Positions 1-64,000 of a DNA stretch of 64,000 nt are shown here, in pieces. Made by a program: the position numbers and the translations under genes. The first letter of the stretch is position 1. Each line of letters opens with the position of its first letter. The notes beneath the pieces are model-generated. The model saw nothing but the letters and a program-made list of their open reading frames with translations. It was not told the origin of the DNA and did no database searches. This stretch comes from a virus, in IMG/VR virus record IMGVR_UViG_3300032738_000111, positions 1-64,000 of that record, one strand, 5' to 3'.

Positions 1-696
1 GGCTAGCTGCGTGTCGTATACCCAAAACTCCTTCTTGCTTGCTTCGATGAGTCGCTTGCAACCGTGCATATCGCCGCCGATGATGATACTCACGCAGACA
101 ATATCGAGCAGCGGCACCATGTTCTTGATGTTCGGGTAGCAGACTGCGGTGCCGCAGCGTACCCCCTGGTCGTTGTTGCGATTCGTTAGCTCGCCAATGA
201 CTCTCTTCTCAGCACTAGTCATCGGTTTGCCGCGACCGGGTTCGTCAATGTTGTAGGCTACAATCTCCGGCCATTGGTCGGGATACTTGGACATGCTCCG
301 GGCGAGTTTAGTGAGGTAGGCCTTGCCAGCAAACTGTCCTTGTCCATGCCCTGGCAGCGGGTTCTTCTCAGCGGCCTTGACCTTCTCCCAGTCAGGTACG
401 AGTTGCGCGAATGTTGCCTCCCCGATGTTGGCAAACGCAAAGACAGGGAATTGCGGGTCAAGCATTTCCTCCTCAATAGCTATGTCTATCTGGTCGCGGA
501 ACTCCTCGACCGTGCCATACTCAATGACAAACGTGTTCATCCCGTACTTCTTCATCAGCTTGACGTGTGCTCGCCAGTTCTGCACGCCGCCGATATGCGA
601 ACGGTAGGCATACGTTCCGAAACCCGTCTGCGCCTGCGGAACCGTTGCGGCCAGTAGTACGAGTGCGGCTATGGCAAACGCCCTTAGCATTCTCAT
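1..696 (-). CDS. Secreted glycosidase-like protein (partial)
   Basis: Runs leftwards from ATG at 694-696 and leaves the window still open (232 codons seen, no stop). The first ~22 residues form a Sec-type signal peptide (Arg 2 and 5, then a core AFAIAALVLLAA, then VPQAQ), so export by the host is expected. The mature part has a repeated beta/alpha look (KLMKKYGMNTFVIEY, PVFAFANIGEA, EIVAYNIDEPG). A strand-end DEP like this one is often the acid/base site of TIM-barrel glycoside hydrolases; that assignment is inference. The start lies 3 nt after the stop of the synthetase-like gene, with AAGGGGA upstream, so the two are co-transcribed. A second ATG at 690 is possible. The family is not certain. 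Confidence 0.6.
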   Translation of the reverse strand, partial: MRMLRAFAIAALVLLAATVPQAQTGFGTYAYRSHIGGVQNWRAHVKLMKKYGMNTFVIEYGTVEEFRDQIDIAIEEEMLDPQFPVFAFANIGEATFAQLVPDWEKVKAAEKNPLPGHGQGQFAGKAYLTKLARSMSKYPDQWPEIVAYNIDEPGRGKPMTSAEKRVIGELTNRNNDQGVRCGTAVCYPNIKNMVPLLDIVCVSIIIGGDMHGCKRLIEASKKEFWVYDTQLA

Positions 697-698
697 AA

Positions 699-1637
699 TT
701 AGTCAGTCCCCTTTGTAGCTCTGTTTGCTGCGGCCTCTCGTGCTCGTTTCCGCCTTGCCCGTAAGCTCGTCTTGGTACGTGTTCGCATCATCTTGATATG
801 CGCGCGGGCCTCTGGTTCATACGGCTTACCCGGTATGCTACTGCTGTGCGTCTCCTCCGCGTAGAAGTCATCCAATTCGACCGGGCGCACCTTGGCAGAG
901 GTCAGGTAGCCGTGAGGTATCAGTAGTTGCGTATTGTTCGCGGGGAATACATCTCCATCGCTTGTCAGGTGTTCCCTCCCGTGGTCAACGCCCATCTGCC
1001 GCAGGCTACGCAAGATGTCCCCAGGTATATAGCCAGCCTCACGCAAGCTCCGTATCGAGTCATCGCCATTGTTGCTGTCGCTCTTGCTTATCTTGGCACC
1101 GGTAAGCTCATGGCGTATGGTCGGCATATACTGCTGGCATGGCGTCTTCCAACCTAGCGCGCAACAGAAGTAGTCGTAAAGCTCCGTCTGCGCTATCAAG
1201 TCGGCCCCTCTGTAGAATCCGCCAATCTCCATTGTGTGGTCATCAACAACGCTGGTGAATGTAAGCCAAGGATGGTATGGGTGTTCAATTGCCGGTGTTG
1301 CATCCATGTTGGTAACCGCGCGGTTTGTGCCCCAGAAGCGTGGCACCTGCGGGACTAGCCTCTGGTTCGCTTCCCAGTGTGCATCGGCGTTCCTCGTGCT
1401 CCACATCACATCGTCCGGCGACAACCCCAGCCAAGCCAAGTCCTCAATGTAGTGTTCAACAAGCGTGGCTATGGAGTGGCACCCCTTCGCGTATTGCTTC
1501 AAGTAGTACGGCGCGTCGTGCAGGTGCAAGATGAACTTGCCACCAGTGTGAAACGCCTTTGCCCAGTTGGCTTCGATGATCCGGATATGCCCGATGTGCA
1601 GGTCGTGATATATTGCGATGGAAAAGCGTGTGTTCAT
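699..1637 (-). CDS. GluQ-RS/GluRS-like class I aminoacyl-tRNA synthetase catalytic domain
   Basis: 312 residues from ATG at 1635-1637. Class I synthetase signatures of the Glu/Gln branch are visible: HIGH motif in DLHIGHIRII near residue 14, the middle block VVDDHTMEIGGFYRGADLI, then ALGW, and the KMSKS-loop variant GAKISKSD before the helical block REAGYIPGDILRSLRQMG. The RGADL block and the lack of an anticodon-binding domain resemble GluQ-RS (YadB), which glutamylates queuosine in tRNA-Asp; a short GluRS or GlnRS is the alternative. The C-terminal ~35 residues are strongly basic (RTRTKTSLRARRKRAR), which may bind RNA. The longer ORF to 1811 overlaps a terminator and the pilin gene, so I use the internal ATG. 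It lies between the pseudopilin terminator and the glycosidase-like gene. Confidence 0.8.
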   Translation of the reverse strand: MNTRFSIAIYHDLHIGHIRIIEANWAKAFHTGGKFILHLHDAPYYLKQYAKGCHSIATLVEHYIEDLAWLGLSPDDVMWSTRNADAHWEANQRLVPQVPRFWGTNRAVTNMDATPAIEHPYHPWLTFTSVVDDHTMEIGGFYRGADLIAQTELYDYFCCALGWKTPCQQYMPTIRHELTGAKISKSDSNNGDDSIRSLREAGYIPGDILRSLRQMGVDHGREHLTSDGDVFPANNTQLLIPHGYLTSAKVRPVELDDFYAEETHSSSIPGKPYEPEARAHIKMMRTRTKTSLRARRKRAREAAANRATKGTD

Positions 1638-1671
1638 TGAAAACCCCCATTCGTTTCGTGTTGAAGAAAGA

Positions 1672-1699
1672 GGGGCGGCAGCCGATAGACCGCCGCCCC
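1672..1699 (-). terminator. Intrinsic terminator after the pseudopilin gene
   Basis: Perfect 8-bp inverted repeat, ggggcggc at 1672-1679 and gccgcccc at 1692-1699, with a 12-nt loop. On the minus strand it is followed by TCTTTCTTC. It starts 22 nt past the pseudopilin stop and lies 35 nt before the synthetase-like start, so read-through into that gene is probably partial. Confidence 0.7.
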
Positions 1700-1720
1700 A
1701 TCCGTGTCTATTGGCGTGGT

Positions 1721-2437
1721 CTACGGTTGGGCTTCGATGGCCGCCCACCAGTTCAGGCCCGACATCATTTCGCCCTGAGTCAACCCCTTCACATGGCCGT
1801 CGCGGAAACACATATTGTTCCTGTTGCCATGCGCGGCGTACTTTGCCTGATACGGTTGTGCTGGCGTGCCCTTCTCCGCCCCCTTAGGCTCGTAGAAGTA
1901 GGTGGCGTGGCCGTAGAAGTCGCAGCTATCAGGGGATACCATCAGCTCAGGCGGGATGGATATGTCTGCTACCATCATCGCGTTCGCCGCCGACAGCCCC
2001 ATGTGTTCATAGACATTGGTCGCATCTATATTCCACTGCGGGGTCTGGCCGGGCCATGAGCCGCCGCCAGCCCAGGGCAGCCCGTAGGTTGTCTTCTTGC
2101 CCTTGCCGTCGCATACGAATACGGGATTGATGTCGTTCGTCCACCTGTTCCTGATAGGCAACCCATAAGGTCCGAGTTTGTGCAGGCCATTCGAACCGGG
2201 GTAGTCGGTATCTCCAGCATTCCAGGTAAGCATCGGGCCGAACCCGTCATGGTCTCCGCAGTATTGGATAAGAGCCAGTCCAATCTGCTTGAGGTTGCTG
2301 ACACAGGTTGCCGTCTTTGCCTTCTCCCGCGCCTTTGCGAAGACGGGGAAGAGGATCGCCGCCAGCACCGCGATTATCGCGATGACTACCAGCAATTCAA
2401 TGAGCGTAAAGCCGAGTTTTGATTTGTAGGCCTTCAT
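1721..2437 (-). CDS. Type II/IV pseudopilin-like protein with prepilin N-terminus and H-X9-DG C-terminus
   Basis: 238 residues. The N-terminus [16 protein letters not shown] is a class III prepilin signal (G before F, E at +5) followed by a hydrophobic helix, so PilD-type cleavage, methylation and assembly at the inner membrane are expected. The [12 protein letters not shown] segment after the helix and the C-terminal H-X9-DG motif (His of AAHGNRNN, then FRDG) match the large DUF1559-like pseudopilin families of Planctomycetota and Armatimonadota (family knowledge). GGAGAG precedes the ATG by 9 nt. A terminator follows. It is an unusual cargo next to phage genes: either a phage-carried host gene or the start of a host segment. 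Confidence 0.85.
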
Positions 2438-2559
2438 GTTTGTCTCTCCATTCAGTTGTCAAGGTTCGCGTGTTGCTACTGCTGTCACCCTGCTTGCGTC
2501 TTGTCTGTGCCCCTAGTTGTTAGTGTCCTCCTTTCACTGCTGGATTTGGGTTCGCCGTA

Positions 2560-3177
2560 CTAGGCCTTCCCGCTCGGTGGCTTTGGGTGCGGGCCTTCAG
2601 GCCTTGGCACATCCATTGTCGGATTTACTGTAGCGTAGCCACTGCGGAGTATGTCAGGCGGGCGTTCACACTCCTGCATTTCCTCGTCACTTGGCCTCTT
2701 CACTGGCCTTGTGTAGCGGTCAAATGTATAGCTTGCACGCGGGAAAGATAGGCGTCGGCTGTTCTGTTGTTTTGGCTTGAGCCATCGGCAAAGGCGGCGG
2801 AGCCAACTGATACGTTCCTGGCGCAGCGTATCCTTTGCGAGTAAGACAAGCTGTCTTACCTGCTCTGCGAGCTCGTCCTCGGCACCGTCGCCATAAGCCG
2901 ATACAATGCGATACTCCCGCCAGCCGCGGTCAGTTGCAAGTGCGATACTGGCCGTTATCTTGGGCTCAGCAACGACGGCACTACGCAGACTCGCTGGCCT
3001 GGTATTCCGGTAGCAGCGCACCTCAACGCGCGGCCCAAAGAAGTTGCTAGTCTCAAACCAACCGCAACTGTGGTATGACCAACGCCATCCCTGTTTGCCC
3101 TGCTTTGTTCTTTCAGCGAGGCGCGCGATTACTTCCTGTAGCAGTTCGCGTTCTTCGCCCGTCGGGTTGCGACCCAT
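2560..3177 (-). CDS. Hypothetical protein
   Basis: 205 residues, not recognised. The N-terminal half (NPTGEERELLQEVIARLAE, then WRWSYHSCGWFETSNFFGPRVEVRCY) looks globular. The C-terminal ~40 residues are Pro-rich (MDVPRPEGPHPKPPSG) and probably disordered, with an Arg/Lys stretch before them (SWLRRLCRWLKPKQQNSRR). The 122 bp between it and the pseudopilin hold no gene; an orphan AGGAGG lies there without a start codon. Stop and next gene upstream are 17 bp apart, which fits one operon. Confidence 0.6.
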   Translation of the reverse strand: MGRNPTGEERELLQEVIARLAERTKQGKQGWRWSYHSCGWFETSNFFGPRVEVRCYRNTRPASLRSAVVAEPKITASIALATDRGWREYRIVSAYGDGAEDELAEQVRQLVLLAKDTLRQERISWLRRLCRWLKPKQQNSRRLSFPRASYTFDRYTRPVKRPSDEEMQECERPPDILRSGYATVNPTMDVPRPEGPHPKPPSGKA

Positions 3178-3194
3178 TGCCTGTCACCCCTTCG

Positions 3195-3308
3195 CTATTC
3201 CCCTTTGGCCTTCCCGTATCCCCACAACACCAACACGACAACCAGCACCACCTCGAAGACGAATAGACTGATAGCGCCGAGCCAGAACATTGGAATGTGG
3301 AAGTCCAT
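3195..3308 (-). CDS. Small single-pass membrane protein
   Basis: 37 residues from ATG at 3306-3308 (MDFHIPMFWLGAISLF...). One transmembrane helix covers nearly the whole chain (FEVVLVVVLVLWGY) and the tail GKAKGE is charged, probably cytoplasmic. The start lies 1 bp from the upstream stop, so it is translationally coupled. A longer in-frame ORF to 3491 overlaps the upstream gene and is not needed. Function unknown. Confidence 0.6.
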   Translation of the reverse strand: MDFHIPMFWLGAISLFVFEVVLVVVLVLWGYGKAKGE

Positions 3309-3309
3309 G

Positions 3310-3954
3310 TTATTCGCCCTCCTCCAACTTCGGCCTGAATCGCTTGTGCCACTCTGGGTTACTTGTCTCAGACGCGAGTACGCCCTGCCGAGCCACCAAG
3401 TCTTCCGCCCATAGCCGCCAACACTGCCCCGTTGGATAGCATGGGCAGTCAGCGCACTCGCTGTGTTCTGGGCAGAGGTCATCCACATCAAGCCATCTAG
3501 TAATGTGGCAGCTAGACCAGTGGATGCCTGCGCCGAACGGGCAGGCCTCGCCGTGCGCTGCGGACAGCCACTCTATTACGAAGTCGAGGGCGTCCTTGCC
3601 CTTGTCTGCCCAAGTTGGCGCGGGTATTGGCTCATCAAGTATCTCAATGCCCTTCTCTACACCTTGGGTCAATAACCACAAGCGTCCAGGGTCGCCCCAG
3701 TCCTCCTCATCACCTCCGCTACCTGCTATCTTGGCCTGTCGGCGCGGCGGCCCCTCATCAATGACTAGTACCTGACTGCTGTCCTCACAGATGTATATCT
3801 CAAACGAAATCCCTGGCGGTAGGTCGCCCACCTCGGCAGCAACCAACTCCTCTATCGCACTGCTTCTGCCTGCCTTTAGGAGACGGCGTTGGCGTGCGAG
3901 TACTCTAAGAACCGCGTCCTGTTCCTCTTCGTGCTCAGTTAGTTCCTGCACCAT
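3310..3954 (-). CDS. Hypothetical Cys-rich protein
   Basis: About 214 residues from ATG 3952-3954, chosen because AGGGGCGCAGGGCG precedes it; a GTG at 3972 overlapping the FmdB-like stop is the alternative. N-terminal coiled helix (ELTEHEEEQDAVLRVLARQRRLL), then an acidic middle with a GGDEEDWGD stretch. The C-terminal third carries a Cys/His cluster (ACPFG...SSCHITRW...LCPEHSECADCPCYPTGQCW) that could bind zinc or iron. Family not recognised. Confidence 0.6.
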   Translation of the reverse strand: MVQELTEHEEEQDAVLRVLARQRRLLKAGRSSAIEELVAAEVGDLPPGISFEIYICEDSSQVLVIDEGPPRRQAKIAGSGGDEEDWGDPGRLWLLTQGVEKGIEILDEPIPAPTWADKGKDALDFVIEWLSAAHGEACPFGAGIHWSSCHITRWLDVDDLCPEHSECADCPCYPTGQCWRLWAEDLVARQGVLASETSNPEWHKRFRPKLEEGE

Positions 3955-3968
3955 CGCCCTGCGCCCCT

Positions 3969-4154
3969 TCACCTGTAATCGTTACAGTGAAACCCGCTAC
4001 CCCGAAAGATGATAGCCAGTGGCGGAGAAATCACCCGCCGCAGCTTGCCCCTGCAACCCTTGACTAGACAGGTCTTCGGCGCTTGCTCGTCTCGCGCATG
4101 GCGGACCTCAAAAGTGTGGCCGCAACTTTTGCAACGGTATTCATAGAGGGGCAT
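3969..4154 (-). CDS. FmdB-family zinc-ribbon protein
   Basis: 61 residues. It starts MPLYEYRCKSCGHTFE, the hallmark of the FmdB/CxxC-CxxC small zinc-ribbon family, with the second half-site as CLVKGC and the usual hydrophobic-to-GF ending (IIFRGSGFH). These proteins are called putative regulators but their role is poorly known. It overlaps or abuts the next gene and sits among other small zinc-ribbon ORFs. Confidence 0.8.
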   Translation of the reverse strand: MPLYEYRCKSCGHTFEVRHARDEQAPKTCLVKGCRGKLRRVISPPLAIIFRGSGFHCNDYR

Positions 4155-4171
4155 GGGCTAGCTTTCCTGCA

Positions 4172-4354
4172 CTACCCGTTTCCCAGCGCCAATATGATCA
4201 TTATGCCCAGCAGCACACTCCAAATAGCAACCAACGCCCAGTGCTTGCTTGCCGCCCTCACGCCGGCATTATCGTTTGCATCACATATCGCGCTAGCCAC
4301 TACACAAATAACACTCAATACTGAGGTTACAGCTACAACAATGTCTATCGCCAT
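4172..4354 (-). CDS. Small two-helix membrane protein
   Basis: 60 residues from ATG 4352-4354, chosen over an upstream TTG because AAGGGGTGAGGGCG precedes it. Two hydrophobic segments (IVVAVTSVLSVICVVASAIC and WALVAIWSVLLGIMIILAL) flank a short polar loop (DANDNAGVRAASKH), giving a hairpin in the inner membrane. No family recognised; a holin-like size, but far from the lysis genes. Confidence 0.6.
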   Translation of the reverse strand: MAIDIVVAVTSVLSVICVVASAICDANDNAGVRAASKHWALVAIWSVLLGIMIILALGNG

Positions 4355-4368
4355 CGCCCTCACCCCTT

Positions 4369-4842
4369 CTAACAATCTGCCTCCAACTTCGCCCTGTACG
4401 GTTCCAAGTTCACGCCCGCCTCCACCAGCAACGCCCAGTTCTCCTCTGTCTCCTCTGCCGACAACTCTACCGCCTGCCAGACCTCCGCGCGATTCCCAAA
4501 CCTGGCAATCAGGAACTGCCAGGGAACATCGGCGCGGCTGGCGAGGTTGATTGCCTCTTCATCCCATGTGTCCTTGAGCTTCAGTTGCTCGTACATTGCC
4601 AGGTTGGGTAGGAGTAGCCAGTTGGTGACGCTGGCTAGCCCATCTGTTATGTAGGTGAAGAGGGCTTCGTGGAATGGGTCAGCGGGGGCGGGCTGGACGG
4701 CGGCAAGCAGCTCCGCAAGGGATGTGATGCCGAACCTGTGCTCAATCCTCATGACATCGCGTTCGCTGAGTTCGTTGAGATAGTCAGTCATCATCGCATT
4801 CGCCCTGGGGCTGAATTGGCCGCCTGCATCAGTCTGCTTCAC
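4369..4842 (-). CDS. Hypothetical protein
   Basis: About 157 residues. The start is placed at GTG 4840-4842 because GGAGGGG, which encodes the C-terminus of the upstream gene, lies 7 nt before it; ATG at 4794 is the alternative. Largely helical and acidic (LNELSERDVMRIEHRFG, SAEETEENWALLVEAG). No motif recognised. It overlaps both neighbours and is part of the same run of small genes. Confidence 0.55.
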   Translation of the reverse strand: MKQTDAGGQFSPRANAMMTDYLNELSERDVMRIEHRFGITSLAELLAAVQPAPADPFHEALFTYITDGLASVTNWLLLPNLAMYEQLKLKDTWDEEAINLASRADVPWQFLIARFGNRAEVWQAVELSAEETEENWALLVEAGVNLEPYRAKLEADC

Positions 4843-5191
4843 AGTCGCACCCCTCCGCATTGGCAAGGTAAGTCACATCGAAGACGGCCTCGTGTTGAGC
4901 GCTGGGCTGGAGCATTACCGTCAGGACATCCTTGACCTCGCAGCCAATCACCGCAGCGCAGGCCTTATCACAAATCCCCCAGAACTCAACCACCCCTATG
5001 TCCTTGCTAACCCTGCCCAAGGCGTTCCGCTTACACAGCCAATCCCTGGCCTTGTCGTATAGAGCATGGGGATCATCCTTCCCGCCACGCCATTGGACGG
5101 CGATGTCATCAACAATCGGTATGCCAAACTGCTCTTTGATATACGGTTCGGCCTCCGCGTATTCTATGCGGACTTCCTTCTTAGCCCTCAT
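4829..5191 (-). CDS. Hypothetical small protein, FDVTYLANAEG C-terminus
   Basis: 120 residues. N-terminal part is unknown (RIEYAEAEPYIKEQFGIPIV). The C-terminal ~45 residues (IGCEVKDVLTV...FDVTYLANAEGCD) resemble the small paralogues at 5181, 6539, 6844 and 7066: an alpha segment, a strand ending in I/V, then a hydrophobic-x-V-x-Y-L/V strand. AGGGG lies 4 nt before the ATG. Its last codons (GCGGAGGGGTGCGA) also serve as the ribosome-binding site of the next gene, a boundary also found at 5181. Confidence 0.6.
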   Translation of the reverse strand: MRAKKEVRIEYAEAEPYIKEQFGIPIVDDIAVQWRGGKDDPHALYDKARDWLCKRNALGRVSKDIGVVEFWGICDKACAAVIGCEVKDVLTVMLQPSAQHEAVFDVTYLANAEGCDCEAD

Positions 5192-5717
5192 CGCACCCCT
5201 CCGCCTCAGCCAAGTACCGCACTATCCACACACTGAATGCCTGCTTGTCAATGTCAATGATGTCCTCGCTGCCTACGCCTAGCAGCGCCGCCGCCACCTT
5301 GCACCCCAGCTCCCCATTGTCTACAGTTGCACCCGGCTCTATCATTTCCGTTACCGGCGCAACCGCAGGCAAGTTCCTCACTAATCGCCTTGCTACCTCA
5401 CGGGTATAGTCAGGCCAGCTCCAATCACCCTCCTCGTCTGGGTCGGGCGGCTCAACATCAATTCCCTCGGCGTGCTGAGGACGCTTGCCTAAACCTTCGG
5501 GTCGCGCCGGGCATCTGTACCCTTCCTCGCTCGCGCAGTAGGCAAGTATGACAAGGAACCCGCGTTCGTCACAATGACCGTCGAGCTTGAGGTGCTCTGA
5601 AACAACATCCTGCGCGAAACGGATGAAGTCCCCGCCTGGCAAAGACGCCGCGCTGATTTGGACGGTCTTGACTGTGCGAACTTGCGGCTTCTGTTGGCGC
5701 ATCCAGTCAGTCGCCAT
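5181..5717 (-). CDS. Hypothetical protein of the W-x-V-x-Y-L paralogue family
   Basis: 178 residues from ATG 5715-5717 with AGGGGC upstream; the longer ORF to 5810 overlaps a gene start. It starts ATDWMRQQKPQVRTVKTVQ, like the 6539 gene, and ends with VAAALLGVGSEDIIDIDK...WIVRYLAEAEGCD, the most complete copy of the shared C-terminal module. The middle holds an acidic Pro-rich linker (DVEPPDPDEEGDWSW). Function unknown; probably a recently expanded phage accessory family. Confidence 0.6.
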   Translation of the reverse strand: MATDWMRQQKPQVRTVKTVQISAASLPGGDFIRFAQDVVSEHLKLDGHCDERGFLVILAYCASEEGYRCPARPEGLGKRPQHAEGIDVEPPDPDEEGDWSWPDYTREVARRLVRNLPAVAPVTEMIEPGATVDNGELGCKVAAALLGVGSEDIIDIDKQAFSVWIVRYLAEAEGCDEG

Positions 5718-5743
5718 TGGCGTTGCCCCTTGCGATAACTTCT

Positions 5744-6025
5744 CTATTTTGTGGCAGACCCATTCTGCGGAAGCGGAATGTATTCCGGCACAAGTACCTG
5801 CGCACAGCACTTGATGCCTTCCCGACGTTGGACTGCGTATAGATAGAGGAGTATCTCAGTTACTTCTTCTTTGTCTTCAGGATTCGCAGGTAACTCCTCG
5901 CCGCAGCCTGAGCAGTAGCTGCTTTGCAGTTCCTCGTATCCAACAGGGCCGTGTCTATTATGCCATGTCTGCGTCCCGCTATCCCATACCCATTCCCCAC
6001 AATTACAGGTCGGCGTACTTTTCAT
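5744..6025 (-). CDS. Small Cys-rich (zinc-ribbon) protein
   Basis: 93 residues from ATG 6023-6025, in an ATGA overlap with the upstream stop. Two CxC/CxxC pairs (TPTCNCGEW and SSYCSGCGEEL) make a zinc ribbon likely, followed by a helical segment (KEEVTEILLYLYAVQRRE) and a hydrophobic C-terminus. No function recognised. Confidence 0.6.
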   Translation of the reverse strand: MKSTPTCNCGEWVWDSGTQTWHNRHGPVGYEELQSSYCSGCGEELPANPEDKEEVTEILLYLYAVQRREGIKCCAQVLVPEYIPLPQNGSATK

Positions 6026-6264
6026 GCGTTGCCCTCCCCCTGCTTCTCCTGCCAGTGGATGCAACCGAACTTGGAACCCGTGTATAAATCCGGAGGCGAC
6101 CAAGGGTCTTCTTGGTCTACATAAACATGCTCGGAACTCGGCGGCCCAGGCCTATCCCACCGCACGAATGTTTCGCAGGCGCCAAGGGCCACGAGCTTCT
6201 CCGCCAACTGTTCGCGGAGCTTCGATGGCTTCCAGAACCTACACGTCTCGCAGTACCCTTCCAC
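6022..6264 (-). CDS. CETCRFW zinc-binding protein, copy 1
   Basis: 80 residues from GTG 6262-6264, preceded by GGGAGG. The frame CETCRFWKPSK...GACE...EHVYVDQEDP...YTGSKFGCIHW is shared almost residue for residue with the gene at 6266-6517, so the two are tandem duplicates. Four conserved Cys plus the His of CIHW could bind one zinc. Role unknown. It overlaps the next start by 4 nt. Confidence 0.65.
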   Translation of the reverse strand: MEGYCETCRFWKPSKLREQLAEKLVALGACETFVRWDRPGPPSSEHVYVDQEDPWSPPDLYTGSKFGCIHWQEKQGEGNA

Positions 6265-6265
6265 C

Positions 6266-6517
6266 CTAGTCCTCCCGTTGCTTCTTCCGCCAGTGGATGC
6301 AACTGAACCTAGAGCCTGTGTATGAATTCGGCCCCGACATCGGGTCCTCGAACTGCACATAGATATGCTCAATGTTCGGCGGCCAACTCGCTTCCTCCGC
6401 TTCGTATTCTACCACTGCCTCGCAAGTGCCAAAGCCGTCGAAGTCGTGCTTTAGACTCCATGATGATTCGGCAATCTTTTCGGGGTGCCAGAACCTACAC
6501 GTCTCGCATCGTTGCAT
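6266..6517 (-). CDS. CETCRFW zinc-binding protein, copy 2
   Basis: 83 residues, paralogue of the 6022 gene: MQRCETCRFWHPEK, then FGTCEAVV, EHIYVQFEDP, YTGSRFSCIHWRKKQ. The same Cys and His positions are kept while the linkers differ, which argues for selection. The ATG at 6515-6517 lies about 7 nt after the -10 of the promoter at 6524-6552, so its mRNA would be leaderless or nearly so. Confidence 0.65.
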   Translation of the reverse strand: MQRCETCRFWHPEKIAESSWSLKHDFDGFGTCEAVVEYEAEEASWPPNIEHIYVQFEDPMSGPNSYTGSRFSCIHWRKKQRED

Positions 6518-6523
6518 GATGAC

Positions 6524-6552
6524 AGTTTACCGAAAACACTATAGGTTGTCAA
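6524..6552 (-). promoter_or_regulatory. Sigma-70-like promoter TTGACA-17-TAAACT
   Basis: Minus-strand TTGACA (6552-6547), 17-nt spacer, TAAACT (6529-6524). The -35 lies inside the last codons of the 6539 gene. The predicted start of transcription falls on or next to the ATG of the 6266-6517 gene. Confidence 0.55.
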
Positions 6553-6730
6553 GGTGCTTCTGTTCGGCGAGGTAGGTGACCGTCCAACAGCGTTCCGATT
6601 CCTTCTCCACATTCAGGATGCTACCCCTGCCTATGCCGAGAGCCTCTGCTGCAATAGCCCGTTCCGTAAGCGGGGTACGTCGCAGCTGCACCGTCTTGAT
6701 TTCGCGTACCTCAGTACTCGGCTTGCCCAT
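6539..6730 (-). CDS. Small W-x-V-x-Y-L paralogue
   Basis: 63 residues from ATG 6728-6730; AAAAGGGGCAAGACCA precedes it, the same leader seen before the paralogues at 5181, 6844 and 7066. Essentially a bare copy of the shared module: STEVREIKTVQLRR, AAEALGIGRGSILNVEK, CWTVTYLAEQ. Function unknown. A -35 element for the next operon overlaps its end. Confidence 0.6.
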   Translation of the reverse strand: MGKPSTEVREIKTVQLRRTPLTERAIAAEALGIGRGSILNVEKESERCWTVTYLAEQKHLDNL

Positions 6731-6843
6731 TGGTCTTGCCCCTTTTCCCTTAGTTGTTTTGGTGGCATAGCCGGGACGTCGTCTAATGGGAAGACTACCT
6801 ACGCCCACTTCGTCGTTTGCAGGTTTGCGTCCCGTCGCCCCGG

Positions 6844-7050
6844 CTATACCAATGCGGCAGCTTCGGGTTCATCATCCTTTGGTATCGACGGCTCAGTCAC
6901 ATAGACCACATCCCAACACTCCCTATCGGTTTCGGTAATGGAAATGATTCGCCCGTACCTGGTTTTCGCAATAAACCTAGCAAGCGCCTGCTCAATGTTG
7001 ACTACGAGCCCACCAACTACCCGCGTCCTCCTTATTCCGCAACTCATCAT
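6844..7050 (-). CDS. Small W-x-V-x-Y paralogue
   Basis: 68 residues from ATG 7048-7050 with AAAAGGGGCGAGA leader. Module: RRTRVVGG, ARFIAKTRYGRIISITET, ECWDVVYVTEP, then an acidic tail. It aligns best with the 7066 gene (R-x-R-V-V, then G-R/H-I-I-S-I). Unknown function. The 113 bp downstream of it hold no gene but contain a long inverted repeat (6764-6850). Confidence 0.6.
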   Translation of the reverse strand: MMSCGIRRTRVVGGLVVNIEQALARFIAKTRYGRIISITETDRECWDVVYVTEPSIPKDDEPEAAALV

Positions 7051-7065
7051 TCTCGCCCCTTTTCG

Positions 7066-7257
7066 TCAGTTGTCCGCACACTCGGCTTCTGGCATCGGCG
7101 TTTCGGGTGTGTAGGTTATTTCCCAACCCTCCCTATCTTGAACGATAGAGATGATGTGCCCATGCTTGACTGCCGCCTTGAACTTAGCGATTGCGTGGTC
7201 AATCTCAAATATGCGACTCGTTTCGACTACTCGCGCCTTCTTTATTTCCCAGCACAT
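7066..7257 (-). CDS. Small W-x-I-x-Y paralogue
   Basis: 63 residues, ATG with GAAAGGGGCAAGG leader. Module: KKARVVETSR, AKFKAAVKHGHIISIVQD, EGWEITYTPETP. It is the nearest relative of the 6844 gene and probably its tandem duplicate. Small size, conserved strand pattern and repeated leader are the only clues to its role. Confidence 0.6.
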   Translation of the reverse strand: MCWEIKKARVVETSRIFEIDHAIAKFKAAVKHGHIISIVQDREGWEITYTPETPMPEAECADN

Positions 7258-7296
7258 ACCCTTGCCCCTTTCACTTCATGGTGTGCGGTGTGCGGG

Positions 7297-8559
7297 TTAG
7301 CTTGCGGCGGGTGTGGCGGTCGGTTCAAGTAGGTGCCCTAGTTCCGCAAGGGCTTCCTGCTCCCAACGGAGGCGGACTAGGGTGCCCTCGTTAGACGTTG
7401 TCCAGTAGTGACATTCATCGCAGAGGCAGATACCGTTTGCAACCTCGCTACGGAGTTCTGCGTATTTAGCGAATGCGGCCTTATGGTGGACGTGAAGGTC
7501 GTTACTGTGTTTGCTGAAGCCCTCGCCGCAACGCTGACAAGTATAGGCGTCGCGCTTGCGACAGTTGCGCTTGAACGATTTCCCTTCCTTGGTGGACTGC
7601 CAGTGATTTCTCTCGCCCGAACCCCCCTGCCAATTATGAACCTTATCACCGCGATAGTGCTTACTTCGATACTCAGCATAGCATCGCTTGTGGTTGCAAA
7701 ACTTTCTGTCCCCGTCACATAGAAATACCTCAAATTCCCTTCCGCAGTTTTCGCAGGTCAATTTTGGGTGTATTGTTTTGACAATCTGTTTCACGCGATT
7801 AGCACTATCCCACAACCCGCGATGCTTCGGGTTACAGAAGACATTGCCACTTTCAGGAATCTGGCCGGGGTGGCGCTTCACAGGCCCTTCGCACCAAGCG
7901 CATTCGAGCTGGAGTTTTCCGCCCTTCCAGCTATGGCTCTCCTTACCACTACTCGTACCCGGTAGGCGGCCCCGCTTTTCTATTTCGTGGGTACGGAGTG
8001 CAACATAGACATGGCTAAGGGAACAATCCAAGTCATTAGCAATGGCAACCATAGTCTGTGTAGCATAAGCTCGTTCAAGCCATTCCTTGTTATTTAGTTC
8101 GGGTATACGAAAGAGTTTTGGGCCGTGCTTTCGGTACTTTTCGCGGCGACCAATCTTAGCGCATTCAGAACGGCAATACTGGCGTGTGCCAGGCGCTGGC
8201 TTGCCACAGATAGGGCACGGCGTGGGTTCTGCAGGAATAACGCCCCTCTCTCTACGCTCTACCCCATTCGCCTTGAACGCGTTATAGAGCGTTGATGTAG
8301 CTATGTGTAGCTTTTGTGATACAGCGCCGAGGGACATCGGGCTCCGATAAAGACTAACGGCTTCCGCGAAAAGCTCTGGGTCTCTCCAGATGGCGCTCCT
8401 ATTCCGGCCTAGACGATTCATTATGCCGAACTGCTTGAGTGCGCGCCCAACGGTTGTAGTGCCGCAACCTAATTTAGAAGCGATGCTAGCTGCGGAATAT
8501 ATAGTATAGGCATCCTTGAGCCATTCTTTGTCATTCAGTTCAGGTATCCGAGAGGCCAT
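7297..8559 (-). CDS. HNH endonuclease with repeated HTH segments and zinc fingers
   Basis: 420 residues. Two similar N-terminal units start RIPELNDKEWLKDAY and RIPELNNKEWLERAY (residues ~4 and ~150), each followed by a helix-turn-helix (SAASIASKLGCGTTTVGRAL; TMVAIANDLDCSLSHVYVAL). Zinc-finger pairs follow (CPICG...YCRSEC; CENCGREF...CNHKRC). The C-terminus is the HNH nuclease: CQRCGE, LHVHHKAAFAKY, then NGICLCDECH. This layout fits a free-standing homing-type nuclease. Its ATG overlaps the RHH gene stop (TAATG), so both share the promoter at 8747-8775. Confidence 0.85.
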   Translation of the reverse strand: MASRIPELNDKEWLKDAYTIYSAASIASKLGCGTTTVGRALKQFGIMNRLGRNRSAIWRDPELFAEAVSLYRSPMSLGAVSQKLHIATSTLYNAFKANGVERRERGVIPAEPTPCPICGKPAPGTRQYCRSECAKIGRREKYRKHGPKLFRIPELNNKEWLERAYATQTMVAIANDLDCSLSHVYVALRTHEIEKRGRLPGTSSGKESHSWKGGKLQLECAWCEGPVKRHPGQIPESGNVFCNPKHRGLWDSANRVKQIVKTIHPKLTCENCGREFEVFLCDGDRKFCNHKRCYAEYRSKHYRGDKVHNWQGGSGERNHWQSTKEGKSFKRNCRKRDAYTCQRCGEGFSKHSNDLHVHHKAAFAKYAELRSEVANGICLCDECHYWTTSNEGTLVRLRWEQEALAELGHLLEPTATPAAS

Positions 8560-8708
8560 TACCCCTCGCCCCCTTCTCGCTCAACCTTCTCCGCAATCGC
8601 TTGCCGGATATACTCCGACCGGCTCATGCGCGCCTGCCAGCGAGCGTCCTCCAACCGCTCAAGGAAAGCCTCGTCAACAAAGAACAGAACCTGCTTATCC
8701 TTCTTCAT
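8559..8708 (-). CDS. Ribbon-helix-helix (Arc/CopG-like) small DNA-binding protein
   Basis: 49 residues from ATG 8706-8708, preceded by AGGAAG. It begins KKDKQVLFFVDEAFLERLE (beta strand then helix A) and continues ARMSRSEYIRQAIAEKVE (helix B), the classical RHH fold that dimerises on DNA. As first gene after the promoter at 8747-8775 it could repress its own operon, which also holds the HNH nuclease. Confidence 0.7.
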   Translation of the reverse strand: MKKDKQVLFFVDEAFLERLEDARWQARMSRSEYIRQAIAEKVEREGGEG

Positions 8709-8746
8709 GGTCTGCGCTTCCTGTGTTAGACTAGGTACTGTTATAG

Positions 8747-8775
8747 ACTATACAGGAAATGAGAATACTTGTCAA
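8747..8775 (-). promoter_or_regulatory. Sigma-70-like promoter TTGACA-17-TATAGT
   Basis: Minus-strand TTGACA at 8775-8770, 17-nt spacer, TATAGT at 8752-8747. It overlaps the stop of the methyltransferase gene and leaves a ~32-nt leader before the RHH gene. Inverted ACTATA/TATAGT-like sequences around the -10 (TATAGTCTATAAC) could be an operator. Confidence 0.7.
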
Positions 8776-9512
8776 GGGCCGCACGAAGATTTCTGACTGG
8801 CCTCCGCCACAACCCGCGCCGCCGTAGCTTCCGCAGACTTCGGGTTCGTGTCAAAGCCTATCCATCGCCGCCCGTACTTCGCAGCAGCAACCGCCGTCGT
8901 GCCGGAACCCATGAATGGGTCGAGCACTATGTCACCTTCGTTGCTCGACGCCTTCACAATTCGTTCTACTATCTGCAATGGTACCCGTTTCCCCCAGTTG
9001 CCCTCCTGCTCCGGCGAGTTCTGTGGAGCCTCATATTCCCACCAGTCGTATGTCTCGTCGGCATGGAAAGTGTAGCCATCCCCCTTAGTCAGAAAGATGA
9101 TTGCGCGGTGCGCCCGCTTCCAGTTGCGTTGCGGGTCCTCAGTCGCATACGGATATACCCAAGTGGCCTCATGTGGATGCACCCATGTCAACCAGCGGCG
9201 GAAGGTCAGCGGCAAGTCTTGGATCATCGCCAGCCAATCAGCGCAACACTCCGGCAGGTGCTTGAGGTACAGGCTACCCCCTTCGGCCAGCACTCGCGCA
9301 CATTCGCTAATCCAGCTTCGGCACCAATCGCGGTATTCCTCGGCGGGATAGCTGGCACCAGCGGCATAGTGCGGCGCGTCGGTGAAGATAAGGTCAACCG
9401 AGTTTGGGTGCAGGCAGCGCAGGCCCTCGAGTATGTCAAGGCAATGGACTTTGCCGCAGGACAGGCCGATAGAGGGTTCGGTATTGGTGGGCTGGACTGC
9501 AACCTGAGACAC
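8772..9512 (-). CDS. DNA (N6/N4) methyltransferase, beta class, with altered motif IV
   Basis: 246 residues from GTG 9510-9512, with GAAGG upstream. Motif IV precedes motif I, as in beta-class amino-methyltransferases. Motif I is clear (IVLDPFMGSGTTAVAAAKYG, SAM binding). Motif IV, normally DPPY, reads DAPHY (IFTDAPHYAAG), changing two of four catalytic-loop residues; it may be inactive or altered in target. No recognition domain of known type is visible. It is separate from the other three methylases, between head and accessory genes. Confidence 0.8.
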   Translation of the reverse strand: MSQVAVQPTNTEPSIGLSCGKVHCLDILEGLRCLHPNSVDLIFTDAPHYAAGASYPAEEYRDWCRSWISECARVLAEGGSLYLKHLPECCADWLAMIQDLPLTFRRWLTWVHPHEATWVYPYATEDPQRNWKRAHRAIIFLTKGDGYTFHADETYDWWEYEAPQNSPEQEGNWGKRVPLQIVERIVKASSNEGDIVLDPFMGSGTTAVAAAKYGRRWIGFDTNPKSAEATAARVVAEASQKSSCGP

Positions 9513-9563
9513 GGTCGCGGCCTTCTTTCGGTAGCAAGGTTGTCAAGGTGCGGGGTGTAGAAA

Positions 9564-9588
9564 GGGGGCCGCGTTTTGAGCGACCCCC
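9564..9588 (-). terminator. Intrinsic terminator after head-fibre-like gene
   Basis: 9-bp stem (9564-9572 with 9580-9588, one G-U) and 7-nt loop, flanked by T-rich sequence on the minus strand (CCCCCTTTCTACA). It lies 24 nt after the stop of the 9613 gene and before the methyltransferase. Confidence 0.75.
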
Positions 9589-9612
9589 TTGCATCCTGTT
9601 CGTGCTTATGGA

Positions 9613-10326
9613 CTACGCATACACAGTCGGCGGCACGGGATTGGAATGGGCAACTGGCCGTAATGGTGTCGGGTCGCTTCGCTGCTTTTCCGTAGCCACC
9701 AGCCGGATGCTGATAGTCGTCGTGTACGATTCGTCGTAGTCCATTGAGCAGACCGTTACGAACTCTTGGTCGCTGTGACCAGACAGGCCAGTTATGCCGG
9801 CAGTTCCTCCATCAGTCGTTGAGAGTATTTCGACTTGGCCTGATGGACTGTCTGACAAGGTGCTTCGCATGACATTATGAGCAACTACCGGACTATAGCT
9901 AGGCGTAGTGTATGTCGTCCATGTGTGCTGATATGCTATTGGTTCCCCCCAGGGCTTGGGCCAGGTTCCGTCGTGCCAGAAATACAGATTAGCCTTCTCT
10001 GCCTTGAATGCGACTTGGACTAGGCCATAACTGTCGGCGACAATGTCAGCCTGTCCGCTTTCCTGCGCATCCCCCGTATCCGCCTTGTAGAACGTAAACC
10101 GCTTGTCCTCGTTGGGCGGTCTTTCGAGTGTGATGCTGGAATTGGCATCTATGCGGAAGCTACCGATTGGCTTCCCGTCAATCGTCACCTCCGCGTCGCA
10201 CGATACACCCCTACTGTTCCTGAGTACGAGCGTGTACTGCTTGCCATGATTCAGTTCTACATACCCCGACTCTTTTTCGGTACCTTCTGGCACCCTGACG
10301 CTGAAACTGTTCAAGTACATTTTCAT
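9613..10326 (-). CDS. Virion-associated protein with conserved N-terminal beta domain
   Basis: 237 residues, AAGGAGCG before ATG. The first ~110 residues (VRVPEG...GYVELNHGKQYTLVLRNSRG, CDAEVTIDGKPIGSFRID, ITLERP...RFTFYKA) belong to a beta-rich family that I recognise from phage and bacterial proteins without known function. The Ser/Thr-rich middle and the C-terminal part (FVTVCSMDYDESYTTTISIRLV) look like a spike or decoration. It follows the capsid gene with its own promoter (10372-10400) and terminator, so high expression as a head decoration or fibre is inferred. Confidence 0.6.
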   Translation of the reverse strand: MKMYLNSFSVRVPEGTEKESGYVELNHGKQYTLVLRNSRGVSCDAEVTIDGKPIGSFRIDANSSITLERPPNEDKRFTFYKADTGDAQESGQADIVADSYGLVQVAFKAEKANLYFWHDGTWPKPWGEPIAYQHTWTTYTTPSYSPVVAHNVMRSTLSDSPSGQVEILSTTDGGTAGITGLSGHSDQEFVTVCSMDYDESYTTTISIRLVATEKQRSDPTPLRPVAHSNPVPPTVYA

Positions 10327-10371
10327 CGCTCCTTAGGCTTGTGTTGGCCGTTCAGGATTTGTACTGCGCTT

Positions 10372-10400
10372 ATTGTAGAAGGGGCCGCGCTGTTAGTCAA
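10372..10400 (-). promoter_or_regulatory. Sigma-70-like promoter TTGACT-17-TACAAT inside a terminator region
   Basis: Minus-strand TTGACT at 10400-10395, 17-nt spacer, TACAAT at 10377-10372, upstream of the 9613 gene. Its -35 lies in the loop of the hairpin at 10381-10409, so the same 40 bp end one transcript and start the next. Confidence 0.65.
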
Positions 10401-10409
10401 CCCGGCCCC
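10381..10409 (-). terminator. Terminator hairpin after the 10431 gene
   Basis: ggggccg at 10381-10387 pairs with cggcccc at 10403-10409; the minus strand continues CCTTCTACAAT. It follows the stop of the 10431 gene by 21 nt. Confidence 0.6.
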
Positions 10410-10430
10410 CTCGTTACTCACGTCAACGGC

Positions 10431-10841
10431 TTACTGCGTGCTTATGGCCGGCCTCTTCACACTGAACCGCGCGATGATGTGCGTGTTCACGAAAGTCTGG
10501 CCTTCGCCGCTGCAGACGGTGCTAACGAAGATGTTCTCCGCAGCGGTGGTGCAATCAATCCAACGATACGTCGAGGAAATGCTCGTGAACGCCAGGCCCG
10601 CAGCCGGTACAGCCGTCGAACTAGGCGCGGAGCAAACCAGATTCCCGTCGGTATCGTTCAACTGCCAGGTTGTCACGTTCGTGGTGCCAGCAGCTTCGTT
10701 GGTCTCCGAGTATATGTAGCAGTCCTCCAAGTAGTAAAGGTAACCTGCCGGCAGTCTCGTGTGCCACTGGTAAGTATCCTCGGTGCTATGAATAGTCAGC
10801 GCACCGATGTTGAAGTCTCTCACTATCTGATTCGGAACCAT
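10431..10841 (-). CDS. Putative head accessory/decoration protein
   Basis: 136 residues, AGGAGAG before ATG. Beta-rich, Thr/Ser-rich composition (TIHSTEDTYQWHTRLPAGYLYYLEDCYIYS, AGTTNVTTWQLND) without recognised domains. It stands alone between two terminators, directly after the major capsid gene, where decoration or head-completion proteins are usual. The role is inferred from place only. Confidence 0.5.
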   Translation of the reverse strand: MVPNQIVRDFNIGALTIHSTEDTYQWHTRLPAGYLYYLEDCYIYSETNEAAGTTNVTTWQLNDTDGNLVCSAPSSTAVPAAGLAFTSISSTYRWIDCTTAAENIFVSTVCSGEGQTFVNTHIIARFSVKRPAISTQ

Positions 10842-10969
10842 GTTGCTCTCCTGTTTGTATTGTGCCGCTGCTGACTACGCCGCGACATGTAGGCAGTACG
10901 CCCCAGGCGCTCTATATGGCCGCCTGACAACGGTGTTCTTGGCAGCCCTGGCGACCCCTCGGAATAGAG

Positions 10970-10997
10970 GAGGGTCGGGGGTTTAGCCCCGACCCTC
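10970..10997 (-). terminator. Strong terminator after the major capsid gene
   Basis: Perfect 11-bp stem: gagggtcgggg (10970-10980) with ccccgaccctc (10987-10997), 6-nt loop. A second perfect hairpin, aaccggg/cccggtt with a CGAA loop (11016-11033), lies between it and the capsid stop. The tail is only moderately T-rich. The 235 bp from 10842 to 11076 hold no credible gene. Confidence 0.75.
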
Positions 10998-11076
10998 ACG
11001 GATGCTGTGACTACTAACCGGGCGAACCCGGTTAATGTCGTGGCAGAGCATCCGCCCCATACGTATTGGGACGCGG

Positions 11077-12585
11077 TTACGGAGTGATGTTGTAACCGTG
11101 GCCGGTGGTTACATCCGTTGTACCATACATGTGAGTAAAAGACCCACGCCATACGGCCAGGATGTTAGAACGACCCTTCATCGGTTCGCGCACCAGCTCG
11201 ATAGTCAGGTTGCGCCGGTCAGCGAACAACCACGTCTGCTTGGGCACGACGAGCAGAGAGGTGGTGGTCAGAGTAGTCCCGTCGTACTTGCCGGTTGCGG
11301 CCAGGTTCGTCGGTATCCAGGCTGAGGAGACAATCGGAGAACCGAAGAAGTCCCCCACTTGGCCCGTCAGGACCGTGCGGTCGCCGAGTTCCGTGTTGCG
11401 CATGAACACGACCGTCTTGTTGGTGGTGTTGTCAACGAGCGTATAAGTCTTCGCCCGCAACTTGCTGGGGATTATGACGACTACATCCTCCAGCGGCTCC
11501 AGATACTCCTGGTTCATCGCGGTAAAGATGGACAGCAGGTTATCGCCGTTGTATGTGGCCAGGTCCTTGCTCGCCGTCGTGGTGACGTTGAGGGCATAGT
11601 CGCGCAAGCCATTCCAGGCCTTGCGGCGGTCGATGGTGCTAACCACATTCGTATCCATGTGCGTAGTTGCGTCATCACCTGAGATGACAGCCTCTTCGAT
11701 GGCCTCGCCCATAATCCGCGCGATGGTCTTGCGCAGTTCGGGCAGGAGGGGAACGATACTGTCTTCCTCTGCCTCTTCCGAGTAGGAAATCAGCGCGGCT
11801 AGCTTTTTTGCGGCTAGGCTACGGCTGGCCGTGGCCGGCGTAGTGCGCTCATACTCGGCGGGGGCGTCATCTTCTGCCTCCCCCTGCAGGTAGGCAGTGC
11901 CACCAGTAAGGCCGAACGGCAGCGTGAACGCATCCTTCGGCTGCTCGATACGCGGGAAGAGTGCCGTCACCACAAGCTGCTTGTGGATAGCTTCCACGAG
12001 CTCGGAGCTGTACTCAGTCGGGCACCATTCCAAGCCCTCAGCAGTGGTCGCGGTATCAATAGCCTTAGCCATGAGTGGATTGCTTTCGGTCAGTCGCCGG
12101 TAGTATTCCAACCGTGCAACTGGCACCGGATTGCCAATCTCGCCGCGAATAACGGACATGGTATAGAGGTCATCCCATACTGTCTTGAACGCCTTTTCGC
12201 TCTCATCCTGCGCAGGCTCGCGAATCGCCCGCTGAATCTCGGGCATTGACTTCATCCGGCTAACTCGGTCGTAGGCTATCCGGCTTTCGTCGGGGTCAAC
12301 ATCAGGACGCTGGAACTCGGCCAGCTTCTGCGACAGGTCGGCATTCTCTTTCCTGTCCTCACCAGCCTGTGTGGCGAACTCGGTTACTTGCTTCTCAAGG
12401 GCTTCGATGTCCTCGCGCGTCACACTGTCAGCGTCAACCTGGTCGGCGCGTTCTTTATCAGCAGCAGACGCCTTCATGATACTGGCGGCGTGCTCCTGCG
12501 CACCTGCGATTTCCTCGTCGGTCACTTCGGCCACAGGCTTATCAAGCGCCTCGGCAACCTTCTCTCTCAGTGCTTCGTTATCCAT
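11077..12585 (-). CDS. Major capsid protein, HK97 fold
   Basis: 502 residues. The first ~110 are a charged helical delta/scaffold-like region (ALREKVAEALDKPV, EDIEALEKQVTEFATQAGED) expected to be cut off by the protease encoded upstream. The body has HK97 capsid features: a long spine-helix region with EYSSELVEAIHKQLVVTALFPRIEQ, an E-loop/P-domain stretch AKKLAALISYSEEAEEDSIVPLLPELRKTIARIMGEAIEEAVISGDD, and A-domain VVVIIPSKLRAKTYTLVD. Immediately after the protease gene and followed by the strongest terminator of the window. Confidence 0.9.
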   Translation of the reverse strand: MDNEALREKVAEALDKPVAEVTDEEIAGAQEHAASIMKASAADKERADQVDADSVTREDIEALEKQVTEFATQAGEDRKENADLSQKLAEFQRPDVDPDESRIAYDRVSRMKSMPEIQRAIREPAQDESEKAFKTVWDDLYTMSVIRGEIGNPVPVARLEYYRRLTESNPLMAKAIDTATTAEGLEWCPTEYSSELVEAIHKQLVVTALFPRIEQPKDAFTLPFGLTGGTAYLQGEAEDDAPAEYERTTPATASRSLAAKKLAALISYSEEAEEDSIVPLLPELRKTIARIMGEAIEEAVISGDDATTHMDTNVVSTIDRRKAWNGLRDYALNVTTTASKDLATYNGDNLLSIFTAMNQEYLEPLEDVVVIIPSKLRAKTYTLVDNTTNKTVVFMRNTELGDRTVLTGQVGDFFGSPIVSSAWIPTNLAATGKYDGTTLTTTSLLVVPKQTWLFADRRNLTIELVREPMKGRSNILAVWRGSFTHMYGTTDVTTGHGYNITP

Positions 12586-12657
12586 GTTGGATATTCGGTT
12601 TCCTTTTGATGTAGCCCTACTATAGTGCCCCTTGATATTGCATTGCTGCTATACTGC

Positions 12658-13875
12658 TTACGGCTTGCCAGCGAAATGCACTGGCCTCTTCTCGCGTATC
12701 TGCCAGCCGGATAGGTCTCCAACCTGCCCGTCCTCGCCTGCCGCTGTCACATCGGGCTGCAACAGTCGGTCAAGCTGCTCACGGGCTTCCGCGAGGCGTG
12801 CTATGTAATCGGCAGATAGGTCTCTGCCTTCCTTCCGCCAATGGGTAGTGATATTGCCTACTGATATGAGGCCGGTGCGGACTGCCTCAATGTCATCCTC
12901 GAAGCGTTGTTCCTCTGATAGCTCCTCTTCACCGGCCTTCCATATCGCTGCGCCGTCGTCCGCCTTCTCGGGGAATGGCTTGTCAAACTTCGCGTAATAC
13001 TTCTTCGCGTGGGAAAGACAACGGGCTTTGTCAGCATCAGGGATGTCAACCCCTCCGCGCGCCCCGTGCAAAGCACCAACCGCAGCCGCTATGCCACGCC
13101 AGACTGCCGATAGCTCACCGTCAACGATGTCGGCAAAGCCCAGCTTGTACGCGCCGAGGGCTTGCTTGTCGGCGCTGTCATACCAGAGGAAGGCCTTCCG
13201 ATACAACGTCCAGTCCATGTCTTCGCCATTAGCCCAGTTGCGGACACGCTTGCTGGCTCCGCGCTTATCCCAAGGGCGTTCCTCGTCTGCCAACGGGAGG
13301 TCGCCGAACGGGACTGCGCCGAGTTCAATGTCAGGGGCGATGGTCTGCTGCTCCATGTCCAGGCCGAGCGACTTCGCAAAGGCCATAGTGGCACCAGGAT
13401 TAGCAGGTATCGAAACTAGAGCTGTCTCCAGCCAGTCGATTCGCCTCCAGACCTTGATGCCGTCGTCGCGGTCCTCGAAATCGGGTGTTCCGTCTGGATG
13501 CGGACCGTAGAGGGATGAATATGGGCTAAACCCTATGGAGAGGCAACGAATCACCTTGTCGCGAACTAGATTGAGCGCCTTTCCTGCTTGTTCTGTTGCA
13601 TCTGTCAGATATACTTGGATACTTGTTTCCCGCTCAGTAACCCGCGCGTCGCGTGCATAGCCAATTGGTTCGTATGTATCATGTTGCCACGTCATTAGGG
13701 GGTTTGCCATGTAACGGTCAACAGTCTCTGCCATTGCCTCGCTAGCTACTATTTCGCGAGTGCGGTCCTCTTGCGGAGTGCTGCAAGTAGCCCAGAATGT
13801 CCTACTCTCCTCGTCAAATTCCTTGACCTCCATCGGCATGACATTGATACGGTCAAAGGCGTTCATGTTAGACAT
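12658..13875 (-). CDS. HK97-type prohead protease (U35) with C-terminal fused domain
   Basis: 405 residues; GAGGAG lies 6 nt before ATG. Protease part: residues 1-175, with catalytic His in TWQHDTYEPIG and Ser in LSIGFSPY. After a linker comes a domain seen elsewhere in phage proteases and portal-region proteins: RGASKRVRNWA, LYRKAFLWYDSADKQALGAYKLGFADIVDGEL, ALHGARGGVDIPDADKARC. A charged helical tail follows. It matures the prohead by removing the capsid delta domain. Encoded just before the capsid gene, with a 72-bp gap. Confidence 0.9.
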   Translation of the reverse strand: MSNMNAFDRINVMPMEVKEFDEESRTFWATCSTPQEDRTREIVASEAMAETVDRYMANPLMTWQHDTYEPIGYARDARVTERETSIQVYLTDATEQAGKALNLVRDKVIRCLSIGFSPYSSLYGPHPDGTPDFEDRDDGIKVWRRIDWLETALVSIPANPGATMAFAKSLGLDMEQQTIAPDIELGAVPFGDLPLADEERPWDKRGASKRVRNWANGEDMDWTLYRKAFLWYDSADKQALGAYKLGFADIVDGELSAVWRGIAAAVGALHGARGGVDIPDADKARCLSHAKKYYAKFDKPFPEKADDGAAIWKAGEEELSEEQRFEDDIEAVRTGLISVGNITTHWRKEGRDLSADYIARLAEAREQLDRLLQPDVTAAGEDGQVGDLSGWQIREKRPVHFAGKP

Positions 13876-13940
13876 GTGTAGCTCCTCTTATTCCGCCCCT
13901 GAGTTCGATTGGTTGTCAGTCAAGGATGTTCGGCTCTTCG

Positions 13941-14007
13941 GGCTGCCTACATTAGTTTTGACAGGGCCGTCGCCCCGTCTCACCGCGCAGACTCAACATA
14001 GGCAGCC
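13941..14007 (-). promoter_or_regulatory. Structured leader upstream of the protease-capsid genes
   Basis: A 9-bp inverted repeat (ggctgccta 13941-13949, taggcagcc 13999-14007) encloses an 8-bp hairpin (minus strand GACGGGGC/GCCCTGTC, loop GACG). The gene-free region 13876-14022 is otherwise empty. It may be a terminator for the 14023 gene or a stabilising leader for the protease and capsid mRNA. Confidence 0.4.
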
Positions 14008-14022
14008 GGAAGGGCCGCGTGT

Positions 14023-14286
14023 TCACTCATATTCCATCGCTCGCCGTCCACTGTGCCACAGTGCGTGTATGTTCTCCCTCATTTCCTCCAAGCCTTCGTC
14101 CGTCCATTCGTAGGGGCTATCATCATCGCTTGCCATGATTTCGTCAGCGGATGGCATATTCCACGAACTCATCTCAGGAAGCATCGGGGTAACAACTGGG
14201 CCTACTGCGGCTTGTGGCAATATCACGTAAGCAGCAGATGACGTGTATTGCTTCAGTGTGCAGACCTTGAATTGTTGGGATAGCAT
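14023..14286 (-). CDS. Hypothetical small protein
   Basis: 87 residues from ATG 14284-14286, preceded by AGGTGA; GTG at 14295 is possible. Neutral N-terminus (LSQQFKVCTLKQYTSSAAY) and an acidic C-terminus (ADEIMASDDDSPYEWTDEGLEEMRENIHALW). Not recognised. It lies between portal-region small genes and the capsid operon leader. Confidence 0.5.
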   Translation of the reverse strand: MLSQQFKVCTLKQYTSSAAYVILPQAAVGPVVTPMLPEMSSWNMPSADEIMASDDDSPYEWTDEGLEEMRENIHALWHSGRRAMEYE

Positions 14287-14322
14287 CTCAATCACCTGTT
14301 CGCCTATTGCGTATACTCGTTC

Positions 14323-14661
14323 CTATTCCGCGAACGGTTCGCGCAGGGTAAATAGGCGGCGCAGGCTGATAGGCTTGCCCTTGTAATCGCCGTCTATGTT
14401 CAACCGCGTGTCCGCCTCGCTGTGATAATACCAGAAGCGCCTACCTACTCGCGCTGCAAGGAATAGGTAGCGGTGTAGCCCCCACCGAAAGTCGCCCGAT
14501 AGTCCATACCGCACCCGCAAACAGGTCAACATAAATGGGCCTACGTTGACACTGAAGTTGGGCCAAGGACGCTCAATGATGAACGGTATGGTCATAGTTG
14601 TTGTTGCCGCCTGCGCACTATTGCCTATTGACGTCGGCCCGCCCCACATATCAAACCCCAT
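14323..14661 (-). CDS. Hypothetical small protein
   Basis: About 112 residues. Start at ATG 14659-14661 (GGAAGGG directly before) or ATG 14649 (GGGG 6 nt before); the longer ORF to 14826 would overlap a whole zinc-protein gene. Basic and aromatic (SGDFRWGLHRYLFLAARVGRRFWYYHSEAD), beta-like, C-terminus GKPISLRRLFTLREPFAE. No family recognised. Confidence 0.5.
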   Translation of the reverse strand: MGFDMWGGPTSIGNSAQAATTTMTIPFIIERPWPNFSVNVGPFMLTCLRVRYGLSGDFRWGLHRYLFLAARVGRRFWYYHSEADTRLNIDGDYKGKPISLRRLFTLREPFAE

Positions 14662-14848
14662 TCCCTTCCCGCTCGGCCAGCCCCCGCTGATACCCTTTCT
14701 CCTCAGCCTGCTCCATGCACTTCTGGCATACATCAACTCGAAAGGAAGGCAGCGCATTCTCGTCCCCACGGGTAGAGGTTGTTTGATTGCACAACCCTGC
14801 CCCACAAGTATTGCACCAGACATCAACTACAACCGACAGGTCGGGCAT
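14651..14848 (-). CDS. Small zinc-binding protein, copy 1
   Basis: 65 residues with two CxxC pairs: VWCNTCGAGLCNQTT and VDVCQKCMEQAEEKGY. The frame CN-x-C-x-AGLCNQT...GDE...P-x-x-RV-x-x-C-x-x-C...GY-x-RG is shared with the gene at 14868, so the pair is a tandem duplication. A zinc ribbon is likely; the target is unknown. Confidence 0.65.
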   Translation of the reverse strand: MPDLSVVVDVWCNTCGAGLCNQTTSTRGDENALPSFRVDVCQKCMEQAEEKGYQRGLAEREGNGV

Positions 14849-14867
14849 CGTAGCGTGGCCTCCTCGC

Positions 14868-15128
14868 TCAAGCCTGCAACATTTCCCTCAGTATCGCCTT
14901 CTCGTCCTCGTGCATGTTTGCCAGGGCCTCGCCGAGCTTCCCGACAGCAGACGCCGCTCCCCGCCTGTAGCCTGCTTCGTCAGCCCGCGCCAGGCAGTGC
15001 TTGCATGTGTTGACGCGGATGGCGGGTATCTGTCTCTCGTCCCCAGGCGTACATACCGTCTGATTGCACAGGCCCGCGTTGCAGACATTACAGCAGACAT
15101 TGATTTCGGTCGCCACTGTTGCTGGCAT
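14868..15128 (-). CDS. Small zinc-binding protein, copy 2
   Basis: 86 residues, paralogue of the 14651 gene: CCNVCNAGLCNQTV, GDERQIPAIRVNTCKHCLARADEAGYRRG, then an added C-terminal helix (LGEALANMHEDEKAILREMLQ) that the other copy lacks. Its start overlaps the end of the HTH gene. Function unknown. Confidence 0.65.
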   Translation of the reverse strand: MPATVATEINVCCNVCNAGLCNQTVCTPGDERQIPAIRVNTCKHCLARADEAGYRRGAASAVGKLGEALANMHEDEKAILREMLQA

Positions 15129-15507
15129 GGTTGGCCCCTCTATTCTTGGTTCCGCCCGTTGACTTCTTTACTAGGGGCCTCCCGCTCCGGCGCTCGAGGT
15201 GCCTGTCGGCAAGTTGCTCGAGAAGGTGTATTGCGCCGACTAGCTTCCTACCGCGCGGTAAACCAACGTATATATTCTCGTTAGTAAGTATCGTACGCAA
15301 TTTGTTTGCCGCGAATCGCAATAGCCTTACCTCGGTAGCCTTCTGCCCAGCGAGCCGATGGCCCTCCGCAACAGTCTTGGGTTGCAGCCTGGCCTGGCCG
15401 GAGAGCTGCGCGCTAATGTAGTTCCGGGTAACATGCAGGACCTCGGCGATTGAGTTCACGCTGACGCCGCTCGCCTCGAGAAATTCCTTGAATTCTGTGT
15501 TAGTCAT
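15088..15507 (-). CDS. HTH protein (XRE/Cro-like)
   Basis: 139 residues from ATG 15505-15507. N-terminal HTH: FKEFLEASGVSVNSIAEVLHVTRNYISAQLSGQARLQPKT, with the usual S-I-A-E-V-L turn and N-Y-I recognition helix. The rest is basic (RPLVKKSTGGTKNRGA). It follows the portal gene by 20 bp and might regulate head genes or be a cargo gene. The C-terminus overlaps the next ORF by 41 nt. Confidence 0.65.
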   Translation of the reverse strand: MTNTEFKEFLEASGVSVNSIAEVLHVTRNYISAQLSGQARLQPKTVAEGHRLAGQKATEVRLLRFAANKLRTILTNENIYVGLPRGRKLVGAIHLLEQLADRHLERRSGRPLVKKSTGGTKNRGANHASNSGDRNQCLL

Positions 15508-15527
15508 TTCGCCCCAGACCCCTGTGC

Positions 15528-17627
15528 CTACACTACCGGCAATAATACACAACGACAGTTGATAATGTTCCCCGCGCTACCTTTCGGGTCGCCGGGATGG
15601 TCGAGTGCCTGCCCTGATACTATGAACGGCTTGTCTATCAATACCGCCTGCCCATTAGCAGCAACGTGGTTATACCTATCTCCCGGCTTGAGTCCGCGCA
15701 CCTTCTCATCAAGCGCGGTCAGCCACTCCTTCTTCTCTATGTCGTTCTGCCGATAGCCCTCGAGCGCACCCTTGTTGTTCGCCCCGACCGTCTCAGTCCG
15801 TGCTACCCGCTCGGCCTTATAGCGTTCGTACCCAGGCTCCATGTCGCGAATGCGGCTTGCCATTTCCGGTACGCCGACGCCTTCGTTGACCGCCTCCTGC
15901 AGCACCACGCGCAGGTCAGTGAACATAGTCTCTGGTAGCGTGGTAATCTTTAGCCGCTTCTCCCCAAGCCACTGCATTACCTCGGGTCTGCCTATGTCCC
16001 AAGCCCCGCCGCCGATGTCGGCCAAGGCACGCTGCCCACCTAGCTCCAGCCCCTCTTCAACGTGCGGCATGATCCCCGCTACCCAGCGCTCGGCCTGCTC
16101 ATCGGTGAATATCTCGCGCAGGATACTGTCCGGCGTCGGCACCGTAGCCTTGAGGTGCTTGTCGTCCTCCTCGGCAAGCGCGGCCAGTACTTCGTCCAGT
16201 GCCTCGATATAGAGCGCGGCCATCGTCTTGTGGAAGCGTTCCTCTAGCAGGCGCAGGCTATTGTCAAAAGCCCTCCAGTATTCGACATGCTGCGCGCTAC
16301 CAAACTCCCCGAACCTGCCCTTGTTCTCCGGCGGCGATTGCTTGATATGCCAGGGGGTTGCGGCAGCCTTAGGCGGTGTCGGCTCCTGCTGCGTTGCCTC
16401 CGGTTGCGGCACCGCACCTAGCGGCACCATGTTCATCGGCTGCCACAGCTTCTCGGCGTCGCCACCAAACGGTTCGCGGCCCGTCTCGGCACGGGCTTCA
16501 TCGGGGGTCAGATAAGGCACCCCTACCGCTGGCTGCAACCGTTCCGCCTGCTCATTCCTGCCCTCCTGCAAAGCCTCCACGTCAGAGAAGTCGGGCCTCA
16601 GCTCAAGGTCATTGCCATAACGCGGCACCAACTTCTCATTCAGCCTGCCGAAGGTGTACTTGACCTCAGGCACAATACAGGACTTCCAGTAAATCTCTTC
16701 TTCCTCGTCAGCGCTGGCATAGCTGGCGTTATCAAGGATACCAACGCGGATAGGCGGCACATGGAAGGCGGCGATGATTTCCTCGCGCGTCATCTTGGCT
16801 AGCTCGATGTACTGCCCGTCACGGGAGTTCTTGCCTAGCTCCTGGTATTTGAGATTCTTGCCAGCGATAAACGTCTTGCCCGCCGCTGCATCGCCGCCAT
16901 AAGTGGACTCCCACGCCGCCCGCATTTGCTCCAGCAGCTCTGGCTTTACCTCCCCTTCCGCTGAGAGCATCCCCGACGGGACTGCGCCGCGCTTGAGGAA
17001 CTCATAATTGAACTTGCGCACCCTGTTGTCCAGGTTGATGGACGTTTCAATGGGCTGCACTGCGGACTGCCCGTACAGGTCATTGAGGGGATTCCAGCGG
17101 CGGAAGTGGATTACCTGATGCGGGTCGTAAGGTATTTCGTTCCGCTTGTCGCCAGGCGTTGGGTTATAGACGTACCTCTGGATGGCTTCCTTAGTCGCGA
17201 CAATCCTCACGCGGTCAGGTCGCAGTGGGAAGATGGCGTCAACCCTGCTGCTTGGTGTAGCGCCGCCTACCAATAGCCAGTAGGAATCGCCAGCCAACCT
17301 GCGATAGCCGACCGTCGCCCACATCAATCCCGCCCAGTCATCATCTGCGTTGACGCGGGCAAGCAGGTCAAGCAGCGGGTGTTCCTCTACCGGCTCGCCC
17401 TTCCTGAAGAGGCCATACGGTACCGCCGCGCAGTCATTGCAGATGGCTTCGATGCAAGCAGCTACCCAGACATTGAGCTGGTAGGCCTGAAGGTAATTCT
17501 CTTGGTCTATGGCGGGGCCAGAGTCAGTGATTTTCCAGAGGCTGGCGGCGATAAAATCGGATAGGCTATCAGCAGCCTTAGCGGTGCCACCGAGGAATCG
17601 GCGCAGCCAGAACCAGTCGCGGGCCAT
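15528..17627 (-). CDS. Portal protein fused to MuF/gp7-type head morphogenesis protein
   Basis: 699 residues. Residues ~1-400 are an HK97-type portal (NYLQAYQLNVWVAACIEAICNDCAAVPYGL, the ASYASADEEEEIYWKSCIVPEV stretch, ELRPDFSDVEALQ). After a Pro/Gln-rich linker (~410-440) comes a MuF domain: RAFDNSLRLLEERFHKTMAAL, ...VARTETVGANNKGALEGY, TALDEKVRG, ending AGNIINCRCVLLPVV with the typical NCRC. The portal ring is the DNA gate and packaging-motor dock; MuF is thought to be packaged in the head. Encoded 9 bp after the large terminase gene. Confidence 0.92.
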   Translation of the reverse strand: MARDWFWLRRFLGGTAKAADSLSDFIAASLWKITDSGPAIDQENYLQAYQLNVWVAACIEAICNDCAAVPYGLFRKGEPVEEHPLLDLLARVNADDDWAGLMWATVGYRRLAGDSYWLLVGGATPSSRVDAIFPLRPDRVRIVATKEAIQRYVYNPTPGDKRNEIPYDPHQVIHFRRWNPLNDLYGQSAVQPIETSINLDNRVRKFNYEFLKRGAVPSGMLSAEGEVKPELLEQMRAAWESTYGGDAAAGKTFIAGKNLKYQELGKNSRDGQYIELAKMTREEIIAAFHVPPIRVGILDNASYASADEEEEIYWKSCIVPEVKYTFGRLNEKLVPRYGNDLELRPDFSDVEALQEGRNEQAERLQPAVGVPYLTPDEARAETGREPFGGDAEKLWQPMNMVPLGAVPQPEATQQEPTPPKAAATPWHIKQSPPENKGRFGEFGSAQHVEYWRAFDNSLRLLEERFHKTMAALYIEALDEVLAALAEEDDKHLKATVPTPDSILREIFTDEQAERWVAGIMPHVEEGLELGGQRALADIGGGAWDIGRPEVMQWLGEKRLKITTLPETMFTDLRVVLQEAVNEGVGVPEMASRIRDMEPGYERYKAERVARTETVGANNKGALEGYRQNDIEKKEWLTALDEKVRGLKPGDRYNHVAANGQAVLIDKPFIVSGQALDHPGDPKGSAGNIINCRCVLLPVV

Positions 17628-17636
17628 AGGGTAACC

Positions 17637-18989
17637 TCAGATTACGTCAAACCAAAGCTCAGTGAACTCGCCCTGTGCCAACTGTGCGAATGCGCCTGAC
17701 ATGGCATCCACCTGGTCGTCATGCGCGCCGAATGGAAATAGCGCCACCTCGTCAAGGAAGTCACTTATCCACGGCCCGCTCACCAGCTTGACATTGCCAT
17801 GCCACGCCTGGCTAGACACGGGATTGGCACGGACCTCTTTGCTACCAGTGCTGCGGACGCCGCAAAAGTTATACCCGTCGAGGATACGGCGGGTGTAGTG
17901 GTCTATCGTATTGACGCCACTACTGCCAGGCTCTTGCTCCATCGCAATTTCTACATCAACCCCATCGCGCTCAGCGGTCTGGCGGATAAGCGCTTCGACT
18001 TTGCCCGGCGCTGCTTGAGTACGTTTTACATCACAGATGTAGTAAGTCGCAGCATCGGTACGGTCTAGGTGACGCCCCATGAGTACGCCAGCAGTATAGT
18101 CAGGGTCCTTGCCGGGCTTGGGCTCCGTTGCCGCCAAGTCCCAGAAGCGTACTCGACGCATTTCCACAGGCGCGACATCCACTGGCGCAAACCAATCGCG
18201 CTGAAACTTGTTTCCTGTCGCCTCAATATCCCAGTCGCCCTTCTTCAACTGCTCGCGGGTAACAGGGTCAAGTTCGTCCAGCGCCTTGTTATACTCCTCA
18301 ACATCAAGGTGGGGGTTGTCCTCAAGGCAGGCTGGTATGAATACGCGCTCTTGGCTACGCCCCTCGACAATGAACCGTTGTTTTACCCATTGATGTCCTT
18401 GGTCGCCTGGGTTGCTTGCTGAGCGCATACGCAACGGTACTGCTGCGCCCTCAAGTCTCCGCAGGCGAGAGAATAGGTAGCGATATTGGCTCTCACTAAA
18501 CTGCGTCAATTCGTCGAAAGCAATATACTGGAAGGCCGCTGACTGATACCGAAACTTGTCCTTCTCGGCATCCAAGTAAGCAAAGCTCAAAGTAGCCCCC
18601 GAGGGGAATATCCAGGTCTTAGCCTTGTCGCTCCAGCGTGCGTCGGTTGGCCCCAGCCACTCCTGCGCCCTGTCCATCAGGGCCTCAGGCAGTATCAGGT
18701 CAGTATAGGTGCGCCGAAAGATGATGGCGGCATAGCTTGGAATATCAACGTACTGCAATGCGGCCATGAGTAAGGCGTCAGACTTGCCACCGCCTGCCGC
18801 GCCGCCGTAGAAAGCCTCGCGGCAAGTTAGCCAGAGGAATGCTTGCTGCTTAGGTGTCGGGGTGTGCGGGCAGTACTCACTCAGCCGCGGCGTCAGGTGC
18901 GCCTTCAGCTCCGGCCTCGACTGCACCAGATTCGACCAGTATTCGGAGGACTTCTCCAAGGTGTCCACTGCTTGTGTCGATGTTGCCAC
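17637..18989 (-). CDS. terL: Terminase large subunit
   Basis: Up to 450 residues. ATPase: Walker A FYGGAAGGGKSDALLMAAL, Walker B YIAFDELTQF, and the SNPGD coupling motif. Nuclease: FWDLAATEPK, the second acidic site MEQEPGSSG and HDDQVDAMSGAFAQL. It cuts and pumps DNA at the portal. The annotated GTG start (18987-18989) has no good ribosome-binding site and overlaps the small terminase by 113 nt. The true start may be further in, since homologues usually start close to the TPKQQAFL segment. Confidence 0.95.
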   Translation of the reverse strand: MATSTQAVDTLEKSSEYWSNLVQSRPELKAHLTPRLSEYCPHTPTPKQQAFLWLTCREAFYGGAAGGGKSDALLMAALQYVDIPSYAAIIFRRTYTDLILPEALMDRAQEWLGPTDARWSDKAKTWIFPSGATLSFAYLDAEKDKFRYQSAAFQYIAFDELTQFSESQYRYLFSRLRRLEGAAVPLRMRSASNPGDQGHQWVKQRFIVEGRSQERVFIPACLEDNPHLDVEEYNKALDELDPVTREQLKKGDWDIEATGNKFQRDWFAPVDVAPVEMRRVRFWDLAATEPKPGKDPDYTAGVLMGRHLDRTDAATYYICDVKRTQAAPGKVEALIRQTAERDGVDVEIAMEQEPGSSGVNTIDHYTRRILDGYNFCGVRSTGSKEVRANPVSSQAWHGNVKLVSGPWISDFLDEVALFPFGAHDDQVDAMSGAFAQLAQGEFTELWFDVI

Positions 18990-19365
18990 TGTGATTCACA
19001 TCCTGCTTGCTCTTCTCCGTGCTGATGTCAAACATGCCTGCTATCGCCTTGAGGCCCTCCTGCACCTTGCCGAGTGCGCCCACCTTGGCGTTGTCATTGT
19101 CCGCGCCAGCATAGATAGCCCACGCCGCTGAGATTGTTTCCTGATAGCCACTCAGGATCTCCGCGATTTCGTCGCCAGTCTCAATGCGCTCTTTGGTCTG
19201 CTCCCGTTGATGGTCAATGTACTTCTTCGTGGTCTTCCGATGGACGCCAATGGTGCGGGAGATTTCGCTGACATTACGGACACCTCGGCACCATAATTGC
19301 CACGCCTGCTTGCGAAGGCGGTCGCGCTCTTCGTCTGTCGGATTGTAGGTCTCTGGTTTACCCAT
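18877..19365 (-). CDS. terS: Terminase small subunit
   Basis: 162 residues. N-terminal HTH: RKQAWQLWCRGVRNVSEISRTIGVHRKTTKKYI, as in small terminases that bind the packaging site. Helical middle (YQETISAAWAIYAGADNDNAKVGALGKVQEGLKAIAGMF) and acidic Ala/Glu-rich tail that should contact the large subunit. A 6-bp hairpin (attggc/gccaat, 19367-19382) sits two bases before the ATG, between it and the purine-rich leader, which could control its translation. Confidence 0.85.
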   Translation of the reverse strand: MGKPETYNPTDEERDRLRKQAWQLWCRGVRNVSEISRTIGVHRKTTKKYIDHQREQTKERIETGDEIAEILSGYQETISAAWAIYAGADNDNAKVGALGKVQEGLKAIAGMFDISTEKSKQDVNHSGNIDTSSGHLGEVLRILVESGAVEAGAEGAPDAAAE

Positions 19366-19454
19366 GATTGGCTACTGCCAATTCTCACTTTCCCTGCTTC
19401 TACTTCTGCTTCTCCGGCTTGTCATATGGGAACGGTTCGCCCGTGGCGTCTATG

Positions 19455-19997
19455 TCAGTCGCGCCACTCATATTCGCACTGAGGGCATTTGTGGAGGCCT
19501 GAAACCTGTTCGCCTGCGGTTGCTTGTGTATCCGCGTCGTCTGATGGGAACGGCCCCGGTGTGGCTGCCTGTTCAAGCAGCGCGTTTAGCTCGGCCTCGT
19601 CGAAGCTGACTGGCAGGCACTCATCCTCCTGCAACTTCACAAGTAGACCCGCAAGGACAGCATCATCATCCTCTGCGAAGTTGCTCAGGTTGTTATCATC
19701 AATCAGATACGCGGCGGCCTCAATATCCGAGCAATCCCACACGTCGCAGCGAACCGTCTCCCAACCTATGCGTTGCGCAGACTGGACTACCGCGTGGTGT
19801 GCGATAATCCGCATGGTGCTGGCCTGCACGACCACTGCGGAGCGTTGCCCATAGCGCAGGAGACTTTCGTCAAGCCGGAGGAGTTGGGATTCGGGATGAT
19901 TGCGATAGTTCTGCGGCCACGGTTTCAAGTCTGCTATCGCTACATCGCGAATCTCACCCCGTGGCTTATGCTTGTCAAAGGTCAGTTTCTTCGCCAT
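19455..19997 (-). CDS. ParB/sulfiredoxin-like nuclease-domain protein with C-terminal zinc knuckle
   Basis: 180 residues from ATG 19995-19997. The ParB-like fold is clear: RDVAIADLKPWPQNYRNHPESQLLRLDESLLRYGQRSAVVVQ, then the IIAHHAVVQSAQRIGWETVRCDVWDCSD region (GxxR-type loop replaced by AHHA) and AYLIDDNNLSNFAE. The C-terminus ends LHKCPQCEYEW, half a zinc ribbon. Phage members often sit just before terminase genes, as here, and some are fused to methyltransferases. It may nick or mark DNA before packaging; this is inference. Confidence 0.8.
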   Translation of the reverse strand: MAKKLTFDKHKPRGEIRDVAIADLKPWPQNYRNHPESQLLRLDESLLRYGQRSAVVVQASTMRIIAHHAVVQSAQRIGWETVRCDVWDCSDIEAAAYLIDDNNLSNFAEDDDAVLAGLLVKLQEDECLPVSFDEAELNALLEQAATPGPFPSDDADTQATAGEQVSGLHKCPQCEYEWRD

Positions 19998-20018
19998 TGA
20001 ACATTCTCTCGTTGCCAA

Positions 20019-20380
20019 TCAAGCTGTCAGCCCGGCGGGCGACCCCATCAAGCTCCCCGGAACCTCTTACGGGTGTCCTCCGTGTCTAGGCTGGTGTTGT
20101 TCGTTCGCAGGAGCACCGGGCTGAGTTTTGTTCGTTATCATTGTCCGCGTTTTTCCCACCGGACAGTCATCGCCGCTCACCGTCAAGGACTATTACGGGT
20201 GGATAGTCGGGTGCGTTGGGCAGGGCTTTTACCTTGCACCCTATGCGGTGCTACTTCACCGTTTCCTAGCCCTGAAAGGTACGGTGAGGAATGGTCGCCG
20301 CTAATGGGCAATGATACTGCCGGAGCAGCCATCGCCACGCGGGTGAACCCGATTCGGCGGCGGCAATATGTTGCTTTGCA
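20019..20380 (-). other. Gene-free segment between tRNA and ParB-like gene
   Basis: No credible minus-strand gene here. A 109-codon plus-strand ORF (20073-20402) opposes all other genes, covers the tRNA end and has no recognisable protein, so I reject it. Several short hairpins occur (for example gactat/atagtc near 20190-20212). The segment may be the long 3' part of the tRNA transcript or an uncharacterised RNA. Confidence 0.4.
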
Positions 20381-20455
20381 TGGTGAGGGCAATTGGATTT
20401 GAACCAATGACCGGCCGCTTATGAGGCGGCTGCTCTTCCGCTAAGCTATGCCCTC
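20381..20455 (-). tRNA. tRNA with CAU anticodon (Met or Ile2)
   Basis: A complete cloverleaf on the minus strand: acceptor GAGGGCA/TGCCCTC, D arm GC..GC with AGCGGAAGA loop, anticodon arm GCCGC-CTCATAA-GCGGC (anticodon CAT at 20423-20421), short variable loop, T arm ATTGG-TTCAAAT-CCAAT, discriminator A and encoded CCA. Not an initiator, since it lacks the three G-C pairs of the anticodon stem. Whether it is Met or lysidine-modified Ile cannot be told from sequence alone. Confidence 0.92.
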
Positions 20456-20466
20456 GTATGGATGAT

Positions 20467-20520
20467 TGGTCTGGGCGGTATGTTCCTAAGACATACGCTC
20501 ATCTATTGAGCTACGCCCAG
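20467..20520 (-). tRNA. T-armless tRNA-like element, UAG anticodon loop
   Basis: 54 nt on the minus strand: acceptor CTGGGCG/CGCCCAG (7 bp), TA, D arm GCTC-AATAGAT-GAGC, G, anticodon arm TATGT-CTTAGGA-ACATA, C, then the acceptor 3' strand, A and CCA. Variable loop and T arm are absent and the D loop lacks the usual GG. The loop offers UAG (reads CUA, Leu). The stem extends 3 bp further with flanking bases (GGTCTGGGCG/CGCCCAGACC). It is a relic, a very unusual minimal tRNA, or a tRNA mimic. Confidence 0.5.
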
Positions 20521-20700
20521 ACCATGAATGCGCAGAAGGCCCGGCGCAAGCCAGACCCTCGCTTTCCCTTAGCCGAAGCACCGGGGTAGTTATTGCACGT
20601 CTGCGTTCGCCGCCCTGGATTGGTTACCTGGACGGGGAACGATCTCCTCCTACGCATGGCAGGGGAGGCAATGGAAATGATTCTCCTCAAAACACATAGT
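20521..20700 (-). other. Gene-free transcribed leader of the tRNA cluster
   Basis: Between the promoter at 20701-20730 and the tRNA-like element. A stem CCCGGTGC/GCGCCGGG (about 20548-20588, one G-U) encloses a small GC-TTCG-GC hairpin. No ORF above background. Probably tRNA leader or another small RNA. Confidence 0.35.
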
Positions 20701-20730
20701 TTTCTAGTGTGTTGTGAGGAGAATTGTCAA
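20701..20730 (-). promoter_or_regulatory. Promoter for the tRNA cluster, TTGACA-18-TAGAAA
   Basis: Minus-strand TTGACA at 20730-20725, 18-nt spacer, TAGAAA at 20706-20701. The -10 lies in a near-palindrome (aacacatag tttt ctagtgtgtt) that could be an operator. No gene lies between it and the tRNA cluster. Confidence 0.5.
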
Positions 20731-20807
20731 TCGGGGTGCGAGGCGGTGGGAGCAAGACCAACGTGGTTGCCTGTCCGGCAGCGTCTGTCCCGAAGGCAGC
20801 GCAGCCC

Positions 20808-21077
20808 CTAATTCTCTGCAAGTAACGGCTGGTGGCGTTGGCGGGCCTCTCGGCGTAACCAATCCCGCATTTCGTTCCGGGCGATAACTCGGCAAAGAGC
20901 AAGCGGCTTCCGCGCCCGTGCTATCTGTTCACTCCTAGCAAACACTTTCACCCGCGCCTCCTGGAGCAAGTCCTCCAAGTCCTCGGGCTGATACTCTTCG
21001 GCAATAGCGCGGCAGGCCTCTTCGGCGATGACTTTCTCATATTCCACTGGCAATTCCTTCCGCGCTTTCTCCTTCAT
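20808..21077 (-). CDS. Sigma-70 region 2-like protein
   Basis: Up to 89 residues. The core EDLEDLLQEARVKVFARSEQIARARKPLALCRVIARNEMRDWLRREARQR matches region 2 of ECF-type sigma factors (core-RNAP binding and -10 recognition). No region 4 is present. ATG 21075-21077 has no ribosome-binding site; the internal GTG with AAGGA 7 nt before it (residue 11) is a good alternative. It overlaps the region-4-like gene by 41 nt. Together they look like a sigma factor split in two. Confidence 0.65.
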   Translation of the reverse strand: MKEKARKELPVEYEKVIAEEACRAIAEEYQPEDLEDLLQEARVKVFARSEQIARARKPLALCRVIARNEMRDWLRREARQRHQPLLAEN

Positions 21078-21498
21078 CCGAAAGGATGACGAGCGCAGAG
21101 GCCATCTTTATGCACGCGCGGGATAAAATTCTGGAAATGGTTGACTGGTTCACCCGCAACATTCTCCCCACCTGCTCCTGGATAACCTTCTCACGATAGC
21201 ACAGAAGGATAACTATCTGCCACTTTGTGGGTAGTGCGCCAATGGCTTTGTCGAGGTCAGCTTTGATACAAACCAATTCTACATAGGCCGCCTCTCCGCT
21301 TACGCCACCGCTAGATAAACCGCTATCATCAGATACGTCGAGCGTGCAGCCTAGATAACATGCCTCGGCGAGTTCTGAGTACCGATGCAACCAACCACGC
21401 ACCCTTCGCTCCGCACAAGCCTGAGGGTCAAACAGGTCTCTCATCGGAAACGGGCGGCTCCAGTAGTCGTCGGAAGTTTCCACGGTGTCTCCCGTCAC
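21037..21498 (-). CDS. Sigma-70 region 4-like HTH protein
   Basis: 153 residues from GTG, in a GTGA overlap with the upstream gene. The C-terminal half DLDKAIGALPTKWQIVILLCYREKVIQEQVGRMLRVNQSTISRILSRACIKM has the sigma region 4 pattern (ALP..., IxEQVGxxLxVNQSTISRxLSRA) that binds the -35 element; ArpU-like late regulators are an alternative. The N-terminal ~80 residues are of no known family (RVRGWLHRYSELAEACYLGC). Region 2 is missing and is encoded by the next, overlapping gene. Confidence 0.65.
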   Translation of the reverse strand: MTGDTVETSDDYWSRPFPMRDLFDPQACAERRVRGWLHRYSELAEACYLGCTLDVSDDSGLSSGGVSGEAAYVELVCIKADLDKAIGALPTKWQIVILLCYREKVIQEQVGRMLRVNQSTISRILSRACIKMASALVILSDEGESAEGIASGI

Positions 21499-21641
21499 CC
21501 AACCAGAAATGTCTCAGCCAACCAGTAGCCAAGCACGAAGCAGGCATAGAGCAAGCAGCCGAATGTCACCGCCGCGAAGAAGAGCTTGGTGCTTATCAGG
21601 ATGCAACTCCAGAGGAAGCTGCCGACGGTGCGGAGGGTCAT
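21495..21641 (-). CDS. Small membrane protein
   Basis: 48 residues from ATG 21639-21641. Almost entirely hydrophobic: VGSFLWSCILISTKLFFAAV and TFGCLLYACFVLGYWLAETF form one long or two short helices. It overlaps both neighbours (ATGA before, GTGA after), so it is translated within the sigma-like operon. A membrane partner or anti-sigma role is conceivable but unsupported. Confidence 0.6.
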   Translation of the reverse strand: MTLRTVGSFLWSCILISTKLFFAAVTFGCLLYACFVLGYWLAETFLVG

Positions 21642-21901
21642 GGATACTCGTCACTCTCGCTGACACGATTCAGCTCCTCCGTTATCGCCACCATGTCCGT
21701 CATCATCCAGTCGATACGGTCCTTGGCTAAGGCATTGGCAAGCTTGCCCATGTCGCGCAGGTTGTCCGCTTCGAGTATTCTGCTGATGCGCTTCCGGCTC
21801 ATGTTGAGTAAATCAGCATAGGCAATTATCACCTTCATGCCCTCCTGCATCTCCCTAAACTTGCCCAACACATCATCCATTTCCTCGTCTGGCATCTCCA
21901 T
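21638..21901 (-). CDS. Hypothetical acidic helical protein
   Basis: About 87 residues from ATG at 21899-21901, with AGGAGG 4 nt before; GTG at 21904 is possible. Helical, with an HTH-like stretch (ADLLNMSRKRISRILEADNLRDMGKLANAL) and acidic ends. It may bind DNA. It starts the short run leading into the sigma-like genes. Confidence 0.55.
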   Translation of the reverse strand: MEMPDEEMDDVLGKFREMQEGMKVIIAYADLLNMSRKRISRILEADNLRDMGKLANALAKDRIDWMMTDMVAITEELNRVSESDEYP

Positions 21902-21989
21902 CACTCCTCCTGTTTAGCCTCAGCCGCCGCCGGTTTACCGTGTAGCGATAACCGTTCTCCGCGATCACGAGGGCATTGCTTCCCTTCAC
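21876..21989 (-). CDS. Possible tiny ORF
   Basis: 37 codons from a GTG that overlaps the upstream stop (GTGA at 21989-21986), product KGSNALVIAENGYRYTVNRR... and basic. It would fill an otherwise empty 84-bp gap and overlap the next start. No ribosome-binding site. Kept only as a possibility. Confidence 0.25.
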
Positions 21990-22435
21990 GGTATAAACTG
22001 GCTGGCTGTTTGCAGGAACTCGCGCATGGCGTGATATTCGGGGGCCAGCAACAGCCCCATGTGACTACCGGAAAGACCAGCACCAAACATAGCGCACAGG
22101 AATGCCAGAATTCCGAATATACATGGAAGCCCACCATCATCGTGCAGTGTGCGAATACACAAGACGGTCAAACAAACCCCCAGCATGATGAGAAGCAAAC
22201 CCGCACCCACCCCCACCTTCCCATACAACTTGTTCTTCGCCACCAACACATCGTAGTAATCTTTCGCAGGCCCACTCAGCTTCTTCTCAAGCAAGTCGGC
22301 CAGCCCCTCGACGCCTTCCGTCAACTCCTGTGCATCAAGCGCAACCTCGTACCGCTTCGTCTCTTTGGCCTCGTCCTCCGCCATAGCCATGATCGTCAGT
22401 GCTGCCAAAGCTACGACCATCAATGCTCTCATCAT
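21986..22435 (-). CDS. Exported or membrane protein with signal peptide
   Basis: 149 residues from ATG 22433-22435, with AAAAGGAG 4 nt before. Signal-like N-terminus (RALMVVALAALTIMAMAEDEA), a helical charged region (LTEGVEGLADLLEKKLSGPAKDYYDVL), then two TM segments (VGVGAGLLLIMLGVCLTVLCI and CIFGILAFLCAMFGAGL). Topology suggests a periplasmic N-domain and a membrane anchor. Role unknown. The 172 bp upstream to 22607 hold no clear gene. Confidence 0.6.
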   Translation of the reverse strand: MMRALMVVALAALTIMAMAEDEAKETKRYEVALDAQELTEGVEGLADLLEKKLSGPAKDYYDVLVAKNKLYGKVGVGAGLLLIMLGVCLTVLCIRTLHDDGGLPCIFGILAFLCAMFGAGLSGSHMGLLLAPEYHAMREFLQTASQFIP

Positions 22436-22607
22436 CAGTCTCCTTTTCGCTGTGTACTGGCAACTATTCTCGCGCAGTTCCGGTTGCGTCCACTTGTCTC
22501 CGAGGTAGGTATAGCGGGTCATGTACAAAACCTCTTCACTTGTGCGTAACTACCTAGCTTTCTGCCGGTACCAGTTATTCAGGATTAGTGAATAGGTGAG
22601 CGTAAGC

Positions 22608-22862
22608 TCATTCGCCCCGCTCCTCCGCATCCCATTCGCCAGCAGCCGCCATGATTCTGTGAGCGTTGTCGTGTGCCTTATGCAGGATTCGCGCGCACTT
22701 GGCGCACAATGGTTTGCCCAAAGCCGCCGCTTCTTCTATGGAACATGCTGCTACACGAAGCAGGCTCGTGTCACAAAGTGTTACGAGATAGCTGTCGTCA
22801 AAGCTGTCGGCATGAAAGACCCTTTTATTCGGGTCGTACAGCGCGCGCAGTTCTTTCATCAT
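22608..22862 (-). CDS. Hypothetical small Cys-containing protein
   Basis: 84 residues. N-terminal strand-like part (RALYDPNKRVFHADSF, SYLVTLCDTS) and a PLCAKCARIL pair that could be half a zinc site, then a helix (HKAHDNAHRIMAAAGEW). It overlaps the upstream stop (ATG/TGA region at 22862). No family recognised. Confidence 0.55.
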   Translation of the reverse strand: MMKELRALYDPNKRVFHADSFDDSYLVTLCDTSLLRVAACSIEEAAALGKPLCAKCARILHKAHDNAHRIMAAAGEWDAEERGE

Positions 22863-23110
22863 TATTCACTACCCCAACCAAGCAACGTTCGCACAACCTC
22901 TGCGAGTCGATTCAGCTCGGTTACGCTCAACTTACCTGCGCACGTTGGGCAGAGGTATCCATACTCCTCATCATCGCGCACATACTGTACCCATCCATGC
23001 ATCCTTGCCCAGTAAGCAACACCCTCGTCGCGCAGGGATTCCAAGTCCGTCTCTTGTTCATTCGCACAAGTGTCGCAAGAAATCCAGCATTCGGGCCGCC
23101 ATTTACCCAT
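22862..23110 (-). CDS. Small zinc-ribbon protein
   Basis: 82 residues from ATG 23108-23110. Two CxxC pairs, ISCDTCANEQ and LCPTCAGKL, flank an alpha/beta core (SLRDEGVAYWARMHGWVQYV). The same design (C-x2-C, GW helix, C-x2-C) is seen in the 30718 protein, so they may be distant paralogues. It overlaps the upstream gene. Confidence 0.6.
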   Translation of the reverse strand: MGKWRPECWISCDTCANEQETDLESLRDEGVAYWARMHGWVQYVRDDEEYGYLCPTCAGKLSVTELNRLAEVVRTLLGWGSE

Positions 23111-23282
23111 GCTTCTCCCCCCACTCCTCACACGCCTTCCCGTCTGTAATCTCGCGGCCCTTCCTGCAAGCATACCAGCACGTAGTCCCCTCGTCAATAC
23201 TGCCCGGCTTGTCGCCGATGAAGTCCCGCGCGCCTGAGGTAACGAATGAGTGCTTGCAGGTGTAGCAGGTTTGGTTGGTCAT
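23103..23282 (-). CDS. Small Cys-rich protein
   Basis: 59 residues from ATG 23280-23282. Five Cys: CYTCKHSF, TTCWYACRKG and KACEEW. A zinc-binding mini-domain is likely. Its ATG overlaps the end of the C5-methylase gene and its stop overlaps the next start, so it is translated in series. Confidence 0.6.
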   Translation of the reverse strand: MTNQTCYTCKHSFVTSGARDFIGDKPGSIDEGTTCWYACRKGREITDGKACEEWGEKHG

Positions 23283-24376
23283 GCCTCACTACTCCCTTCG
23301 TCTGCCTGCATAATCCTTTGCCCTATCCAATACACCACATTCACCGTCACTGCATTTCCGAGTCCTCGGTATCGGGCACTGTCCATCCCACGAGGAAGCC
23401 CTGGAGCTTCTCGCACTCTGTCGGCGTCAACCTGCGGACAGACAATACCCTCGAATTGCTTGCCGCTTCGGCTTCCCGTGAGTGAACCTGCCCTTCCGCT
23501 GGTTCGGAGTTCTCCGCGTTGGTTTGCGTGGAGGCCGCAGACGAATTGATAACTGTGGCTGGCTCCGCTTCGTAAGGCTCTTGCCCTTCCGCTTCCAGCA
23601 AGTTGCCCGCTGATGTTTTCATGCCAAGCAATGAGTCCGGTGTACTCCTGTTTAGCAGGCCAACCTCGCCTTGCCCATTTAGGAGTAACTGTGTGGCTCC
23701 GTTCGGAGATGGTGTCTTCGCTATCGGCGATGAATGTTCGCTGTTGCTCCTTCCCACTGTCGCCTCCAGTGCGGCTATCAAGGCAGTGGGCAACGCCCTC
23801 CCCCGTTTTCCTGCTCGCCTCAGGATGCCAGCCGCCGCCTTCGCGCTCAAATAGAATCGCTCCGGCACGTCGCCATCCAGAATCTCCCTGAGCGAACACA
23901 CCAAAGACTCGTCGCCTCCGCTGGGCCACTCCGAAGAACTGTGAGTCCAGCACCCGCCAGGCTCCGAAATACCCGATTTCGGCAAGGGCGGCAAGGACTG
24001 CGCGGAAGTCATCGCCTCCGTTGCTGCTGAGTAGTCCGGGAACATTCTCCCAAACAAGGTAGCGAGGCTTTGCTTCAGCCACCACTCGCACCAACTCGAA
24101 GAACAGGCCGCTGCGCGCTCCAGTGATTCCCGCACGGTTGCCGGCCACGGAAAGGTCTTGGCACGGAAACCATCCGCTGATGATGCCAATGTCTCTGTAT
24201 TCTCGCCCGTCAAGCTCTTCGATGTTCTCATGTATTAGCACCTCCGGCCAGTGGGTTTTCAATACCCGTCGGCAGAATTTATCACACTCGCACATGGCAA
24301 CGGTCTCAATTCCCGCAAGCTCGAAGCCGAGGTCGAAGCCGCCTATGCCAGTGAAGAGTGATAGGTGGGTCATCAT
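23279..24376 (-). CDS. dcm-like: C5-cytosine DNA methyltransferase
   Basis: 365 residues. Motif I LSLFTGIGGFDLG, motif IV GWFPCQDLSVAG with catalytic Cys, motif VI VWENVPG, motif VIII GVAQRRRRVFGV, motif X YRGLGNAVTVNVV. Motif IX, normally RRLTPxECExLQGF before motif X, is missing in this frame and lies in the overlapping frame of the 23347 ORF. A +/-1 frame change there and back would restore it. Methylates cytosine C5, probably against restriction. Part of a run with two other methylases upstream. Confidence 0.85.
   Translation of the reverse strand: MMTHLSLFTGIGGFDLGFELAGIETVAMCECDKFCRRVLKTHWPEVLIHENIEELDGREYRDIGIISGWFPCQDLSVAGNRAGITGARSGLFFELVRVVAEAKPRYLVWENVPGLLSSNGGDDFRAVLAALAEIGYFGAWRVLDSQFFGVAQRRRRVFGVFAQGDSGWRRAGAILFEREGGGWHPEASRKTGEGVAHCLDSRTGGDSGKEQQRTFIADSEDTISERSHTVTPKWARRGWPAKQEYTGLIAWHENISGQLAGSGRARALRSGASHSYQFVCGLHANQRGELRTSGRAGSLTGSRSGKQFEGIVCPQVDADRVREAPGLPRGMDSARYRGLGNAVTVNVVYWIGQRIMQADEGSSEA
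23347..24231 (-). CDS. Overlapping-frame ORF within the C5-methylase gene
   Basis: 294 codons fully inside the dcm-like gene, shifted by one base. It carries VPERFYLSAKAAAGILRRAGKRGRALP, a motif I recall from phage proteins encoded over cytosine-methylase genes, and ends RRLTPTECEKLQGFLVGWT, which is motif IX of cytosine methylases. So this frame is either an overlapping gene or part of a methylase read through frameshifts. The long open frame and conserved motifs argue against chance. Confidence 0.5.
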   Translation of the reverse strand: MRTSKSLTGENTETLASSADGFRAKTFPWPATVRESLERAAACSSSWCEWWLKQSLATLFGRMFPDYSAATEAMTSAQSLPPLPKSGISEPGGCWTHSSSEWPSGGDESLVCSLREILDGDVPERFYLSAKAAAGILRRAGKRGRALPTALIAALEATVGRSNSEHSSPIAKTPSPNGATQLLLNGQGEVGLLNRSTPDSLLGMKTSAGNLLEAEGQEPYEAEPATVINSSAASTQTNAENSEPAEGQVHSREAEAASNSRVLSVRRLTPTECEKLQGFLVGWTVPDTEDSEMQ

Positions 24377-25041
24377 TCCCCCGCCTCACCCGCCCACATA
24401 GCCAATACGCCATCCAGGTACACAGGCACCGTCAGGATGTCAGCGTACACCGGCAGGCCCTTGCTGCTGGCGTAACCGTGCTCCAACTTTGCACCATCCG
24501 ATTCCCCCCACCTCGGCAACATCATTATCGCCCCGGAGCAGTCTAACCCACTCATGCAATTGTCAAGGTGCGCCTGGCGGGTAATGTCGGGAAAATCGCG
24601 CTCGAAGTGTGCGCTCTCTGTATGCGGGCAGAAGGTATAGTGGCCGCGCCGCATGAGTGCCGCCTTCATTAGCTTGGCTTGCAGGATGTTCTTGCAGACA
24701 TCCAGATTCCGGTCGGCCTGATACGGCCCGCTGATGAAGAATCGCATGGGCATGTCACAGGTCGGTAGCCAATCAAGTTCGGCCTGCAACTGTTGCGCCG
24801 CCGCCCTGATTCGCGCCTCGTCCATATCAGCCCCGCGCCTTAGCTGCAGCACCAAGTACATCCAGCTATCCATCCGCTCATGTACGGCCTCCAGCGCATG
24901 GTCAGTCCACGGCTGCAGGTGATTCACCGCGCCATATTCAGCTTGTCCCGCGCGGAACCTTGCCAGCAGGACATCGGATAGCGCGGACAGGTCGCACTGT
25001 CCAGCTTGGTAACGGATTAGGTCAATGGTCTGGTCTGGCAT
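24373..25041 (-). CDS. MazG-like plus DUF4406 (nucleoside deoxyribosyltransferase-like) protein
   Basis: 222 residues. Residues ~1-90 are helical (LLARFRAGQAEYGAVNH...ALEAVHERMDSWMYLVLQLRRG) and resemble MazG-like dNTP-pyrophosphatase helices. Residues ~100-210 have the deoxyribosyltransferase-like fold: RFFISGPYQADRNLDVCKNI, HYTFCPHTESAHF, CSGAIMMLPRWGESDGAKLEHGYA. The fusion suggests handling of nucleotides or a modified base; the reaction is not known. It overlaps the dcm-like gene by 4 nt. Confidence 0.7.
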   Translation of the reverse strand: MPDQTIDLIRYQAGQCDLSALSDVLLARFRAGQAEYGAVNHLQPWTDHALEAVHERMDSWMYLVLQLRRGADMDEARIRAAAQQLQAELDWLPTCDMPMRFFISGPYQADRNLDVCKNILQAKLMKAALMRRGHYTFCPHTESAHFERDFPDITRQAHLDNCMSGLDCSGAIMMLPRWGESDGAKLEHGYASSKGLPVYADILTVPVYLDGVLAMWAGEAGE

Positions 25042-25053
25042 ATCGGGCCTCCC

Positions 25054-26481
25054 CTACACTGGCCGCCTCGCCGCGACCACATCAGTATCGCCTTCGAGCG
25101 AAGGTGTGTCAAGACTTTTGATACGTGCTCCGTGTTCGTCTGGCGGGCGCAGCTTCGGCGCGTCGTCCATGTACAATTCCAAGTTCCAGCCGACGCCATA
25201 TTCCGGCGCAAACGAAAGGAACTGTTGACTCGGCCTCGCGCATCCCTGCATCTCACCGATACTAAACTCAGTCCCGCCCGGCCAGCTACCATTCGCAACC
25301 CATCCCGGTGCGGCGGCGGCTTGATGGTGATGTCCTAAGAACGCTCGCCGATAGACCATGCCGACCATTCGGTTGCTTCGCTGAATCGCGCGGTCAACCC
25401 CGTACCACGGGAAGCCCATATATCGCTTTGCTTCCTGTCCGTGTAGCAAGAGGTATTCGTAAGTCTTGTCTATATCGCCGAAGTCAAGCGGGCCGTGTTG
25501 TGGACCTAGTGTAAAGGCATTGAACCGCGCGGGGCTTACATTGATGTAGATACTCTCTTGTTCTTTGAGCAGTGCCTGAATCCACTGGTAGCACATGATG
25601 TCGTTGTTGTTCGTCGTGAACCGTTCCTGCCCGTGGTTGCCCCACTGAAAGAAGCAGTGCGTCGAGGTAAACTGCCGCGCCATTGCCAGGATCAGGCGGC
25701 CCATTTCCTGTGCCCCAGCCATGACTTGCTCGCGGAGCATCAAGTCAATTCGCGTCGGCTGTTTCGGAAAGATGTCCTCGCCGGTCACCCAGTCGCCGAG
25801 GCCCAGGATATAAAGATGGTCTGCTTTGTAGGCGCGGCGGAAGTCAGCAAGCGCATTGGAGAACGCTTCGAGATAACGGTCGCGGCGCTGGCGAAAGATG
25901 TCGTAGTTGTATTCGGACAGGCCCGCCGTCTCATCCCCGCGCACCCACTCGCCTACGTGAACATCGGACAATAGCGCAAAGATAGCATGGTCAACGCCGG
26001 GCCCCTTAGTGCGTTTTGGGTACTTGAGAAGCTTGATGGGGCTAACATTTGCCGCGATTGCGTCGGCAACAACAGCATTCATCTGTCGCGCCTTCTCAAG
26101 TTGTTTGCGGAGGGACTTATTCTGCCGCTGGTACATTTCAGCAACGCGGCGGGGGTCAGCCTCCACCTGCTGCGCCTCAGTTTCTTCTTCAAGCGGCTCA
26201 ATTTCCTCACCGCCACTCGCCGGCTGCCAATCCACAATTCCATAGCACTCATCCTTCGACCGAATCTCGCATGTCTGCTTGAACTGGCCGGGCAAGCTGT
26301 TGGACGACTTCAACCCCAGGTGTTTCGCCATCTCGCTGAATGTGCCGCAGTACAGCCGGTAAGCCGCAGCCTCCTGTCGTGATAGGTCTCGCAACGCAGG
26401 AGCGCGCCGCCCTTGGAGTGCCGCTAGCTTATCGCCGAGTATCTGCTTACAGTGTTCGATTAGCGCCGGTTCGGTATCAAT
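25054..26481 (-). CDS. Calcineurin-like metallophosphoesterase
   Basis: 446-475 residues. Metal-binding motifs in order: ALLSDVHVGE, GLGDWVTGED, WGNHGQ, LLHGQE and FLGHHHQ, as in the Mre11/SbcD-type phosphoesterase superfamily; phage members are often DNA-repair or RNA-end enzymes. N-terminal ~100 residues carry an HTH-like part (FSEMAKHLGLKSSNSLPGQFKQ) and a coiled coil. There is no ATG: a TTG at 26394 lacks a ribosome-binding site, while an in-frame ATT at 26481 has AGGAGG 8 nt before it. I prefer ATT. Confidence 0.8.
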   Translation of the reverse strand: MDTEPALIEHCKQILGDKLAALQGRRAPALRDLSRQEAAAYRLYCGTFSEMAKHLGLKSSNSLPGQFKQTCEIRSKDECYGIVDWQPASGGEEIEPLEEETEAQQVEADPRRVAEMYQRQNKSLRKQLEKARQMNAVVADAIAANVSPIKLLKYPKRTKGPGVDHAIFALLSDVHVGEWVRGDETAGLSEYNYDIFRQRRDRYLEAFSNALADFRRAYKADHLYILGLGDWVTGEDIFPKQPTRIDLMLREQVMAGAQEMGRLILAMARQFTSTHCFFQWGNHGQERFTTNNNDIMCYQWIQALLKEQESIYINVSPARFNAFTLGPQHGPLDFGDIDKTYEYLLLHGQEAKRYMGFPWYGVDRAIQRSNRMVGMVYRRAFLGHHHQAAAAPGWVANGSWPGGTEFSIGEMQGCARPSQQFLSFAPEYGVGWNLELYMDDAPKLRPPDEHGARIKSLDTPSLEGDTDVVAARRPV

Positions 26482-26543
26482 GGCAATTGCCTCCTATTGA
26501 ACTATTCGGCATCTCCGAATGGTTGACCTGCTATCGCCGCCCG

Positions 26544-27566
26544 CTATATCAAATTGAGCTGCGTTGGATTCTCTGCTTCCCTTATCCGCTCTTCGCTCCG
26601 CTGGCACCAATGCTCCGATAGTTCAATGCCGATAAACTCTCGCCCATACTTCACCGCTGCCTCGCCAGTCGCGCCCGAACCACAGAAGCAGTCCAGCACC
26701 GTATCACCTTCCCTGCTGCTGGCGGTGACTATGTGCTCCAGCATGGCAAGCGGCTTCTCGCAAGGATGTTTGCCTGCGTAGGGCTTGACTGTCGGGAAAT
26801 CCCACACGTCGGTGTACGGCACGTCGGCGGTGACGGAGAACGGGCGGCGGAGGTCTTCGTATTCGGTGCGGAGGTCTTCGTATTCGCGGGTCAGGTAGCC
26901 GCCACTGTTGCGAGAATTGAAGAGGTCGCGAAGCCACTGGTAGTTTTCAGCGGTCGGGAGCGTCCACTGCACACGGGAAAACCAATGCCCTGCCATGCCT
27001 GTGACTGTTCGGCTCCCTGTTACCTTTTGGTATTCCTCTGCGACGCGACGGGTTGACCAATCAGCCCGCGCCTTCTCCCCGTCCAGATAAGCCCTCAGCG
27101 GCTCGAACACGAACCCGCGCAACTCGTCGCACTTGGCGGCATATCCCGCTTCGCCCTTCGCCATATTGTCCGCGCCGTAGTGCTCAGCAAAGATGATTTC
27201 CTCCCACGGCGATAGGTAGGAGCGCACCATTTCCTTGTCGGTCTTGTTGTGCCAGCCAGCTTCCTTCACCCAGCGGATACGGTTCAACACCTCGAAGAAC
27301 TCCGCAGTCTTGCACTCCACCCGCGCCGCCATCTTTGGGCTTGCGAACACGTACAGGCTACCGTTCGGCTTGAGTATCCGCTGCCATTCCGCGCATAGCA
27401 GGCCGAACCATTCAATGAACCCTTCGGCGCTATCCCATTGCCTGTCCCAAGGTTCGTTCTTGACGCGGTAGTAGGGAGGGTCAGTGCAGATTAGACTGAC
27501 GCTATTGTCGGGAAGCGTTGGCATGACCTGCAAGCAATCGCCCTCGATTATCTGCCAGCTACTCAT
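26544..27566 (-). CDS. DNA adenine/N4-cytosine methyltransferase, beta class
   Basis: 340 residues. N-terminal WQIIEGDCLQVMPTLPDNSVSLICTDPPYY (motif IV DPPY) and C-terminal HPCEKPLAMLEHIV...DTVLDCFCGSGATGEAAVKYG (motif I), so the beta order. The middle ~130 residues form the recognition region and contain a short internal duplication, EYEDLR twice, due to a 21-bp DNA repeat (26847-26886). Modifies phage or host DNA. Start overlaps the upstream stop by 4 nt. Confidence 0.88.
   Translation of the reverse strand: MSSWQIIEGDCLQVMPTLPDNSVSLICTDPPYYRVKNEPWDRQWDSAEGFIEWFGLLCAEWQRILKPNGSLYVFASPKMAARVECKTAEFFEVLNRIRWVKEAGWHNKTDKEMVRSYLSPWEEIIFAEHYGADNMAKGEAGYAAKCDELRGFVFEPLRAYLDGEKARADWSTRRVAEEYQKVTGSRTVTGMAGHWFSRVQWTLPTAENYQWLRDLFNSRNSGGYLTREYEDLRTEYEDLRRPFSVTADVPYTDVWDFPTVKPYAGKHPCEKPLAMLEHIVTASSREGDTVLDCFCGSGATGEAAVKYGREFIGIELSEHWCQRSEERIREAENPTQLNLI
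26847..26886. repeat. 21-bp tandem repeat in a methyltransferase gene
   Basis: gcggaggtcttcgtattcg occurs at 26847-26865 and again at 26868-26886 (period 21 bp). It duplicates seven codons (EYEDLR plus a linker residue) in the recognition region, so copy change would keep the frame and could change target choice. Confidence 0.8.
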
Positions 27567-27769
27567 AACCCGTTCCCTCGCACAATGCTTGTCCTCCCGA
27601 CCGGCCCCAACTTCCGGCGAGGCCGCCTCAACTCGCTATCGCGCATATCGGTATAAACGCCACGCAGGCGACAGTCTGGACAGAATGCCTTATTGCTATC
27701 AGACGAGACATACCCTGTAAATCCACAGACCTTGCAAGTATAGGTGACGCGACGCTTAGTGCGGGTCAT
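27563..27769 (-). CDS. Small zinc-ribbon protein
   Basis: 68 residues; GCGGAGGAAAGC precedes ATG. YTCKVCGFTGY and AFCPDCRLRG make a classic zinc ribbon. The C-terminus is basic (SELRRPRRKLGPVGRTSIVRG), suiting DNA or RNA binding. First gene after the promoter at 27789-27817, followed directly by the methyltransferase. Confidence 0.7.
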   Translation of the reverse strand: MTRTKRRVTYTCKVCGFTGYVSSDSNKAFCPDCRLRGVYTDMRDSELRRPRRKLGPVGRTSIVRGNGL

Positions 27770-27788
27770 GCTTTCCTCCGCTACAGCA

Positions 27789-27817
27789 AATATACCACGC
27801 GGGCCTTCTCATTGCAA
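27789..27817 (-). promoter_or_regulatory. Possible promoter TTGCAA-17-TATATT
   Basis: Minus-strand TTGCAA at 27817-27812, 17-nt spacer, TATATT at 27794-27789, in the gap before the 27563 zinc-ribbon gene and methyltransferase. The -35 is weaker than in the other promoters of the window. Confidence 0.45.
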
Positions 27818-27875
27818 GACTATTCCCCGATTCTCTCCTGTCCGTTCTAGGCGATTGCAAGGCGTCAGGCGCGGC

Positions 27876-29324
27876 CTAACCTTCTTCTGCTCCCGAATCG
27901 CCTGTATCGGACACCTCGCCGCCGGACTCGCTACTTGCGCTGGCCTGCGCCACCCGGCGCTTCTCGTACTCGGCAGCGGCATCCACTACGCACTTGTTCG
28001 CCGCTTGCCAGCTCTTTGCCCTCGCGCATTGGACCTCTCCGTCCGGCGTCGTGTAGCTCCACCGCCACCGCCAAGGCCCCTCTTGTACTTCCCACACGTT
28101 GCTACGCCCGCCGCTTGCGTGGTGGCCTGAGTAGCATATCGGCATGGCGGAGTCTGCTTGAGAAGGTTCTGGGCAAGCGTTGCAGGCATCTGCGGATGGA
28201 TGCTCGTGTACGTCTTTCTCCCTGAGTTCCTCGAAGGCCTCGTTGACTACCCTGCTTCTCATCGCCCGCCAATCAGTCTCTATGCGCTTGCAGACTGCTG
28301 TGAGTGCCGCGCCTGCGATGTCGTGAACCCTCACCACTATGTGAAATCTCTCCTCCAACCCCGCAATCTCATCTGTGGCCGCGTTGAGTTCCTGCTGGAC
28401 GGCGTTGCGCTCTTTCTCCCACTCTTTCTGCCGTTCCCGTCGCATCTCATCCAAGACCCGATAACTCTCGCTATAGGCTTGCTTCACAGCACCCAAGCGA
28501 CCCTCCAGTTCCGCCACGCGCTCTTGCAGCTTCGATACCTGAGGGTCAGCGATATGGAATGTGCCGCCGCTCCAGTAGTACGGGCGCTTTGTTGCATCCG
28601 CGCAGTAGGCGAATACGTCGCAAAGGTCGCCCTGAAACTTCGGCTTCTCGGACTCATCCTCCGCCGGGCACGGGACGCCAGTCTCGGCGCAGGCGGACTG
28701 GACATTAGCAGCAGACCCCTTGGGATAGTGCATTACGGACTCGCCATTCAAGTCCTTACCATGCACCTCCTGGCATTCGCCGCAGCCGCGATAAATGTTC
28801 GTGACCTCAGTGTAATATACGAGAGAACCATCGCTGCAACGCGGAAATGCCACCACCGGCGGCTCGGCTCCCAGACAATTCCACTCAGCACCGAAGGCCT
28901 TTTCGTCGCGGGCGAGGCTGGTGACAACGGCAGGGGATTCGGCGACTGACTGATGTATGCCCGTTCGCCCATCGTGGTCGCCTCCGACTAACGAGCTCTC
29001 TGGTATTGTGCCATGAGAGCATAGCTCGCTAATGGATGTGATACGAGTAAAGTGAAACTCGGAGTTGTCGAAAACACAATGCAGCGTCACCGTCAGCTCT
29101 TGCGCGGCAAGCTCCTCGGCCTCGGCTATTAGCGCATCTATCTGCTTGGTGGATTCGGCGACAGCGGAGCTGGTTATGTCACCGTGCCCACATACCTGCA
29201 CAATAGTGTGACCGACCTGACGACTATATGAGGCAATGTTGGCAACAGGGATACGCCAACTCCAGCCGCCAGTCTCACAGTGCAACACAATCTCGGCCTG
29301 CCCTGCTTTATCCTGATTCATCAT
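27876..29324 (-). CDS. Modular repeat protein with central coiled coil
   Basis: About 482 residues from ATG 29322-29324 (GGAGACGAGA upstream). N-terminal half is made of diverged modules that start EIVLH or TVTLH and end in V-x-x-LARD...AFGAEWNCLGAEPP, followed by a Cys-rich unit ending AETGVPCPAEDE. Then a coiled coil (VSKLQERVAELEGRL...ERQKEWEKERNAVQQELNAATDEIAGLEERF) and a Trp-rich C-terminus (GPWRWRWSYTTPDGEVQCARAKSWQAANK). The same modules in another order make up the 38314 protein. Unknown function. Confidence 0.65.
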   Translation of the reverse strand: MMNQDKAGQAEIVLHCETGGWSWRIPVANIASYSRQVGHTIVQVCGHGDITSSAVAESTKQIDALIAEAEELAAQELTVTLHCVFDNSEFHFTRITSISELCSHGTIPESSLVGGDHDGRTGIHQSVAESPAVVTSLARDEKAFGAEWNCLGAEPPVVAFPRCSDGSLVYYTEVTNIYRGCGECQEVHGKDLNGESVMHYPKGSAANVQSACAETGVPCPAEDESEKPKFQGDLCDVFAYCADATKRPYYWSGGTFHIADPQVSKLQERVAELEGRLGAVKQAYSESYRVLDEMRRERQKEWEKERNAVQQELNAATDEIAGLEERFHIVVRVHDIAGAALTAVCKRIETDWRAMRSRVVNEAFEELREKDVHEHPSADACNACPEPSQADSAMPICYSGHHASGGRSNVWEVQEGPWRWRWSYTTPDGEVQCARAKSWQAANKCVVDAAAEYEKRRVAQASASSESGGEVSDTGDSGAEEG

Positions 29325-29940
29325 TCTCGTCTCCTTCGTCAGTAATCTGCGCATTGCCCTTTGCTTCTCTCGCCCTCGTCGCATCCACTATTGCTATCCA
29401 TTCGGCCTCTAGGTCCGCCATGACCGCCCCGCACTTCGGGCATACCCGCTCCGTCGTCGGCCTATCGCAACACTCAATCGGCCAGCCCGGCGTTACCACC
29501 ACGCCCGTACAGGTCTGGAGTATCGGAGCGCACAGCCGCATAACCTCCAACCCCGCCTGCGCATACTCGACACTCAATGTCCTGTCGCAAAACGCCGCCA
29601 TCAACTCGCGCATCATCAGGCCCATGCCGAACTCCACTACGTCACCGCTGCGACTAGCCCGCACCTCCAGCGCATCATAGTCCCGCGAGCTCGTCCAGTA
29701 GCATTTGTGGCAGAGGTGCAGGCAGCCCTCGCCGTCCGCCTTGGGCACCTCGTATTTCCAGAGCACTTGTTGGCAGTAGCAGCAGTTCTCGTTGCGGAGG
29801 TTGTGGAGCGTCCGCTGGTAGGTCTCAAGGTCTGCTTCACCTGCGGCGTAGGCAAGCGTCACGTCGCGGACTGCGGTCACGACCTCGGAGTCATCTGCCG
29901 GTGCGAGGTCGCGGATGACATCCTGCATATTGTCAGTCAT
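29308..29940 (-). CDS. Zinc-binding hypothetical protein
   Basis: 210 residues from ATG 29938-29940. Cys sites: ENCCYCQQVLWKYEV, CLHLCHKCYW, and C-terminal IECCDRPTTERVCPKCGAVM. Mostly helical elsewhere. It overlaps the methyltransferase stop and runs into the modular repeat gene. No family recognised. Confidence 0.6.
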   Translation of the reverse strand: MTDNMQDVIRDLAPADDSEVVTAVRDVTLAYAAGEADLETYQRTLHNLRNENCCYCQQVLWKYEVPKADGEGCLHLCHKCYWTSSRDYDALEVRASRSGDVVEFGMGLMMRELMAAFCDRTLSVEYAQAGLEVMRLCAPILQTCTGVVVTPGWPIECCDRPTTERVCPKCGAVMADLEAEWIAIVDATRAREAKGNAQITDEGDENDESG

Positions 29941-30721
29941 TGGACTGGTTCCCTTCGCCCATCGCAAGCTGCACCGGGGCGGGCGTGGTCTCCAATGCCT
30001 CCGGTATGCGAAGCTGCGCTATCTCTTTTCCCAACCGCTTCGTTGCCAACTCGCAGTATTCCTCGCTGATTTCTATGCCGACTCCCTTTCTGCCGAGGCG
30101 GTAGCAGGCAACGAGGGTTGTGCCCGAACCGAGGAAGGGGTCGATGACTGAGCCGCCAGGCTTGCAAAGTGTTTCTACCAGCCAACCGAATAAAGGCAGT
30201 GGCTTCTCTGTTGGGTGACGGTCTGCCTTGTTTCCCACCAACGGCGTCTCGAATACGTTATGCGTTACTCCGCCACCGCCCCACCAGAGTACAGGCCCAT
30301 CACTTTGCCGTCCGAATACAGCAGCCTCAACAGCACTACAGAAGTTCTTGCGCGGCTTCGGAGGTGGGTTCGCCTTGCGCCAGTACACGAGTTGCAGTGG
30401 GTTTAGCCCAGCCTTCTGAAAGATCGTCCACATAGTGCCGACCTGCTTGCCATCAGTCCAGACTACCGCCGCCCCACCAGGAGCCACAAGGCGCAGCGCG
30501 AGTTCTATAGCTTCACTTGGTAACTCAGTATCCCAATCAATGTCAAACTCGACGAATGCACCAGCTACCTTCCAAACCTTCGCTGCGTCCTCTTCGTTTG
30601 TGCCATACGGCGGGTCAGTCAGGCACAGGTCGAACCCCCGCTCCAGTTGCGGCATGATTTCCAAGCAATCACCCAAGTAAATCTCTAAGCCGAACTCTTC
30701 GCTGCGCCAGTACGGTTTCAT
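29933..30721 (-). CDS. DNA adenine/N4-cytosine methyltransferase, beta class
   Basis: 262 residues from ATG 30719-30721, GGAGAGGCG upstream. IYLGDCLEIMPQLERGFDLCLTDPPYGTN (motif IV) and HPTEKPLPLFGWLVE...GSVIDPFLGSGTTLVACYRLG (motif I) are intact; the recognition insert is short. A typical stand-alone phage methylase of the DpnA/CcrM-like kind. It overlaps its neighbours on both sides. Confidence 0.9.
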   Translation of the reverse strand: MKPYWRSEEFGLEIYLGDCLEIMPQLERGFDLCLTDPPYGTNEEDAAKVWKVAGAFVEFDIDWDTELPSEAIELALRLVAPGGAAVVWTDGKQVGTMWTIFQKAGLNPLQLVYWRKANPPPKPRKNFCSAVEAAVFGRQSDGPVLWWGGGGVTHNVFETPLVGNKADRHPTEKPLPLFGWLVETLCKPGGSVIDPFLGSGTTLVACYRLGRKGVGIEISEEYCELATKRLGKEIAQLRIPEALETTPAPVQLAMGEGNQSND

Positions 30722-30915
30722 CGCCTCTCCTCCGCACACTCCGGGCAGAAATACTCGTGGTCGCCCCTGCAATCTATCTCAGATACCCAACCGTGCTCTT
30801 CGAGCCAGGCTTTGATGACGGGCGAGGTCGCGTCCTCAATGTGAGTGTTTTCCCATGCGATACCACAGTCATCACACTCTATGCGGAGCTGGCCGTTATG
30901 TGGCGTTAGGGTCAT
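30718..30915 (-). CDS. Small zinc-ribbon protein
   Basis: 65 residues from ATG 30913-30915. RIECDDCGIAWEN and YFCPECAEERR are two CxxC sites around an alpha/beta core (KAWLEEHGWVSEIDC). It lies between the helicase loader, whose end it overlaps, and the methyltransferase (4-nt overlap). Confidence 0.6.
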   Translation of the reverse strand: MTLTPHNGQLRIECDDCGIAWENTHIEDATSPVIKAWLEEHGWVSEIDCRGDHEYFCPECAEERR

Positions 30916-31588
30916 TAGTCTCAGCCTCCAGGTCCTGCCGGTGCTCAAGCTCGGCCTCACTGTCGTTCTCTTCTGCCCGCCAATCCTCCCGCGTTATCGC
31001 TCGCCGCTGGCTTGGCGTATCTGCATCCACTGCAACGAAGATGTTCACCTCGCGCCACCTGTCGAAGATGCGCTCCATCTCCGGCACTCCGCGCAGGTCC
31101 TCCGCGCTCACATTGGTCGTGACGCACGTTGCCCGCCGGTGCGCATGGCGCAGCTCCATGACCTCCTCAAACTGCGACAGCGCGAATGGCGACCGATACT
31201 CGCGGCAGAGGTCATCTAGCAGCAGCAGGCTACATTCCGCCTCGGTAATGTCCTCAAGTAATACCAGCTCCTCTCGCGACTGTTGCGCCCTCCGGTGCAG
31301 CTTCCCAAAGAGATTCGCCGCCGTGGTGAACTTCACCGCCAGAGGACCCACTGGCAACGCCTTCGCTATTAGCGCAAGGCTGCTTGTCTTGCCGATGCCG
31401 ACGCCGCCGGTCAGCACCAGGCCATGCCCTTGCGCTATGCGGGCAGGGAGTGTCTCACAGTATTCCGCCACAATCTCCCGCATGTTCCCACTCTCTGGCA
31501 CCTGCTCAAGTTGCGGCGACCAGGCGTGGCGCGGGATGCCTGCCCGCTCAAAGAACCGCTCCAGTGTTGCCTGCTTTTTTGTGCTCAT
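30896..31588 (-). CDS. dnaC-like: DnaC/IstB-like helicase-loader ATPase
   Basis: 230 residues. AAA+ ATPase: Walker A LVLTGGVGIGKTSSLALIAKAL, Walker B CSLLLLDDLCREY, sensor-1-like ATCVTTNVSAEDL, arginine-finger region IFDRWREV. The N-terminal ~40 residues should bind the helicase or the replisome organiser encoded just upstream (4-nt overlap). It loads the host replicative helicase at the phage origin. The acidic tail (AEENDSEAELEHRQDLEAE) is unusual. Confidence 0.88.
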   Translation of the reverse strand: MSTKKQATLERFFERAGIPRHAWSPQLEQVPESGNMREIVAEYCETLPARIAQGHGLVLTGGVGIGKTSSLALIAKALPVGPLAVKFTTAANLFGKLHRRAQQSREELVLLEDITEAECSLLLLDDLCREYRSPFALSQFEEVMELRHAHRRATCVTTNVSAEDLRGVPEMERIFDRWREVNIFVAVDADTPSQRRAITREDWRAEENDSEAELEHRQDLEAETNDPNAT

Positions 31589-32604
31589 ACTTTCACACTC
31601 CCATCTGGGTTGCGGTCTATCTCCTTGAAGTCACTTGGCGGGATCGGGCCGCGACCACCGCCTGCCGCCGCTCGCGATCCGCCGGACTGTTGAGGTTCAA
31701 ACTCCCAAGGCCGGTTGACTGCCAGCTTGAACTGTTTGCAAAAGAATGCCCAGGGATTCGCGTTGCCTGTCGGTTGCGGCTTTGTGACAAACGCCTTCTT
31801 CACCGCCTGCTCAATGACTTCCCATCCATCGGCCTTGAAGAGTTCCGTCAGGCCGCTGTAGCCTTTCAGGTTTCCCTTGCCCTTCGGCATGTCGCCAAGG
31901 TCAAGCATTTCCCAACACTCCCGGATGACTCTCTGCACCTCGGTTTCTTTCCGAGGCTTCTTCTCAGGAGCGGTCTCAGGAAGCGGCGGTTGTTCGGGTC
32001 CATCATCAGGTTCTTCGACTTCAGAACCCGCCGCGATAGCGGCGAGAGGTTCTTCTACCTCTGCCTCTGTGTCTGCCTCTACGTCTGAGTCTACGTCTGA
32101 GTCTACGTCTAGGGCGTTTTCGCCGGAGTAGTCCATGACAAGTCCGGGAGTAGTCCGGGACTTCGGCTCTAATGCGTCTGTAAGCCCGTAGAAGGCGGGT
32201 TGCCTGTCACAATCTTCTTCTTCCATATATTGGCGCAACTCCTGCGGAAGTCGCCAGCAAGGAGGTAAGTTATTGACGGGTTGGCCTACTCGGCCCCACT
32301 TGATGCTTTGGTGTTTGTGGAAGTTTACGATGTAGAGTAGTTGCTTCCCATTCTCACTATACGGGTAGAGAAGGCCCGCCTCTACTTGAGCATAGATACA
32401 CTTCTGGACCTCGGCTTTTGTGATGTCCATTCCAGGGCAAACGCGGGCGCGATACTCCGTCGCCGACCCCGGCATAATCGCATAGACATCCACCTTCGGT
32501 AAACTCCAAGTGAAGAGAAGCGCAGCCATTGTGTTCCGCTCGGCGAGGCCGCAGAGCTTCTCGTCTGCGCCGATCTCCTCAGTTATCTTTGCCCACCTGA
32601 GCAT
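31585..32604 (-). CDS. Replisome organiser/DnaD-like replication protein
   Basis: 339 residues. N-terminal winged-helix-type region (WAKITEEIGADEKLCGLAERNTMAALLFTW...VDVYAIMPGS) and the VNFHKHQSIKWGRVGQP stretch are typical of phage replication initiators. An acidic linker (DVDSDVDSDVEADTEAEVEE) is encoded by a 12-bp DNA repeat near 32079-32110. The C-terminal helical part (QRVIRECWEMLDLGD...NANPWAFFCKQFKLAVNRPWEF) looks DnaD/DnaT-like. It pairs with the loader downstream. Confidence 0.75.
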   Translation of the reverse strand: MLRWAKITEEIGADEKLCGLAERNTMAALLFTWSLPKVDVYAIMPGSATEYRARVCPGMDITKAEVQKCIYAQVEAGLLYPYSENGKQLLYIVNFHKHQSIKWGRVGQPVNNLPPCWRLPQELRQYMEEEDCDRQPAFYGLTDALEPKSRTTPGLVMDYSGENALDVDSDVDSDVEADTEAEVEEPLAAIAAGSEVEEPDDGPEQPPLPETAPEKKPRKETEVQRVIRECWEMLDLGDMPKGKGNLKGYSGLTELFKADGWEVIEQAVKKAFVTKPQPTGNANPWAFFCKQFKLAVNRPWEFEPQQSGGSRAAAGGGRGPIPPSDFKEIDRNPDGSVKV

Positions 32605-32926
32605 CTACATCCTCCGGTTCGGTGCAATCAGGCTTTTCCCATAAAGAGAAGAAGTCCGTCTCCATCTCGTCACGCACTTCCTTGCCTGCGTTACTATGAA
32701 CGTAGCAGTGGCACGCACTGCATAAAACGATACCATTCTCGACTACTGCCCGAAGCTCTACGTGCGTGATATATGGCACTCGGTGATGCACCTCAAGGGC
32801 CATGTTTCGCTTAGGCCCATTGCCGCACAACTCACACTTGCCATTAGCCCTCCGTAGGCAAGCGTGCCGCCAAGATAGACACTCGCGCGTGTGCCGAAAC
32901 TTGTTGATCTCGCTGCGTCGTTGCAT
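32579..32926 (-). CDS. HNH endonuclease
   Basis: 115 residues from ATG 32924-32926, GGAGG 7 nt before. HNH fold: CELCGNG, LEVHHRVPYITHVELRAVVENGIVLCSACH, with the catalytic HH pair and the CxxC zinc site. Probably a small free-standing nuclease, homing or packaging related. First sure gene after the promoter at 33062-33090 and overlapping the replisome organiser. Confidence 0.85.
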   Translation of the reverse strand: MQRRSEINKFRHTRECLSWRHACLRRANGKCELCGNGPKRNMALEVHHRVPYITHVELRAVVENGIVLCSACHCYVHSNAGKEVRDEMETDFFSLWEKPDCTEPEDVDAQVGKDN

Positions 32927-33029
32927 ATTGCCAGCCTCCAAAGACGACAAGGCCCACTGCGAAATCGCACACCCGGCAAAGAGTGAAGGCGTTTTCTGGT
33001 GCAGTGGGCCTATATGGTTTGTGGGACAT
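32844..33029 (-). CDS. Possible small protein overlapping the HNH gene
   Basis: 61 codons from ATG 33027-33029 with GAAGGAAGG upstream, product SHKPYRPTAPENAFTLCRVC..FAVGLVVFGGW. It would be the first ORF after the promoter at 33062-33090, but its second half lies over the HNH start. Could be a leader ORF. Weak case. Confidence 0.25.
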   Translation of the reverse strand: MSHKPYRPTAPENAFTLCRVCDFAVGLVVFGGWQYATTQRDQQVSAHARVSILAARLPTEG

Positions 33030-33061
33030 GCAAAAAGCCTTCCTTCTTCGCCGGTATGCTC

Positions 33062-33090
33062 AGTCTATCACGCCGGGCCGCCGAAGTCAA
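33062..33090 (-). promoter_or_regulatory. Sigma-70-like promoter TTGACT-17-TAGACT
   Basis: Minus-strand TTGACT at 33090-33085, 17-nt spacer, TAGACT at 33067-33062. It lies just past the stop of the 33100 gene and ahead of the HNH, replisome organiser and helicase loader genes. Confidence 0.55.
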
Positions 33091-33099
33091 GCCCCTTCT

Positions 33100-33441
33100 T
33101 CACCTTCCCACAACAAGCAACACTCGTCGCGCCCTGGTAGCTGCCGCTTCTTCGTCGAGCAATCGCGCCGCAATCTGCTTCGCTGCCGCCCATCGGCACT
33201 TCACTGTCCGCTCTAGGAGCCACAGCCGAGCGCAGGCCTTGAGTTGGGGCACCGGCGGCTCCGTGCTTTTCCAGTGGGATAGCCATGCTGTAGCCTCCTC
33301 CCAAAGCATTTCCATGAGTCGGCCAGCAACCTCCTGTTGACCTATCGGCGGTCGGCACTCACAGATGCTCTGCGAGAACGCAGTCCCTACTGGGCGCGTC
33401 CATCCTCGCAGTAATTCCTCAGCAGCGTCTATCGCCTTCAT
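33100..33441 (-). CDS. Hypothetical helical protein
   Basis: 113 residues in an ATGA overlap with the DUF4031 gene, with AAAGGGAG upstream. Ala/Arg/Trp-rich and helical (ACARLWLLERTVKCRWAAAKQIAARLLDEEAAATRARR). One CEC. No family recognised. Its stop is about 10 bp before the promoter at 33062-33090, so it ends an operon. Confidence 0.55.
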   Translation of the reverse strand: MKAIDAAEELLRGWTRPVGTAFSQSICECRPPIGQQEVAGRLMEMLWEEATAWLSHWKSTEPPVPQLKACARLWLLERTVKCRWAAAKQIAARLLDEEAAATRARRVLLVVGR

Positions 33442-33662
33442 CCCGCCACTCCCTTTCTCAATCTCCGCAGCATCTCGCGGCTCGTCACTTTACACACATC
33501 TGGGTCTGCCATTAGCCGCGCCTTCGGGTTCGCCCATGCGTCATAGTGCGGGTGCTTCGCGTCGGCCTGAAACCACTTGCGCTTGAGGCCCACCTGCCGT
33601 GCCTTGGTGTGGAGTTCCTCTTCATCGGTTGACATCAGGTGGGTTCCGTCGAAGAAGAGCAT
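33438..33662 (-). CDS. DUF4031-family protein
   Basis: 74 residues. It shows the DUF4031 pattern: LFFDGTHLMSTDEEELHTKARQVGLKRKWFQAD, then HPHYDAWANPKARLMADP and a final VTSREMLRRLRKG. The family is frequent in actinobacteria and phages and has no known function. Upstream AAAGGGAGGGG is part of a boundary sequence also found at 34622 and 33441. Confidence 0.75.
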   Translation of the reverse strand: MLFFDGTHLMSTDEEELHTKARQVGLKRKWFQADAKHPHYDAWANPKARLMADPDVCKVTSREMLRRLRKGVAG

Positions 33663-34015
33663 CCCGCCCCTCCCTTTCGCTCAAGCTCCGCGTCTTCAAT
33701 CCGTGTCACAACACTTGACTTGCCCGCAAACGCCTCAATGCTTTCGAGTAGTCTGTTGTCTAACGAACCGCCCTCTCGCACATACTCAATCACGTATAAG
33801 CCTCCCTCGTCGCCGAATATCATGATGTGGAAATGAACGCCCCTGAGGTAGTCGAGCACTTGCCAGTGATTGCGGTTCAACTGGGTAAGCCCGAAGCCCT
33901 TTGGCCGTCCTCTCCGATGGCACAAGTAACCGAACCATTGCCAACCAGAAGCAAGCTGTCGGCACTTAGCCTTCGGCATGATGCGGAACCGGCGCATGAT
34001 CTGCGACTCAGTCAT
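33635..34015 (-). CDS. Hypothetical protein
   Basis: 126 residues. Alpha/beta, with LASGWQWFGYLCHRRGRPKGFGLTQLNRNHWQVLDYLRGVHFHIMIFGDEGGLYVIEYV suggesting a small sheet. Its ending DAELERKGGAG is encoded by the shared boundary element and overlaps the DUF4031 start by 28 nt. ATG overlaps the upstream stop. Confidence 0.5.
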   Translation of the reverse strand: MTESQIMRRFRIMPKAKCRQLASGWQWFGYLCHRRGRPKGFGLTQLNRNHWQVLDYLRGVHFHIMIFGDEGGLYVIEYVREGGSLDNRLLESIEAFAGKSSVVTRIEDAELERKGGAGCSSSTEPT

Positions 34016-34272
34016 GTTTTCACATTCTCCTTCGCGGCCTCAAGCTCCGCGTGTTTACGTTCTACATCGGCTATGGCGTCGGCAGCTAATCGGTATGGTT
34101 TCCATGTGGCCATGCGCGACGTGATGGGCGCATACTGCCAGCAACGATACTCCCAAGGTCGCCCGCGCAGGTTTTCGACAAAAGCCCAGGCATAGCGGCC
34201 ATCTGCGTCAGCGGGAAATCGCTTCATCCATCCACGCGGCACACGCTCCCATCCCTCAGGTAGCGGCTTCAT
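34012..34272 (-). CDS. Hypothetical protein
   Basis: 86 residues, starting PLPEGWERVPRGWMKRFPADADGRYAWAFVENLRGRPWEYRCWQY, like a small beta domain, then a helix (AADAIADVERKHAELEAAKE). The N-terminus resembles that of the 35053 gene (LEKLPEGWVFHQL). The last 25 nt carry the shared boundary element. 4-nt overlaps on both sides. Confidence 0.5.
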   Translation of the reverse strand: MKPLPEGWERVPRGWMKRFPADADGRYAWAFVENLRGRPWEYRCWQYAPITSRMATWKPYRLAADAIADVERKHAELEAAKENVKT

Positions 34273-34622
34273 TTCTTCGCGCCATCCTCTCCCGCAGCAT
34301 CATCAATACACCGCAGGTCAAGTATGTTGCCCATTCCCAACCTGTCTGTCATAGTCGGCTCCTGCAAGTACACCCAGAAGCTGAAGCCTCCATCCTCGTT
34401 TATCTCTCCACTGGGTGCAATCCAGCCAAAGCCGATTTGCTCCTCGCCGCGCCACACATCCACATCAAGTTCGCGTTGGGCTGCTGCGTATTCGCGGTCG
34501 CCTGTGGTAAGCGCACATAGCTCAACAGCGTCAAAGTCATCATCGGTGTAGTGCTCAGGCGATTCGCAATCGGCCCTTGCGATATTCACTATCTGGCCAC
34601 ACAGGAGTATTGTGTTACTCAT
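34269..34622 (-). CDS. Hypothetical acidic protein
   Basis: 117 residues: strand-rich (TILLCGQIVNIARADC, EEQIGFGWIAPSGEINEDGGFSFWVYLQ) and acidic. It ends DDAAGEDGAKK, encoded by GAGAGGATGGCGCG, a junction also seen at the end of the 35053 gene. Not recognised. Confidence 0.5.
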   Translation of the reverse strand: MSNTILLCGQIVNIARADCESPEHYTDDDFDAVELCALTTGDREYAAAQRELDVDVWRGEEQIGFGWIAPSGEINEDGGFSFWVYLQEPTMTDRLGMGNILDLRCIDDAAGEDGAKK

Positions 34623-35056
34623 CCAGCCACTCCCTTTCGCGCGGCCTCAAGCTCCGCTTCGGTAATCTGCCACAACCCCTGCCGACCGCGCATAGGTATC
34701 GGTTCGTCGAAGGACTGCGGGTTCTCCAGTAGCCAGTGCCACATGCCCCCAGCAAGTTCGGCCCACTCGCTGTCGCTCGGCCAGATACATCCCACAAGTT
34801 CAACCTGGCCGATGATTGCGCCGCGCCACGCCTTCGCATGACAAAGGGTCTGAATCAATCGGAGGTCCCATTTCCTTGTGTCGTTATTGGCATACTCTAA
34901 CAACTTGTCGAAGCCATCAGTGCTCCACTGCTTGCCCGCATGTATCAGCAATGGACCTCTGTAGTGTATCCTTCGAGAACGATTCTCCACGTCCTTGATA
35001 CCGTGGATTATCAGACTTGCAAAGGGTTGGTGGACAGTCAGGCACTTATGAATCAT
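34619..35056 (-). CDS. ASCH-domain (PUA-like) protein
   Basis: 145 residues. The ASCH signature is clear: LTVHQPFASLIIHGIKDVENRSRRIHYRGPLLIHAGK (with the conserved E-N/K-R), then GAIIGQVELVGC and a closing GLWQITEAELE. ASCH domains bind RNA or modified nucleic acids, and some are N4-acetylcytidine amidohydrolases or nucleases. The target here is unknown. ATGA overlaps on both sides. Confidence 0.85.
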   Translation of the reverse strand: MIHKCLTVHQPFASLIIHGIKDVENRSRRIHYRGPLLIHAGKQWSTDGFDKLLEYANNDTRKWDLRLIQTLCHAKAWRGAIIGQVELVGCIWPSDSEWAELAGGMWHWLLENPQSFDEPIPMRGRQGLWQITEAELEAARKGVAG

Positions 35057-35382
35057 CCCGCACCATCCTCTCCGACGCCCGCCGCCGCGAGGTCCCCGTA
35101 GTACAGTTGCGCGGCCTCGCGACGAAGGGTCAACAGTTTTGCCTCCGTGTTCTCGTGCAAGGCGTCACACATGAGCGCGGTACTTCTCACTGTTATGCCA
35201 GGTACGGTTTCGAGACGTTTCGCGTTCCACCAATACTCGCCGACAAACCCATCCTTGCGTTTGTACACACGAGCCCAGGGGCAGCAATGGCATTCGCCGA
35301 AACGCCTCTCCCAGTAACCACTTCCATCATCCTCAAGCTGGTGGAATACCCACCCTTCCGGCAGCTTCTCAAGATTAGTCAT
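35053..35382 (-). CDS. Hypothetical protein
   Basis: 109 residues from ATG 35380-35382, starting TNLEKLPEGWVFHQLEDDGSGYWERRFGECHCCPWARVYKR. CHCC may bind metal. The N-terminal half is related in style to the 34012 gene (PEGW ... W ... R). Ends GVGEDGAG. It directly follows TnpB; any TnpB guide RNA made from the 3' end of tnpB would overlap this gene. Confidence 0.5.
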   Translation of the reverse strand: MTNLEKLPEGWVFHQLEDDGSGYWERRFGECHCCPWARVYKRKDGFVGEYWWNAKRLETVPGITVRSTALMCDALHENTEAKLLTLRREAAQLYYGDLAAAGVGEDGAG

Positions 35383-35384
35383 AT

Positions 35385-36698
35385 TCAATCCCCTTTCAGT
35401 GTTGCGCGACAGGATGTAAACAATTCCGATGACTGAGAAGCTAGTGTCTCCCCTTGCGTTTGAGGTTCCTGCTTCATCAGACCTAACAACTGTATCGGCC
35501 CTCCACAGGCTTCGGATTCGGCGGGACACCCGCCTATCTGTTGCAAACCTCTGTTCAATATGTTTCGAGCCGCGTTTACGTCACGGCCAATGCTTAGTCC
35601 GCACTCAGGACAGTCATGGACTCTGTCCCACAGGCGCTTCGGTACAATCGCCCAGCACTGCGAACAGGCCTGGGTAGTCCCTCGCGCAGGCACTCTCACT
35701 AACTGCGCACCTAGTTCTTCGCACTTATACTCAAGCATCTCGACGAGCTTGCTCCAGCCCGCGTCGGCAATGCTCTTGTGCAGGCCCTTCTCCCGTTGCC
35801 CTCCGCCAGCTTCCTTCTGCAATAGGTCGCCAGCTATTCTGTCCTCTACGGCTATCAGGTCATACTGCTCGACGAGTTGACGGGACAGCGTGTGCAGAAA
35901 GGCCTCCCGCGCATTCGCCACATCATGCTCGGCACGTGCTACTTTCAGCGCCGCCTTTTTCCGGTTTGCCGAACCCTTCTTTGCCCTTGCCAGCCGACGC
36001 GCCAGTTTCGTCCGCTTCTTCTGCGCATTCCGATAGTATTGCGGTGGCTTCACTTCTTCGCCTTCCGAGGTGGTAATCAACGACGAGCAGCCTACGTCGA
36101 TGCCAATACAACGCAACGGCTCCACTATGGGCGGTGCCGGTATCCCGTTGTCGCCTGCCAAGGCAACATACCATTTCCCGGCAACGCGCCGGACAGAGAG
36201 GGCCTTCACGTCGAGGTTGGGCGGCACTTTTGGACGGGCGTTGATCAAGCCAATTTTAGGCACATTGACCTTGCCGTCGCGCCACTGCTCCACATCGCCC
36301 GCGTCGCGCGATATGAGATTCGGGGTATCGCGCTTTGGCCTTGGATACCCAGGCCGCTCGCCGTTCTTACAGCGCCGGAAGAATGCCTGGAAAGCAACGT
36401 CGAGGTTCTTCAGTACGCCTCGCGCAAAGACACTCGGCACAGCCCTCAATTCAGGATATTGTTTGCGGGACTTCGCTAACTGTGCGCATTGATCAATGTA
36501 GGATATTGACCACTTCTTCTTGATGGCGGAGGCGTCTTCATTTGGCTTCTCATCCAACTCCCGCTTGCAACCCTCCCACGCCTGCTCGCGGTCAAGCAGT
36601 GAGTAGTTCCAGAGGCGGCGGCAGATTTCCATCCATGCCAACAACTGAGCTTCCTGCGCCTTCGTCGGATATAGGCGATACTTCTGGGCGCGTATCAT
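35385..36698 (-). CDS. tnpB: TnpB (IS200/IS605-type RNA-guided nuclease), standalone
   Basis: 437 residues from ATG 36696-36698. N-terminal IRAQKYRLYPTKAQEAQL with helical wedge region, then RuvC-I CIGIDVGCSS, RuvC-II LIAVEDRIAG, zinc ribbon ACSQCWAIVPKRLWDRVHDCPECG, RuvC-III IGRDVNAARNIL. All catalytic acids are present. The C-terminal tail with ACGGP...MKQEP is typical of IS605 members. No TnpA lies near. Promoter 36829-36857 gives a 130-nt leader. In known systems the guide RNA is made from the 3' end of tnpB, here around 35300-35500. Confidence 0.92.
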   Translation of the reverse strand: MIRAQKYRLYPTKAQEAQLLAWMEICRRLWNYSLLDREQAWEGCKRELDEKPNEDASAIKKKWSISYIDQCAQLAKSRKQYPELRAVPSVFARGVLKNLDVAFQAFFRRCKNGERPGYPRPKRDTPNLISRDAGDVEQWRDGKVNVPKIGLINARPKVPPNLDVKALSVRRVAGKWYVALAGDNGIPAPPIVEPLRCIGIDVGCSSLITTSEGEEVKPPQYYRNAQKKRTKLARRLARAKKGSANRKKAALKVARAEHDVANAREAFLHTLSRQLVEQYDLIAVEDRIAGDLLQKEAGGGQREKGLHKSIADAGWSKLVEMLEYKCEELGAQLVRVPARGTTQACSQCWAIVPKRLWDRVHDCPECGLSIGRDVNAARNILNRGLQQIGGCPAESEACGGPIQLLGLMKQEPQTQGETLASQSSELFTSCRATLKGD

Positions 36699-36828
36699 CA
36701 CAAGCTCCAGAATCAGATAGCCCGCCCACTTTCGATTGCGCTTCGTCCGCAGAGACGCAGTGCCTTCGATAGATGGACGGGCTATAATGAGTCGCACAAA
36801 AAGCACTGCTGACTCTGCGGATACTCTG

Positions 36829-36857
36829 ATTATAGAGGTTGCTGGCACTGGAGTCAA
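36829..36857 (-). promoter_or_regulatory. Strong sigma-70-like promoter TTGACT-17-TATAAT
   Basis: Minus-strand TTGACT at 36857-36852, 17-nt spacer, perfect TATAAT at 36834-36829. It lies directly after the stop of the 36865 gene and drives tnpB and probably the small genes after it. It is the best promoter match in the window. Confidence 0.75.
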
Positions 36858-36864
36858 GGCCTTT

Positions 36865-37491
36865 CTACGGGAGTTTGTTCTGGCGGTATGCTTCTTCGAT
36901 GACTTGCTCGTGCCGTGAATGCGCTTGCCATATCCGACCGTGCTTCTGCGTCCGGTGCATGTATCCAATGGAGCGGCCTGGCAGCCAGTCGTGATAGCGG
37001 CGAGGGTAAAACACCCTCTTCGCTACAGCGTATCCGCGCAAGCCCCACTCGTAGTAACCATGCCACTCTTTGCAGTGAGCGCGAATGTTCGCCTTCGGGT
37101 CTGTGCTGCCACCTGGACGATCCGTAGGCCCCGCGCATCCATTCGTCGCCCTGTAGTGACATCGCAGGCCGATACCTGCCGCGCAATACGCCAATCCCAT
37201 TTGCCAGTCTGCGCCCATGCCGAGTCGCTCGTATTCACTCACAAAGAATTCGCAGAATGGCAGAAATCCGCTGCTTGGATAAAGTTCCCGTACAATCAGC
37301 CGACACTTAGCGACGCGCAACGCATGGACTGAGACCATCGGCCCCGCCTCGCTCACCCTCTGCGCCCTCGGCTCCGGCATGGCGGGTAGTTCCTGCGGCT
37401 CCGCCTGCGTGTGCAGGCATACAAGCCAGACTATTGCGGCGGCGACGAGGACCCAGAACAAGCCTCTGTACGGGTTGCGGTCAGGTATCAT
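36865..37491 (-). CDS. Membrane-anchored protein, possibly lysozyme-like
   Basis: 208 residues from ATG 37489-37491, GGAGGAGG upstream. N-terminal anchor (GLFWVLVAAAIVWLVCLH), then an exported domain with Cys pairs (VAKCRLIVRELYPSSGFLPFCEFFVSEYERLGMGADWQMGLAYCAAGIGLRCHYRATNGCAGPTD...). The helical layout with E and a GxG-rich central part recalls lytic transglycosylases, but I cannot place the catalytic Glu. Could act on the host envelope. Confidence 0.5.
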   Translation of the reverse strand: MIPDRNPYRGLFWVLVAAAIVWLVCLHTQAEPQELPAMPEPRAQRVSEAGPMVSVHALRVAKCRLIVRELYPSSGFLPFCEFFVSEYERLGMGADWQMGLAYCAAGIGLRCHYRATNGCAGPTDRPGGSTDPKANIRAHCKEWHGYYEWGLRGYAVAKRVFYPRRYHDWLPGRSIGYMHRTQKHGRIWQAHSRHEQVIEEAYRQNKLP

Positions 37492-37690
37492 CGCGGGCCT
37501 CCTCCTCCGCCTGCTCGCAACAGTCTGCTGCCCGTTCTTCGCCACCGTCGAGCTTGCCACAGATGTCGCAACGCCATGCCCATCCGGGGCTGACGGTGCG
37601 GGCATGGCAGACAGGACAGGTATCAGACACGCCCTCAGAGTTTGCCAGACAGTTGGAACAGTGCGCAAACGGAACGTAGCTACTTGGCAT
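37481..37690 (-). CDS. Small double zinc-ribbon protein
   Basis: 69 residues, AGGAGGAG before ATG. Four Cys pairs: AHCSNCLANSEG, DTCPVCHART, WRCDICGKL and a final DCC. Two zinc ions may be bound. Acidic C-terminus. It overlaps both neighbours. Role unknown. Confidence 0.65.
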   Translation of the reverse strand: MPSSYVPFAHCSNCLANSEGVSDTCPVCHARTVSPGWAWRCDICGKLDGGEERAADCCEQAEEEARDDT

Positions 37691-38162
37691 TGTTCTCCTC
37701 CTCCGCCTGAAAGAACTCGCGGGCCTGCTGGAGCCATGCCTTTGTCTCTGGAGCCGTTGCCAAGTCGTCCATGTGCTTGATAGTTCTTTGGATTGTAGTG
37801 AAGTTCTGCGGTGCCCAGTTAGCCACGTCAGTCAAGCTGTCGAGGTCATAGAGTTGGACGAGCACAGTCGCACCAAATCGGAAGCACTCAAAGTGCTCTA
37901 TGTCTTCGAGCAACAGGTGGGCAGCAAGCCTCGCCGCAATCTCCAGCGCGCGCCGCTCCCTGTCTGGACTGAGCTTCTCGGTCTGCTCAATAAGCTCTCC
38001 GATGCGGCTGAAAACAGGCCCCCAGTGGATGTGGTACTGGCTGTCGCCAAACTCCACGCGCAAATCGGCAGCGTACTTTTCAATACTCGCCTTGACACGT
38101 TGGAGACTGCTCGGCGTCTCGACCACCGCCTCGGTTATCGGCTGCTTCGCCCTCTCGACCAT
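37680..38162 (-). CDS. Hypothetical helical protein
   Basis: 160 residues. Helical throughout (SSLQRVKASIEKYAADLRVEFG, RIGELIEQTEKLSPDRERRALEIAARLAAHLLLEDIEHF, TTIQRTIKHMDDLA). Probably a small oligomeric protein. No motif recognised. Its end contains the ribosome-binding site of the zinc-ribbon gene. Confidence 0.5.
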   Translation of the reverse strand: MVERAKQPITEAVVETPSSLQRVKASIEKYAADLRVEFGDSQYHIHWGPVFSRIGELIEQTEKLSPDRERRALEIAARLAAHLLLEDIEHFECFRFGATVLVQLYDLDSLTDVANWAPQNFTTIQRTIKHMDDLATAPETKAWLQQAREFFQAEEENNAK

Positions 38163-38165
38163 TCT

Positions 38166-38276
38166 CTACAGGCCTCCCTTCAGAACATAGCCGAGAACAC
38201 CTGCAAGCAACGCAGCAGCGATTACCGCAACGCAGCCCCATCCGCTCGGCCATTCGTCGTATTCCCGCTTTCCCAT
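38166..38276 (-). CDS. Small single-pass membrane protein
   Basis: 36 residues from ATG 38274-38276, GAGGGA upstream. KREYDEWPSGWG then one TM helix CVAVIAAALLAGVLGYVL and KGGL. Similar in design to the 3195, 44927 and 46891 ORFs. Function unknown. Confidence 0.55.
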   Translation of the reverse strand: MGKREYDEWPSGWGCVAVIAAALLAGVLGYVLKGGL

Positions 38277-38313
38277 TTCAGTCCCTCCCGAAGAATCTGC
38301 GCCTCGTCTGTTG

Positions 38314-40020
38314 TCACTCATCGCAATCTCCCTTCGCATCGGCTATCAGTGCGGCTATCTTTCCAAGCATCTCCTCAACGATCCCATGACACCCACATTT
38401 CACAGAAACAAGTGTACCACCGCGACCATATAACCACCGATAATTCAATAGTTCGCTAATGCGGATATGCCACTCGCTGCCATCAGATTGATGATGCAAC
38501 ACAATCTCCGGCTCCGGCTTGTCCCGCGCGGGCTTTACCACGAGGCCCGTGCCGAGACAGTAGGGGCACTGAGCAACAACACCAGGTGCAACAGTGTGAA
38601 AGAAACCGCTGCCTTTGCCATAGCACCGAGGGCACTCCTCCGTCTCCCGCCAGTCTGCCCGCGCGTCGAGTTGCGCTTGCAGGGCGGCGCGGGTCTCACG
38701 AGCCTCATTGCGCTCTTGGCGCAGTTCGCGCACACGGACATCTAGCCCGTCGCGCTGATTTCGCATCCTAATCCAGTCGGCGGATTCCTCCTCTGCACGG
38801 ACGCGGCTTTCGGTCTCTAGTTTCGCCACGCGCTTGGCATTCTCATCCGAGGCCGCGTTGACCTCATTCTGCAGGTTCTTGATGGTGCGTACCTGAGCGG
38901 CATTCTGTTGCTCCAGTTCCGCGACGCGCTCCCGCAGCAGTACCGATTCCCGCCGCTCCTGCCAGACATCTGCGCCTAGTTGGGTTATCTGTTGCTTGAG
39001 TTTCGCCACGCGCGCCTCAGTGTTTGTCGAGCGCCCAGTCAGGTTTGCGACCTGTGCCTGCAATTTCCCAACCTCACCATCCTCTACGCCGCAAGCTACG
39101 CAACGCCCTTGATGCCACGGGCCACGGTCGGGCTTCTCCGGCTCCTCCTCCGGGCACGGCACGCCCGCAGCAGCGCAGTCGGCGCGGACTTCCTCACAGG
39201 CGCAATCTGTACGCATTCTGCCTTCGCGATTCTCGCAAGAAGGCCTGTTGCCCACAACTGCGCAGCCACGGCCATCAGGCGACAAGTGAGTAATCTTGCT
39301 GAACGTCCAACTATCCATGTCTCGGCGTAGCACCACCACCGGCGGCTCCGCACCCTCGCAATCCCAGGTCGGGCCGAATGCGTCGGGGTCACGGGCGAGG
39401 CGGGTGACCTCAGCGGCGGATTCGGTGACGGGTTGAGGACCACTACGGTCATTCCATGCGCCGCCGGGATAGCGCCATGAGCCTATGATGTCTGGAGTGA
39501 CATTCCCGTCAATGTTTTCGATAGAGCGATATTCATACCCTTGTCCAGACGCGCCGTGCAGCGTCACCGTCGGCTCCAACCTCGGCACCGCACCCTCGCA
39601 GTCCCAATCGGCGCCCCAAGCATCACGCGCAAGCTCGGTGATTTCGGCAACGGTCTGGCAGACGAGCGTACCGTCATCTGGCTTTCTCGTCTCCCCGTAA
39701 ACACAACGCCCCATCACTATGCGCCCGGTGTGACCACTCTTGATGCTGATAATACTGTAGAACACTCGCTTTGCATGAGTATAGGGGTCATGCAGCGTCA
39801 CCGTCTTCGGCTCCGGCGCGGGGGTGGCGTCAGCTATCCGAGCATTGACCACACCAACAGGCATGTTGAGATTCTGCCACGACGTTGTCTCGACGAAGCG
39901 CACCTGCGCTCGCCAAGGCGAAGGCGGCGCAAGTCTCACCTCCGCAATTCTCTCGACTGGCACCTGTACGACTTGCCCTGTAAGAAGCTCCAGTGTTACC
40001 TCATTCTCATTGCCCATCAT
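38314..40020 (-). CDS. Large modular repeat protein with coiled coil and DnaJ-like zinc motif
   Basis: 568 residues. After a short N-domain come modules of 75-85 residues: TVTLHDPYTHAKRVFYSI...TELARDAWGADWDCEGA, TVTLHGASGQGYEYRSI...TRLARDPDAFGPTWDCEGAEPP, and a third, Cys-rich one ending AAAGVPCPEEEPEKP. Then a long coiled coil (~residues 310-450), a CPRCYGKGSG...CPYCLGTG zinc site like that of DnaJ, and a last module starting EIVLHHQSDGSEW. The 27876 protein uses the same parts with the EIVLH module first. Unknown function. Confidence 0.65.
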   Translation of the reverse strand: MMGNENEVTLELLTGQVVQVPVERIAEVRLAPPSPWRAQVRFVETTSWQNLNMPVGVVNARIADATPAPEPKTVTLHDPYTHAKRVFYSIISIKSGHTGRIVMGRCVYGETRKPDDGTLVCQTVAEITELARDAWGADWDCEGAVPRLEPTVTLHGASGQGYEYRSIENIDGNVTPDIIGSWRYPGGAWNDRSGPQPVTESAAEVTRLARDPDAFGPTWDCEGAEPPVVVLRRDMDSWTFSKITHLSPDGRGCAVVGNRPSCENREGRMRTDCACEEVRADCAAAGVPCPEEEPEKPDRGPWHQGRCVACGVEDGEVGKLQAQVANLTGRSTNTEARVAKLKQQITQLGADVWQERRESVLLRERVAELEQQNAAQVRTIKNLQNEVNAASDENAKRVAKLETESRVRAEEESADWIRMRNQRDGLDVRVRELRQERNEARETRAALQAQLDARADWRETEECPRCYGKGSGFFHTVAPGVVAQCPYCLGTGLVVKPARDKPEPEIVLHHQSDGSEWHIRISELLNYRWLYGRGGTLVSVKCGCHGIVEEMLGKIAALIADAKGDCDE

Positions 40021-40023
40021 CGC

Positions 40024-40440
40024 TCACTCCTCGTCCTTCGGATTGTCGCGCGTGTCGAAGTTCCCGTCCACGCGCAGGTACTCCTCCACCAGTTTCACCT
40101 TCATGCGCTCTTGGTAATCTTCATTGGCGCGGATGGCGGCACAGACCATTTCATCGAAGAGTTCTGGGATACGACCACTATTCGCGAGTTCCATGACAGC
40201 CATTATATCCCCGCTCCTGCCGTCCCGATACGACTCTTCGACGATCCGCAGATAGAACACGTAGAGACTTCGCTGGTTGTAGCATTCGTCAAAGACTTCC
40301 AGCATCTCCACGGCACCGATGCCAAGCCCGTCGCAGAGGTCGGCCAAGTCCATCTCAGCCAGCTTGCCCTCCACGTTGTCATTCGCGTAGTCCATCGCGC
40401 GGTTGCCCTTGTCGTCATCAGGATCGCCGGGATGTCTCAT
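40024..40440 (-). CDS. Hypothetical protein, paralogue of the 47183 gene
   Basis: 138 residues. The N-terminus DPDDDKGNRAMDYANDNVEGKLAEMDLADLCDGLGI and the later AAIRANEDYQERMKVKLVEE are closely matched in the 47183 protein; between them this copy carries a ~35-residue longer insert. Acidic, helical. The two genes 7 kb apart show expansion within the accessory region. Role unknown. Confidence 0.6.
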   Translation of the reverse strand: MRHPGDPDDDKGNRAMDYANDNVEGKLAEMDLADLCDGLGIGAVEMLEVFDECYNQRSLYVFYLRIVEESYRDGRSGDIMAVMELANSGRIPELFDEMVCAAIRANEDYQERMKVKLVEEYLRVDGNFDTRDNPKDEE

Positions 40441-40441
40441 G

Positions 40442-40690
40442 TCACCTGCTTTCCTTCGCGCGCTTTTCCTGCTTGCGCTGGTATCGCTCGACAGATTCGG
40501 CAGTCAGGAAAACTGTTCTTTTTTCTTCACCGAGCCCGATAATGTCATCGGGCACATAGCGTTCAAGAACGGGGCCGCTAGTCTCGAAATCATGCTGCCG
40601 CGAAAGTACGCTCATTTGCGGTTGGCTCAGTTTCAATAACTTGCGAGCAGCCTTCAACGTATACGCATTCGGCTTTGTTGCGGTCATCAT
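40442..40690 (-). CDS. HTH-like small DNA-binding protein
   Basis: 82 residues. YTLKAARKLLKLSQPQMSVLSRQHDF resembles the MerR/excisionase-type first helix pair, followed by a wing-like segment (EEKRTVFLTAESVERYQRKQEKR). It lies directly after the nuclease gene (4-nt overlap). It might be an excisionase-like or regulatory protein; evidence is moderate. Confidence 0.5.
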   Translation of the reverse strand: MMTATKPNAYTLKAARKLLKLSQPQMSVLSRQHDFETSGPVLERYVPDDIIGLGEEKRTVFLTAESVERYQRKQEKRAKESR

Positions 40691-41895
40691 TCAGCCTCCT
40701 CAATTTGTTCTGTAACTGCCCGTTTGCCCCATGTGTCATTAGGTACTACCGGCTCCAGCAGTGTCACCACATCCTGCAACGCCTCCGATGCAACCTCGCT
40801 ATCAGCGTCGCCGAACGGGTTATCTGGGTCAGGTTCGCCCGCATCTGCTATTTCCCAAAACGCCTTACCCAACTTCTTCTCATCGAAGGCAATGAAATCC
40901 CACGGTTGCAGCCCCGCCTTTTCCAGCATAGCAAAGAGCTTCTCACTGTCCTTCGCTCGGAACCTGTGCTTGCCCTCTTGATACCATACCGGAGCTTGAT
41001 AGTCATGCCAGCTACCGCCGCGCTCAAAGCCACCGTGTTCCTTCACCCAAGCCTGCACAAGGGCCGTCAGGTCGTTCGCGAGTGTTCTATGGGCTTCCGC
41101 CTTACCCATGAGTTCTCCGGCCTCCTGTGCGCTTGTGGGCGCACTGAATGACAGGTCTGTGATAGCTGGGCAGTCGGTTTTGTAAGCACACCACCTGCAC
41201 GCATTCTCCGACGGAGTAGCGGGATAGGATTCGGCGTTCAATGCTTCATTTGCCAGCATGACAATCTCGTCGCGGGTAGAGGTGTGTGGGCCATATGGGA
41301 GTATCCACGCCTGGGCCTCTCCGGTTGCGACAAGCCACCTGCACACCTCAATTTCTTGTATGCGCTCGCCGGTCTCTGGATTGCGGAAGGCCTCCTGCGC
41401 GGCCCACGCATAGTAGCGTAACTGAAGGGGAGGTTGGTCAGGGAAGTCACGGATGCGCGGGGTCTTGTAGTCAGTAATGACTAGCCTCTCGTTGTGCGGG
41501 TCGAGTTCCAGGCAGTCAATGCGGCCAACGAAGTCCAGCGAGCCCTCAGGAAGCGGGACGCGGAAGCTCACCTCGGACGCACCGACTCGATAGGCCCAGT
41601 CAAATCTCCAACTATCGCAGAACGTCTCGGCTAAGGCCAGAAGCTCAGGGCAGTCATACGTCCTTGCAATAGCGAGGCCTTCTGAGCGGGCGGAGGGAAC
41701 GTCAAGGTCAGCGCATATCTTTGTGTACGATTCTGCCCATTCGTGGAATCTGCTGCCGATGTTGTCGGCGAGTCTCGCGGCGGGCTTCACCACGGACTGA
41801 AGGTAGCGGAAATGGAAGTGCGCTGGACACTCTCTCCACGTCTTGAGCGAGGAATATGATAAGTGGTCAAGGGAAATCGGCTTCTTCGCGGCCAC
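40687..41895 (-). CDS. PD-(D/E)XK exonuclease, RecB/Cas4 family
   Basis: 402 residues. DHLSYSSLKTWRECPAHFHFRYL with first Cys, GSRFHEWAESY, GRIDCLELDPHNERLVITDYKTPRIRD (D...D-x-K active site), QLRYYAWAAQ, and the trailing CRWCAYKTDCPAI cluster that, with the first Cys, should hold a 4Fe-4S cluster as in Cas4/AddB. The C-terminal part is longer than in Cas4. With the Gp3-like protein upstream it probably forms the phage recombination or end-processing pair. Confidence 0.88.
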   Translation of the reverse strand: MAAKKPISLDHLSYSSLKTWRECPAHFHFRYLQSVVKPAARLADNIGSRFHEWAESYTKICADLDVPSARSEGLAIARTYDCPELLALAETFCDSWRFDWAYRVGASEVSFRVPLPEGSLDFVGRIDCLELDPHNERLVITDYKTPRIRDFPDQPPLQLRYYAWAAQEAFRNPETGERIQEIEVCRWLVATGEAQAWILPYGPHTSTRDEIVMLANEALNAESYPATPSENACRWCAYKTDCPAITDLSFSAPTSAQEAGELMGKAEAHRTLANDLTALVQAWVKEHGGFERGGSWHDYQAPVWYQEGKHRFRAKDSEKLFAMLEKAGLQPWDFIAFDEKKLGKAFWEIADAGEPDPDNPFGDADSEVASEALQDVVTLLEPVVPNDTWGKRAVTEQIEEAE

Positions 41896-41907
41896 TCGGA
41901 GGCCTCC

Positions 41908-42429
41908 TCAGTCTTGATAGGCGGCAAGCCTTGCGCAGGCTGCCACTTCTTCTTCGCTCACTGGCGGCAGATTGTGAATCCGCCGCTGGAATGTATCCCA
42001 GGGTTTGCCAGTCGCGGGCGCAACTTCGTCAAGTGGCTTGAAAGGAACGCGGTAGTCAATGCCCTCGTTGCTATCCTTGTATTCCACTAAGCCGCCGAAG
42101 AAATCCGCGAGCCGTTGAAACAAGGCAATCCAACGTGGAAACGAACGCTGGCGCAGACAACGGTTGCCGTCGTCATCATTCTCGAAGTGATACCAAACAC
42201 TCAGAACAGGAACATCAAAGAGCGACGGATTCTCCACGACTATCTGCGCAAGTTCCGCAATAGTCGAAGGCTTGTATGAGACGCCCTGCACATTGCTGAA
42301 AACCGCGTCGGAACCTCCAAGTGGCTTTAGCTCTGATTCGCAGCCGCAGAGTTTCCCGACTACATCCGCTACGTGAATGATTTTGCTATACGGCGGTAGC
42401 TGTACTGTCGCGTCAACTCCCATTATCAT
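41908..42429 (-). CDS. Hypothetical protein of the recombination operon
   Basis: About 173 residues from ATG 42427-42429 (AGGAGGGCG upstream; ATG at 42423 possible). Alpha/beta (DATVQLPPYSKIIHVADVVGKLCGC, FDVPVLSVWYHFENDDDGNR, RWIALFQRLADFFGGLVEYKDS). It lies between the Gp3-like gene and the nuclease, so a role in recombination is possible. Not recognised. Confidence 0.5.
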   Translation of the reverse strand: MIMGVDATVQLPPYSKIIHVADVVGKLCGCESELKPLGGSDAVFSNVQGVSYKPSTIAELAQIVVENPSLFDVPVLSVWYHFENDDDGNRCLRQRSFPRWIALFQRLADFFGGLVEYKDSNEGIDYRVPFKPLDEVAPATGKPWDTFQRRIHNLPPVSEEEVAACARLAAYQD

Positions 42430-43957
42430 CGCCCTCCTCAAAGTCCATCTGTTCCGTCGCCTCAAAGATAGCGGGAAACGGTTCGGTCAACTCGCGCTCC
42501 TGTGCCCTGTTGTGCAAGCCGCGAATCACCTGCCATGCGAGGTCATTGTCCTCCGTGAGCGCGGCGGGCTTGGGCAAGTTGCCCGACTCAATCTGCGCGG
42601 CCTTCATTGCTTCGATGATATGCTCGTTCGTCCAATCGCTCGTACCAGTCAGGTCTTTCATGCGCGCAATGATAGTGTCGCCGTCTGGCATACTCTCGTC
42701 GGCAGGCCGCAATATGTCTCGTGGCTTGTCGGGTTTATCCGGTTCCGGCGCGGCTTCTATCTCGTCCTCAAACTCAGCATCTATGATGTCCTCGTTTTCC
42801 CCTTGGGTTGATGCTTCTCCTGTTGCGCCAGTTGCTACCTCTGCCGCGCCGGAACCGATACGCTCTATCGCCTCCTCCCATGCGTCTGTGCGGGTACACT
42901 CTACGATCATCGCGTCTATCTGCGATTGAGCTATGCCCGCCTTCTCTGCCGCGTCTCGCAACTCCATTTCCCATACCGCGACTGACTTGCCTTCGCCGGT
43001 CGCAGGAGCATCTGGATGAAACTCGTCGTCGAAGCCCGCCTCCTTGCTATACTCAGTCAGGCCCGCCGACAATTGCTGCACCTGTTTGGTGATAAGCAGC
43101 CGCCGCCGCTTGTCATCCGCAACCGCGTCAAGCATCTGCTCAATGGTGCCGTCGGCTTCGAGCGTTGCGTAAGGCACAAAGACATTCTGCCCATCCGGTG
43201 TCTTGGTGCCGCGCTCGCCGCGCACTAGCCAGAATGGCAAGCCCGCAAGCGTTCCATCCGTTTCGTGCAGGAAGTGATTCATCCAGTAGTGCAGCTCCTG
43301 CCAACTCTTGAGACTGGAGGTGCGGAAGGCCGCGATAGGACAGCCGCCTTGGATGAACCCACGAAGCCGCACAGTCAGTATCGCTTGCACCTTGCAAGTC
43401 CTGTCCGCAATATACGGGCAGGTGTGCCAGTCACAAACAGCAGGCTTCGCCTCTGCGATTGTCTTGCCTGATTGGTCATAGTCCTGCCAGACTGCCTCGC
43501 CGACATAATACTGGCGCGGCAGATTGCCAAGTTCGTCGCGCAAGGCCTCGGCGTCTGGTAGCTTCTGTGCGGTATATTCCCCTGGCGTCTTCTCCCGCCA
43601 GTCCTCGCACACACAGATACGCCGCCCGCCCGCGCCGAACTTTGCATAGGCTCCATACAGGTTCGATTCGGGCCGGTCGAATATCAGGTACACCGGCACT
43701 CGCTGAGGCTTTGCCGCACCTGCAACACCGCGCTCCTTCAGATACTCGACGAGGGCCTCCTGCAATTCTGGTACCACATCATAGACGATTCGATTGCGCC
43801 CACTGAGCTTGACCATTTCCCGCCTGCGTTTCGTGATACGAATATGGTCGCCCTTGCGCGGGATACCCTTCTCATCCATTTCGCCAAAGCTGATTCGCAG
43901 GGCTTGCTCTGGTCGCCACTGTCCGGGCGGCCTTGTGGCTGTCTGCTCAGTTGTCAT
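42413..43957 (-). CDS. phiC31 Gp3-like (RDF-like) metal-binding protein
   Basis: 514 residues from ATG 43955-43957, GGAGGTGGGCG upstream. The core (~100-300) has PVYLIFDRPESNLYGAYAKFG, then a Cys cluster VCDWHTCPYIADRTCKVQAILTVRL and FRTSSLKSWQELHYWMNHF, features I associate with the phiC31 Gp3-like family found in many phages beside recombination nucleases. In phiC31 Gp3 is the recombination directionality factor; relatives without an integrase may be single-strand-annealing partners. The C-terminal ~150 residues are acidic and disordered, then helical. Confidence 0.55.
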   Translation of the reverse strand: MTTEQTATRPPGQWRPEQALRISFGEMDEKGIPRKGDHIRITKRRREMVKLSGRNRIVYDVVPELQEALVEYLKERGVAGAAKPQRVPVYLIFDRPESNLYGAYAKFGAGGRRICVCEDWREKTPGEYTAQKLPDAEALRDELGNLPRQYYVGEAVWQDYDQSGKTIAEAKPAVCDWHTCPYIADRTCKVQAILTVRLRGFIQGGCPIAAFRTSSLKSWQELHYWMNHFLHETDGTLAGLPFWLVRGERGTKTPDGQNVFVPYATLEADGTIEQMLDAVADDKRRRLLITKQVQQLSAGLTEYSKEAGFDDEFHPDAPATGEGKSVAVWEMELRDAAEKAGIAQSQIDAMIVECTRTDAWEEAIERIGSGAAEVATGATGEASTQGENEDIIDAEFEDEIEAAPEPDKPDKPRDILRPADESMPDGDTIIARMKDLTGTSDWTNEHIIEAMKAAQIESGNLPKPAALTEDNDLAWQVIRGLHNRAQERELTEPFPAIFEATEQMDFEEGDDNGS

Positions 43958-44570
43958 CGCCCACCTCCAGTACGGCATCATTGAAACTATCGCGCAATGC
44001 CCGCACCCACTGCGTCCGTTCGTTGGCGCGTTGGACTTCCTTAGTATGATGCTCCGTGTGATACTCGATGTCCCGTCGCGCCTTGTCCGCCTCCTGCCGA
44101 TGGTAGGTGGAGCCGTGAAGCATTGTCGGCCTGTGAGGATCGCCGCAGTCGAATTCAATGCTCTTCTCTAGTTGCTCGGCCATGAGTTCCTTGAGGCCAT
44201 CATGGTCAGGTGTCGGCGGCGTCCAATCCTTTACCTGAATGAGCATCAGGCCATAGTCTTGGCGGCGACGTTGGTTCTCCAAAACCCACTTCTCGTACCG
44301 TTCCACATCGGCCCTATGGTTGCTTCGCGCCTCGGCATCAGCGCGACTGTAGTCCCACGCCTCAACATCTGCCAATCGCGCCTGCGCCTCCTTCAGCCCC
44401 TTGACATGATAGTCCGAGGGCTTGAACTCCTCAGGAATTGGTGCGCCCGTCGGTTCGTCGCGCATGGTTACCAACGCCCCGAAGGCGCGAGCGCATGTCC
44501 ATACGAAATCCTCGAAGCTCACGTCTTTCCCATCATAGATGTCACCCGTGTATCCAGTTGGCATAGTCAA
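43947..44570 (-). CDS. Conserved phage protein, MPTGYTGDIYDG type
   Basis: 207 residues. PTGYTGDIYDGKDVSFEDFVWTCARAFGALVTMRDEPTGAPIPEEF is a beginning I recognise from hypothetical proteins of many phages. The rest is a long charged coiled coil (EAQARLADVEAWDYSRADAEARSNHRADVERYEKW...QRRRQDY; HHTKEVQRANERTQWVRALRDSF). First large gene of the recombination block. Function unknown. Confidence 0.65.
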   Translation of the reverse strand: MTMPTGYTGDIYDGKDVSFEDFVWTCARAFGALVTMRDEPTGAPIPEEFKPSDYHVKGLKEAQARLADVEAWDYSRADAEARSNHRADVERYEKWVLENQRRRQDYGLMLIQVKDWTPPTPDHDGLKELMAEQLEKSIEFDCGDPHRPTMLHGSTYHRQEADKARRDIEYHTEHHTKEVQRANERTQWVRALRDSFNDAVLEVGDDN

Positions 44571-44869
44571 CTCCCCTCTCTTATTTCCAACGCGGCCTTC
44601 ACAATCCGCCGCGCCTCCGCCGACGGTATGAGCATCAAGCCACTCGCGGCATCATACATTTCGTTTTCGCGCACGAACGTCGTGTTGATACCCTGTGCAG
44701 CAAGCCACGCGCCGAGCGTCACTTCGCTTGTACCCAGTGCGTCGGCGGTCGCCTTCAGCGTTTCACAATGCGCCACGGTTGCGACGAGAATATCCCGCAG
44801 CGGCAACCCTCCGAAGCGGGCGCAGACTGCTCGTTGTAGCGCATACCTCTTATCCTCTGCTAAGTCCAT
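44567..44869 (-). CDS. HTH regulatory protein
   Basis: 100 residues from ATG 44867-44869, GAGAGGGG upstream; an ATG near 44902 lies on the promoter itself and is rejected. HTH: DILVATVAHCETLKATADALGTSEVTLGAWLAAQGI. The C-terminus is SAEARRIVKAALEIREG. As first gene after the promoter at 44901-44930 it may regulate the recombination operon. Confidence 0.65.
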   Translation of the reverse strand: MDLAEDKRYALQRAVCARFGGLPLRDILVATVAHCETLKATADALGTSEVTLGAWLAAQGINTTFVRENEMYDAASGLMLIPSAEARRIVKAALEIREGS

Positions 44870-44900
44870 GACTACCAACCCCTCTCGTTTCTGTTGCATC

Positions 44901-44930
44901 ATTATATCCGTACCGATGGTTTCGTGTCAA
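44901..44930 (-). promoter_or_regulatory. Strong sigma-70-like promoter TTGACA-18-TATAAT
   Basis: Minus-strand TTGACA at 44930-44925, 18-nt spacer, TATAAT at 44906-44901; both hexamers match the consensus. It starts the operon with the HTH gene, the Gp3-like gene and the nuclease, giving a ~25-nt leader. Confidence 0.75.
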
Positions 44931-45064
44931 GGATTATTTCGATACCGCTTGTGTGATTCCTCTGCGTGGTCATCGCTGGCCCGCGCTACCCAGACTAATC
45001 CGGCCAGCAGGAGTAGCCCGATTGCGAGGCAAAGAAGAAGGCCGATGAGTTGCCAGCTATTCAT
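44927..45064 (-). CDS. Small single-pass membrane protein
   Basis: 45 residues from ATG 45062-45064, GAGGAGAC upstream. NSWQLIGLLLCLAIGLLLLAGLVWVARA is a TM helix, followed by a charged tail (DDHAEESHKRYRNN). Its stop overlaps the -35 of the promoter at 44901-44930. Role unknown. Confidence 0.6.
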   Translation of the reverse strand: MNSWQLIGLLLCLAIGLLLLAGLVWVARASDDHAEESHKRYRNNP

Positions 45065-45425
45065 TGGATGTCTCCTCTGCAATTCGTTGCTCAACATGCC
45101 CCGCGCCCTCTGGGTCACTGCGCGGGAATGGTTCCTCTATCGGCACATCCACCCTCGCGCTGATAGCACTCGCCCGCTTGACTGGTTCTATCGCCGGCCA
45201 CCTGCCAAAGAGCCAAGCCCAGAACCCGCGCGGCCCGTAGAGCAGACGCGGAAGCGAGTAGCCAAATACGATAGCCATGTCCTCCACAACCCGCACCTTC
45301 GGGTCTATCAGGTCGCGCTCCAACTTACTGATGGTCGCGACGCTGAGGCCGACGATCTTGCCAAGGTCCTTCTGGGTCAAGCATCTGTCCTCTCGCGCCT
45401 GTTTGATACGGTCGCCTATGGTCAT
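45057..45425 (-). CDS. XRE-family repressor-like protein
   Basis: 122 residues. HTH: IGDRIKQAREDRCLTQKDLGKIVGLSVATISKLERDLIDPKVRVVEDMAIVFG is a textbook XRE domain (Q..L........S..E). The C-terminal ~60 residues are not a peptidase or CI dimer domain (FWAWLFGRWPAIEPVKRA, acidic tail). It may control the adjacent promoter at 44901-44930 and early genes. Overlaps the small membrane-protein gene. Confidence 0.8.
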   Translation of the reverse strand: MTIGDRIKQAREDRCLTQKDLGKIVGLSVATISKLERDLIDPKVRVVEDMAIVFGYSLPRLLYGPRGFWAWLFGRWPAIEPVKRASAISARVDVPIEEPFPRSDPEGAGHVEQRIAEETSNE

Positions 45426-45477
45426 GTTGATTCCTCCCGCGCGTTGGTGAGCCGCGCCCCTCGGATATTATGCGTAC

Positions 45478-46170
45478 CTATTCTCTAGGCCCTGTTGCAC
45501 AATCCACACCGCGCACATGCGCCCGCCATACCTCAGGGGAGACTTGGTTTGTGCCCGCATCATTTTCATGCTCGGCAACAGTGCAGGTCACACACTTTCG
45601 CGTACCATCGTATTCAATATCATAAGCAACGCCATCAACAATTCCGTCCGTTAGGGCGGCAATTATCTTACTGTGCCACCTGCCCGTTACTATGTTGACC
45701 TCAATCGTACCGTTACCCGTAGTCTTGTTGAGTGCCCCGTCATCTGCCCGCGCCATCAATAGTGGTCGCCAGCCCGCATCATCTCCATACGGGGCAGTAC
45801 AGACAAGCTCTATACTAATCCAGAAGTGCTTGCCTGCGATTTGTAGTCGCGCAACAGGAGAGCCGCCGGGGTGCGCCATCTCATGGGCTGCAATCCATGT
45901 CTGCTTTGGCGTCGCGCCGAGCACCTTGCGATATGCCTCAGACCGCTGGGTGCAGCAGTTGAAGGTTGCCACATCTGGCGGAACAATCCTAGCCCGCTTT
46001 AGTAGCTCGTATTTACGAATTGCCTCCTGTGCCTTCGTTAGCCTATCCTGTTCTATTAGCTCGCGTTCCTGAATTATCTCCTGTGCCTTCGTTGGCTTTG
46101 TTGGCAATGCGTCACCAGCATACGCATGACACATCCTTCTCCATTCTCCCGCCGGGCTTCTCCGCATCAT
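45478..46170 (-). CDS. Hypothetical protein with C-terminal beta domain
   Basis: 230 residues from ATG 46168-46170, GGGAGGAAT upstream. N-terminal helical repeat: KPTKAQEIIQERELIEQDRLTKAQEAIRKYELLKRA has TKAQE twice. Then a beta-rich part (QIAGKHFWISIELVCTAPYG, IEVNIVTGRWHSKIIAALTDG, VAYDIEYDGTRKCVTCTVAEHE). Not recognised. Starts 4 nt inside the MerR-like gene. Confidence 0.5.
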   Translation of the reverse strand: MMRRSPAGEWRRMCHAYAGDALPTKPTKAQEIIQERELIEQDRLTKAQEAIRKYELLKRARIVPPDVATFNCCTQRSEAYRKVLGATPKQTWIAAHEMAHPGGSPVARLQIAGKHFWISIELVCTAPYGDDAGWRPLLMARADDGALNKTTGNGTIEVNIVTGRWHSKIIAALTDGIVDGVAYDIEYDGTRKCVTCTVAEHENDAGTNQVSPEVWRAHVRGVDCATGPRE

Positions 46171-46382
46171 AATTCCTCCCGCTTCTCTATGAACCGCTGT
46201 ATCTCCGAAATGTGAAACCTGCGCTTGCCGCCAGGACCTCGGAAACACTCCAGCCGCCCGCGTTCTACATATCGGCGCACGGTAGCTGGACAGACGCCGA
46301 GTAACTCTGCCGCCTCGCTCATCCACACTACGCGGTCAAGCATCCGCGCCTTGAACGCTTCGCGCGCCTCGCTGAGGGTCAC
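46167..46382 (-). CDS. MerR/excisionase-type HTH protein
   Basis: 71 residues. WMSEAAELLGVCPATVRRYVERGRLECFRGPGGKRRFHISEIQRFIEK is the HTH_17/BldC-like fold complete with wing. Such small proteins act as excisionases or repressors. With no integrase in view, the regulatory role is more likely here. Confidence 0.8.
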   Translation of the reverse strand: MTLSEAREAFKARMLDRVVWMSEAAELLGVCPATVRRYVERGRLECFRGPGGKRRFHISEIQRFIEKREEL

Positions 46383-46582
46383 TCTGGCACCTCTGCTTTC
46401 TCAGCCTCGCTCTTCGGCTCCTCCGTGCTCGCCACCTGCACATCATCATCCGTCAACCCTTCCCACCACTTAGTCTTGCAGACGGGGCAGGTCAGGCGGC
46501 GCAGGTAAAGGAAGCCGGCTTTCTCGACACGTTCCCTCCGAAAGTTGTGGCAGTAGCACTTGCGATTCCAGCAGTGTTGCAT
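46379..46582 (-). CDS. Small zinc-ribbon protein
   Basis: 67 residues from ATG 46580-46582, GAGGAGG upstream. CWNRKCYCHNF and LTCPVCKTKWWEG carry five Cys; acidic tail (STEEPKSEAEKAEVPE). It overlaps the MerR-like gene by 4 nt. Another of many small zinc proteins. Confidence 0.6.
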   Translation of the reverse strand: MQHCWNRKCYCHNFRRERVEKAGFLYLRRLTCPVCKTKWWEGLTDDDVQVASTEEPKSEAEKAEVPE

Positions 46583-46583
46583 G

Positions 46584-46859
46584 TCAGTCCTCCTCTTCTG
46601 AGTTATCGCCCGGCAGCCGAGACCATCCACTGCCGCCCAACTCGCCCATTGTCTCGCTGCCGCCAATCTGAATCTCCTCGACTGTGACAGATTCGTGCTC
46701 TTCGCCGAGCGAGACTTGGATAGGTTGCGGCAGTAGGATTCTCAGTACAACATCAGGCGGCATGATAGATGCGAGACTGCGACACCTCCCTTGCGCATCG
46801 TATGTTTCCGCGCATTCGCCAACACCCAAGATATGGCCTGTCTGTATGTACCTAATCAT
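46584..46859 (-). CDS. Hypothetical small acidic protein
   Basis: 91 residues: GHILGVGECAETYDAQGRCRSLASIMPPDVVLRILLPQPIQVSLGEEHESVTVEEIQIGG, beta-rich, acidic end. The stop region carries the GGAGG for the following zinc-ribbon gene. Not recognised. Confidence 0.5.
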   Translation of the reverse strand: MIRYIQTGHILGVGECAETYDAQGRCRSLASIMPPDVVLRILLPQPIQVSLGEEHESVTVEEIQIGGSETMGELGGSGWSRLPGDNSEEED

Positions 46860-46890
46860 GATTCTTCCTCCTATTCTTCAGAGTGTGCTA

Positions 46891-46971
46891 CTATCTCCCG
46901 AACCATCTGCGCCAAAGTACCGGCCCTAGCACGAACGCCATGAGACCTGCAATCAGGCCGAGTGTGTTCAT
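46891..46971 (-). CDS. Possible 26-residue membrane peptide
   Basis: ATG 46969-46971 in an ATGA overlap with the upstream stop: NTLGLIAGLMAFVLGPVLW then RRWFGR. One short TM helix with a basic end. Weak ribosome-binding site. The overlap and composition are the only support. Confidence 0.4.
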   Translation of the reverse strand: MNTLGLIAGLMAFVLGPVLWRRWFGR

Positions 46972-47147
46972 ACCCGTTCGCCCTTTCCCGTAGTGTCATT
47001 GACGCGGCTCACACACTGGCCGGGGTAAGTCACCTTAGCCATCAGGCCGTACCTCTCAGCAAACCACACCTCGCCAGTCACGGTATTCAAGATAACTGCC
47101 TCAGTATCCGTTGTTGCTAGCTGGTATCTGCCCACTTCGTTGTCCAT
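46968..47147 (-). CDS. Small hypothetical protein
   Basis: 59 residues from ATG 47145-47147, GGGGAGACG upstream. NEVGRYQLATTDTEAVILNTVTGEVWFAERYGLMAKVTYP reads as a small beta sheet (a strand-turn-strand like those of YopX/beta-propeller blades). Longer ORF to 47360 rejected because it overlaps the 47183 gene. Function unknown. Confidence 0.55.
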   Translation of the reverse strand: MDNEVGRYQLATTDTEAVILNTVTGEVWFAERYGLMAKVTYPGQCVSRVNDTTGKGERV

Positions 47148-47182
47148 GTCCGTCTCCCCTTTGCCCGTTGTGGTTGCCCGTA

Positions 47183-47527
47183 TTAGTGTTCCCGTTCTCT
47201 CGCTCTTTCCTCGGCCCTGTCCTGCTCGCCCCAGTCCTCCGTCTCGCCCGCGCGGTGCTTCTCTTGGAGCTTCTCGGACATGCGCTGCTGGTAGGTCTCG
47301 TTGGCGCGGATGGCGGCGGCAATGTGTTGCTGGAATGCTACTGATAGTTCTAGCCGCCAATCACACACAAAGTTCTCCATTTCGAACAGTAGGTCAGAGT
47401 CGCTGATGTCAAGTTCCTCGCAGAGTTCAACCAAGTCCATCTCGGCCAGCTTCGCCTCCACGTTGTCGGTAGCGTAGTCCAAAGCCCTGTTGCCTGCGTC
47501 GTCGTGCGGGTCATTAGTGCCGGTCAT
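47183..47527 (-). CDS. Hypothetical protein, paralogue of the 40024 gene
   Basis: 114 residues from ATG 47525-47527. NDPHDDAGNRALDYATDNVEAKLAEMDLVELCEELDI and AAIRANETYQQRMSEKLQEK match the 40024 protein; the tail is highly charged (EDWGEQDRAEERAREREH). Start codon overlaps the upstream stop (ATGA). Unknown role, but two kept copies suggest use. Confidence 0.6.
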   Translation of the reverse strand: MTGTNDPHDDAGNRALDYATDNVEAKLAEMDLVELCEELDISDSDLLFEMENFVCDWRLELSVAFQQHIAAAIRANETYQQRMSEKLQEKHRAGETEDWGEQDRAEERAREREH

Positions 47528-47913
47528 TTCGAGGCCTCCCTTTTTGCTGCCGTCAACATTGCGGCCCTCGCCTCCAGCCGTTCTTTTCCGCCGCCTTCTA
47601 CATAGCGCCGGTAAGCGCGTTCGTCCTCTAATCTCTCGCCACGCTCCGCACCTTCGTTTTCCTTCTTCTTCTTCTCCGCATCCAACCGTTCTTTCCATTG
47701 CCGATACCAAGCATCTGCGCACTTGCAGGCCATGTTGAGGGACCGATACCCCTCGTTGCCGCCAAATGCGCGGACCTTATGCCCATTCTCTGATATGGCA
47801 ATCCATGCGTAGCGACCAATGCCTCGACCTGTCACGAGCAACACCGTATAGTGCTCGAAGCGTCGCCAACAAATCTCCCCGCTGTCGGTAGTAACCTCGT
47901 GCCAAGATGTCAT
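47524..47913 (-). CDS. Hypothetical protein
   Basis: 129 residues. N-terminal beta part (WHEVTTDSGEICWRRFEHYTVLLVTGRGIGRYAWIAISENGHKV), then a charged coiled coil (WKERLDAEKKKKENEGAERGERLEDERAYRRY). It overlaps both neighbours by 4 nt. Not recognised. Confidence 0.5.
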   Translation of the reverse strand: MTSWHEVTTDSGEICWRRFEHYTVLLVTGRGIGRYAWIAISENGHKVRAFGGNEGYRSLNMACKCADAWYRQWKERLDAEKKKKENEGAERGERLEDERAYRRYVEGGGKERLEARAAMLTAAKREASK

Positions 47914-48095
47914 GTTCCGCCCTCCCTAAGCGTCTCCAACAGCTTATCAGTCGCTTCCCGCAACTGCTCTGCAGCTTCCGTCGCCTCTGCTATCTTGACA
48001 ACAAGCCTCGCATCCATTTCCTCGAGGCGCTCAATGTCCTGAGCGTACTTGAGGTTGCCGAGAAACCAGTGCCGCACTCGTTGTTGCCAGGTCAT
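47910..48095 (-). CDS. Small coiled-coil protein
   Basis: 61 residues: QQRVRHWFLGNLKYAQDIERLEEMDARLVVKIAEATEAAEQLREATDKLLETLREGG, a single amphipathic coiled coil. One base separates it from the next upstream stop. Could be a small chaperone or scaffold; unknown. Confidence 0.55.
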   Translation of the reverse strand: MTWQQRVRHWFLGNLKYAQDIERLEEMDARLVVKIAEATEAAEQLREATDKLLETLREGGT

Positions 48096-48096
48096 C

Positions 48097-48378
48097 TCAT
48101 CCCTCCTCCAATCTAAGCAACTCGTCTATCCGCGCTGCCTTCTCCAGCAGGTCCGGTGCAAGCGCGTCCATCCCGTCCCGCACCTGCCGCAGGATAGTCC
48201 CGCTCACCTGCGCCCCTTGCTCCAGCGCGGTCAGTATATCTCCCGTAGTCTGCGCCGCCCTCTCTGCCTGCTGCTGCCATTCTTGCAGGTCGAGTATCAC
48301 ACGGTCGCGCAGGTTCTGCTTGTGTTGCTCGGCCTCCTGTGCGGACATGCCGATGCGTCCGATGATTGTTGGGGTCAT
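48097..48378 (-). CDS. Small coiled-coil protein
   Basis: 93 residues from ATG 48376-48378. Helical (SAQEAEQHKQNLRDRVILDLQEWQQQAERAAQTTGDILTALEQGAQV) with a second helix pair (VRDGMDALAPDLLEKAARIDELL). The N-terminus TPTIIGRIGM is strand-like. Neighbour of another coiled-coil gene; they may pair. Not recognised. Confidence 0.5.
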   Translation of the reverse strand: MTPTIIGRIGMSAQEAEQHKQNLRDRVILDLQEWQQQAERAAQTTGDILTALEQGAQVSGTILRQVRDGMDALAPDLLEKAARIDELLRLEEG

Positions 48379-48545
48379 GGCGAGGACTCCTCTTCGATTT
48401 CGTCTGCCAGCTTCCTGACGAGCCGCGCGCCCCACCCATAAGCACTGCGGGCACTTGATTCGGCTACGGGTGCACAATCCTCCGCGTCGGCAGTTAGATT
48501 CCCTTGTATCCCTCGTAGCTTCGCAACTATGTCCTTGGTAGTCAT
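48375..48545 (-). CDS. Small hypothetical protein
   Basis: 56 residues from ATG 48543-48545, GGAGGAAATACG upstream. TTKDIVAKLRGIQGNLTADAEDCAPVAESSARSAYGWGARLVRKLADEIEEES: two helices, acidic end. 4-nt overlap with the next gene. Unknown. Confidence 0.5.
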   Translation of the reverse strand: MTTKDIVAKLRGIQGNLTADAEDCAPVAESSARSAYGWGARLVRKLADEIEEESSP

Positions 48546-48573
48546 CGTATTTCCTCCCGCGCTGTCGCGCTGC

Positions 48574-48927
48574 TCAAGTGGTGGCTGCCCATACGTGTAG
48601 CAATTCACTGTCCGTCACTTCCTCCGGCGGCGGGCAGTCTACACGCCACTCGCGAATCACTATGCCGGTTGACTTGATAGTATACTCAGAGTAACGCAGG
48701 CGGCGGCGCGGCACTTGCCAACGGCGGCGCACCAGCCCGTCGTGCTCTTCGCAGCAAAGGACATACTTGCCTTTGAGGGCCTCAATGTACGCAGTCGTGT
48801 ATGTCCGGCAACCCATCAGATACCCGTAGCAGAGGCAGACTGGGTCGCCCACGCGAAGCCCTTGCGATTTGTCGGCCCGCTGGCGACTATCCTGAATTGC
48901 CTTGCGTTGCGCGTCTGTGTATGCCAT
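48574..48927 (-). CDS. Hypothetical basic protein
   Basis: 117 residues from ATG 48925-48927, GGAAGGAAAG upstream. Basic N-terminus (AYTDAQRKAIQDSRQRADKSQG) and a beta-like middle with Cys (RVGDPVCLCYGYLMGC, KGKYVLCCEEHDG, RRRWQVPRRRLRYSEY). It may bind nucleic acid. A 9-bp hairpin (48962-48986) lies in its leader. Confidence 0.5.
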   Translation of the reverse strand: MAYTDAQRKAIQDSRQRADKSQGLRVGDPVCLCYGYLMGCRTYTTAYIEALKGKYVLCCEEHDGLVRRRWQVPRRRLRYSEYTIKSTGIVIREWRVDCPPPEEVTDSELLHVWAATT

Positions 48928-48961
48928 GTGATTCTTTCCTTCCCGTTTGATACTACCGCTT

Positions 48962-48986
48962 GAGGGCAGGAACCCGGCCTGCCCTC
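48962..48986. repeat. Hairpin in gene leader (gagggcagg/cctgccctc)
   Basis: Perfect 9-bp inverted repeat with 7-nt loop, 35 nt before the 48574-48927 start. The core gagggcag/ctgccctc recurs in the leader of the next gene (49213-49234). It could end the preceding transcript, stabilise the mRNA or bind a regulator. Confidence 0.6.
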
Positions 48987-48997
48987 CCGCAGGAGTA

Positions 48998-49177
48998 TCA
49001 CCCTTTCCGTAGTCGCCGCGCCCAGTACAGGCAGGCGGCGGCTCCCAACCGTGCCGCCTTCTGGTCACGTTTCAACTGCTGTTGCCTCGCGATCTCTGTC
49101 ATTCGCGCCGCCATGTTCACACAGTCTATCACGGTGTATTTCTCCGGCAACTGCCATGTCTTCCATGCTTGTTCCAT
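48998..49177 (-). CDS. Small basic hypothetical protein
   Basis: 59 residues from ATG 49175-49177, GGAGGAAG upstream. EQAWKTWQLPEKYTVIDCVNMAARMTEIARQQQLKRDQKAARLGAAACLYWARRLRKG: helical, basic. Possibly nucleic-acid binding. Unknown family. Confidence 0.5.
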   Translation of the reverse strand: MEQAWKTWQLPEKYTVIDCVNMAARMTEIARQQQLKRDQKAARLGAAACLYWARRLRKG

Positions 49178-49212
49178 CTTAGCTTCCTCCCGTCCTGTTG
49201 ATCCGCCCGCCT

Positions 49213-49234
49213 CTGCCCTCCCGCAAGAGGGCAG
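49213..49234. repeat. Hairpin in gene leader (ctgccctc/gagggcag)
   Basis: 8-bp perfect inverted repeat, 6-nt loop ccgcaa, 36 nt before the 48998-49177 start; same core as the hairpin at 48962-48986. Confidence 0.6.
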
Positions 49235-49245
49235 GTGTAGATGGG

Positions 49246-49527
49246 TCAATGCTCTGCACCCTCCGGTATTGGCTCCAGTCCATACGTCATTCCCTCCAGC
49301 ACCTCATCCCATAGTTCGTGTATCGGTGCGTCCTCCACTGTCGCACGGGAGCGGTCTATGACATAGAACATACACCCGTTGCTGCCGAACACAAACCCGT
49401 CTGGCGCCTCCAACTCTATCTCGCTAATCCAGTTCGCGCTGTAGTCATCGCCTTGGGATATGTGCAGCACCACGTTCATTTCCTCTGCTTGCCGGAGAGC
49501 CTTCTGTTTGATGCTTTCCCTTGCCAT
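49246..49527 (-). CDS. Hypothetical acidic protein
   Basis: 93 residues, GGGAGGAAGGGC before ATG. ARESIKQKALRQAEEMNVVLHISQGDDYSANWISEIELEAPDGFVFGSNGCMFYVIDRSRA: a helix then a sheet that resembles small antirestriction-like or regulatory folds, without a match I can name. Its leader holds the 12-bp hairpin at 49558-49584. Confidence 0.5.
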   Translation of the reverse strand: MARESIKQKALRQAEEMNVVLHISQGDDYSANWISEIELEAPDGFVFGSNGCMFYVIDRSRATVEDAPIHELWDEVLEGMTYGLEPIPEGAEH

Positions 49528-49557
49528 GCCCTTCCTCCCTACTCGTTCTAACCGCCC

Positions 49558-49598
49558 GCGCAGGCCTTCCGTGAAAGCCCGCGCCGAGGGTTACTCGG
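49558..49598. repeat. Double hairpin in the leader of the 49246 gene
   Basis: Minus-strand 12-bp stem GCGCGGGCTTTC/GAAGGCCTGCGC (two G-U, loop ACG) at 49558-49584, and a 5-bp CCGAG/CTCGG hairpin at 49584-49598. Third consecutive gene leader in this region with a strong hairpin. Confidence 0.55.
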
Positions 49599-49607
49599 CG
49601 GTCAATG

Positions 49608-49829
49608 CTACACCTCCTCAAATATGGATATGACCATCTGTGGATACTTCGCGGAGGCTTGGTCGGCCACATTGACAGCGCAGGCCTCCTCAGTGAACTT
49701 CGTACCGCGCCCGGACTTGACGAGTTCCAACTTGCCATCCGAGTCCACGACCACTTCATCTGCCCCGCCGAGCGGCCACTTCGCTGCGCTTCTGTGAAGC
49801 GCCTCTATCCAAATCTTTCCCTTTGCCAT
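49608..49829 (-). CDS. Small hypothetical protein
   Basis: 73 residues; GAGAGAATGGC context. AKGKIWIEALHRSAAKWPLGGADEVVVDSDGKLELVKSGRGTKFTEEACAVNVADQA: a beta-rich small domain. No family. Between two hairpin-rich gaps. Confidence 0.5.
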   Translation of the reverse strand: MAKGKIWIEALHRSAAKWPLGGADEVVVDSDGKLELVKSGRGTKFTEEACAVNVADQASAKYPQMVISIFEEV

Positions 49830-49889
49830 GCCATTCTCTCCTTCGCCTGTCTGCCAGGCTTGATGGGTGCGGGTGGGGCGAGGGGCTGG

Positions 49890-50105
49890 TTAGCTATAGC
49901 CGCGAGCTGTCCAGAGGCCCGCTATGTAGAGCTGCAGGCAACGGGTTCGCCGGCCTGAGTTATTCGGGAACCGTGACGCCAGTGCTTGCTTGCAATCCTC
50001 TATCAGACTGTTGTAGTGCTCATCGCCGGATAGTTCGGCCAGTCTCTGCTTGAGTAGGTTTGTCTTCGTGTTTGCCATGTTATTCGCCTCCAGTGTGTTG
50101 TTCAT
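49890..50105 (-). CDS. Small helical protein, first gene after promoter
   Basis: 71 residues from MNNTLEANNM; a second ATG nine residues on has GGAGGCGAATA upstream and is the better start. LLKQRLAELSGDEHYNSLIEDCKQALASRFPNNSGRRTRCLQLYIAGLW: helical and basic. First gene after the promoter at 50115-50143, so possibly an early regulator. Confidence 0.55.
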   Translation of the reverse strand: MNNTLEANNMANTKTNLLKQRLAELSGDEHYNSLIEDCKQALASRFPNNSGRRTRCLQLYIAGLWTARGYS

Positions 50106-50114
50106 TGTGCCTGT

Positions 50115-50143
50115 ATTCTACCAAATGGTTTAGCCTAAGTCAA
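50115..50143 (-). promoter_or_regulatory. Sigma-70-like promoter TTGACT-17-TAGAAT
   Basis: Minus-strand TTGACT at 50143-50138, 17-nt spacer, TAGAAT at 50120-50115, ahead of the accessory run 50105-45478. The intergenic region 50106-50319 holds this promoter, the direct repeats at 50151-50172 and the terminator at 50252-50283. Confidence 0.7.
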
Positions 50144-50150
50144 GGGTCTA

Positions 50151-50172
50151 AGCTCAAGATTAGCTCAAGATT
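50151..50172. repeat. 11-bp direct repeats upstream of the 50115-50143 promoter
   Basis: agctcaagatt occurs twice in tandem (50151-50161, 50162-50172), 7 bp upstream of the -35. One helical turn apart, they look like an activator or repressor site. Confidence 0.6.
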
Positions 50173-50251
50173 GATGGGTGCTCGAATTGGACAAACAGTT
50201 GGCATTTCTTTACGTGTGCCCGCATTGTCTGACGGCCAGAATCCAGGCACG

Positions 50252-50283
50252 AAAAAACACCCGCCGGAAGCGTCTCCAGCGGG
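50252..50283 (-). terminator. Strong intrinsic terminator after the lysis operon
   Basis: Stem cccgccgga (50260-50268) with tccagcggg (50275-50283), one G-U, followed on the minus strand by TGTTTTTT (50259-50252). It lies 36 nt after the stop of the 50320 gene. Confidence 0.9.
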
Positions 50284-50319
50284 CGTAAGTTACTCAGTCG
50301 GCGAGGTGGAGCGGTTGTC

Positions 50320-50652
50320 TTAGAAGGTCACGTTGATGATATACAGGCGGCCCTTGATGCAATCGTATCGGAATGACCAGTACGCACAGAAGCCTCCGCC
50401 TTTCACAAGCGGCGTCAACTCACCGAGCTTGTCATACCTTCCCGATACTCCGAGGGCCAGAGAATTCTCATCGGACAGATAGAGCAGGTCAACCCAACCA
50501 GACAGGTCGCCCTTCTCAGCTACTTTGTACGAGGCCATTCCGTTGATGGGAATGGTACCCGTGCTTGTCACGATGCTGAATGACAGAGCATCTCCAGCAA
50601 ACGCGGTGCAGGTCAATGCCAGCAACGCGACTGCGATCATCAGTGGTCTCAT
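50320..50652 (-). CDS. Secreted small protein of the lysis operon
   Basis: 110 residues with a signal peptide (RPLMIAVALLALTCTAFAG; AFA cleavage site). The mature part is beta-rich (LSFSIVTSTGTIPINGMASYKVAEKGDLSGWVDLLYLSDENSLALGVSGRY) and looks like a small barrel or outer-membrane-like sheet. Last gene after the endolysin, ahead of a strong terminator. It may help lysis or alter the envelope of the infected cell; unproven. Confidence 0.65.
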   Translation of the reverse strand: MRPLMIAVALLALTCTAFAGDALSFSIVTSTGTIPINGMASYKVAEKGDLSGWVDLLYLSDENSLALGVSGRYDKLGELTPLVKGGGFCAYWSFRYDCIKGRLYIINVTF

Positions 50653-50665
50653 GTTTCACCTCCAG

Positions 50666-51373
50666 TCAGTCAGCCCAGTCAGGCCGTTCTATGTAGAGCT
50701 TCTTTTGGTCGGCGATGTGGTCACCGCCGCGTACCATCCGCAGTGCGGCCACGACCTCGCCGTTGCTATGCTCGATGAGTTTCACGAGCGTAGTCTGCTC
50801 CCCTCCGAGCCGCGTTGCAAGTTCGCTCCGTACCCAACCCATTGACACCTTGCTACCGGGGCAGGTCTTGTTCGCCACATCCCTATGGGCAAAGCAGTTC
50901 TCTGCTGGTATCTCCCATATCTTGTGAACCATTGCCAGCACGTCAAGAGAAGTCGCCATTGCGCGGGAGGTCTCCGGGTCTTCCGTGTCGAAATCGCCGA
51001 TGGTCTCTATGCCGAAGCCATAATGATTCGGCCACGCGCGGTCAAAGTTGCAGAGGTTGTAGAGCCGCCGTGACCGCTGCTTGACATCATTCCACGAGCG
51101 CGACACATGAGCATGGCACCAATTGCCTGCGCGGAGGTTGCGCCCGTTGTACACATTCCCGTCTGGCGCGGTGTAGGCATTGGCAGCGATGTCAGACCAA
51201 CCCAGGCCCAGGTGATACCGGCGGATGTTCTCAATGGTACTCAGCCCGCGATACTGACTGGCGTTCGGCGACCAAGTGTGGTGCAGGAACGTAGCCCTCG
51301 GAGCGCGGTACGTCTGCTGGCCCTTCAGGTATAGCTCGAAGTCCTCAAGCGTGTGCGCCCGGATAGTGACCAT
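50666..51373 (-). CDS. Endolysin: N-acetylmuramoyl-L-alanine amidase (Amidase_2/PGRP)
   Basis: 235 residues. Zinc amidase fold: RATFLHHTWSPNASQYRGLSTIENIRRYHLGLGWSDIAANAYTAPDGNVYNGR, HAHVS, HYGFGIETIGDF and CFAHRDVANKTCPGSKV with the second His and Cys ligand. The C-terminal ~50 residues (LVKLIEHSNGEVVAALRMVRGG) form a separate small domain, perhaps for wall binding. No signal peptide, so it depends on the holin-like gene 3 bp upstream. Confidence 0.88.
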   Translation of the reverse strand: MVTIRAHTLEDFELYLKGQQTYRAPRATFLHHTWSPNASQYRGLSTIENIRRYHLGLGWSDIAANAYTAPDGNVYNGRNLRAGNWCHAHVSRSWNDVKQRSRRLYNLCNFDRAWPNHYGFGIETIGDFDTEDPETSRAMATSLDVLAMVHKIWEIPAENCFAHRDVANKTCPGSKVSMGWVRSELATRLGGEQTTLVKLIEHSNGEVVAALRMVRGGDHIADQKKLYIERPDWAD

Positions 51374-51376
51374 TGG

Positions 51377-51706
51377 CTAGGCCCCTTCGCCTTGGTCGCC
51401 GTCATCCCACTCAGTAATCATCTTGATATGCTCTGCTGCCTTGCGTGGTGCCCGCACTACATCGCGGACAATCTTGGGGGCGTACACTGCGACCATGGCG
51501 ATTGCCGCGACGGCTACCCACTCCGGCAGGATACCCAACACGCCACAGCTAGTTGCAGTCACTGTAAGCAAGCCCGCGATAGTCGCAGCCCACTCACCCG
51601 CAAGCGCAGGCACAACATGCTTGAACAAGTCAACCAGTGCCGCGCTCGCCGGTGCGAATATGGCGATGAGAATCGCGGCCTCCTGTGCTATCGTTGCGTA
51701 GTCCAT
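51377..51706 (-). CDS. Holin-like membrane protein
   Basis: 109 residues. Two to three TM segments: EAAILIAIFAPASAALVDLF, GEWAATIAGLLTVTATSCGVLGIL and WVAVAAIAMVAVYAPKIV, with a charged cytoplasmic tail (RAPRKAAEHIKMITEWDDGDQGEG). Size, topology and place before the endolysin fit a holin. Confidence 0.75.
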   Translation of the reverse strand: MDYATIAQEAAILIAIFAPASAALVDLFKHVVPALAGEWAATIAGLLTVTATSCGVLGILPEWVAVAAIAMVAVYAPKIVRDVVRAPRKAAEHIKMITEWDDGDQGEGA

Positions 51707-51981
51707 TATTGGTCCCTCCTTGTATTTGATTCGATGCGCCTCAGACTGCGCCGTATCTCGTCGAACTGCGCGTCTATTTCGCCCCTCGACATGAAGGCTT
51801 CGTCAAGGACAGTCTTGCTCCAGTGGATATTGTTATCGGCTACATGGCTTGTGAGTATCTGGCCTTGTGCGGCGGCGTAGGACACCCAACCGACTAGCGC
51901 GGTCGCGAGTAGTATCGCAACGCCGAGTGTCACCGTGTACCGCTTGCTGATATTGTAACCACCGTTGCCATCGCGCCTCAT
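51706..51981 (-). CDS. One-TM lysis-region protein
   Basis: 91 residues from ATG 51979-51981, AGGGAGAATCGAGC upstream; GTG at 52017 is an alternative. A TM segment (YTVTLGVAILLATALVGWVSYAA) is followed by a soluble helical tail (SRGEIDAQFDEIRRSLRRIESNTRRDQ). Could be an i-spanin, antiholin or holin partner. One-base overlap with the holin gene. Confidence 0.55.
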   Translation of the reverse strand: MRRDGNGGYNISKRYTVTLGVAILLATALVGWVSYAAAQGQILTSHVADNNIHWSKTVLDEAFMSRGEIDAQFDEIRRSLRRIESNTRRDQ

Positions 51982-52085
51982 GCTCGATTCTCCCTGTGCG
52001 ATTCTGCGTTTCTTCACTTAGTGGTAAACCCCGGCGCAGTCACCGACGGAGGGCAGGCCGTCGGCGACATGCGCTAGGGGCAAAA

Positions 52086-52107
52086 GGCGGGGAGGGGCAT
52101 CCCCGCC
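52086..52107 (-). terminator. Intrinsic terminator between tail and lysis genes
   Basis: ggcgggga (52086-52093) pairs with tccccgcc (52100-52107), 6-nt loop, with TTTT following on the minus strand. It lies 18 nt after the stop of the 52126 gene. Confidence 0.8.
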
Positions 52108-52125
52108 CAAACTGCGGTGAATGCC

Positions 52126-52713
52126 TCAGTCGAACACATTGATGTCATAGGTGCAACCGTCGCGCTCCACATCGCCCGCCGCTGTGGTATAGGTCACAAG
52201 TATCTTTACCCGCTTCACACCTGGCCGCGTTGTAACCCCGCTGGCCGCAGTGATACCATAGCTGGCAACGCCACTGCTGATAGCCATAGCCACTGGCCCG
52301 ACGATTGCGTAGCCGGGCAACCGGAATGTATCACCGGCTGCGGGCGTCACTGGCAACGGAATCCCCGTAGTCGCAAGGGTGAAGGTTCCGTCGCTGACAA
52401 AGCTAGTGACCATCCACGCCCCGTCCTTGAGCGCAGTACCGGAAGTGAACTGAAGCATCATGTACTTCCAGAGGTCATTAGCCTGGTCGAAATCGCTATC
52501 AACTACCGTCGTGCTCGTGGCGCTATCAACGGTGCCAGTGACTTCCTCGTCAGCGTCATATATCCAAATCTCAGCGGAGGTTATATTGAGCTTCGCTTCA
52601 CCCGCCAGTGATAGGTCGGTACTACTGCGTATCCTCTGCATCAGTTGCAGGCGGATAGTCTTGTCGCCATTGACGGGTATGTGGAGCGCGAACTTTGAGC
52701 CTTGGTCGGCCAT
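52126..52713 (-). CDS. Putative virion protein
   Basis: 195 residues, beta-rich: FALHIPVNGDKTIRLQLMQRIRSSTDLSLAGEAKLNITSAEIWIYDADEEVTGTVDSA, GYAIVGPVAMAISSGVASYGITAA, VKILVTYTTAAGDVERDGCTYDINVF. It looks like an Ig-like or fibre-associated protein. Last tail gene before the terminator at 52086-52107; one-base overlap with the repeat protein upstream. Confidence 0.55.
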   Translation of the reverse strand: MADQGSKFALHIPVNGDKTIRLQLMQRIRSSTDLSLAGEAKLNITSAEIWIYDADEEVTGTVDSATSTTVVDSDFDQANDLWKYMMLQFTSGTALKDGAWMVTSFVSDGTFTLATTGIPLPVTPAAGDTFRLPGYAIVGPVAMAISSGVASYGITAASGVTTRPGVKRVKILVTYTTAAGDVERDGCTYDINVFD

Positions 52714-54026
52714 TAGTTATCACTCACATCGGCAGGCTGGATTGTACCTCTTGCGTTTGCGGCGCGGACAAGTTCCCAAATCTCAGCAAACAGAACTGCG
52801 TCGTGGCCATCGGCGGCGCAGATAATACCTCGCAGGTCGGCGGGGGAAATTGCGTCACGGACATCGCCGATACTGATAGCGCTGCGGGCATCGGCGACGA
52901 GGATTATATTGCAGGCGTCGCCTATGCGGATGACATGCCGAATGTCTGCGGATAGGACTGCGTCTCGTGCATCGCGGGCGCTGAGAACATCCCACGCCTC
53001 GGCGGGGAGCACTGCGTCGCGAGCGTCACGAATAGCAGCTTCAGAGATGAGTTCGGTAACTGAGGGTAGCGTCACTACGATGTTCGTGACGCCGGCCTGG
53101 ATATAGGCACCCGTGATAACTGCTACCGCTGGCAACGAGGCTACAACATCTAGGACCGCAGCCGCGACCGTTGCCCCGCCAGTACCAGCGGCGGTCGGAG
53201 CGCTTGCGGTGATAGTTGAGGTGGCTGCTGCAATCGCTGCCCCGCCTGCTATACTAGCCAACTGCGCGGACGCTATAAGCTCGGCTACACTGGCGGATAT
53301 AATCGCCCCGGTAATCACGCCGGCTGTCGGCGCGGAGGCCGTCAGACTACTGGCCGCCGCAGCGATAGTGGCTCCGCCGGTAGCAGTGACGGTCGGTGCA
53401 GAACTGAGCAGGTCAGCAACTGATGCTGGAACGATAGCCCCGGTTGTTATACCCGGCGCGGGCACAGAACTGAGCAAGTCAGTTACCGATGCGGCGACAA
53501 TGGCTCCAGTCGTCAAGCTGGGTATTGGCGCGGAACTGAGTAGGTCGGTTACTGACGCAGCAATGACAGCGCCGGTCGTCAAGCTGGGTGTCAGCACAGA
53601 ACTCAACAGGTCAGTTACCGACGCCGCGATGATAGCTCCGGTCGTCAGGCTAGGCGCGGGCACAGAACTGAGCAGCTCGGCGACCGATACTGGAATAGTA
53701 GCCCCGCCGGTTGCAGTAACCGTCGGCACCGAACTCAACAGGTCGGCTACTGATACGGCGACAATAGCTCCACCAATTGCGGTAGCTGTTGGCATAGAAC
53801 TAAGCAAGTCGGTCACTGATGCGGCGACCGTAGCCCCACCTGTCGCAACAGCAGTCGGCGCGGACGCAAGCAGGTCGGCAACCGATACAGATACAACAGC
53901 CCCGCCAGTCGCAATAGCACTTGGTGCGGATGCTGTCAACTCAGCTGCCGACGCATCAATCTCCACGTTGCCTACCGCAGGCCCGGCATTGAATTGCGCG
54001 CCATTGAATCCCGCGTCATTGAACAT
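52713..54026 (-). CDS. Repeat-built tail/fibre protein (22-residue and 18-residue repeats)
   Basis: 437 residues. It starts MFNDAGFNGAQFNAGP, an FNxxxFN beginning seen in phage tail proteins. Residues 19-327 are about 14 repe units of 22 residues with consensus GAxIxASVxDLLSSxPTxxxTT; residues 334-437 are about six units of 18 residues, DARDAVLxAExxxxLxxx. Both are exact in period, with no gaps. A rod or solenoid stalk with a second repeat tip is likely. Between fibre genes and the lysis block. Confidence 0.75.
   Translation of the reverse strand: MFNDAGFNGAQFNAGPAVGNVEIDASAAELTASAPSAIATGGAVVSVSVADLLASAPTAVATGGATVAASVTDLLSSMPTATAIGGAIVAVSVADLLSSVPTVTATGGATIPVSVAELLSSVPAPSLTTGAIIAASVTDLLSSVLTPSLTTGAVIAASVTDLLSSAPIPSLTTGAIVAASVTDLLSSVPAPGITTGAIVPASVADLLSSAPTVTATGGATIAAAASSLTASAPTAGVITGAIISASVAELIASAQLASIAGGAAIAAATSTITASAPTAAGTGGATVAAAVLDVVASLPAVAVITGAYIQAGVTNIVVTLPSVTELISEAAIRDARDAVLPAEAWDVLSARDARDAVLSADIRHVIRIGDACNIILVADARSAISIGDVRDAISPADLRGIICAADGHDAVLFAEIWELVRAANARGTIQPADVSDN
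52716..53027 (-). repeat. 54-bp repeats coding 18-residue units
   Basis: Five full and one partial unit in the C-terminus of the 52713-54026 protein. Each starts with D and a hydrophobic/acidic pattern (DARDAVLPAE, DARDAVLSAD, DVRDAISPAD, DGHDAVLFAE). Confidence 0.75.
53046..53972 (-). repeat. 66-bp repeats coding 22-residue units
   Basis: Thirteen consecutive 22-residue units (residues 42-327) plus a first 23-residue unit. Units near the centre are most alike (GAIIAASVTDLLSSV, GAVIAASVTDLLSSA, GAIVAASVTDLLSSV), as expected for expansion by unequal recombination. Confidence 0.8.
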
Positions 54027-54045
54027 GAATCACCCTGCCTGTTGC

Positions 54046-54234
54046 CTAGTCGCCCGCAAGGGTTAGTGGCGGAATCTCGTCCCCGTCACCCGCCGACAGG
54101 AGCTTCTCTTGCAGGCTGACAATAATCCCCGCAAGCTGCGTCGGCACAGAAATCTGCGGCGACCTCATCATGCCGAGTAGCACGGCGCGTTCGTCAATGG
54201 TCAGCTCTATTAGGTACGTTTGTTCATTCATCAT
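54046..54234 (-). CDS. Small hypothetical protein
   Basis: 62 residues: MNEQTYLIELTIDERAVLLGMMRSPQISVPTQLAGIIVSLQEKLLSAGDGDEIPPL. The ELTIDERAVLLGMM pattern is common in small phage proteins of unknown role. Between two fibre genes. Confidence 0.5.
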   Translation of the reverse strand: MMNEQTYLIELTIDERAVLLGMMRSPQISVPTQLAGIIVSLQEKLLSAGDGDEIPPLTLAGD

Positions 54235-54298
54235 CTGGTATCCGCCCTCTCCTGTAGTCTGCTTGGTATCGAAATGAATGGTTTCATCTGTGCCCCTC

Positions 54299-55867
54299 CT
54301 AAGACTGCTTCACCAAGCCGAGATTCTGCAAGGCTGTTATCACGTTGTCCACTGTCGCGCCGACGCCCGTTGCAAGGACTGCCTGCGCGATTGGCGCAGT
54401 GCCGTAGAAGCCAACGTTGCTCCCGTCGTGGTCAAAGTCTCCGTCAACCTCCAGGCCGGTGCCATGAACGACTACCGTACCCGTTCCCGCGCATATCAGC
54501 CGGAGGTCCGCGTCGGTCACTTCGTTTGCAATGGTGAAGGTCGCCGCTGCTCCCGACGGATGGCCGAGGTAGGCGCTGCGAGCGTTCCCCAATCCAAGGC
54601 GGTAGAAGCCCATGTATGTGAGTGAAGTTCCCGCAAGGCGGAGGCTCTGCCCGTTGTGCGTTACCGTCGTCTGGCCGCCAATGGTAGTGGTACTGCCAAC
54701 ATCGACAGTAGCACCTACTGCAAAACTGTCATCGGTCTTGAGCGCGTTAGCCGCGCTGCGATAGAGGTTAGTATCCTCAGCGGCTCCGAAGTAAAGCGTT
54801 CCGCCGAGAACATTCTTGGCGGTCCCATTCTGATAGAAGCCGTAGTCAACGCCGGTCTGTTCCCACAGGTACATCATGTACGTAGTACCGCCGACGGTGC
54901 CATCGAAGTCTCCACGAATCATGGCGGCAAAGGCATCGCCGGTTATCTCGTTAGCTGCTTCTTGGTCAATCTCGGCGAGGAGGCCGCGCACATCGCCCCA
55001 GACCTTGCCGCCGTCGAGGTCAGCAAAAGCGCGAGCGCCATAGACATAAGCATCGGCAATAGCGTCGCCAACATTGCCATCGGTGAGGATGGCGCGAGAG
55101 AAAGTGCCGTAGAGGTTGCCTATCGTGCCTGCGGCTTGCTCCATCCGCATATAATGATAGGCACCAGAGTACTCATGGGCAGTAGTTGAAGCACCAGCAG
55201 TCTTGCGATTCTGTGAGTACATACCTATGTAGTTAGCAGCGGAATCAATGTTCCAGTTGGATAGGTAAATTGGCGATAATCCTGGCGTCGGCACCGGTGG
55301 AATCCCCACGCTGACACCAGCAAAGCGCGGCGTCCCCGTCGTCGTCACGTCCTGCCCGATGTAGCTATGGTCAGTCCCCGTGCTCAAGTCCGCGAGGTCA
55401 CCATGACTCACCGCCGCGCCGTCCCTATCGGGATGGTGGTCATGTAGGGTAATCACACCAGTAATCTGTTCGAGCAACTCGGCTACTACATGCAATCGGA
55501 CAGCGTCGCCATCAGCGTGCCCGACATCGCCAACCCCGTCCTGATTTCGCGTCACGGTAAGGACGTTGCCGGAGATAGCAATTACCCGCATAACCTCCAT
55601 GCCTTCGCCGCTACCGCCGCCATCATCATCGCCAGGGTCATAATAGGTTTCCCTGTCCCAAACCGTTATCAGGAACGGCATGGTCGTGGGAAACTCCGAG
55701 GCGTCATTGAGAGTGATAGTCGAGTCGCCCGCCGACACCGCACCATCCAGCGTATCCTTGGCATTGTTCTCGACTCTGTACCAAGCAGTCGGTATATTGA
55801 TGGTCGGGCCTGCTGCTATAGCACTCGTTAGACTAATAGCTGTTGCTGTTACTTCTACATCAGCCAT
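54299..55867 (-). CDS. Tail fibre-like protein
   Basis: 522 residues. N-terminal beta domain (AWYRVENNAKDTLDGAVSAGDSTITLNDASEFP, GNVLTVTRNQDG), a LHDHHPDRDGAAVSHGDLADLSTGTDHSYI segment, a central receptor-type part and the C-terminal block DHDGSNVGFYGTAPIAQAVLATGVGATVDNVITALQNLGLVKQ, a common fibre ending. It probably contacts the host surface. Confidence 0.75.
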   Translation of the reverse strand: MADVEVTATAISLTSAIAAGPTINIPTAWYRVENNAKDTLDGAVSAGDSTITLNDASEFPTTMPFLITVWDRETYYDPGDDDGGGSGEGMEVMRVIAISGNVLTVTRNQDGVGDVGHADGDAVRLHVVAELLEQITGVITLHDHHPDRDGAAVSHGDLADLSTGTDHSYIGQDVTTTGTPRFAGVSVGIPPVPTPGLSPIYLSNWNIDSAANYIGMYSQNRKTAGASTTAHEYSGAYHYMRMEQAAGTIGNLYGTFSRAILTDGNVGDAIADAYVYGARAFADLDGGKVWGDVRGLLAEIDQEAANEITGDAFAAMIRGDFDGTVGGTTYMMYLWEQTGVDYGFYQNGTAKNVLGGTLYFGAAEDTNLYRSAANALKTDDSFAVGATVDVGSTTTIGGQTTVTHNGQSLRLAGTSLTYMGFYRLGLGNARSAYLGHPSGAAATFTIANEVTDADLRLICAGTGTVVVHGTGLEVDGDFDHDGSNVGFYGTAPIAQAVLATGVGATVDNVITALQNLGLVKQS

Positions 55868-55878
55868 GGGATAGCTCC

Positions 55879-56307
55879 CTACCCGAGATTGATAATGCCT
55901 TCGCTATCCCAAGTGATTTTGAAATCCCCACCCGAGGCAGTCTTATCCGCTGCGAAATCAATCGCCGCAATCAACAGCGAGGTTGCCGCTGCACCGGATG
56001 ACTGGTAGATGATAGCTTGGCGGGCAACGATGGTGGCGGTGCTCCACGTTACATCATCAGCGTCAAACACGCCTTCATCATCAGTGTTATCCTGCGTCAC
56101 TAGTTGGTTTGCTAGCGAGGTACCCCCAGCCGAATACCCAGTTCCCGAAACCTCGTTAGAGATGTCGGCGAAGTCCTCGTGGGCATCAATATCGGCGGTA
56201 TAGCTGGAGGTGACAAGCGCAATCTTGATGGTGTCGCCTCCGTTACTAAGGTCGTATTCGCCCCCTAGTAAGCCCAGCTTGAAACGGTTGAACACTACAT
56301 TAGCCAT
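55879..56307 (-). CDS. Conserved phage structural protein
   Basis: 142 residues. NGGDTIKIALVTSSYTADIDAHEDFADISNEVSGTGYSAGG, then QDNTDDEGVFDADDVTWSTATIVARQAIIYQSSG and LLIAAIDFAADKTASGG. I recognise this family from many phage structural clusters; its exact place in the virion is unknown. Beta-rich. Confidence 0.75.
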   Translation of the reverse strand: MANVVFNRFKLGLLGGEYDLSNGGDTIKIALVTSSYTADIDAHEDFADISNEVSGTGYSAGGTSLANQLVTQDNTDDEGVFDADDVTWSTATIVARQAIIYQSSGAAATSLLIAAIDFAADKTASGGDFKITWDSEGIINLG

Positions 56308-56318
56308 TGCTCTGCTCC

Positions 56319-57110
56319 TTAGTGGGCGAGTGTGCCGTATACGATAACGCCGAGGTTTTGTGCGCCGGTGCCAACTTGGTCAACGTCTATCCGCAGTACC
56401 TCGCCAGCGTTGAGCCTCCGGGTACCATCGGGGACGCCTGAGGATTCGACTGTGTAATTGGCTGTGGTGCTACCCACTGAAGGCCGCAGGTTTGTGGTCG
56501 TGAATATAGTCGTCGGCGTGCTCCCGCTGCTGCCCGCGTGGACATCAACGATGGTGGTGGAAGCACTACCATTATCAGACATGACAATCTTGACCAGATT
56601 TATCCAGCAGTCGTAGGGAATGGGTACGGCCATCTTGATGCCGGTCGTCACCGTGTCGGTGCAGAACCAGGAGGAAACCAGCACCCGCTCTATCCCGTAC
56701 TGGCGCAGGTCAACGAGGCTGCTCAGGGTAGTCGCGCCATCCCAAGTGACCAAGCAGAATATCAGGTCGCCAGCGGTGCCGGTGGTTGGTGCGCTAGTGG
56801 ACTTGGCTAATGCCGGGACGCTGGCATCCCAATAAACGTAGTAGTCATCCGCAGCATCCGAACCGGAGAATGTGATACTCTCCGCGCCGAGGTAGCGCCT
56901 GCCGCTTGCATACCCCCTGCCGGAAGCAATGTCAATATCGGCGCTGTCAATACTGGCAGCGAGGCCGCTGATGATACCCGCCTGCGCCCATTCGTCAAGC
57001 CGCTCCTCAAACTCAAGCTGGAGGCCGTCGCCAGCGTTGTTGAATATGCTGGGCACTACGGTATCGGTACTGGCGATGCTGTACTTGTCGTCGTAATTGT
57101 CTTTTGCCAT
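56319..57110 (-). CDS. Putative baseplate/fibre protein
   Basis: 263 residues. N-terminus NDKYSIASTD-like start, then IDSADIDIASGRGYASGRRYLGAESITFSGSDAADDYYVYWDAS, as in fibre-attachment proteins with a jelly-roll half; C-terminal Thr/Ser-rich beta part (STTIVDVHAGSSGSTPTTIF, EVLRIDVDQVGTGAQNLGVIVYG). Between the baseplate-like gene and other fibre genes. Confidence 0.6.
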   Translation of the reverse strand: MAKDNYDDKYSIASTDTVVPSIFNNAGDGLQLEFEERLDEWAQAGIISGLAASIDSADIDIASGRGYASGRRYLGAESITFSGSDAADDYYVYWDASVPALAKSTSAPTTGTAGDLIFCLVTWDGATTLSSLVDLRQYGIERVLVSSWFCTDTVTTGIKMAVPIPYDCWINLVKIVMSDNGSASTTIVDVHAGSSGSTPTTIFTTTNLRPSVGSTTANYTVESSGVPDGTRRLNAGEVLRIDVDQVGTGAQNLGVIVYGTLAH

Positions 57111-57113
57111 TCG

Positions 57114-57419
57114 TTACTCCTCCGCAAAGTCTATGTCGCGGTTGAAGAAACTGCGCCCGTCGAAGAACCCTGTGTCTGGCTGCGATTCAGTTGCGAATAC
57201 GTTCATGTCCTCAAAGGCGTTGATACCGTCAAACAAAATCCAGCCGTAGGGAGCGAATGTAGTGAGGCCGTCGAATGTGACCGAGGCATTGAAGGTAGCG
57301 TTACCCGTCGAGCCATACCCTGGCCGCGCCGCCGCAAGCCTGCCCATAGCCTCCGCCGCACCCACAGTCAGGGCGCGGGGCTGTGCGAACCGGCCTATGA
57401 CATCCTTGGCTCGTGGCAC
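57114..57419 (-). CDS. Small tail-region protein
   Basis: 101 residues: RAKDVIGRFAQPRALTVGAAEAMGRLAAARPGYGSTGNATFNASVTFDGLTTFAPYGWILFDGINAFEDMNVF. Gly/Phe/Asn-rich beta pattern in the second half. Unknown role; structural by place. Confidence 0.5.
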   Translation of the reverse strand: MPRAKDVIGRFAQPRALTVGAAEAMGRLAAARPGYGSTGNATFNASVTFDGLTTFAPYGWILFDGINAFEDMNVFATESQPDTGFFDGRSFFNRDIDFAEE

Positions 57420-57431
57420 TAGTGCTGCTCC

Positions 57432-59720
57432 CTATGCCGAACTTGTAGTAAGGGGGAAGTAGAGTTCTGCCGTGAATGTCTGCCGCGCCGAGAAGCGGTC
57501 GGGCATATCCCCCTCCTCTTCGACTATCCGGTAAATCGCATCAGTCGTTATGTTCATCTTGCTAACCTGCACCTGCACGAACTTGTTGGGGCCGAGGCTC
57601 GTATCAGGTGTCATGCTCCACTTGATACGGCTCGGCATTTCGCCCAGTTCATTCCAACGCCGCCATCCCGCCTCAAGTCCCGTTGCCATATCCGTCTCTC
57701 GTATAACCTCCCACAGGTCGCAGCCGATGAAGTTGCTGCTGCTTGAGGTCAGGTGCGAAGGTTGGTCAGCCCACAATACCGACTGCTCCCTGCCGCCAGT
57801 CGCAACAATCAGCAGCAGGTAGTTACGGAACTCTTCGCGAGAGGAAGTGTGTTCCACCATCCACGCGAAGTCGGCGGCGGTAGCGGTATCATCGTCAAGT
57901 AGCCAGTCCCGCGTGCCGCTGTAGCTTGGCCGCACTCGCAGGAAATACTGGCTAGTCTCCGCATCCCAACCCCACTCGCGGCCCATACTACCCACTACTT
58001 GGTCGAGCGCATCGGGCACGGTAGCAGTCGGGTCATAGGCATGGGCGTGTTCGTCCTGCGGCAGGCCTATCGGTATCACCGGATCGTCAACTGTATCCAC
58101 CATCGCCAGGATGTCCGTCAGGCGTGCGGCTGGTTCGCCCGCATTGTAGAGTGTGGCATGTACCCAAGTAGCAAGTTGGTCGCCGCCCGCCGCTGTAACC
58201 CACGCCATATACTTCTTGCTCAACCGCGCGTCAATCGGGTCTTGTACTGGCAGAGTGATATATGCCGCCGTACCTACCTCACGTTCGCCCTCCCGCAACC
58301 TTCCGAGGTCACCGACATGCCCTTGGAATTTCTGCGCCTTAGCGTCACCGTGCTTGCCGATACTGACGGTGACTAGCTCCTGCCCTTGCCAGGTGCGACT
58401 GCCAGCAGTGTCGCGGACGGAGATTGTTGCGCTCTGCCCGCGCCCGCTAGCGTTGAGGGAATAGCTGAGAGACTGGACATCTTGGTCGCCCGTGAGCGAG
58501 ACCGGGCTGCTGTTGGCCGCCTGCCGATGGGCATTGATTGCCATAGTCGCGACGTAGCAGACGGGGCAGGAATTCTTCGCGGCGGTATGACCGTAAGTGA
58601 AGGTGGTCTTGGCGGCTATCTCAATACTGCCCACTAATCCGCAGGCTTCCGTGCAAGTGTTGTACCCAGTAATACAAGCCTGTATAGCATCGGGGTCATC
58701 GCCAGCGTCTGTAACGCAGGTCTCATAAGCTGCGAGGCAGGCATTGAGGCAATCACGGTCGAGTTCCCCTACGCTTCCGGTCTCGGCGGTAGTGCGAACA
58801 TACCAGTAATCATTCGGCTCCCAACTATGATTGTGCCAACTACGGTCTTCGGCGGCCACGTTGTACAATTGGTCATTGAGCAGCAACCACGGGCGGCCAG
58901 TGACGGAGGACGAGCTTGGGTATTCTATCTCTGCGGCATACACTTTGCACGGAACGCCGACAACTGAGATGACTAGCCGGCCCGCTGGAATTGGCCAGGG
59001 GGTACTAGGCCGAATCACCCACGCATTGTCAACGCCGAGCCGCCTGATAACCCACGCGCCGTCCAATAGCTCAAACCAGAATTCGTCAACCAACTCCTCG
59101 TTGGCCGTCTTGTACTGCGAGCTTCCTGCACCTTGCCAGGTTGATAGTACCTCGGAGTAGCCCGTCGTGCGATTGGTGGCGAGCATAAACGGGTACTTGT
59201 ATGTCTGGTCAGCTATCGGGACGAACCACTCGTACATGTGACCTTCAGTCAGATAGGACACTAAGATATACGACGAGGAGGCGGTGTCGTCGTCTCGCTT
59301 TGGCGGCGCTGCCCTCGCTGTAACGATACCGAAATTCGGTTGCACTAACCAGTTCGTACTAATGATACCGACTGCGAGCGGGTCGGCGTTATACATATCC
59401 GCAAATTGCGGGCGTTTGTCCAGGATAGCTACGCGCGTGCGCCGCCAGTTGCCATAATCTCTCCACCAGCCGCGCCCCTCGCCCTCGCTTCCTGTTGCCC
59501 ACGTCATGTCCCCCTGCGGCAACCAACCGGCAGGCTTGACACCACGGATAGCCTCGATGTATTCCGTGCCGTCGTGGCGGGCCTCCGCTTCCTCGTTACC
59601 CCCATAAACACCGGGGCGCTTGTGGACTTTGTGATACCAGTCCTTATGTAGGCCGAAGAGGTCAATAGCGCCTTCAGCGTCCGGGTTGTCTATGACTATT
59701 TCGGCTTCGTAAAAGGGCAA
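57432..59720 (-). CDS. Large baseplate/tail-hub-like protein
   Basis: About 762 residues. Start placed at TTG 59718-59720, 5 nt after GAGGAG; TTG at 59738 is the alternative. No full domain recognised. Beta-rich; a Cys-rich insert around residue 335 (LNACLAAYETCVTDAG...AIQACITGYNTC) may form disulphides or a metal site. The C-terminal third (VTVSIGKHGDAKAQKFQGHVGDLGR; LLDDDTATAADFAWMVEH; KWSMTPDTSLGPNKFVQVQVSKMN) recalls tail-hub/baseplate proteins (gp27/gpD-like). It follows the giant fibre gene. Confidence 0.6.
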   Translation of the reverse strand: MPFYEAEIVIDNPDAEGAIDLFGLHKDWYHKVHKRPGVYGGNEEAEARHDGTEYIEAIRGVKPAGWLPQGDMTWATGSEGEGRGWWRDYGNWRRTRVAILDKRPQFADMYNADPLAVGIISTNWLVQPNFGIVTARAAPPKRDDDTASSSYILVSYLTEGHMYEWFVPIADQTYKYPFMLATNRTTGYSEVLSTWQGAGSSQYKTANEELVDEFWFELLDGAWVIRRLGVDNAWVIRPSTPWPIPAGRLVISVVGVPCKVYAAEIEYPSSSSVTGRPWLLLNDQLYNVAAEDRSWHNHSWEPNDYWYVRTTAETGSVGELDRDCLNACLAAYETCVTDAGDDPDAIQACITGYNTCTEACGLVGSIEIAAKTTFTYGHTAAKNSCPVCYVATMAINAHRQAANSSPVSLTGDQDVQSLSYSLNASGRGQSATISVRDTAGSRTWQGQELVTVSIGKHGDAKAQKFQGHVGDLGRLREGEREVGTAAYITLPVQDPIDARLSKKYMAWVTAAGGDQLATWVHATLYNAGEPAARLTDILAMVDTVDDPVIPIGLPQDEHAHAYDPTATVPDALDQVVGSMGREWGWDAETSQYFLRVRPSYSGTRDWLLDDDTATAADFAWMVEHTSSREEFRNYLLLIVATGGREQSVLWADQPSHLTSSSSNFIGCDLWEVIRETDMATGLEAGWRRWNELGEMPSRIKWSMTPDTSLGPNKFVQVQVSKMNITTDAIYRIVEEEGDMPDRFSARQTFTAELYFPLTTSSA

Positions 59721-59730
59721 AGCAATCTCC

Positions 59731-62700
59731 TCAGTCAATCACGTCTGCAACTGCCCACGTCTCTCCGCCGTCGTCGCTGACCATTGGCCTGACCTTGTTG
59801 TCTAACGCCACCACTACTAGCACACGCCCATCGGGTATGGGTACAACGCCAGGCTGCTGCGCGTCGGCGGCAGCAATCTCTTTGACTGTACCCCCTCCGC
59901 CGAATTCACATAGCGTCTTTCCCCCATCATCGCTGCGCTGATACCACATCTTAGCCTCGCTATAGCCCGCGATATGTATGACTCCGCTACGGTCGGCTTT
60001 CGCATTCACTAAGGTCAACCCGTCGCCCAGCAATGCAACCGCCTCCCATGTCTCGCCCTGATTGATACTGATAAATGCGGCGGTCTTAGCCCTGCCCCGG
60101 TCATGTCCTGTGACTACAATCCTGTCATCGGGCAAGCGCGTCACACTAGGATTATCCCACGGGCCGGTTGTAGCGCCATCCATGACGAGCCGCTTATGTA
60201 CGCTACCCGCCTCGGGTTCTATCGCTCCGTAACGCCAGCCCTCCAACCCGTCGTCAACCTGCGCGTAATAGATGCTTCCGGCATCCATCCATGCCAGGTG
60301 GGTGATACCGTCTATGCGCCCGATGTCAATGTCCGGCTGGCCGAAGAGCGAAAGAAACTGACAGGCCCAGGGGGTCTGCGCGAGTCTTGTAATCGGCGTC
60401 GGCGCGTCAATGAAGGCGGGGGTATCCCCCACCACCCGGAAGCTGTTCGGGTCTTCGCTGAGGCTGCTCGTGATATTGGTCACGTCGGCGATGAAGTCGC
60501 AGGCGGCAGGCGTGGTCACACCCTCGGCGTCGGCGGCAACAACCTTCGCGCTTGTAGTCATCTGCTTAGGCAAGTCAAGGCCTGCTGGCAGTGGTATCAA
60601 GAAATCGCGGGCGTACCCATCGGCCATTGTGCAGGTGATTGTGTAGGTAGCATCGGCAACGATGGTTGCCGGTATTACCTTGGGTTGGACATAGACGGTA
60701 TTGACTAACTCATTGGTGGCGGCAATGGCAGCGTTATCAGCCCCGTCGGTGAAGGCGTTGCCACTCCACGTTGCCAGTGTCGGGTGTTGAACAACCCAAC
60801 GCCCGCCAGAAATATAAGCGTCGGTTTCGAGGTAGTCAACGGGCCGCAGCCACTTGTCGAGTAGCCGGTCGCTAAGGTTGTTGGGGCGATAGCGAAGGGC
60901 GCGAACATCATAGTCGTCACTCGCTACGGAACTGCCCACACTTGGGAGTCTTACCCAACTTCGTGCATCCCTCCAGCACAACGTCTGCATACAGTAGCCG
61001 TACAGGTAACCGGAAGCAGACGGCCAACGCCAGACAGGACCGTGGCAATAAGGGCAGGTGTTGCCCGTGATACAGCCTACGTGTACATTGTCATCCCCGC
61101 CGTCACCCGACAGCACCCGCACCTCGTGCCGCCGCCAGTCACCCCATTCCAATCCATAGCGGTCAGCCTCCGTGAGGTTCCCGGAATGTATGCGCGTGAA
61201 GTGCCCGTCAACGATATTGCCGGATAACTTGCCGCCGACGAGTTTTGGCGATATTCGGGAGGAGCCGATTTGTTGATCGTACAGTGGTGTGGCTGGGTCT
61301 TGGTACAGACCGTTGGGATCACCAGTGCGGCTGGACGTATTTGGCGCGACATTGAGGACACTTTCGTCATGCGCTTCTAGGTCCCAGATATAATCGCCAT
61401 CTGCGCTCCACTGCCACGTATAGTCACCCGTAGGTAACCCTGTTCCAGGATCGATTTCTTCTATCTGTTCCGGCGCAGGCCTCACACGGACAGGTTCCGA
61501 CCTTACTCCGCGTGGGATACTCTCGAAGCCGACACTAGGCTGCCGCCCGTTTCTTTCTACCAATAAGTACGGTGGGCGCATCGTTTGCCAGTAGAGGTCG
61601 CGGTGGGCAGTGTCATCCCTGAACCAGACGTAGCCGCCCGCCTCCTCGGGGTCTATGAGTATGCAACGACCTCTAGCAGTGACTTCGTAACATATGCGGT
61701 CTGGAGGGTCGGCATCGCGCCGTACATAGAATCCAGTATCATTTAGTACAACAACGCAAGGCCAAGTGCCCCCAGATGCCGTCATGTCCGCCTCTGTCCA
61801 AGCAATCTGCGAACCGCTACCGATATACCCCACGGGTGCTTCGCTATAGAGGTCTGCACTAACTGGATCGCCCGCCTCATCATAGGCGTATAGCCAATAT
61901 GTATCTGCTGGCGGCGCAGCTAGTGCAGGCAGCGCCACCTCTGTCGTTGCACCCGCAATGACCGTACAGGTTGTACGAGCTGCGATTTGCGTCCAGTGTA
62001 AGTCGCCCTCGATGCGTTCCACGCAGATGTATTTACCAGGTACAAGTCCCGTGATTGTACCGTTGCCCGCGCCATCGAGTTTGACTCTAGTGGTAGGGGC
62101 AGGAGTACCAGCAACGTCCTCATGCCACGCATGTGCGACAACACCAGGCGGGTCCCCGCTGGGTGTCCCCGTGAAGGCGATGGTGCCGCCCTCAACATTC
62201 AGGGTGACATCCTCGCCCTCAAGCACCCGCACCCGCTCGCCGCGATGGTAGCACCACACGGTAGCTGCGTATTCATCCGGCTTATCCGCATGGTCATCGC
62301 GCAGGTCATTCTCTCGTTGGAAAAGTGCGCCGTGTCCGTTCGGAAAGTATATGTCGTGCAGCCCGGTGCCATTAGCGCGATTCTGCATAACTCTGCCGGC
62401 GGCATTGGTCATCCACTCGCCCGTCGTGCCGCTACCCGTGTCCACGAATATGTCTGCGCCGTATTGGTGCTCCACTATCCCGTCGGCCACAGTCTGGCGC
62501 TCTACGGTGAATGTGACATACTCGTATGCCTGCACTACGCCATCGTGTTCAATGGTGATGTTCGGGCATTTCCAACCCATCACCAACGTCTCGCTGATGG
62601 GCTTAGTGCTCCCCGGCGAAGGCGCAATTCGCAGGCCGAGTGCAGGATGATAGACGCCGACTGCGTACTTGTCGGGTTCGTCAATGCCCTGCAGGACGAA

Positions 62701-62973
62701 GGCGCAGAAGTTGGCATCAGAGACAAACTGGAGGGCCTTATCCGGCCCGCGCTTCACTACCAGCGTTATGCCAGTCTCGGCGAAACCTACTCTACCCCAG
62801 GCGTCGGTAGTGTGGGTCGCTTCGATGAGTCGGAACTGCTTGCCGGCTAGCGTCACCGTGTCAAGGTTCGCGCAGGCACTCAGGCCTGAGGCCGCGCCCG
62901 GGGAGACAGTGAGTGCCCATGCCTCTATGCCGCCATAGCCGCTTGCGTTGTATTTGGTGGCGTTATAGGACAC
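59731..62973 (-). CDS. Giant tail protein with C-terminal sialidase-like Asp boxes
   Basis: 1080 residues, GTG start with GAGGGA upstream. N-terminus SYNATKYNASGYGG (FN/YN-type tail start). An Ig/transthyretin-like segment (GNGTITGLVPGKYICVERIEG), a zinc-like NTCPYCHGPVW...CMQTLCW, then at the C-terminus three Asp-box-like motifs: SINQGETWEAV, SDDGGKTLCEF and SDDGGETWAV, with RLPDDRIVVTGHD and IPDGRVLVVV between them, as in BNR/sialidase beta-propellers. Likely a receptor-binding or glycan-acting tail tip. Confidence 0.7.
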   Translation of the reverse strand: MSYNATKYNASGYGGIEAWALTVSPGAASGLSACANLDTVTLAGKQFRLIEATHTTDAWGRVGFAETGITLVVKRGPDKALQFVSDANFCAFVLQGIDEPDKYAVGVYHPALGLRIAPSPGSTKPISETLVMGWKCPNITIEHDGVVQAYEYVTFTVERQTVADGIVEHQYGADIFVDTGSGTTGEWMTNAAGRVMQNRANGTGLHDIYFPNGHGALFQRENDLRDDHADKPDEYAATVWCYHRGERVRVLEGEDVTLNVEGGTIAFTGTPSGDPPGVVAHAWHEDVAGTPAPTTRVKLDGAGNGTITGLVPGKYICVERIEGDLHWTQIAARTTCTVIAGATTEVALPALAAPPADTYWLYAYDEAGDPVSADLYSEAPVGYIGSGSQIAWTEADMTASGGTWPCVVVLNDTGFYVRRDADPPDRICYEVTARGRCILIDPEEAGGYVWFRDDTAHRDLYWQTMRPPYLLVERNGRQPSVGFESIPRGVRSEPVRVRPAPEQIEEIDPGTGLPTGDYTWQWSADGDYIWDLEAHDESVLNVAPNTSSRTGDPNGLYQDPATPLYDQQIGSSRISPKLVGGKLSGNIVDGHFTRIHSGNLTEADRYGLEWGDWRRHEVRVLSGDGGDDNVHVGCITGNTCPYCHGPVWRWPSASGYLYGYCMQTLCWRDARSWVRLPSVGSSVASDDYDVRALRYRPNNLSDRLLDKWLRPVDYLETDAYISGGRWVVQHPTLATWSGNAFTDGADNAAIAATNELVNTVYVQPKVIPATIVADATYTITCTMADGYARDFLIPLPAGLDLPKQMTTSAKVVAADAEGVTTPAACDFIADVTNITSSLSEDPNSFRVVGDTPAFIDAPTPITRLAQTPWACQFLSLFGQPDIDIGRIDGITHLAWMDAGSIYYAQVDDGLEGWRYGAIEPEAGSVHKRLVMDGATTGPWDNPSVTRLPDDRIVVTGHDRGRAKTAAFISINQGETWEAVALLGDGLTLVNAKADRSGVIHIAGYSEAKMWYQRSDDGGKTLCEFGGGGTVKEIAAADAQQPGVVPIPDGRVLVVVALDNKVRPMVSDDGGETWAVADVID

Positions 62974-62974
62974 G

Positions 62975-63181
62975 CTATCCCTCGGCTGCTTTGCGGACGA
63001 AGCCGCTATAGTCTGGTGCTAGCTCCCATGCGCCGCCGTCGGCAGTTAGTCCATGCTCATCCGACAGATAGCCAGCGAAATTGTCTACGTCTCGTTGCGC
63101 CGCGCTCAATGCCTGAATCAGCGCGGTCAACCGTCGCACCTGCGCATCCGTGAACTGTTTGTTGCCACTCTTCTTAGTCAT
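62975..63181 (-). CDS. Small hypothetical protein
   Basis: 68 residues: KKSGNKQFTDAQVRRLTALIQALSAAQRDVDNFAGYLSDEHGLTADGGAWELAPDYSGFVRK. A helix pair then a polar segment; this DGGAW...D-x-x-GF ending resembles small phage tail-region proteins. Stop overlaps the Shine-Dalgarno of the giant tail gene. Confidence 0.55.
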   Translation of the reverse strand: MTKKSGNKQFTDAQVRRLTALIQALSAAQRDVDNFAGYLSDEHGLTADGGAWELAPDYSGFVRKAAEG

Positions 63182-63193
63182 GCCATTTGCCCC

Positions 63194-64000
63194 TTAGCTG
63201 TCAGTGACTGTCTTCTCTACGCCGCCCCTGTATAGATGGACACCATCCGCCTCCATCCATATCATACCGTTGGCGAGGCTCGCGGGTGCGCCTGCCAAGT
63301 AAGGAACTGTCACCACACCGTCGCCGCGAATCTCCATGCCCGTCGCCTGCGAAGCGTACAGCTTGAAAAAGTCTTCGACTGGCATTGTCGGCGGGTCGCC
63401 TACGCGGGTGCGGACAACCTTGATGTAGTAAGCGTTGGTGAGGTCGGTTGCATCCGGCACCGAGCTATCCGACTTTGCCCAGCCGGTTAGCTCTGTGGTA
63501 TTCCAGTCTGCCAGGCCAGACATTGTACCATTCTGCGTACTATCATCGGGGAAGAATTCCACCCACACGCCATTCGCCTGCGAGTAGTACCATTCTAGGG
63601 CAAGGCTCTTACTGGAGCCGGTTGCCAGGATTATCTCGATGACCTCGAATGTAGCGTCATCACCGATGAGAATGTATTCGTTTGCCGCGTCCCAAATCTG
63701 GAGGTCATTGCCTGCTTCGAGGAAGGCGTTGCCATCGCCGGCAGCACCGTTGACCCTATCGGTCGTATTCTCATATCCATAGTCAGGGTCTGCTGCAGCG
63801 GCACCTGATACGTGCAGCGCTATGTCGAAACCGGTGCCGACATGCAGGGCCTGCTTTTCCAGATTGGACTGCACCTCAGTTGTCTCAAGAAATATGAGCG
63901 CGAGATTGCCAGCGGTGGCGCCCGACTCATCAACACTTATCTGCAATACCTGATTATGGTCGGCGGCCTGCAAAGCCCCCGTCTCGTAGAATATCTGGAT
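63194..64000 (-). CDS. Tail fibre-like protein (partial)
   Basis: Open at the right edge; 268 codons seen. Beta-rich (LQISVDESGATAGNLALIFLETTE, YILIGDDATFEVIEIILATGSSKSLALEWYYSQANGVWVEFFPDDS) and ending MIWMEADGVHLYRGGVEKTV, a frequent C-terminal pattern of phage fibre proteins. Its N-terminus is outside the window. Confidence 0.65.
   Translation of the reverse strand: MQIFYETGALQAADHNQVLQISVDESGATAGNLALIFLETTEVQSNLEKQALHVGTGFDIALHVSGAAAADPDYGYENTTDRVNGAAGDGNAFLEAGNDLQIWDAANEYILIGDDATFEVIEIILATGSSKSLALEWYYSQANGVWVEFFPDDSTQNGTMSGLADWNTTELTGWAKSDSSVPDATDLTNAYYIKVVRTRVGDPPTMPVEDFFKLYASQATGMEIRGDGVVTVPYLAGAPASLANGMIWMEADGVHLYRGGVEKTVTDS

Follow-up and report, generated by a model that had tools for sequence, protein, structure and literature searches.

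A putative two-subunit ECF-like sigma factor encoded by overlapping genes of a phage

Introduction

In sigma factors of the ECF type, region 2 binds the clamp helices of RNA polymerase and recognizes the -10 element. Region 4 binds the flap tip and recognizes the -35 element, and the linker between the two regions runs through the RNA exit channel. Only a few two-piece sigma factors are known, and in these the region-2 partner is short and has diverged strongly. The virus record IMGVR_UViG_3300032738_000111 of IMG/VR contains two overlapping genes with sigma-like products, which raises the question of whether a phage can divide a sigma factor between two proteins and, if so, what such a pair would do. 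The window, meaning the whole stretch of DNA that was analysed, comprises positions 1 to 64,000 of this 78,240-base record, and a reading made from its sequence alone had already pointed to this locus.

The gene pair and its overlap

Both open reading frames that the sequence-only reading had marked out are present on the minus strand and share the 41 nt that it had given for them (21037..21077). The gene for the region-4 subunit (21037..21498) encodes 153 aa from a GTG start, and the gene for the region-2 subunit (20808..21077) encodes 89 aa from an ATG at 21077 or 79 aa from a GTG at 21047, so that region 4 precedes region 2 in the direction of transcription. The ATG is not preceded by a Shine-Dalgarno sequence; the GTG has GGAAGGA seven bases upstream, would reduce the overlap to 11 nt and may be the better start of the gene. 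As the genes overlap, coupled translation and near-equal amounts of the two subunits are suggested, and the coupling is probable. The region-2 gene has good codon scores, typical of the phage, whereas those of the region-4 gene are weak.

Two trivial origins of the arrangement were considered and set aside. A programmed +1 frameshift joining the two frames is unlikely, as the overlap ends in ATA TGA and contains no known slippery codon. A frameshift or assembly error in a normal sigma gene was rejected on two grounds: a second IMG/VR contig of 38.7 kb has the same arrangement with an identical locus, within a 20-kb stretch of 100% identity which makes such an error unlikely, and a frameshifted normal gene would show the order 2-4 and not 4-2.

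Genomic setting

The pair and its neighbouring genes are all on the minus strand. Upstream lie a methylase gene, a DUF4406/deoxyribosyltransferase-like gene, a gene that resembles phosphoesterases as far as can be read from its sequence, and a second methylase gene. Downstream, a tRNA-Met with the anticodon CAU (20381..20455, minus; ARAGORN and Rfam, 69.4 bits) separates the pair from the packaging genes. It is followed on the same strand by genes for a ParB-like protein (19455..20018; phrog_620, 1.4e-28), a probable small terminase subunit (18877..19365; Terminase_5, 14.1 bits, which is below the cut-off, and placed ahead of the large subunit), the large terminase subunit (17637..18989; 50% identical to the annotated large terminase of Methanobacterium phage psiM2) and a portal protein with a Mu-F-like domain, a portal-MuF fusion (15528..17627; Phage_portal 3.4e-62, Phage_Mu_F 6.5e-11). 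The earlier view that the pair stands beside phage late genes is thus borne out by the terminase and portal genes downstream. The locus marks the border between early and late genes, with methylase and nucleotide-metabolism genes before it and packaging and structural genes after it, and it is at the border between early and packaging or structural genes that phages usually keep their late regulators. The large terminase and portal genes are the presumed target operon of the putative split sigma factor. A motif search for a promoter-like motif common to the intergenic regions gave no excess over shuffled sequences.

Several other features of the record were noted. Directly adjoining the tRNA-Met, at about 20472-20524 on the minus strand, is a tRNA-like structure which has no T arm and is called by neither ARAGORN nor Rfam. 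It consists of a 7-bp acceptor stem (CUGGGCG/CGCCCAG), a D arm and then an anticodon arm with the loop CUUAGGA (anticodon UAG), followed by an A and an encoded CCA, and folds with -32.4 kcal/mol (z -6.7). Within the early region, a TnpB-like protein of 527 aa (35385-36968, minus) carries Cas12f1-like TNB, OrfB_IS605 and HTH_OrfB domains. A prepilin-like DUF1559 protein with an N-terminal methylation motif is encoded at 1721-2437 on the minus strand; proteins of this kind occur in planctomycetes and Armatimonadota, which makes it a possible pointer to the host. Beyond the window, at 68264-69118 and 69208-70062 of the record, two tandem genes of 284 aa with nearly identical beginnings are apparently copies of a duplicated structural gene.

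Domain content of the two proteins

In the 153-aa protein, Sigma70_r4 is the sole Pfam domain (6.4e-7, 29.2 bits against a cut-off of 24.1, residues 85-131), and Pfam finds no region 2. Regions 4.1-4.2 lie at aa 79-136, while the first 78 residues match no family. The ECF models of NCBIfam cover the protein only with their region-4 part, TIGR02937 for instance with model positions 107-164 at 33.3 bits. The AlphaFold model, made like that of the partner from the single sequence, has a pLDDT of 41.6, too low for use.

The 89-aa protein is the converse case. Its sole Pfam domain is Sigma70_r2 (3.1e-7, 30.5 bits against a cut-off of 24), matched by residues 31-79 over profile positions 20-70 of 71, with nothing of region 4, and the NCBIfam ECF models cover it only with their region-2 part. 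The best of them is TIGR02989, the Rhodopirellula/Verrucomicrobium ECF subfamily, with a partial match of 35.7 bits; in TIGR02937 positions 11-77 are covered. Complete ECF sigma factors of planctomycetes are 31-44% identical to the protein over about 50-65 residues spanning regions 2.1-2.4, and D36, Q39 and N68 are invariant in a 12-sequence alignment with complete ECF factors. At the aromatic position of region 2.3, where WL-IARN is usual, the phage protein reads LC-VIARN.

The structure prediction is consistent with this assignment. The AlphaFold model (no templates; pLDDT 68.5, core 80-85) has helices at 11-26, 31-47, 49-54 and 58-81, which correspond to the four that make up ECF region 2. 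In a Foldseek search of the PDB with this model, sigma factors, almost exclusively of the ECF type, fill roughly the top 20 places. The best matches are to region 2 of SigH, RpoE, SigL and sigma-E, several of them in transcription complexes, and most of the top ten have probabilities of 0.9-0.98. Owing to the small size of the protein the E-values are only around 0.5, which means that the evidence lies in the consistency of the match list and not in any single E-value. The protein has no linker, and its C-terminal end follows region 2.4 by no more than about ten residues. Judged by alignment and predicted fold, the 89-aa protein is a complete ECF-type region 2 in which 2.1-2.4 are all present.

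These results uphold the original assignment of region 4 alone to the one product and of region 2 alone to the other. Of the two outcomes named beforehand as contrary to it, neither was found: the 20808-21077 product does match a sigma profile, and the match of the 21037-21498 product is not confined to HTH families of the ArpU or terminase type, with the ArpU model TIGR01637 reaching 18.5 bits, far under its curated cut-off of 43.1. Over all 78,240 bases of the record, the two sigma domains occur once each above cut-off, in adjacent overlapping genes, and a search with sigma profiles detected no complete sigma factor. Two lone sigma domains in adjacent overlapping genes are not expected by chance, and the finding that regions 2 and 4 are divided between two proteins is regarded as secure.

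The region-4 protein could still be a late activator that resembles ArpU or RinA and uses the host sigma factor, with the region-2 protein as a separate polymerase-binding protein. Regulators of this type share with it a sigma-like HTH and a gene just before the terminase, the position ahead of the packaging genes being typical of them, and its HTH is matched not only by the ArpU model but also by phrog_36, 'transcriptional regulator', with 19 bits. Sigma70_r4 and the ECF models, however, score much higher, the former over its cut-off, whereas the ArpU match falls far short. Nor would it account for the full sigma region 2 that the overlapping gene encodes, and we know of no region-2 partner of an ArpU/RinA-type regulator. 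This alternative to a two-subunit sigma factor is unlikely.

Comparison with known divided systems

A division of labour in late initiation has been described in phage T4, where gp55 with its region-2 homology domain acts together with gp33, which clamps the flap tip and is structurally not related to region 4; basal late transcription is possible with gp55, whereas the sliding clamp gp45 is required for full activity (PMC7892883). In the present phage, as in T4, late initiation would be divided between a region-2 protein on the clamp and a protein on the flap. By this analogy, the 89-aa protein might act alone as a gp55-like sigma factor that needs only a -10 element, with the 153-aa protein as a gp33-like co-activator on the flap and not as a reader of the -35 element. 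The 153-aa protein, however, has a Sigma70_r4 domain with a complete 4.1-4.2 HTH, which is not the fold of gp33, and the 89-aa protein is too small for the extra helix-loop-helix of gp55, which also has a clamp-binding tail. Neither phage protein gave a sequence match to gp55 or gp33 in the PDB at E up to 10. A gp55/gp33-like arrangement is therefore rather improbable, and a two-subunit sigma factor with a true region 4 is the reading pursued here.

A closer counterpart is found in Bacillus subtilis, in which SigO (region 4) and RsoA (region 2) jointly activate transcription and are encoded by the operon yvrI-yvrHa with region 4 first (PMC8103513); their masses are tabulated as 22.5 and 9.0 kDa (PMC10141391). 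As in the phage, regions 4 and 2 reside on separate proteins which are encoded together, the region-4 gene comes first and the region-2 subunit is of similar size. The Bacillus pair, in contrast to that of the phage, is a chromosomal acid-stress regulator, and its region-2 subunit is of a different kind. RsoA is of the diverged HTH_16 type (PF12645), the family to which Tn916 Orf8 also belongs; B. subtilis is matched by PF12645. The phage region-2 protein has no match to PF12645 at E up to 1, and hhalign gave a probability of 1.1% against eight HTH_16 proteins, which stood for the RsoA family, and of 1.3% against the HTH_16 profile. The comparison with SigO and RsoA drawn in the sequence-only reading consequently holds for the architecture but not for the sequence.

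A total of 249 Bacillota genomes were probed with PF12645, the B. subtilis control being matched. Matches occurred in 142 of the 249, and the best are free-standing proteins with an open frame of 68-106 aa. At seven of the first 11 strong loci (L190-L193, L195, L199 and L200) an ORF of the region-4 type, 143-196 aa long, lies directly upstream and overlaps the HTH_16 gene by 4-20 nt; at an eighth, L198, the ORF is 4 nt upstream, and at L220, an element from the human gut, the overlap is 1 nt. Four upstream proteins were scanned, and three exceed a region-4 cut-off, their domain lying at about residues 80-135; the fourth, encoded 77 nt upstream at L202, is just under it with 23.4 bits. These loci are referred to here as Tn916 Orf7/Orf8-like. 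A search with phrog_1340 over 299 Bacillota genomes gave no match, with no control matched either.

The likeness of these loci to the phage pair extends to a region-4 protein of mostly 133-165 aa with its domain at about aa 80-135, encoded directly upstream of an overlapping or abutting gene for a partner of about 62-97 aa. In hhalign, the 153-aa protein aligns with Orf7-like proteins (probability 95.5%) in the HTH only, columns 82-147; the N-terminal parts give no alignment, and there is no full-length homology. The partners differ: HTH_16 proteins represent the front part of region 2 only and, to judge by the alignment, stop soon after region 2.2, whereas the phage protein continues through 2.4. 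The phage pair is best described as the same kind of system, lying outside the HTH_16 sequence family. The order 4-2, earlier described as reversed, is confirmed, but it is not peculiar to the phage since it is also found in yvrI-yvrHa and in the Tn916 Orf7/Orf8-like pairs. As a separate matter, region-4-then-HTH_16 pairs recur in Bacillota elements, and it seems worthwhile to survey how many there are and what they target.

Distribution of the pair

Besides the two contigs already mentioned, a third, short one from another sample encodes a portal protein that is 100% identical wherever it is matched. With three contigs the virus is real, and all three belong to one population, so they provide no independent test of selection. 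IMG/VR scans with the single proteins and with a small region-2 alignment returned only the same population, and scans by way of the terminase, ParB-like, portal and phosphoesterase-like neighbours returned it again or found relatives that have no such pair or end before the locus. The relatives include two phages, L085 and L222, with a portal protein at 79%. No second lineage carrying the pair, which co-conservation would require, was found in the collections searched. Across other viral records, Sigma70_r2 picked out five sigma-like proteins, all of them complete and none split, and weak tblastn matches in phages were complete sigma factors or antisense.

In the closest relative on a long contig, judged by its terminase (62%), region 2 finds no match, which shows that the split sigma factor is not general to the phage group; the gene upstream of its terminase resembles regulators of the Q/RinA type, below significance. 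Four more distant relatives in IMG/VR (L086-L089, terminase about 42%) each encode a complete sigma-like protein, 257-267 aa in length, and another relative encodes an ECF-sized one of 186 aa. In the four proteins of 257-267 aa region 2 is strong, while no match to region 4 exceeds the cut-off. Related phages thus seem to use different devices.

A model for the phage pair

Two readings would deny the pair any role in initiation. Sigma-like domains without initiation function do exist, as in the N-terminal domain of PhyR (PMC8103513), and the two fragments might be a decoy or anti-host device that occupies clamp and flap and shuts off host transcription; the intact appearance of regions 2.2-2.4, including the invariant ECF residues D, Q and N, and the position beside the late genes speak against this, and it is very improbable. 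That the genes are functionless, degenerating remnants of a broken and rearranged ECF gene is harder still to credit, for although they come from one population only and the codon signal of the region-4 gene is weak, both frames are open, both domains are intact, the region-2 gene has a codon signal typical of the phage, and a 2-4 gene that simply decayed could not yield the order 4-2.

On balance, the two domains, the position of the genes, the single occurrence of each sigma region in the record and the Bacillus and T4 precedents make it likely that the phage pair is an ECF-like sigma factor in two subunits. Points against this are the restriction to one population in the collections searched, the closest relative without a region-2 match, the weak codon signal of the region-4 gene and the low-confidence fold model of its product, the departure from the usual region-2.3 motif and the negative motif search. 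The chances that it serves the late genes appear about evenly balanced, and such a role is plausible. For complex formation, promoter choice and timing of the pair we infer the following course. The overlapping genes would be translated in a coupled way. The region-2 subunit would bind the beta-prime clamp helices of the host RNA polymerase via region 2.2 and would melt and read the -10 element via 2.3-2.4, while the 153-aa subunit would place region 4.1 on the beta-flap tip and region 4.2 on the -35 element. Its N-terminal extension of 78 residues, the only place for a linker given that the 89-aa protein has none, may replace the missing linker or fill the channel, or may contact the region-2 subunit. 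The pair would assemble on the core polymerase, where its two polymerase contacts together with the promoter would keep it in place, and would switch transcription to the late genes, starting with terminase, portal and capsid; the target promoters presumably precede the terminase operon.

Both phage domains are ECF-like in sequence (group IV; TIGR02989, TIGR02937), and the difference from an ECF sigma factor is that the latter is one polypeptide in the order 2-4, whereas the phage has two proteins in the order 4-2. Tentatively, and with more doubt than confidence, the pair may be a late-gene switch with an origin separate from that of the HTH_16-type pairs: an ECF sigma factor would have been split, and its parts reordered, outside the Bacillota.

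Significance

Split sigma factors are known from Bacillus; one from a phage whose region 2 is complete and of the ECF type appears to be new. Region 4 before region 2, in overlapping or abutting genes that recur in mobile elements, is a testable regularity. If the proposed reading is true, the linker between regions 2 and 4 would be dispensable in an ordinary ECF sigma factor, and the phage pair would offer both a very small system for probing linker function and a compact promoter switch with two inputs.
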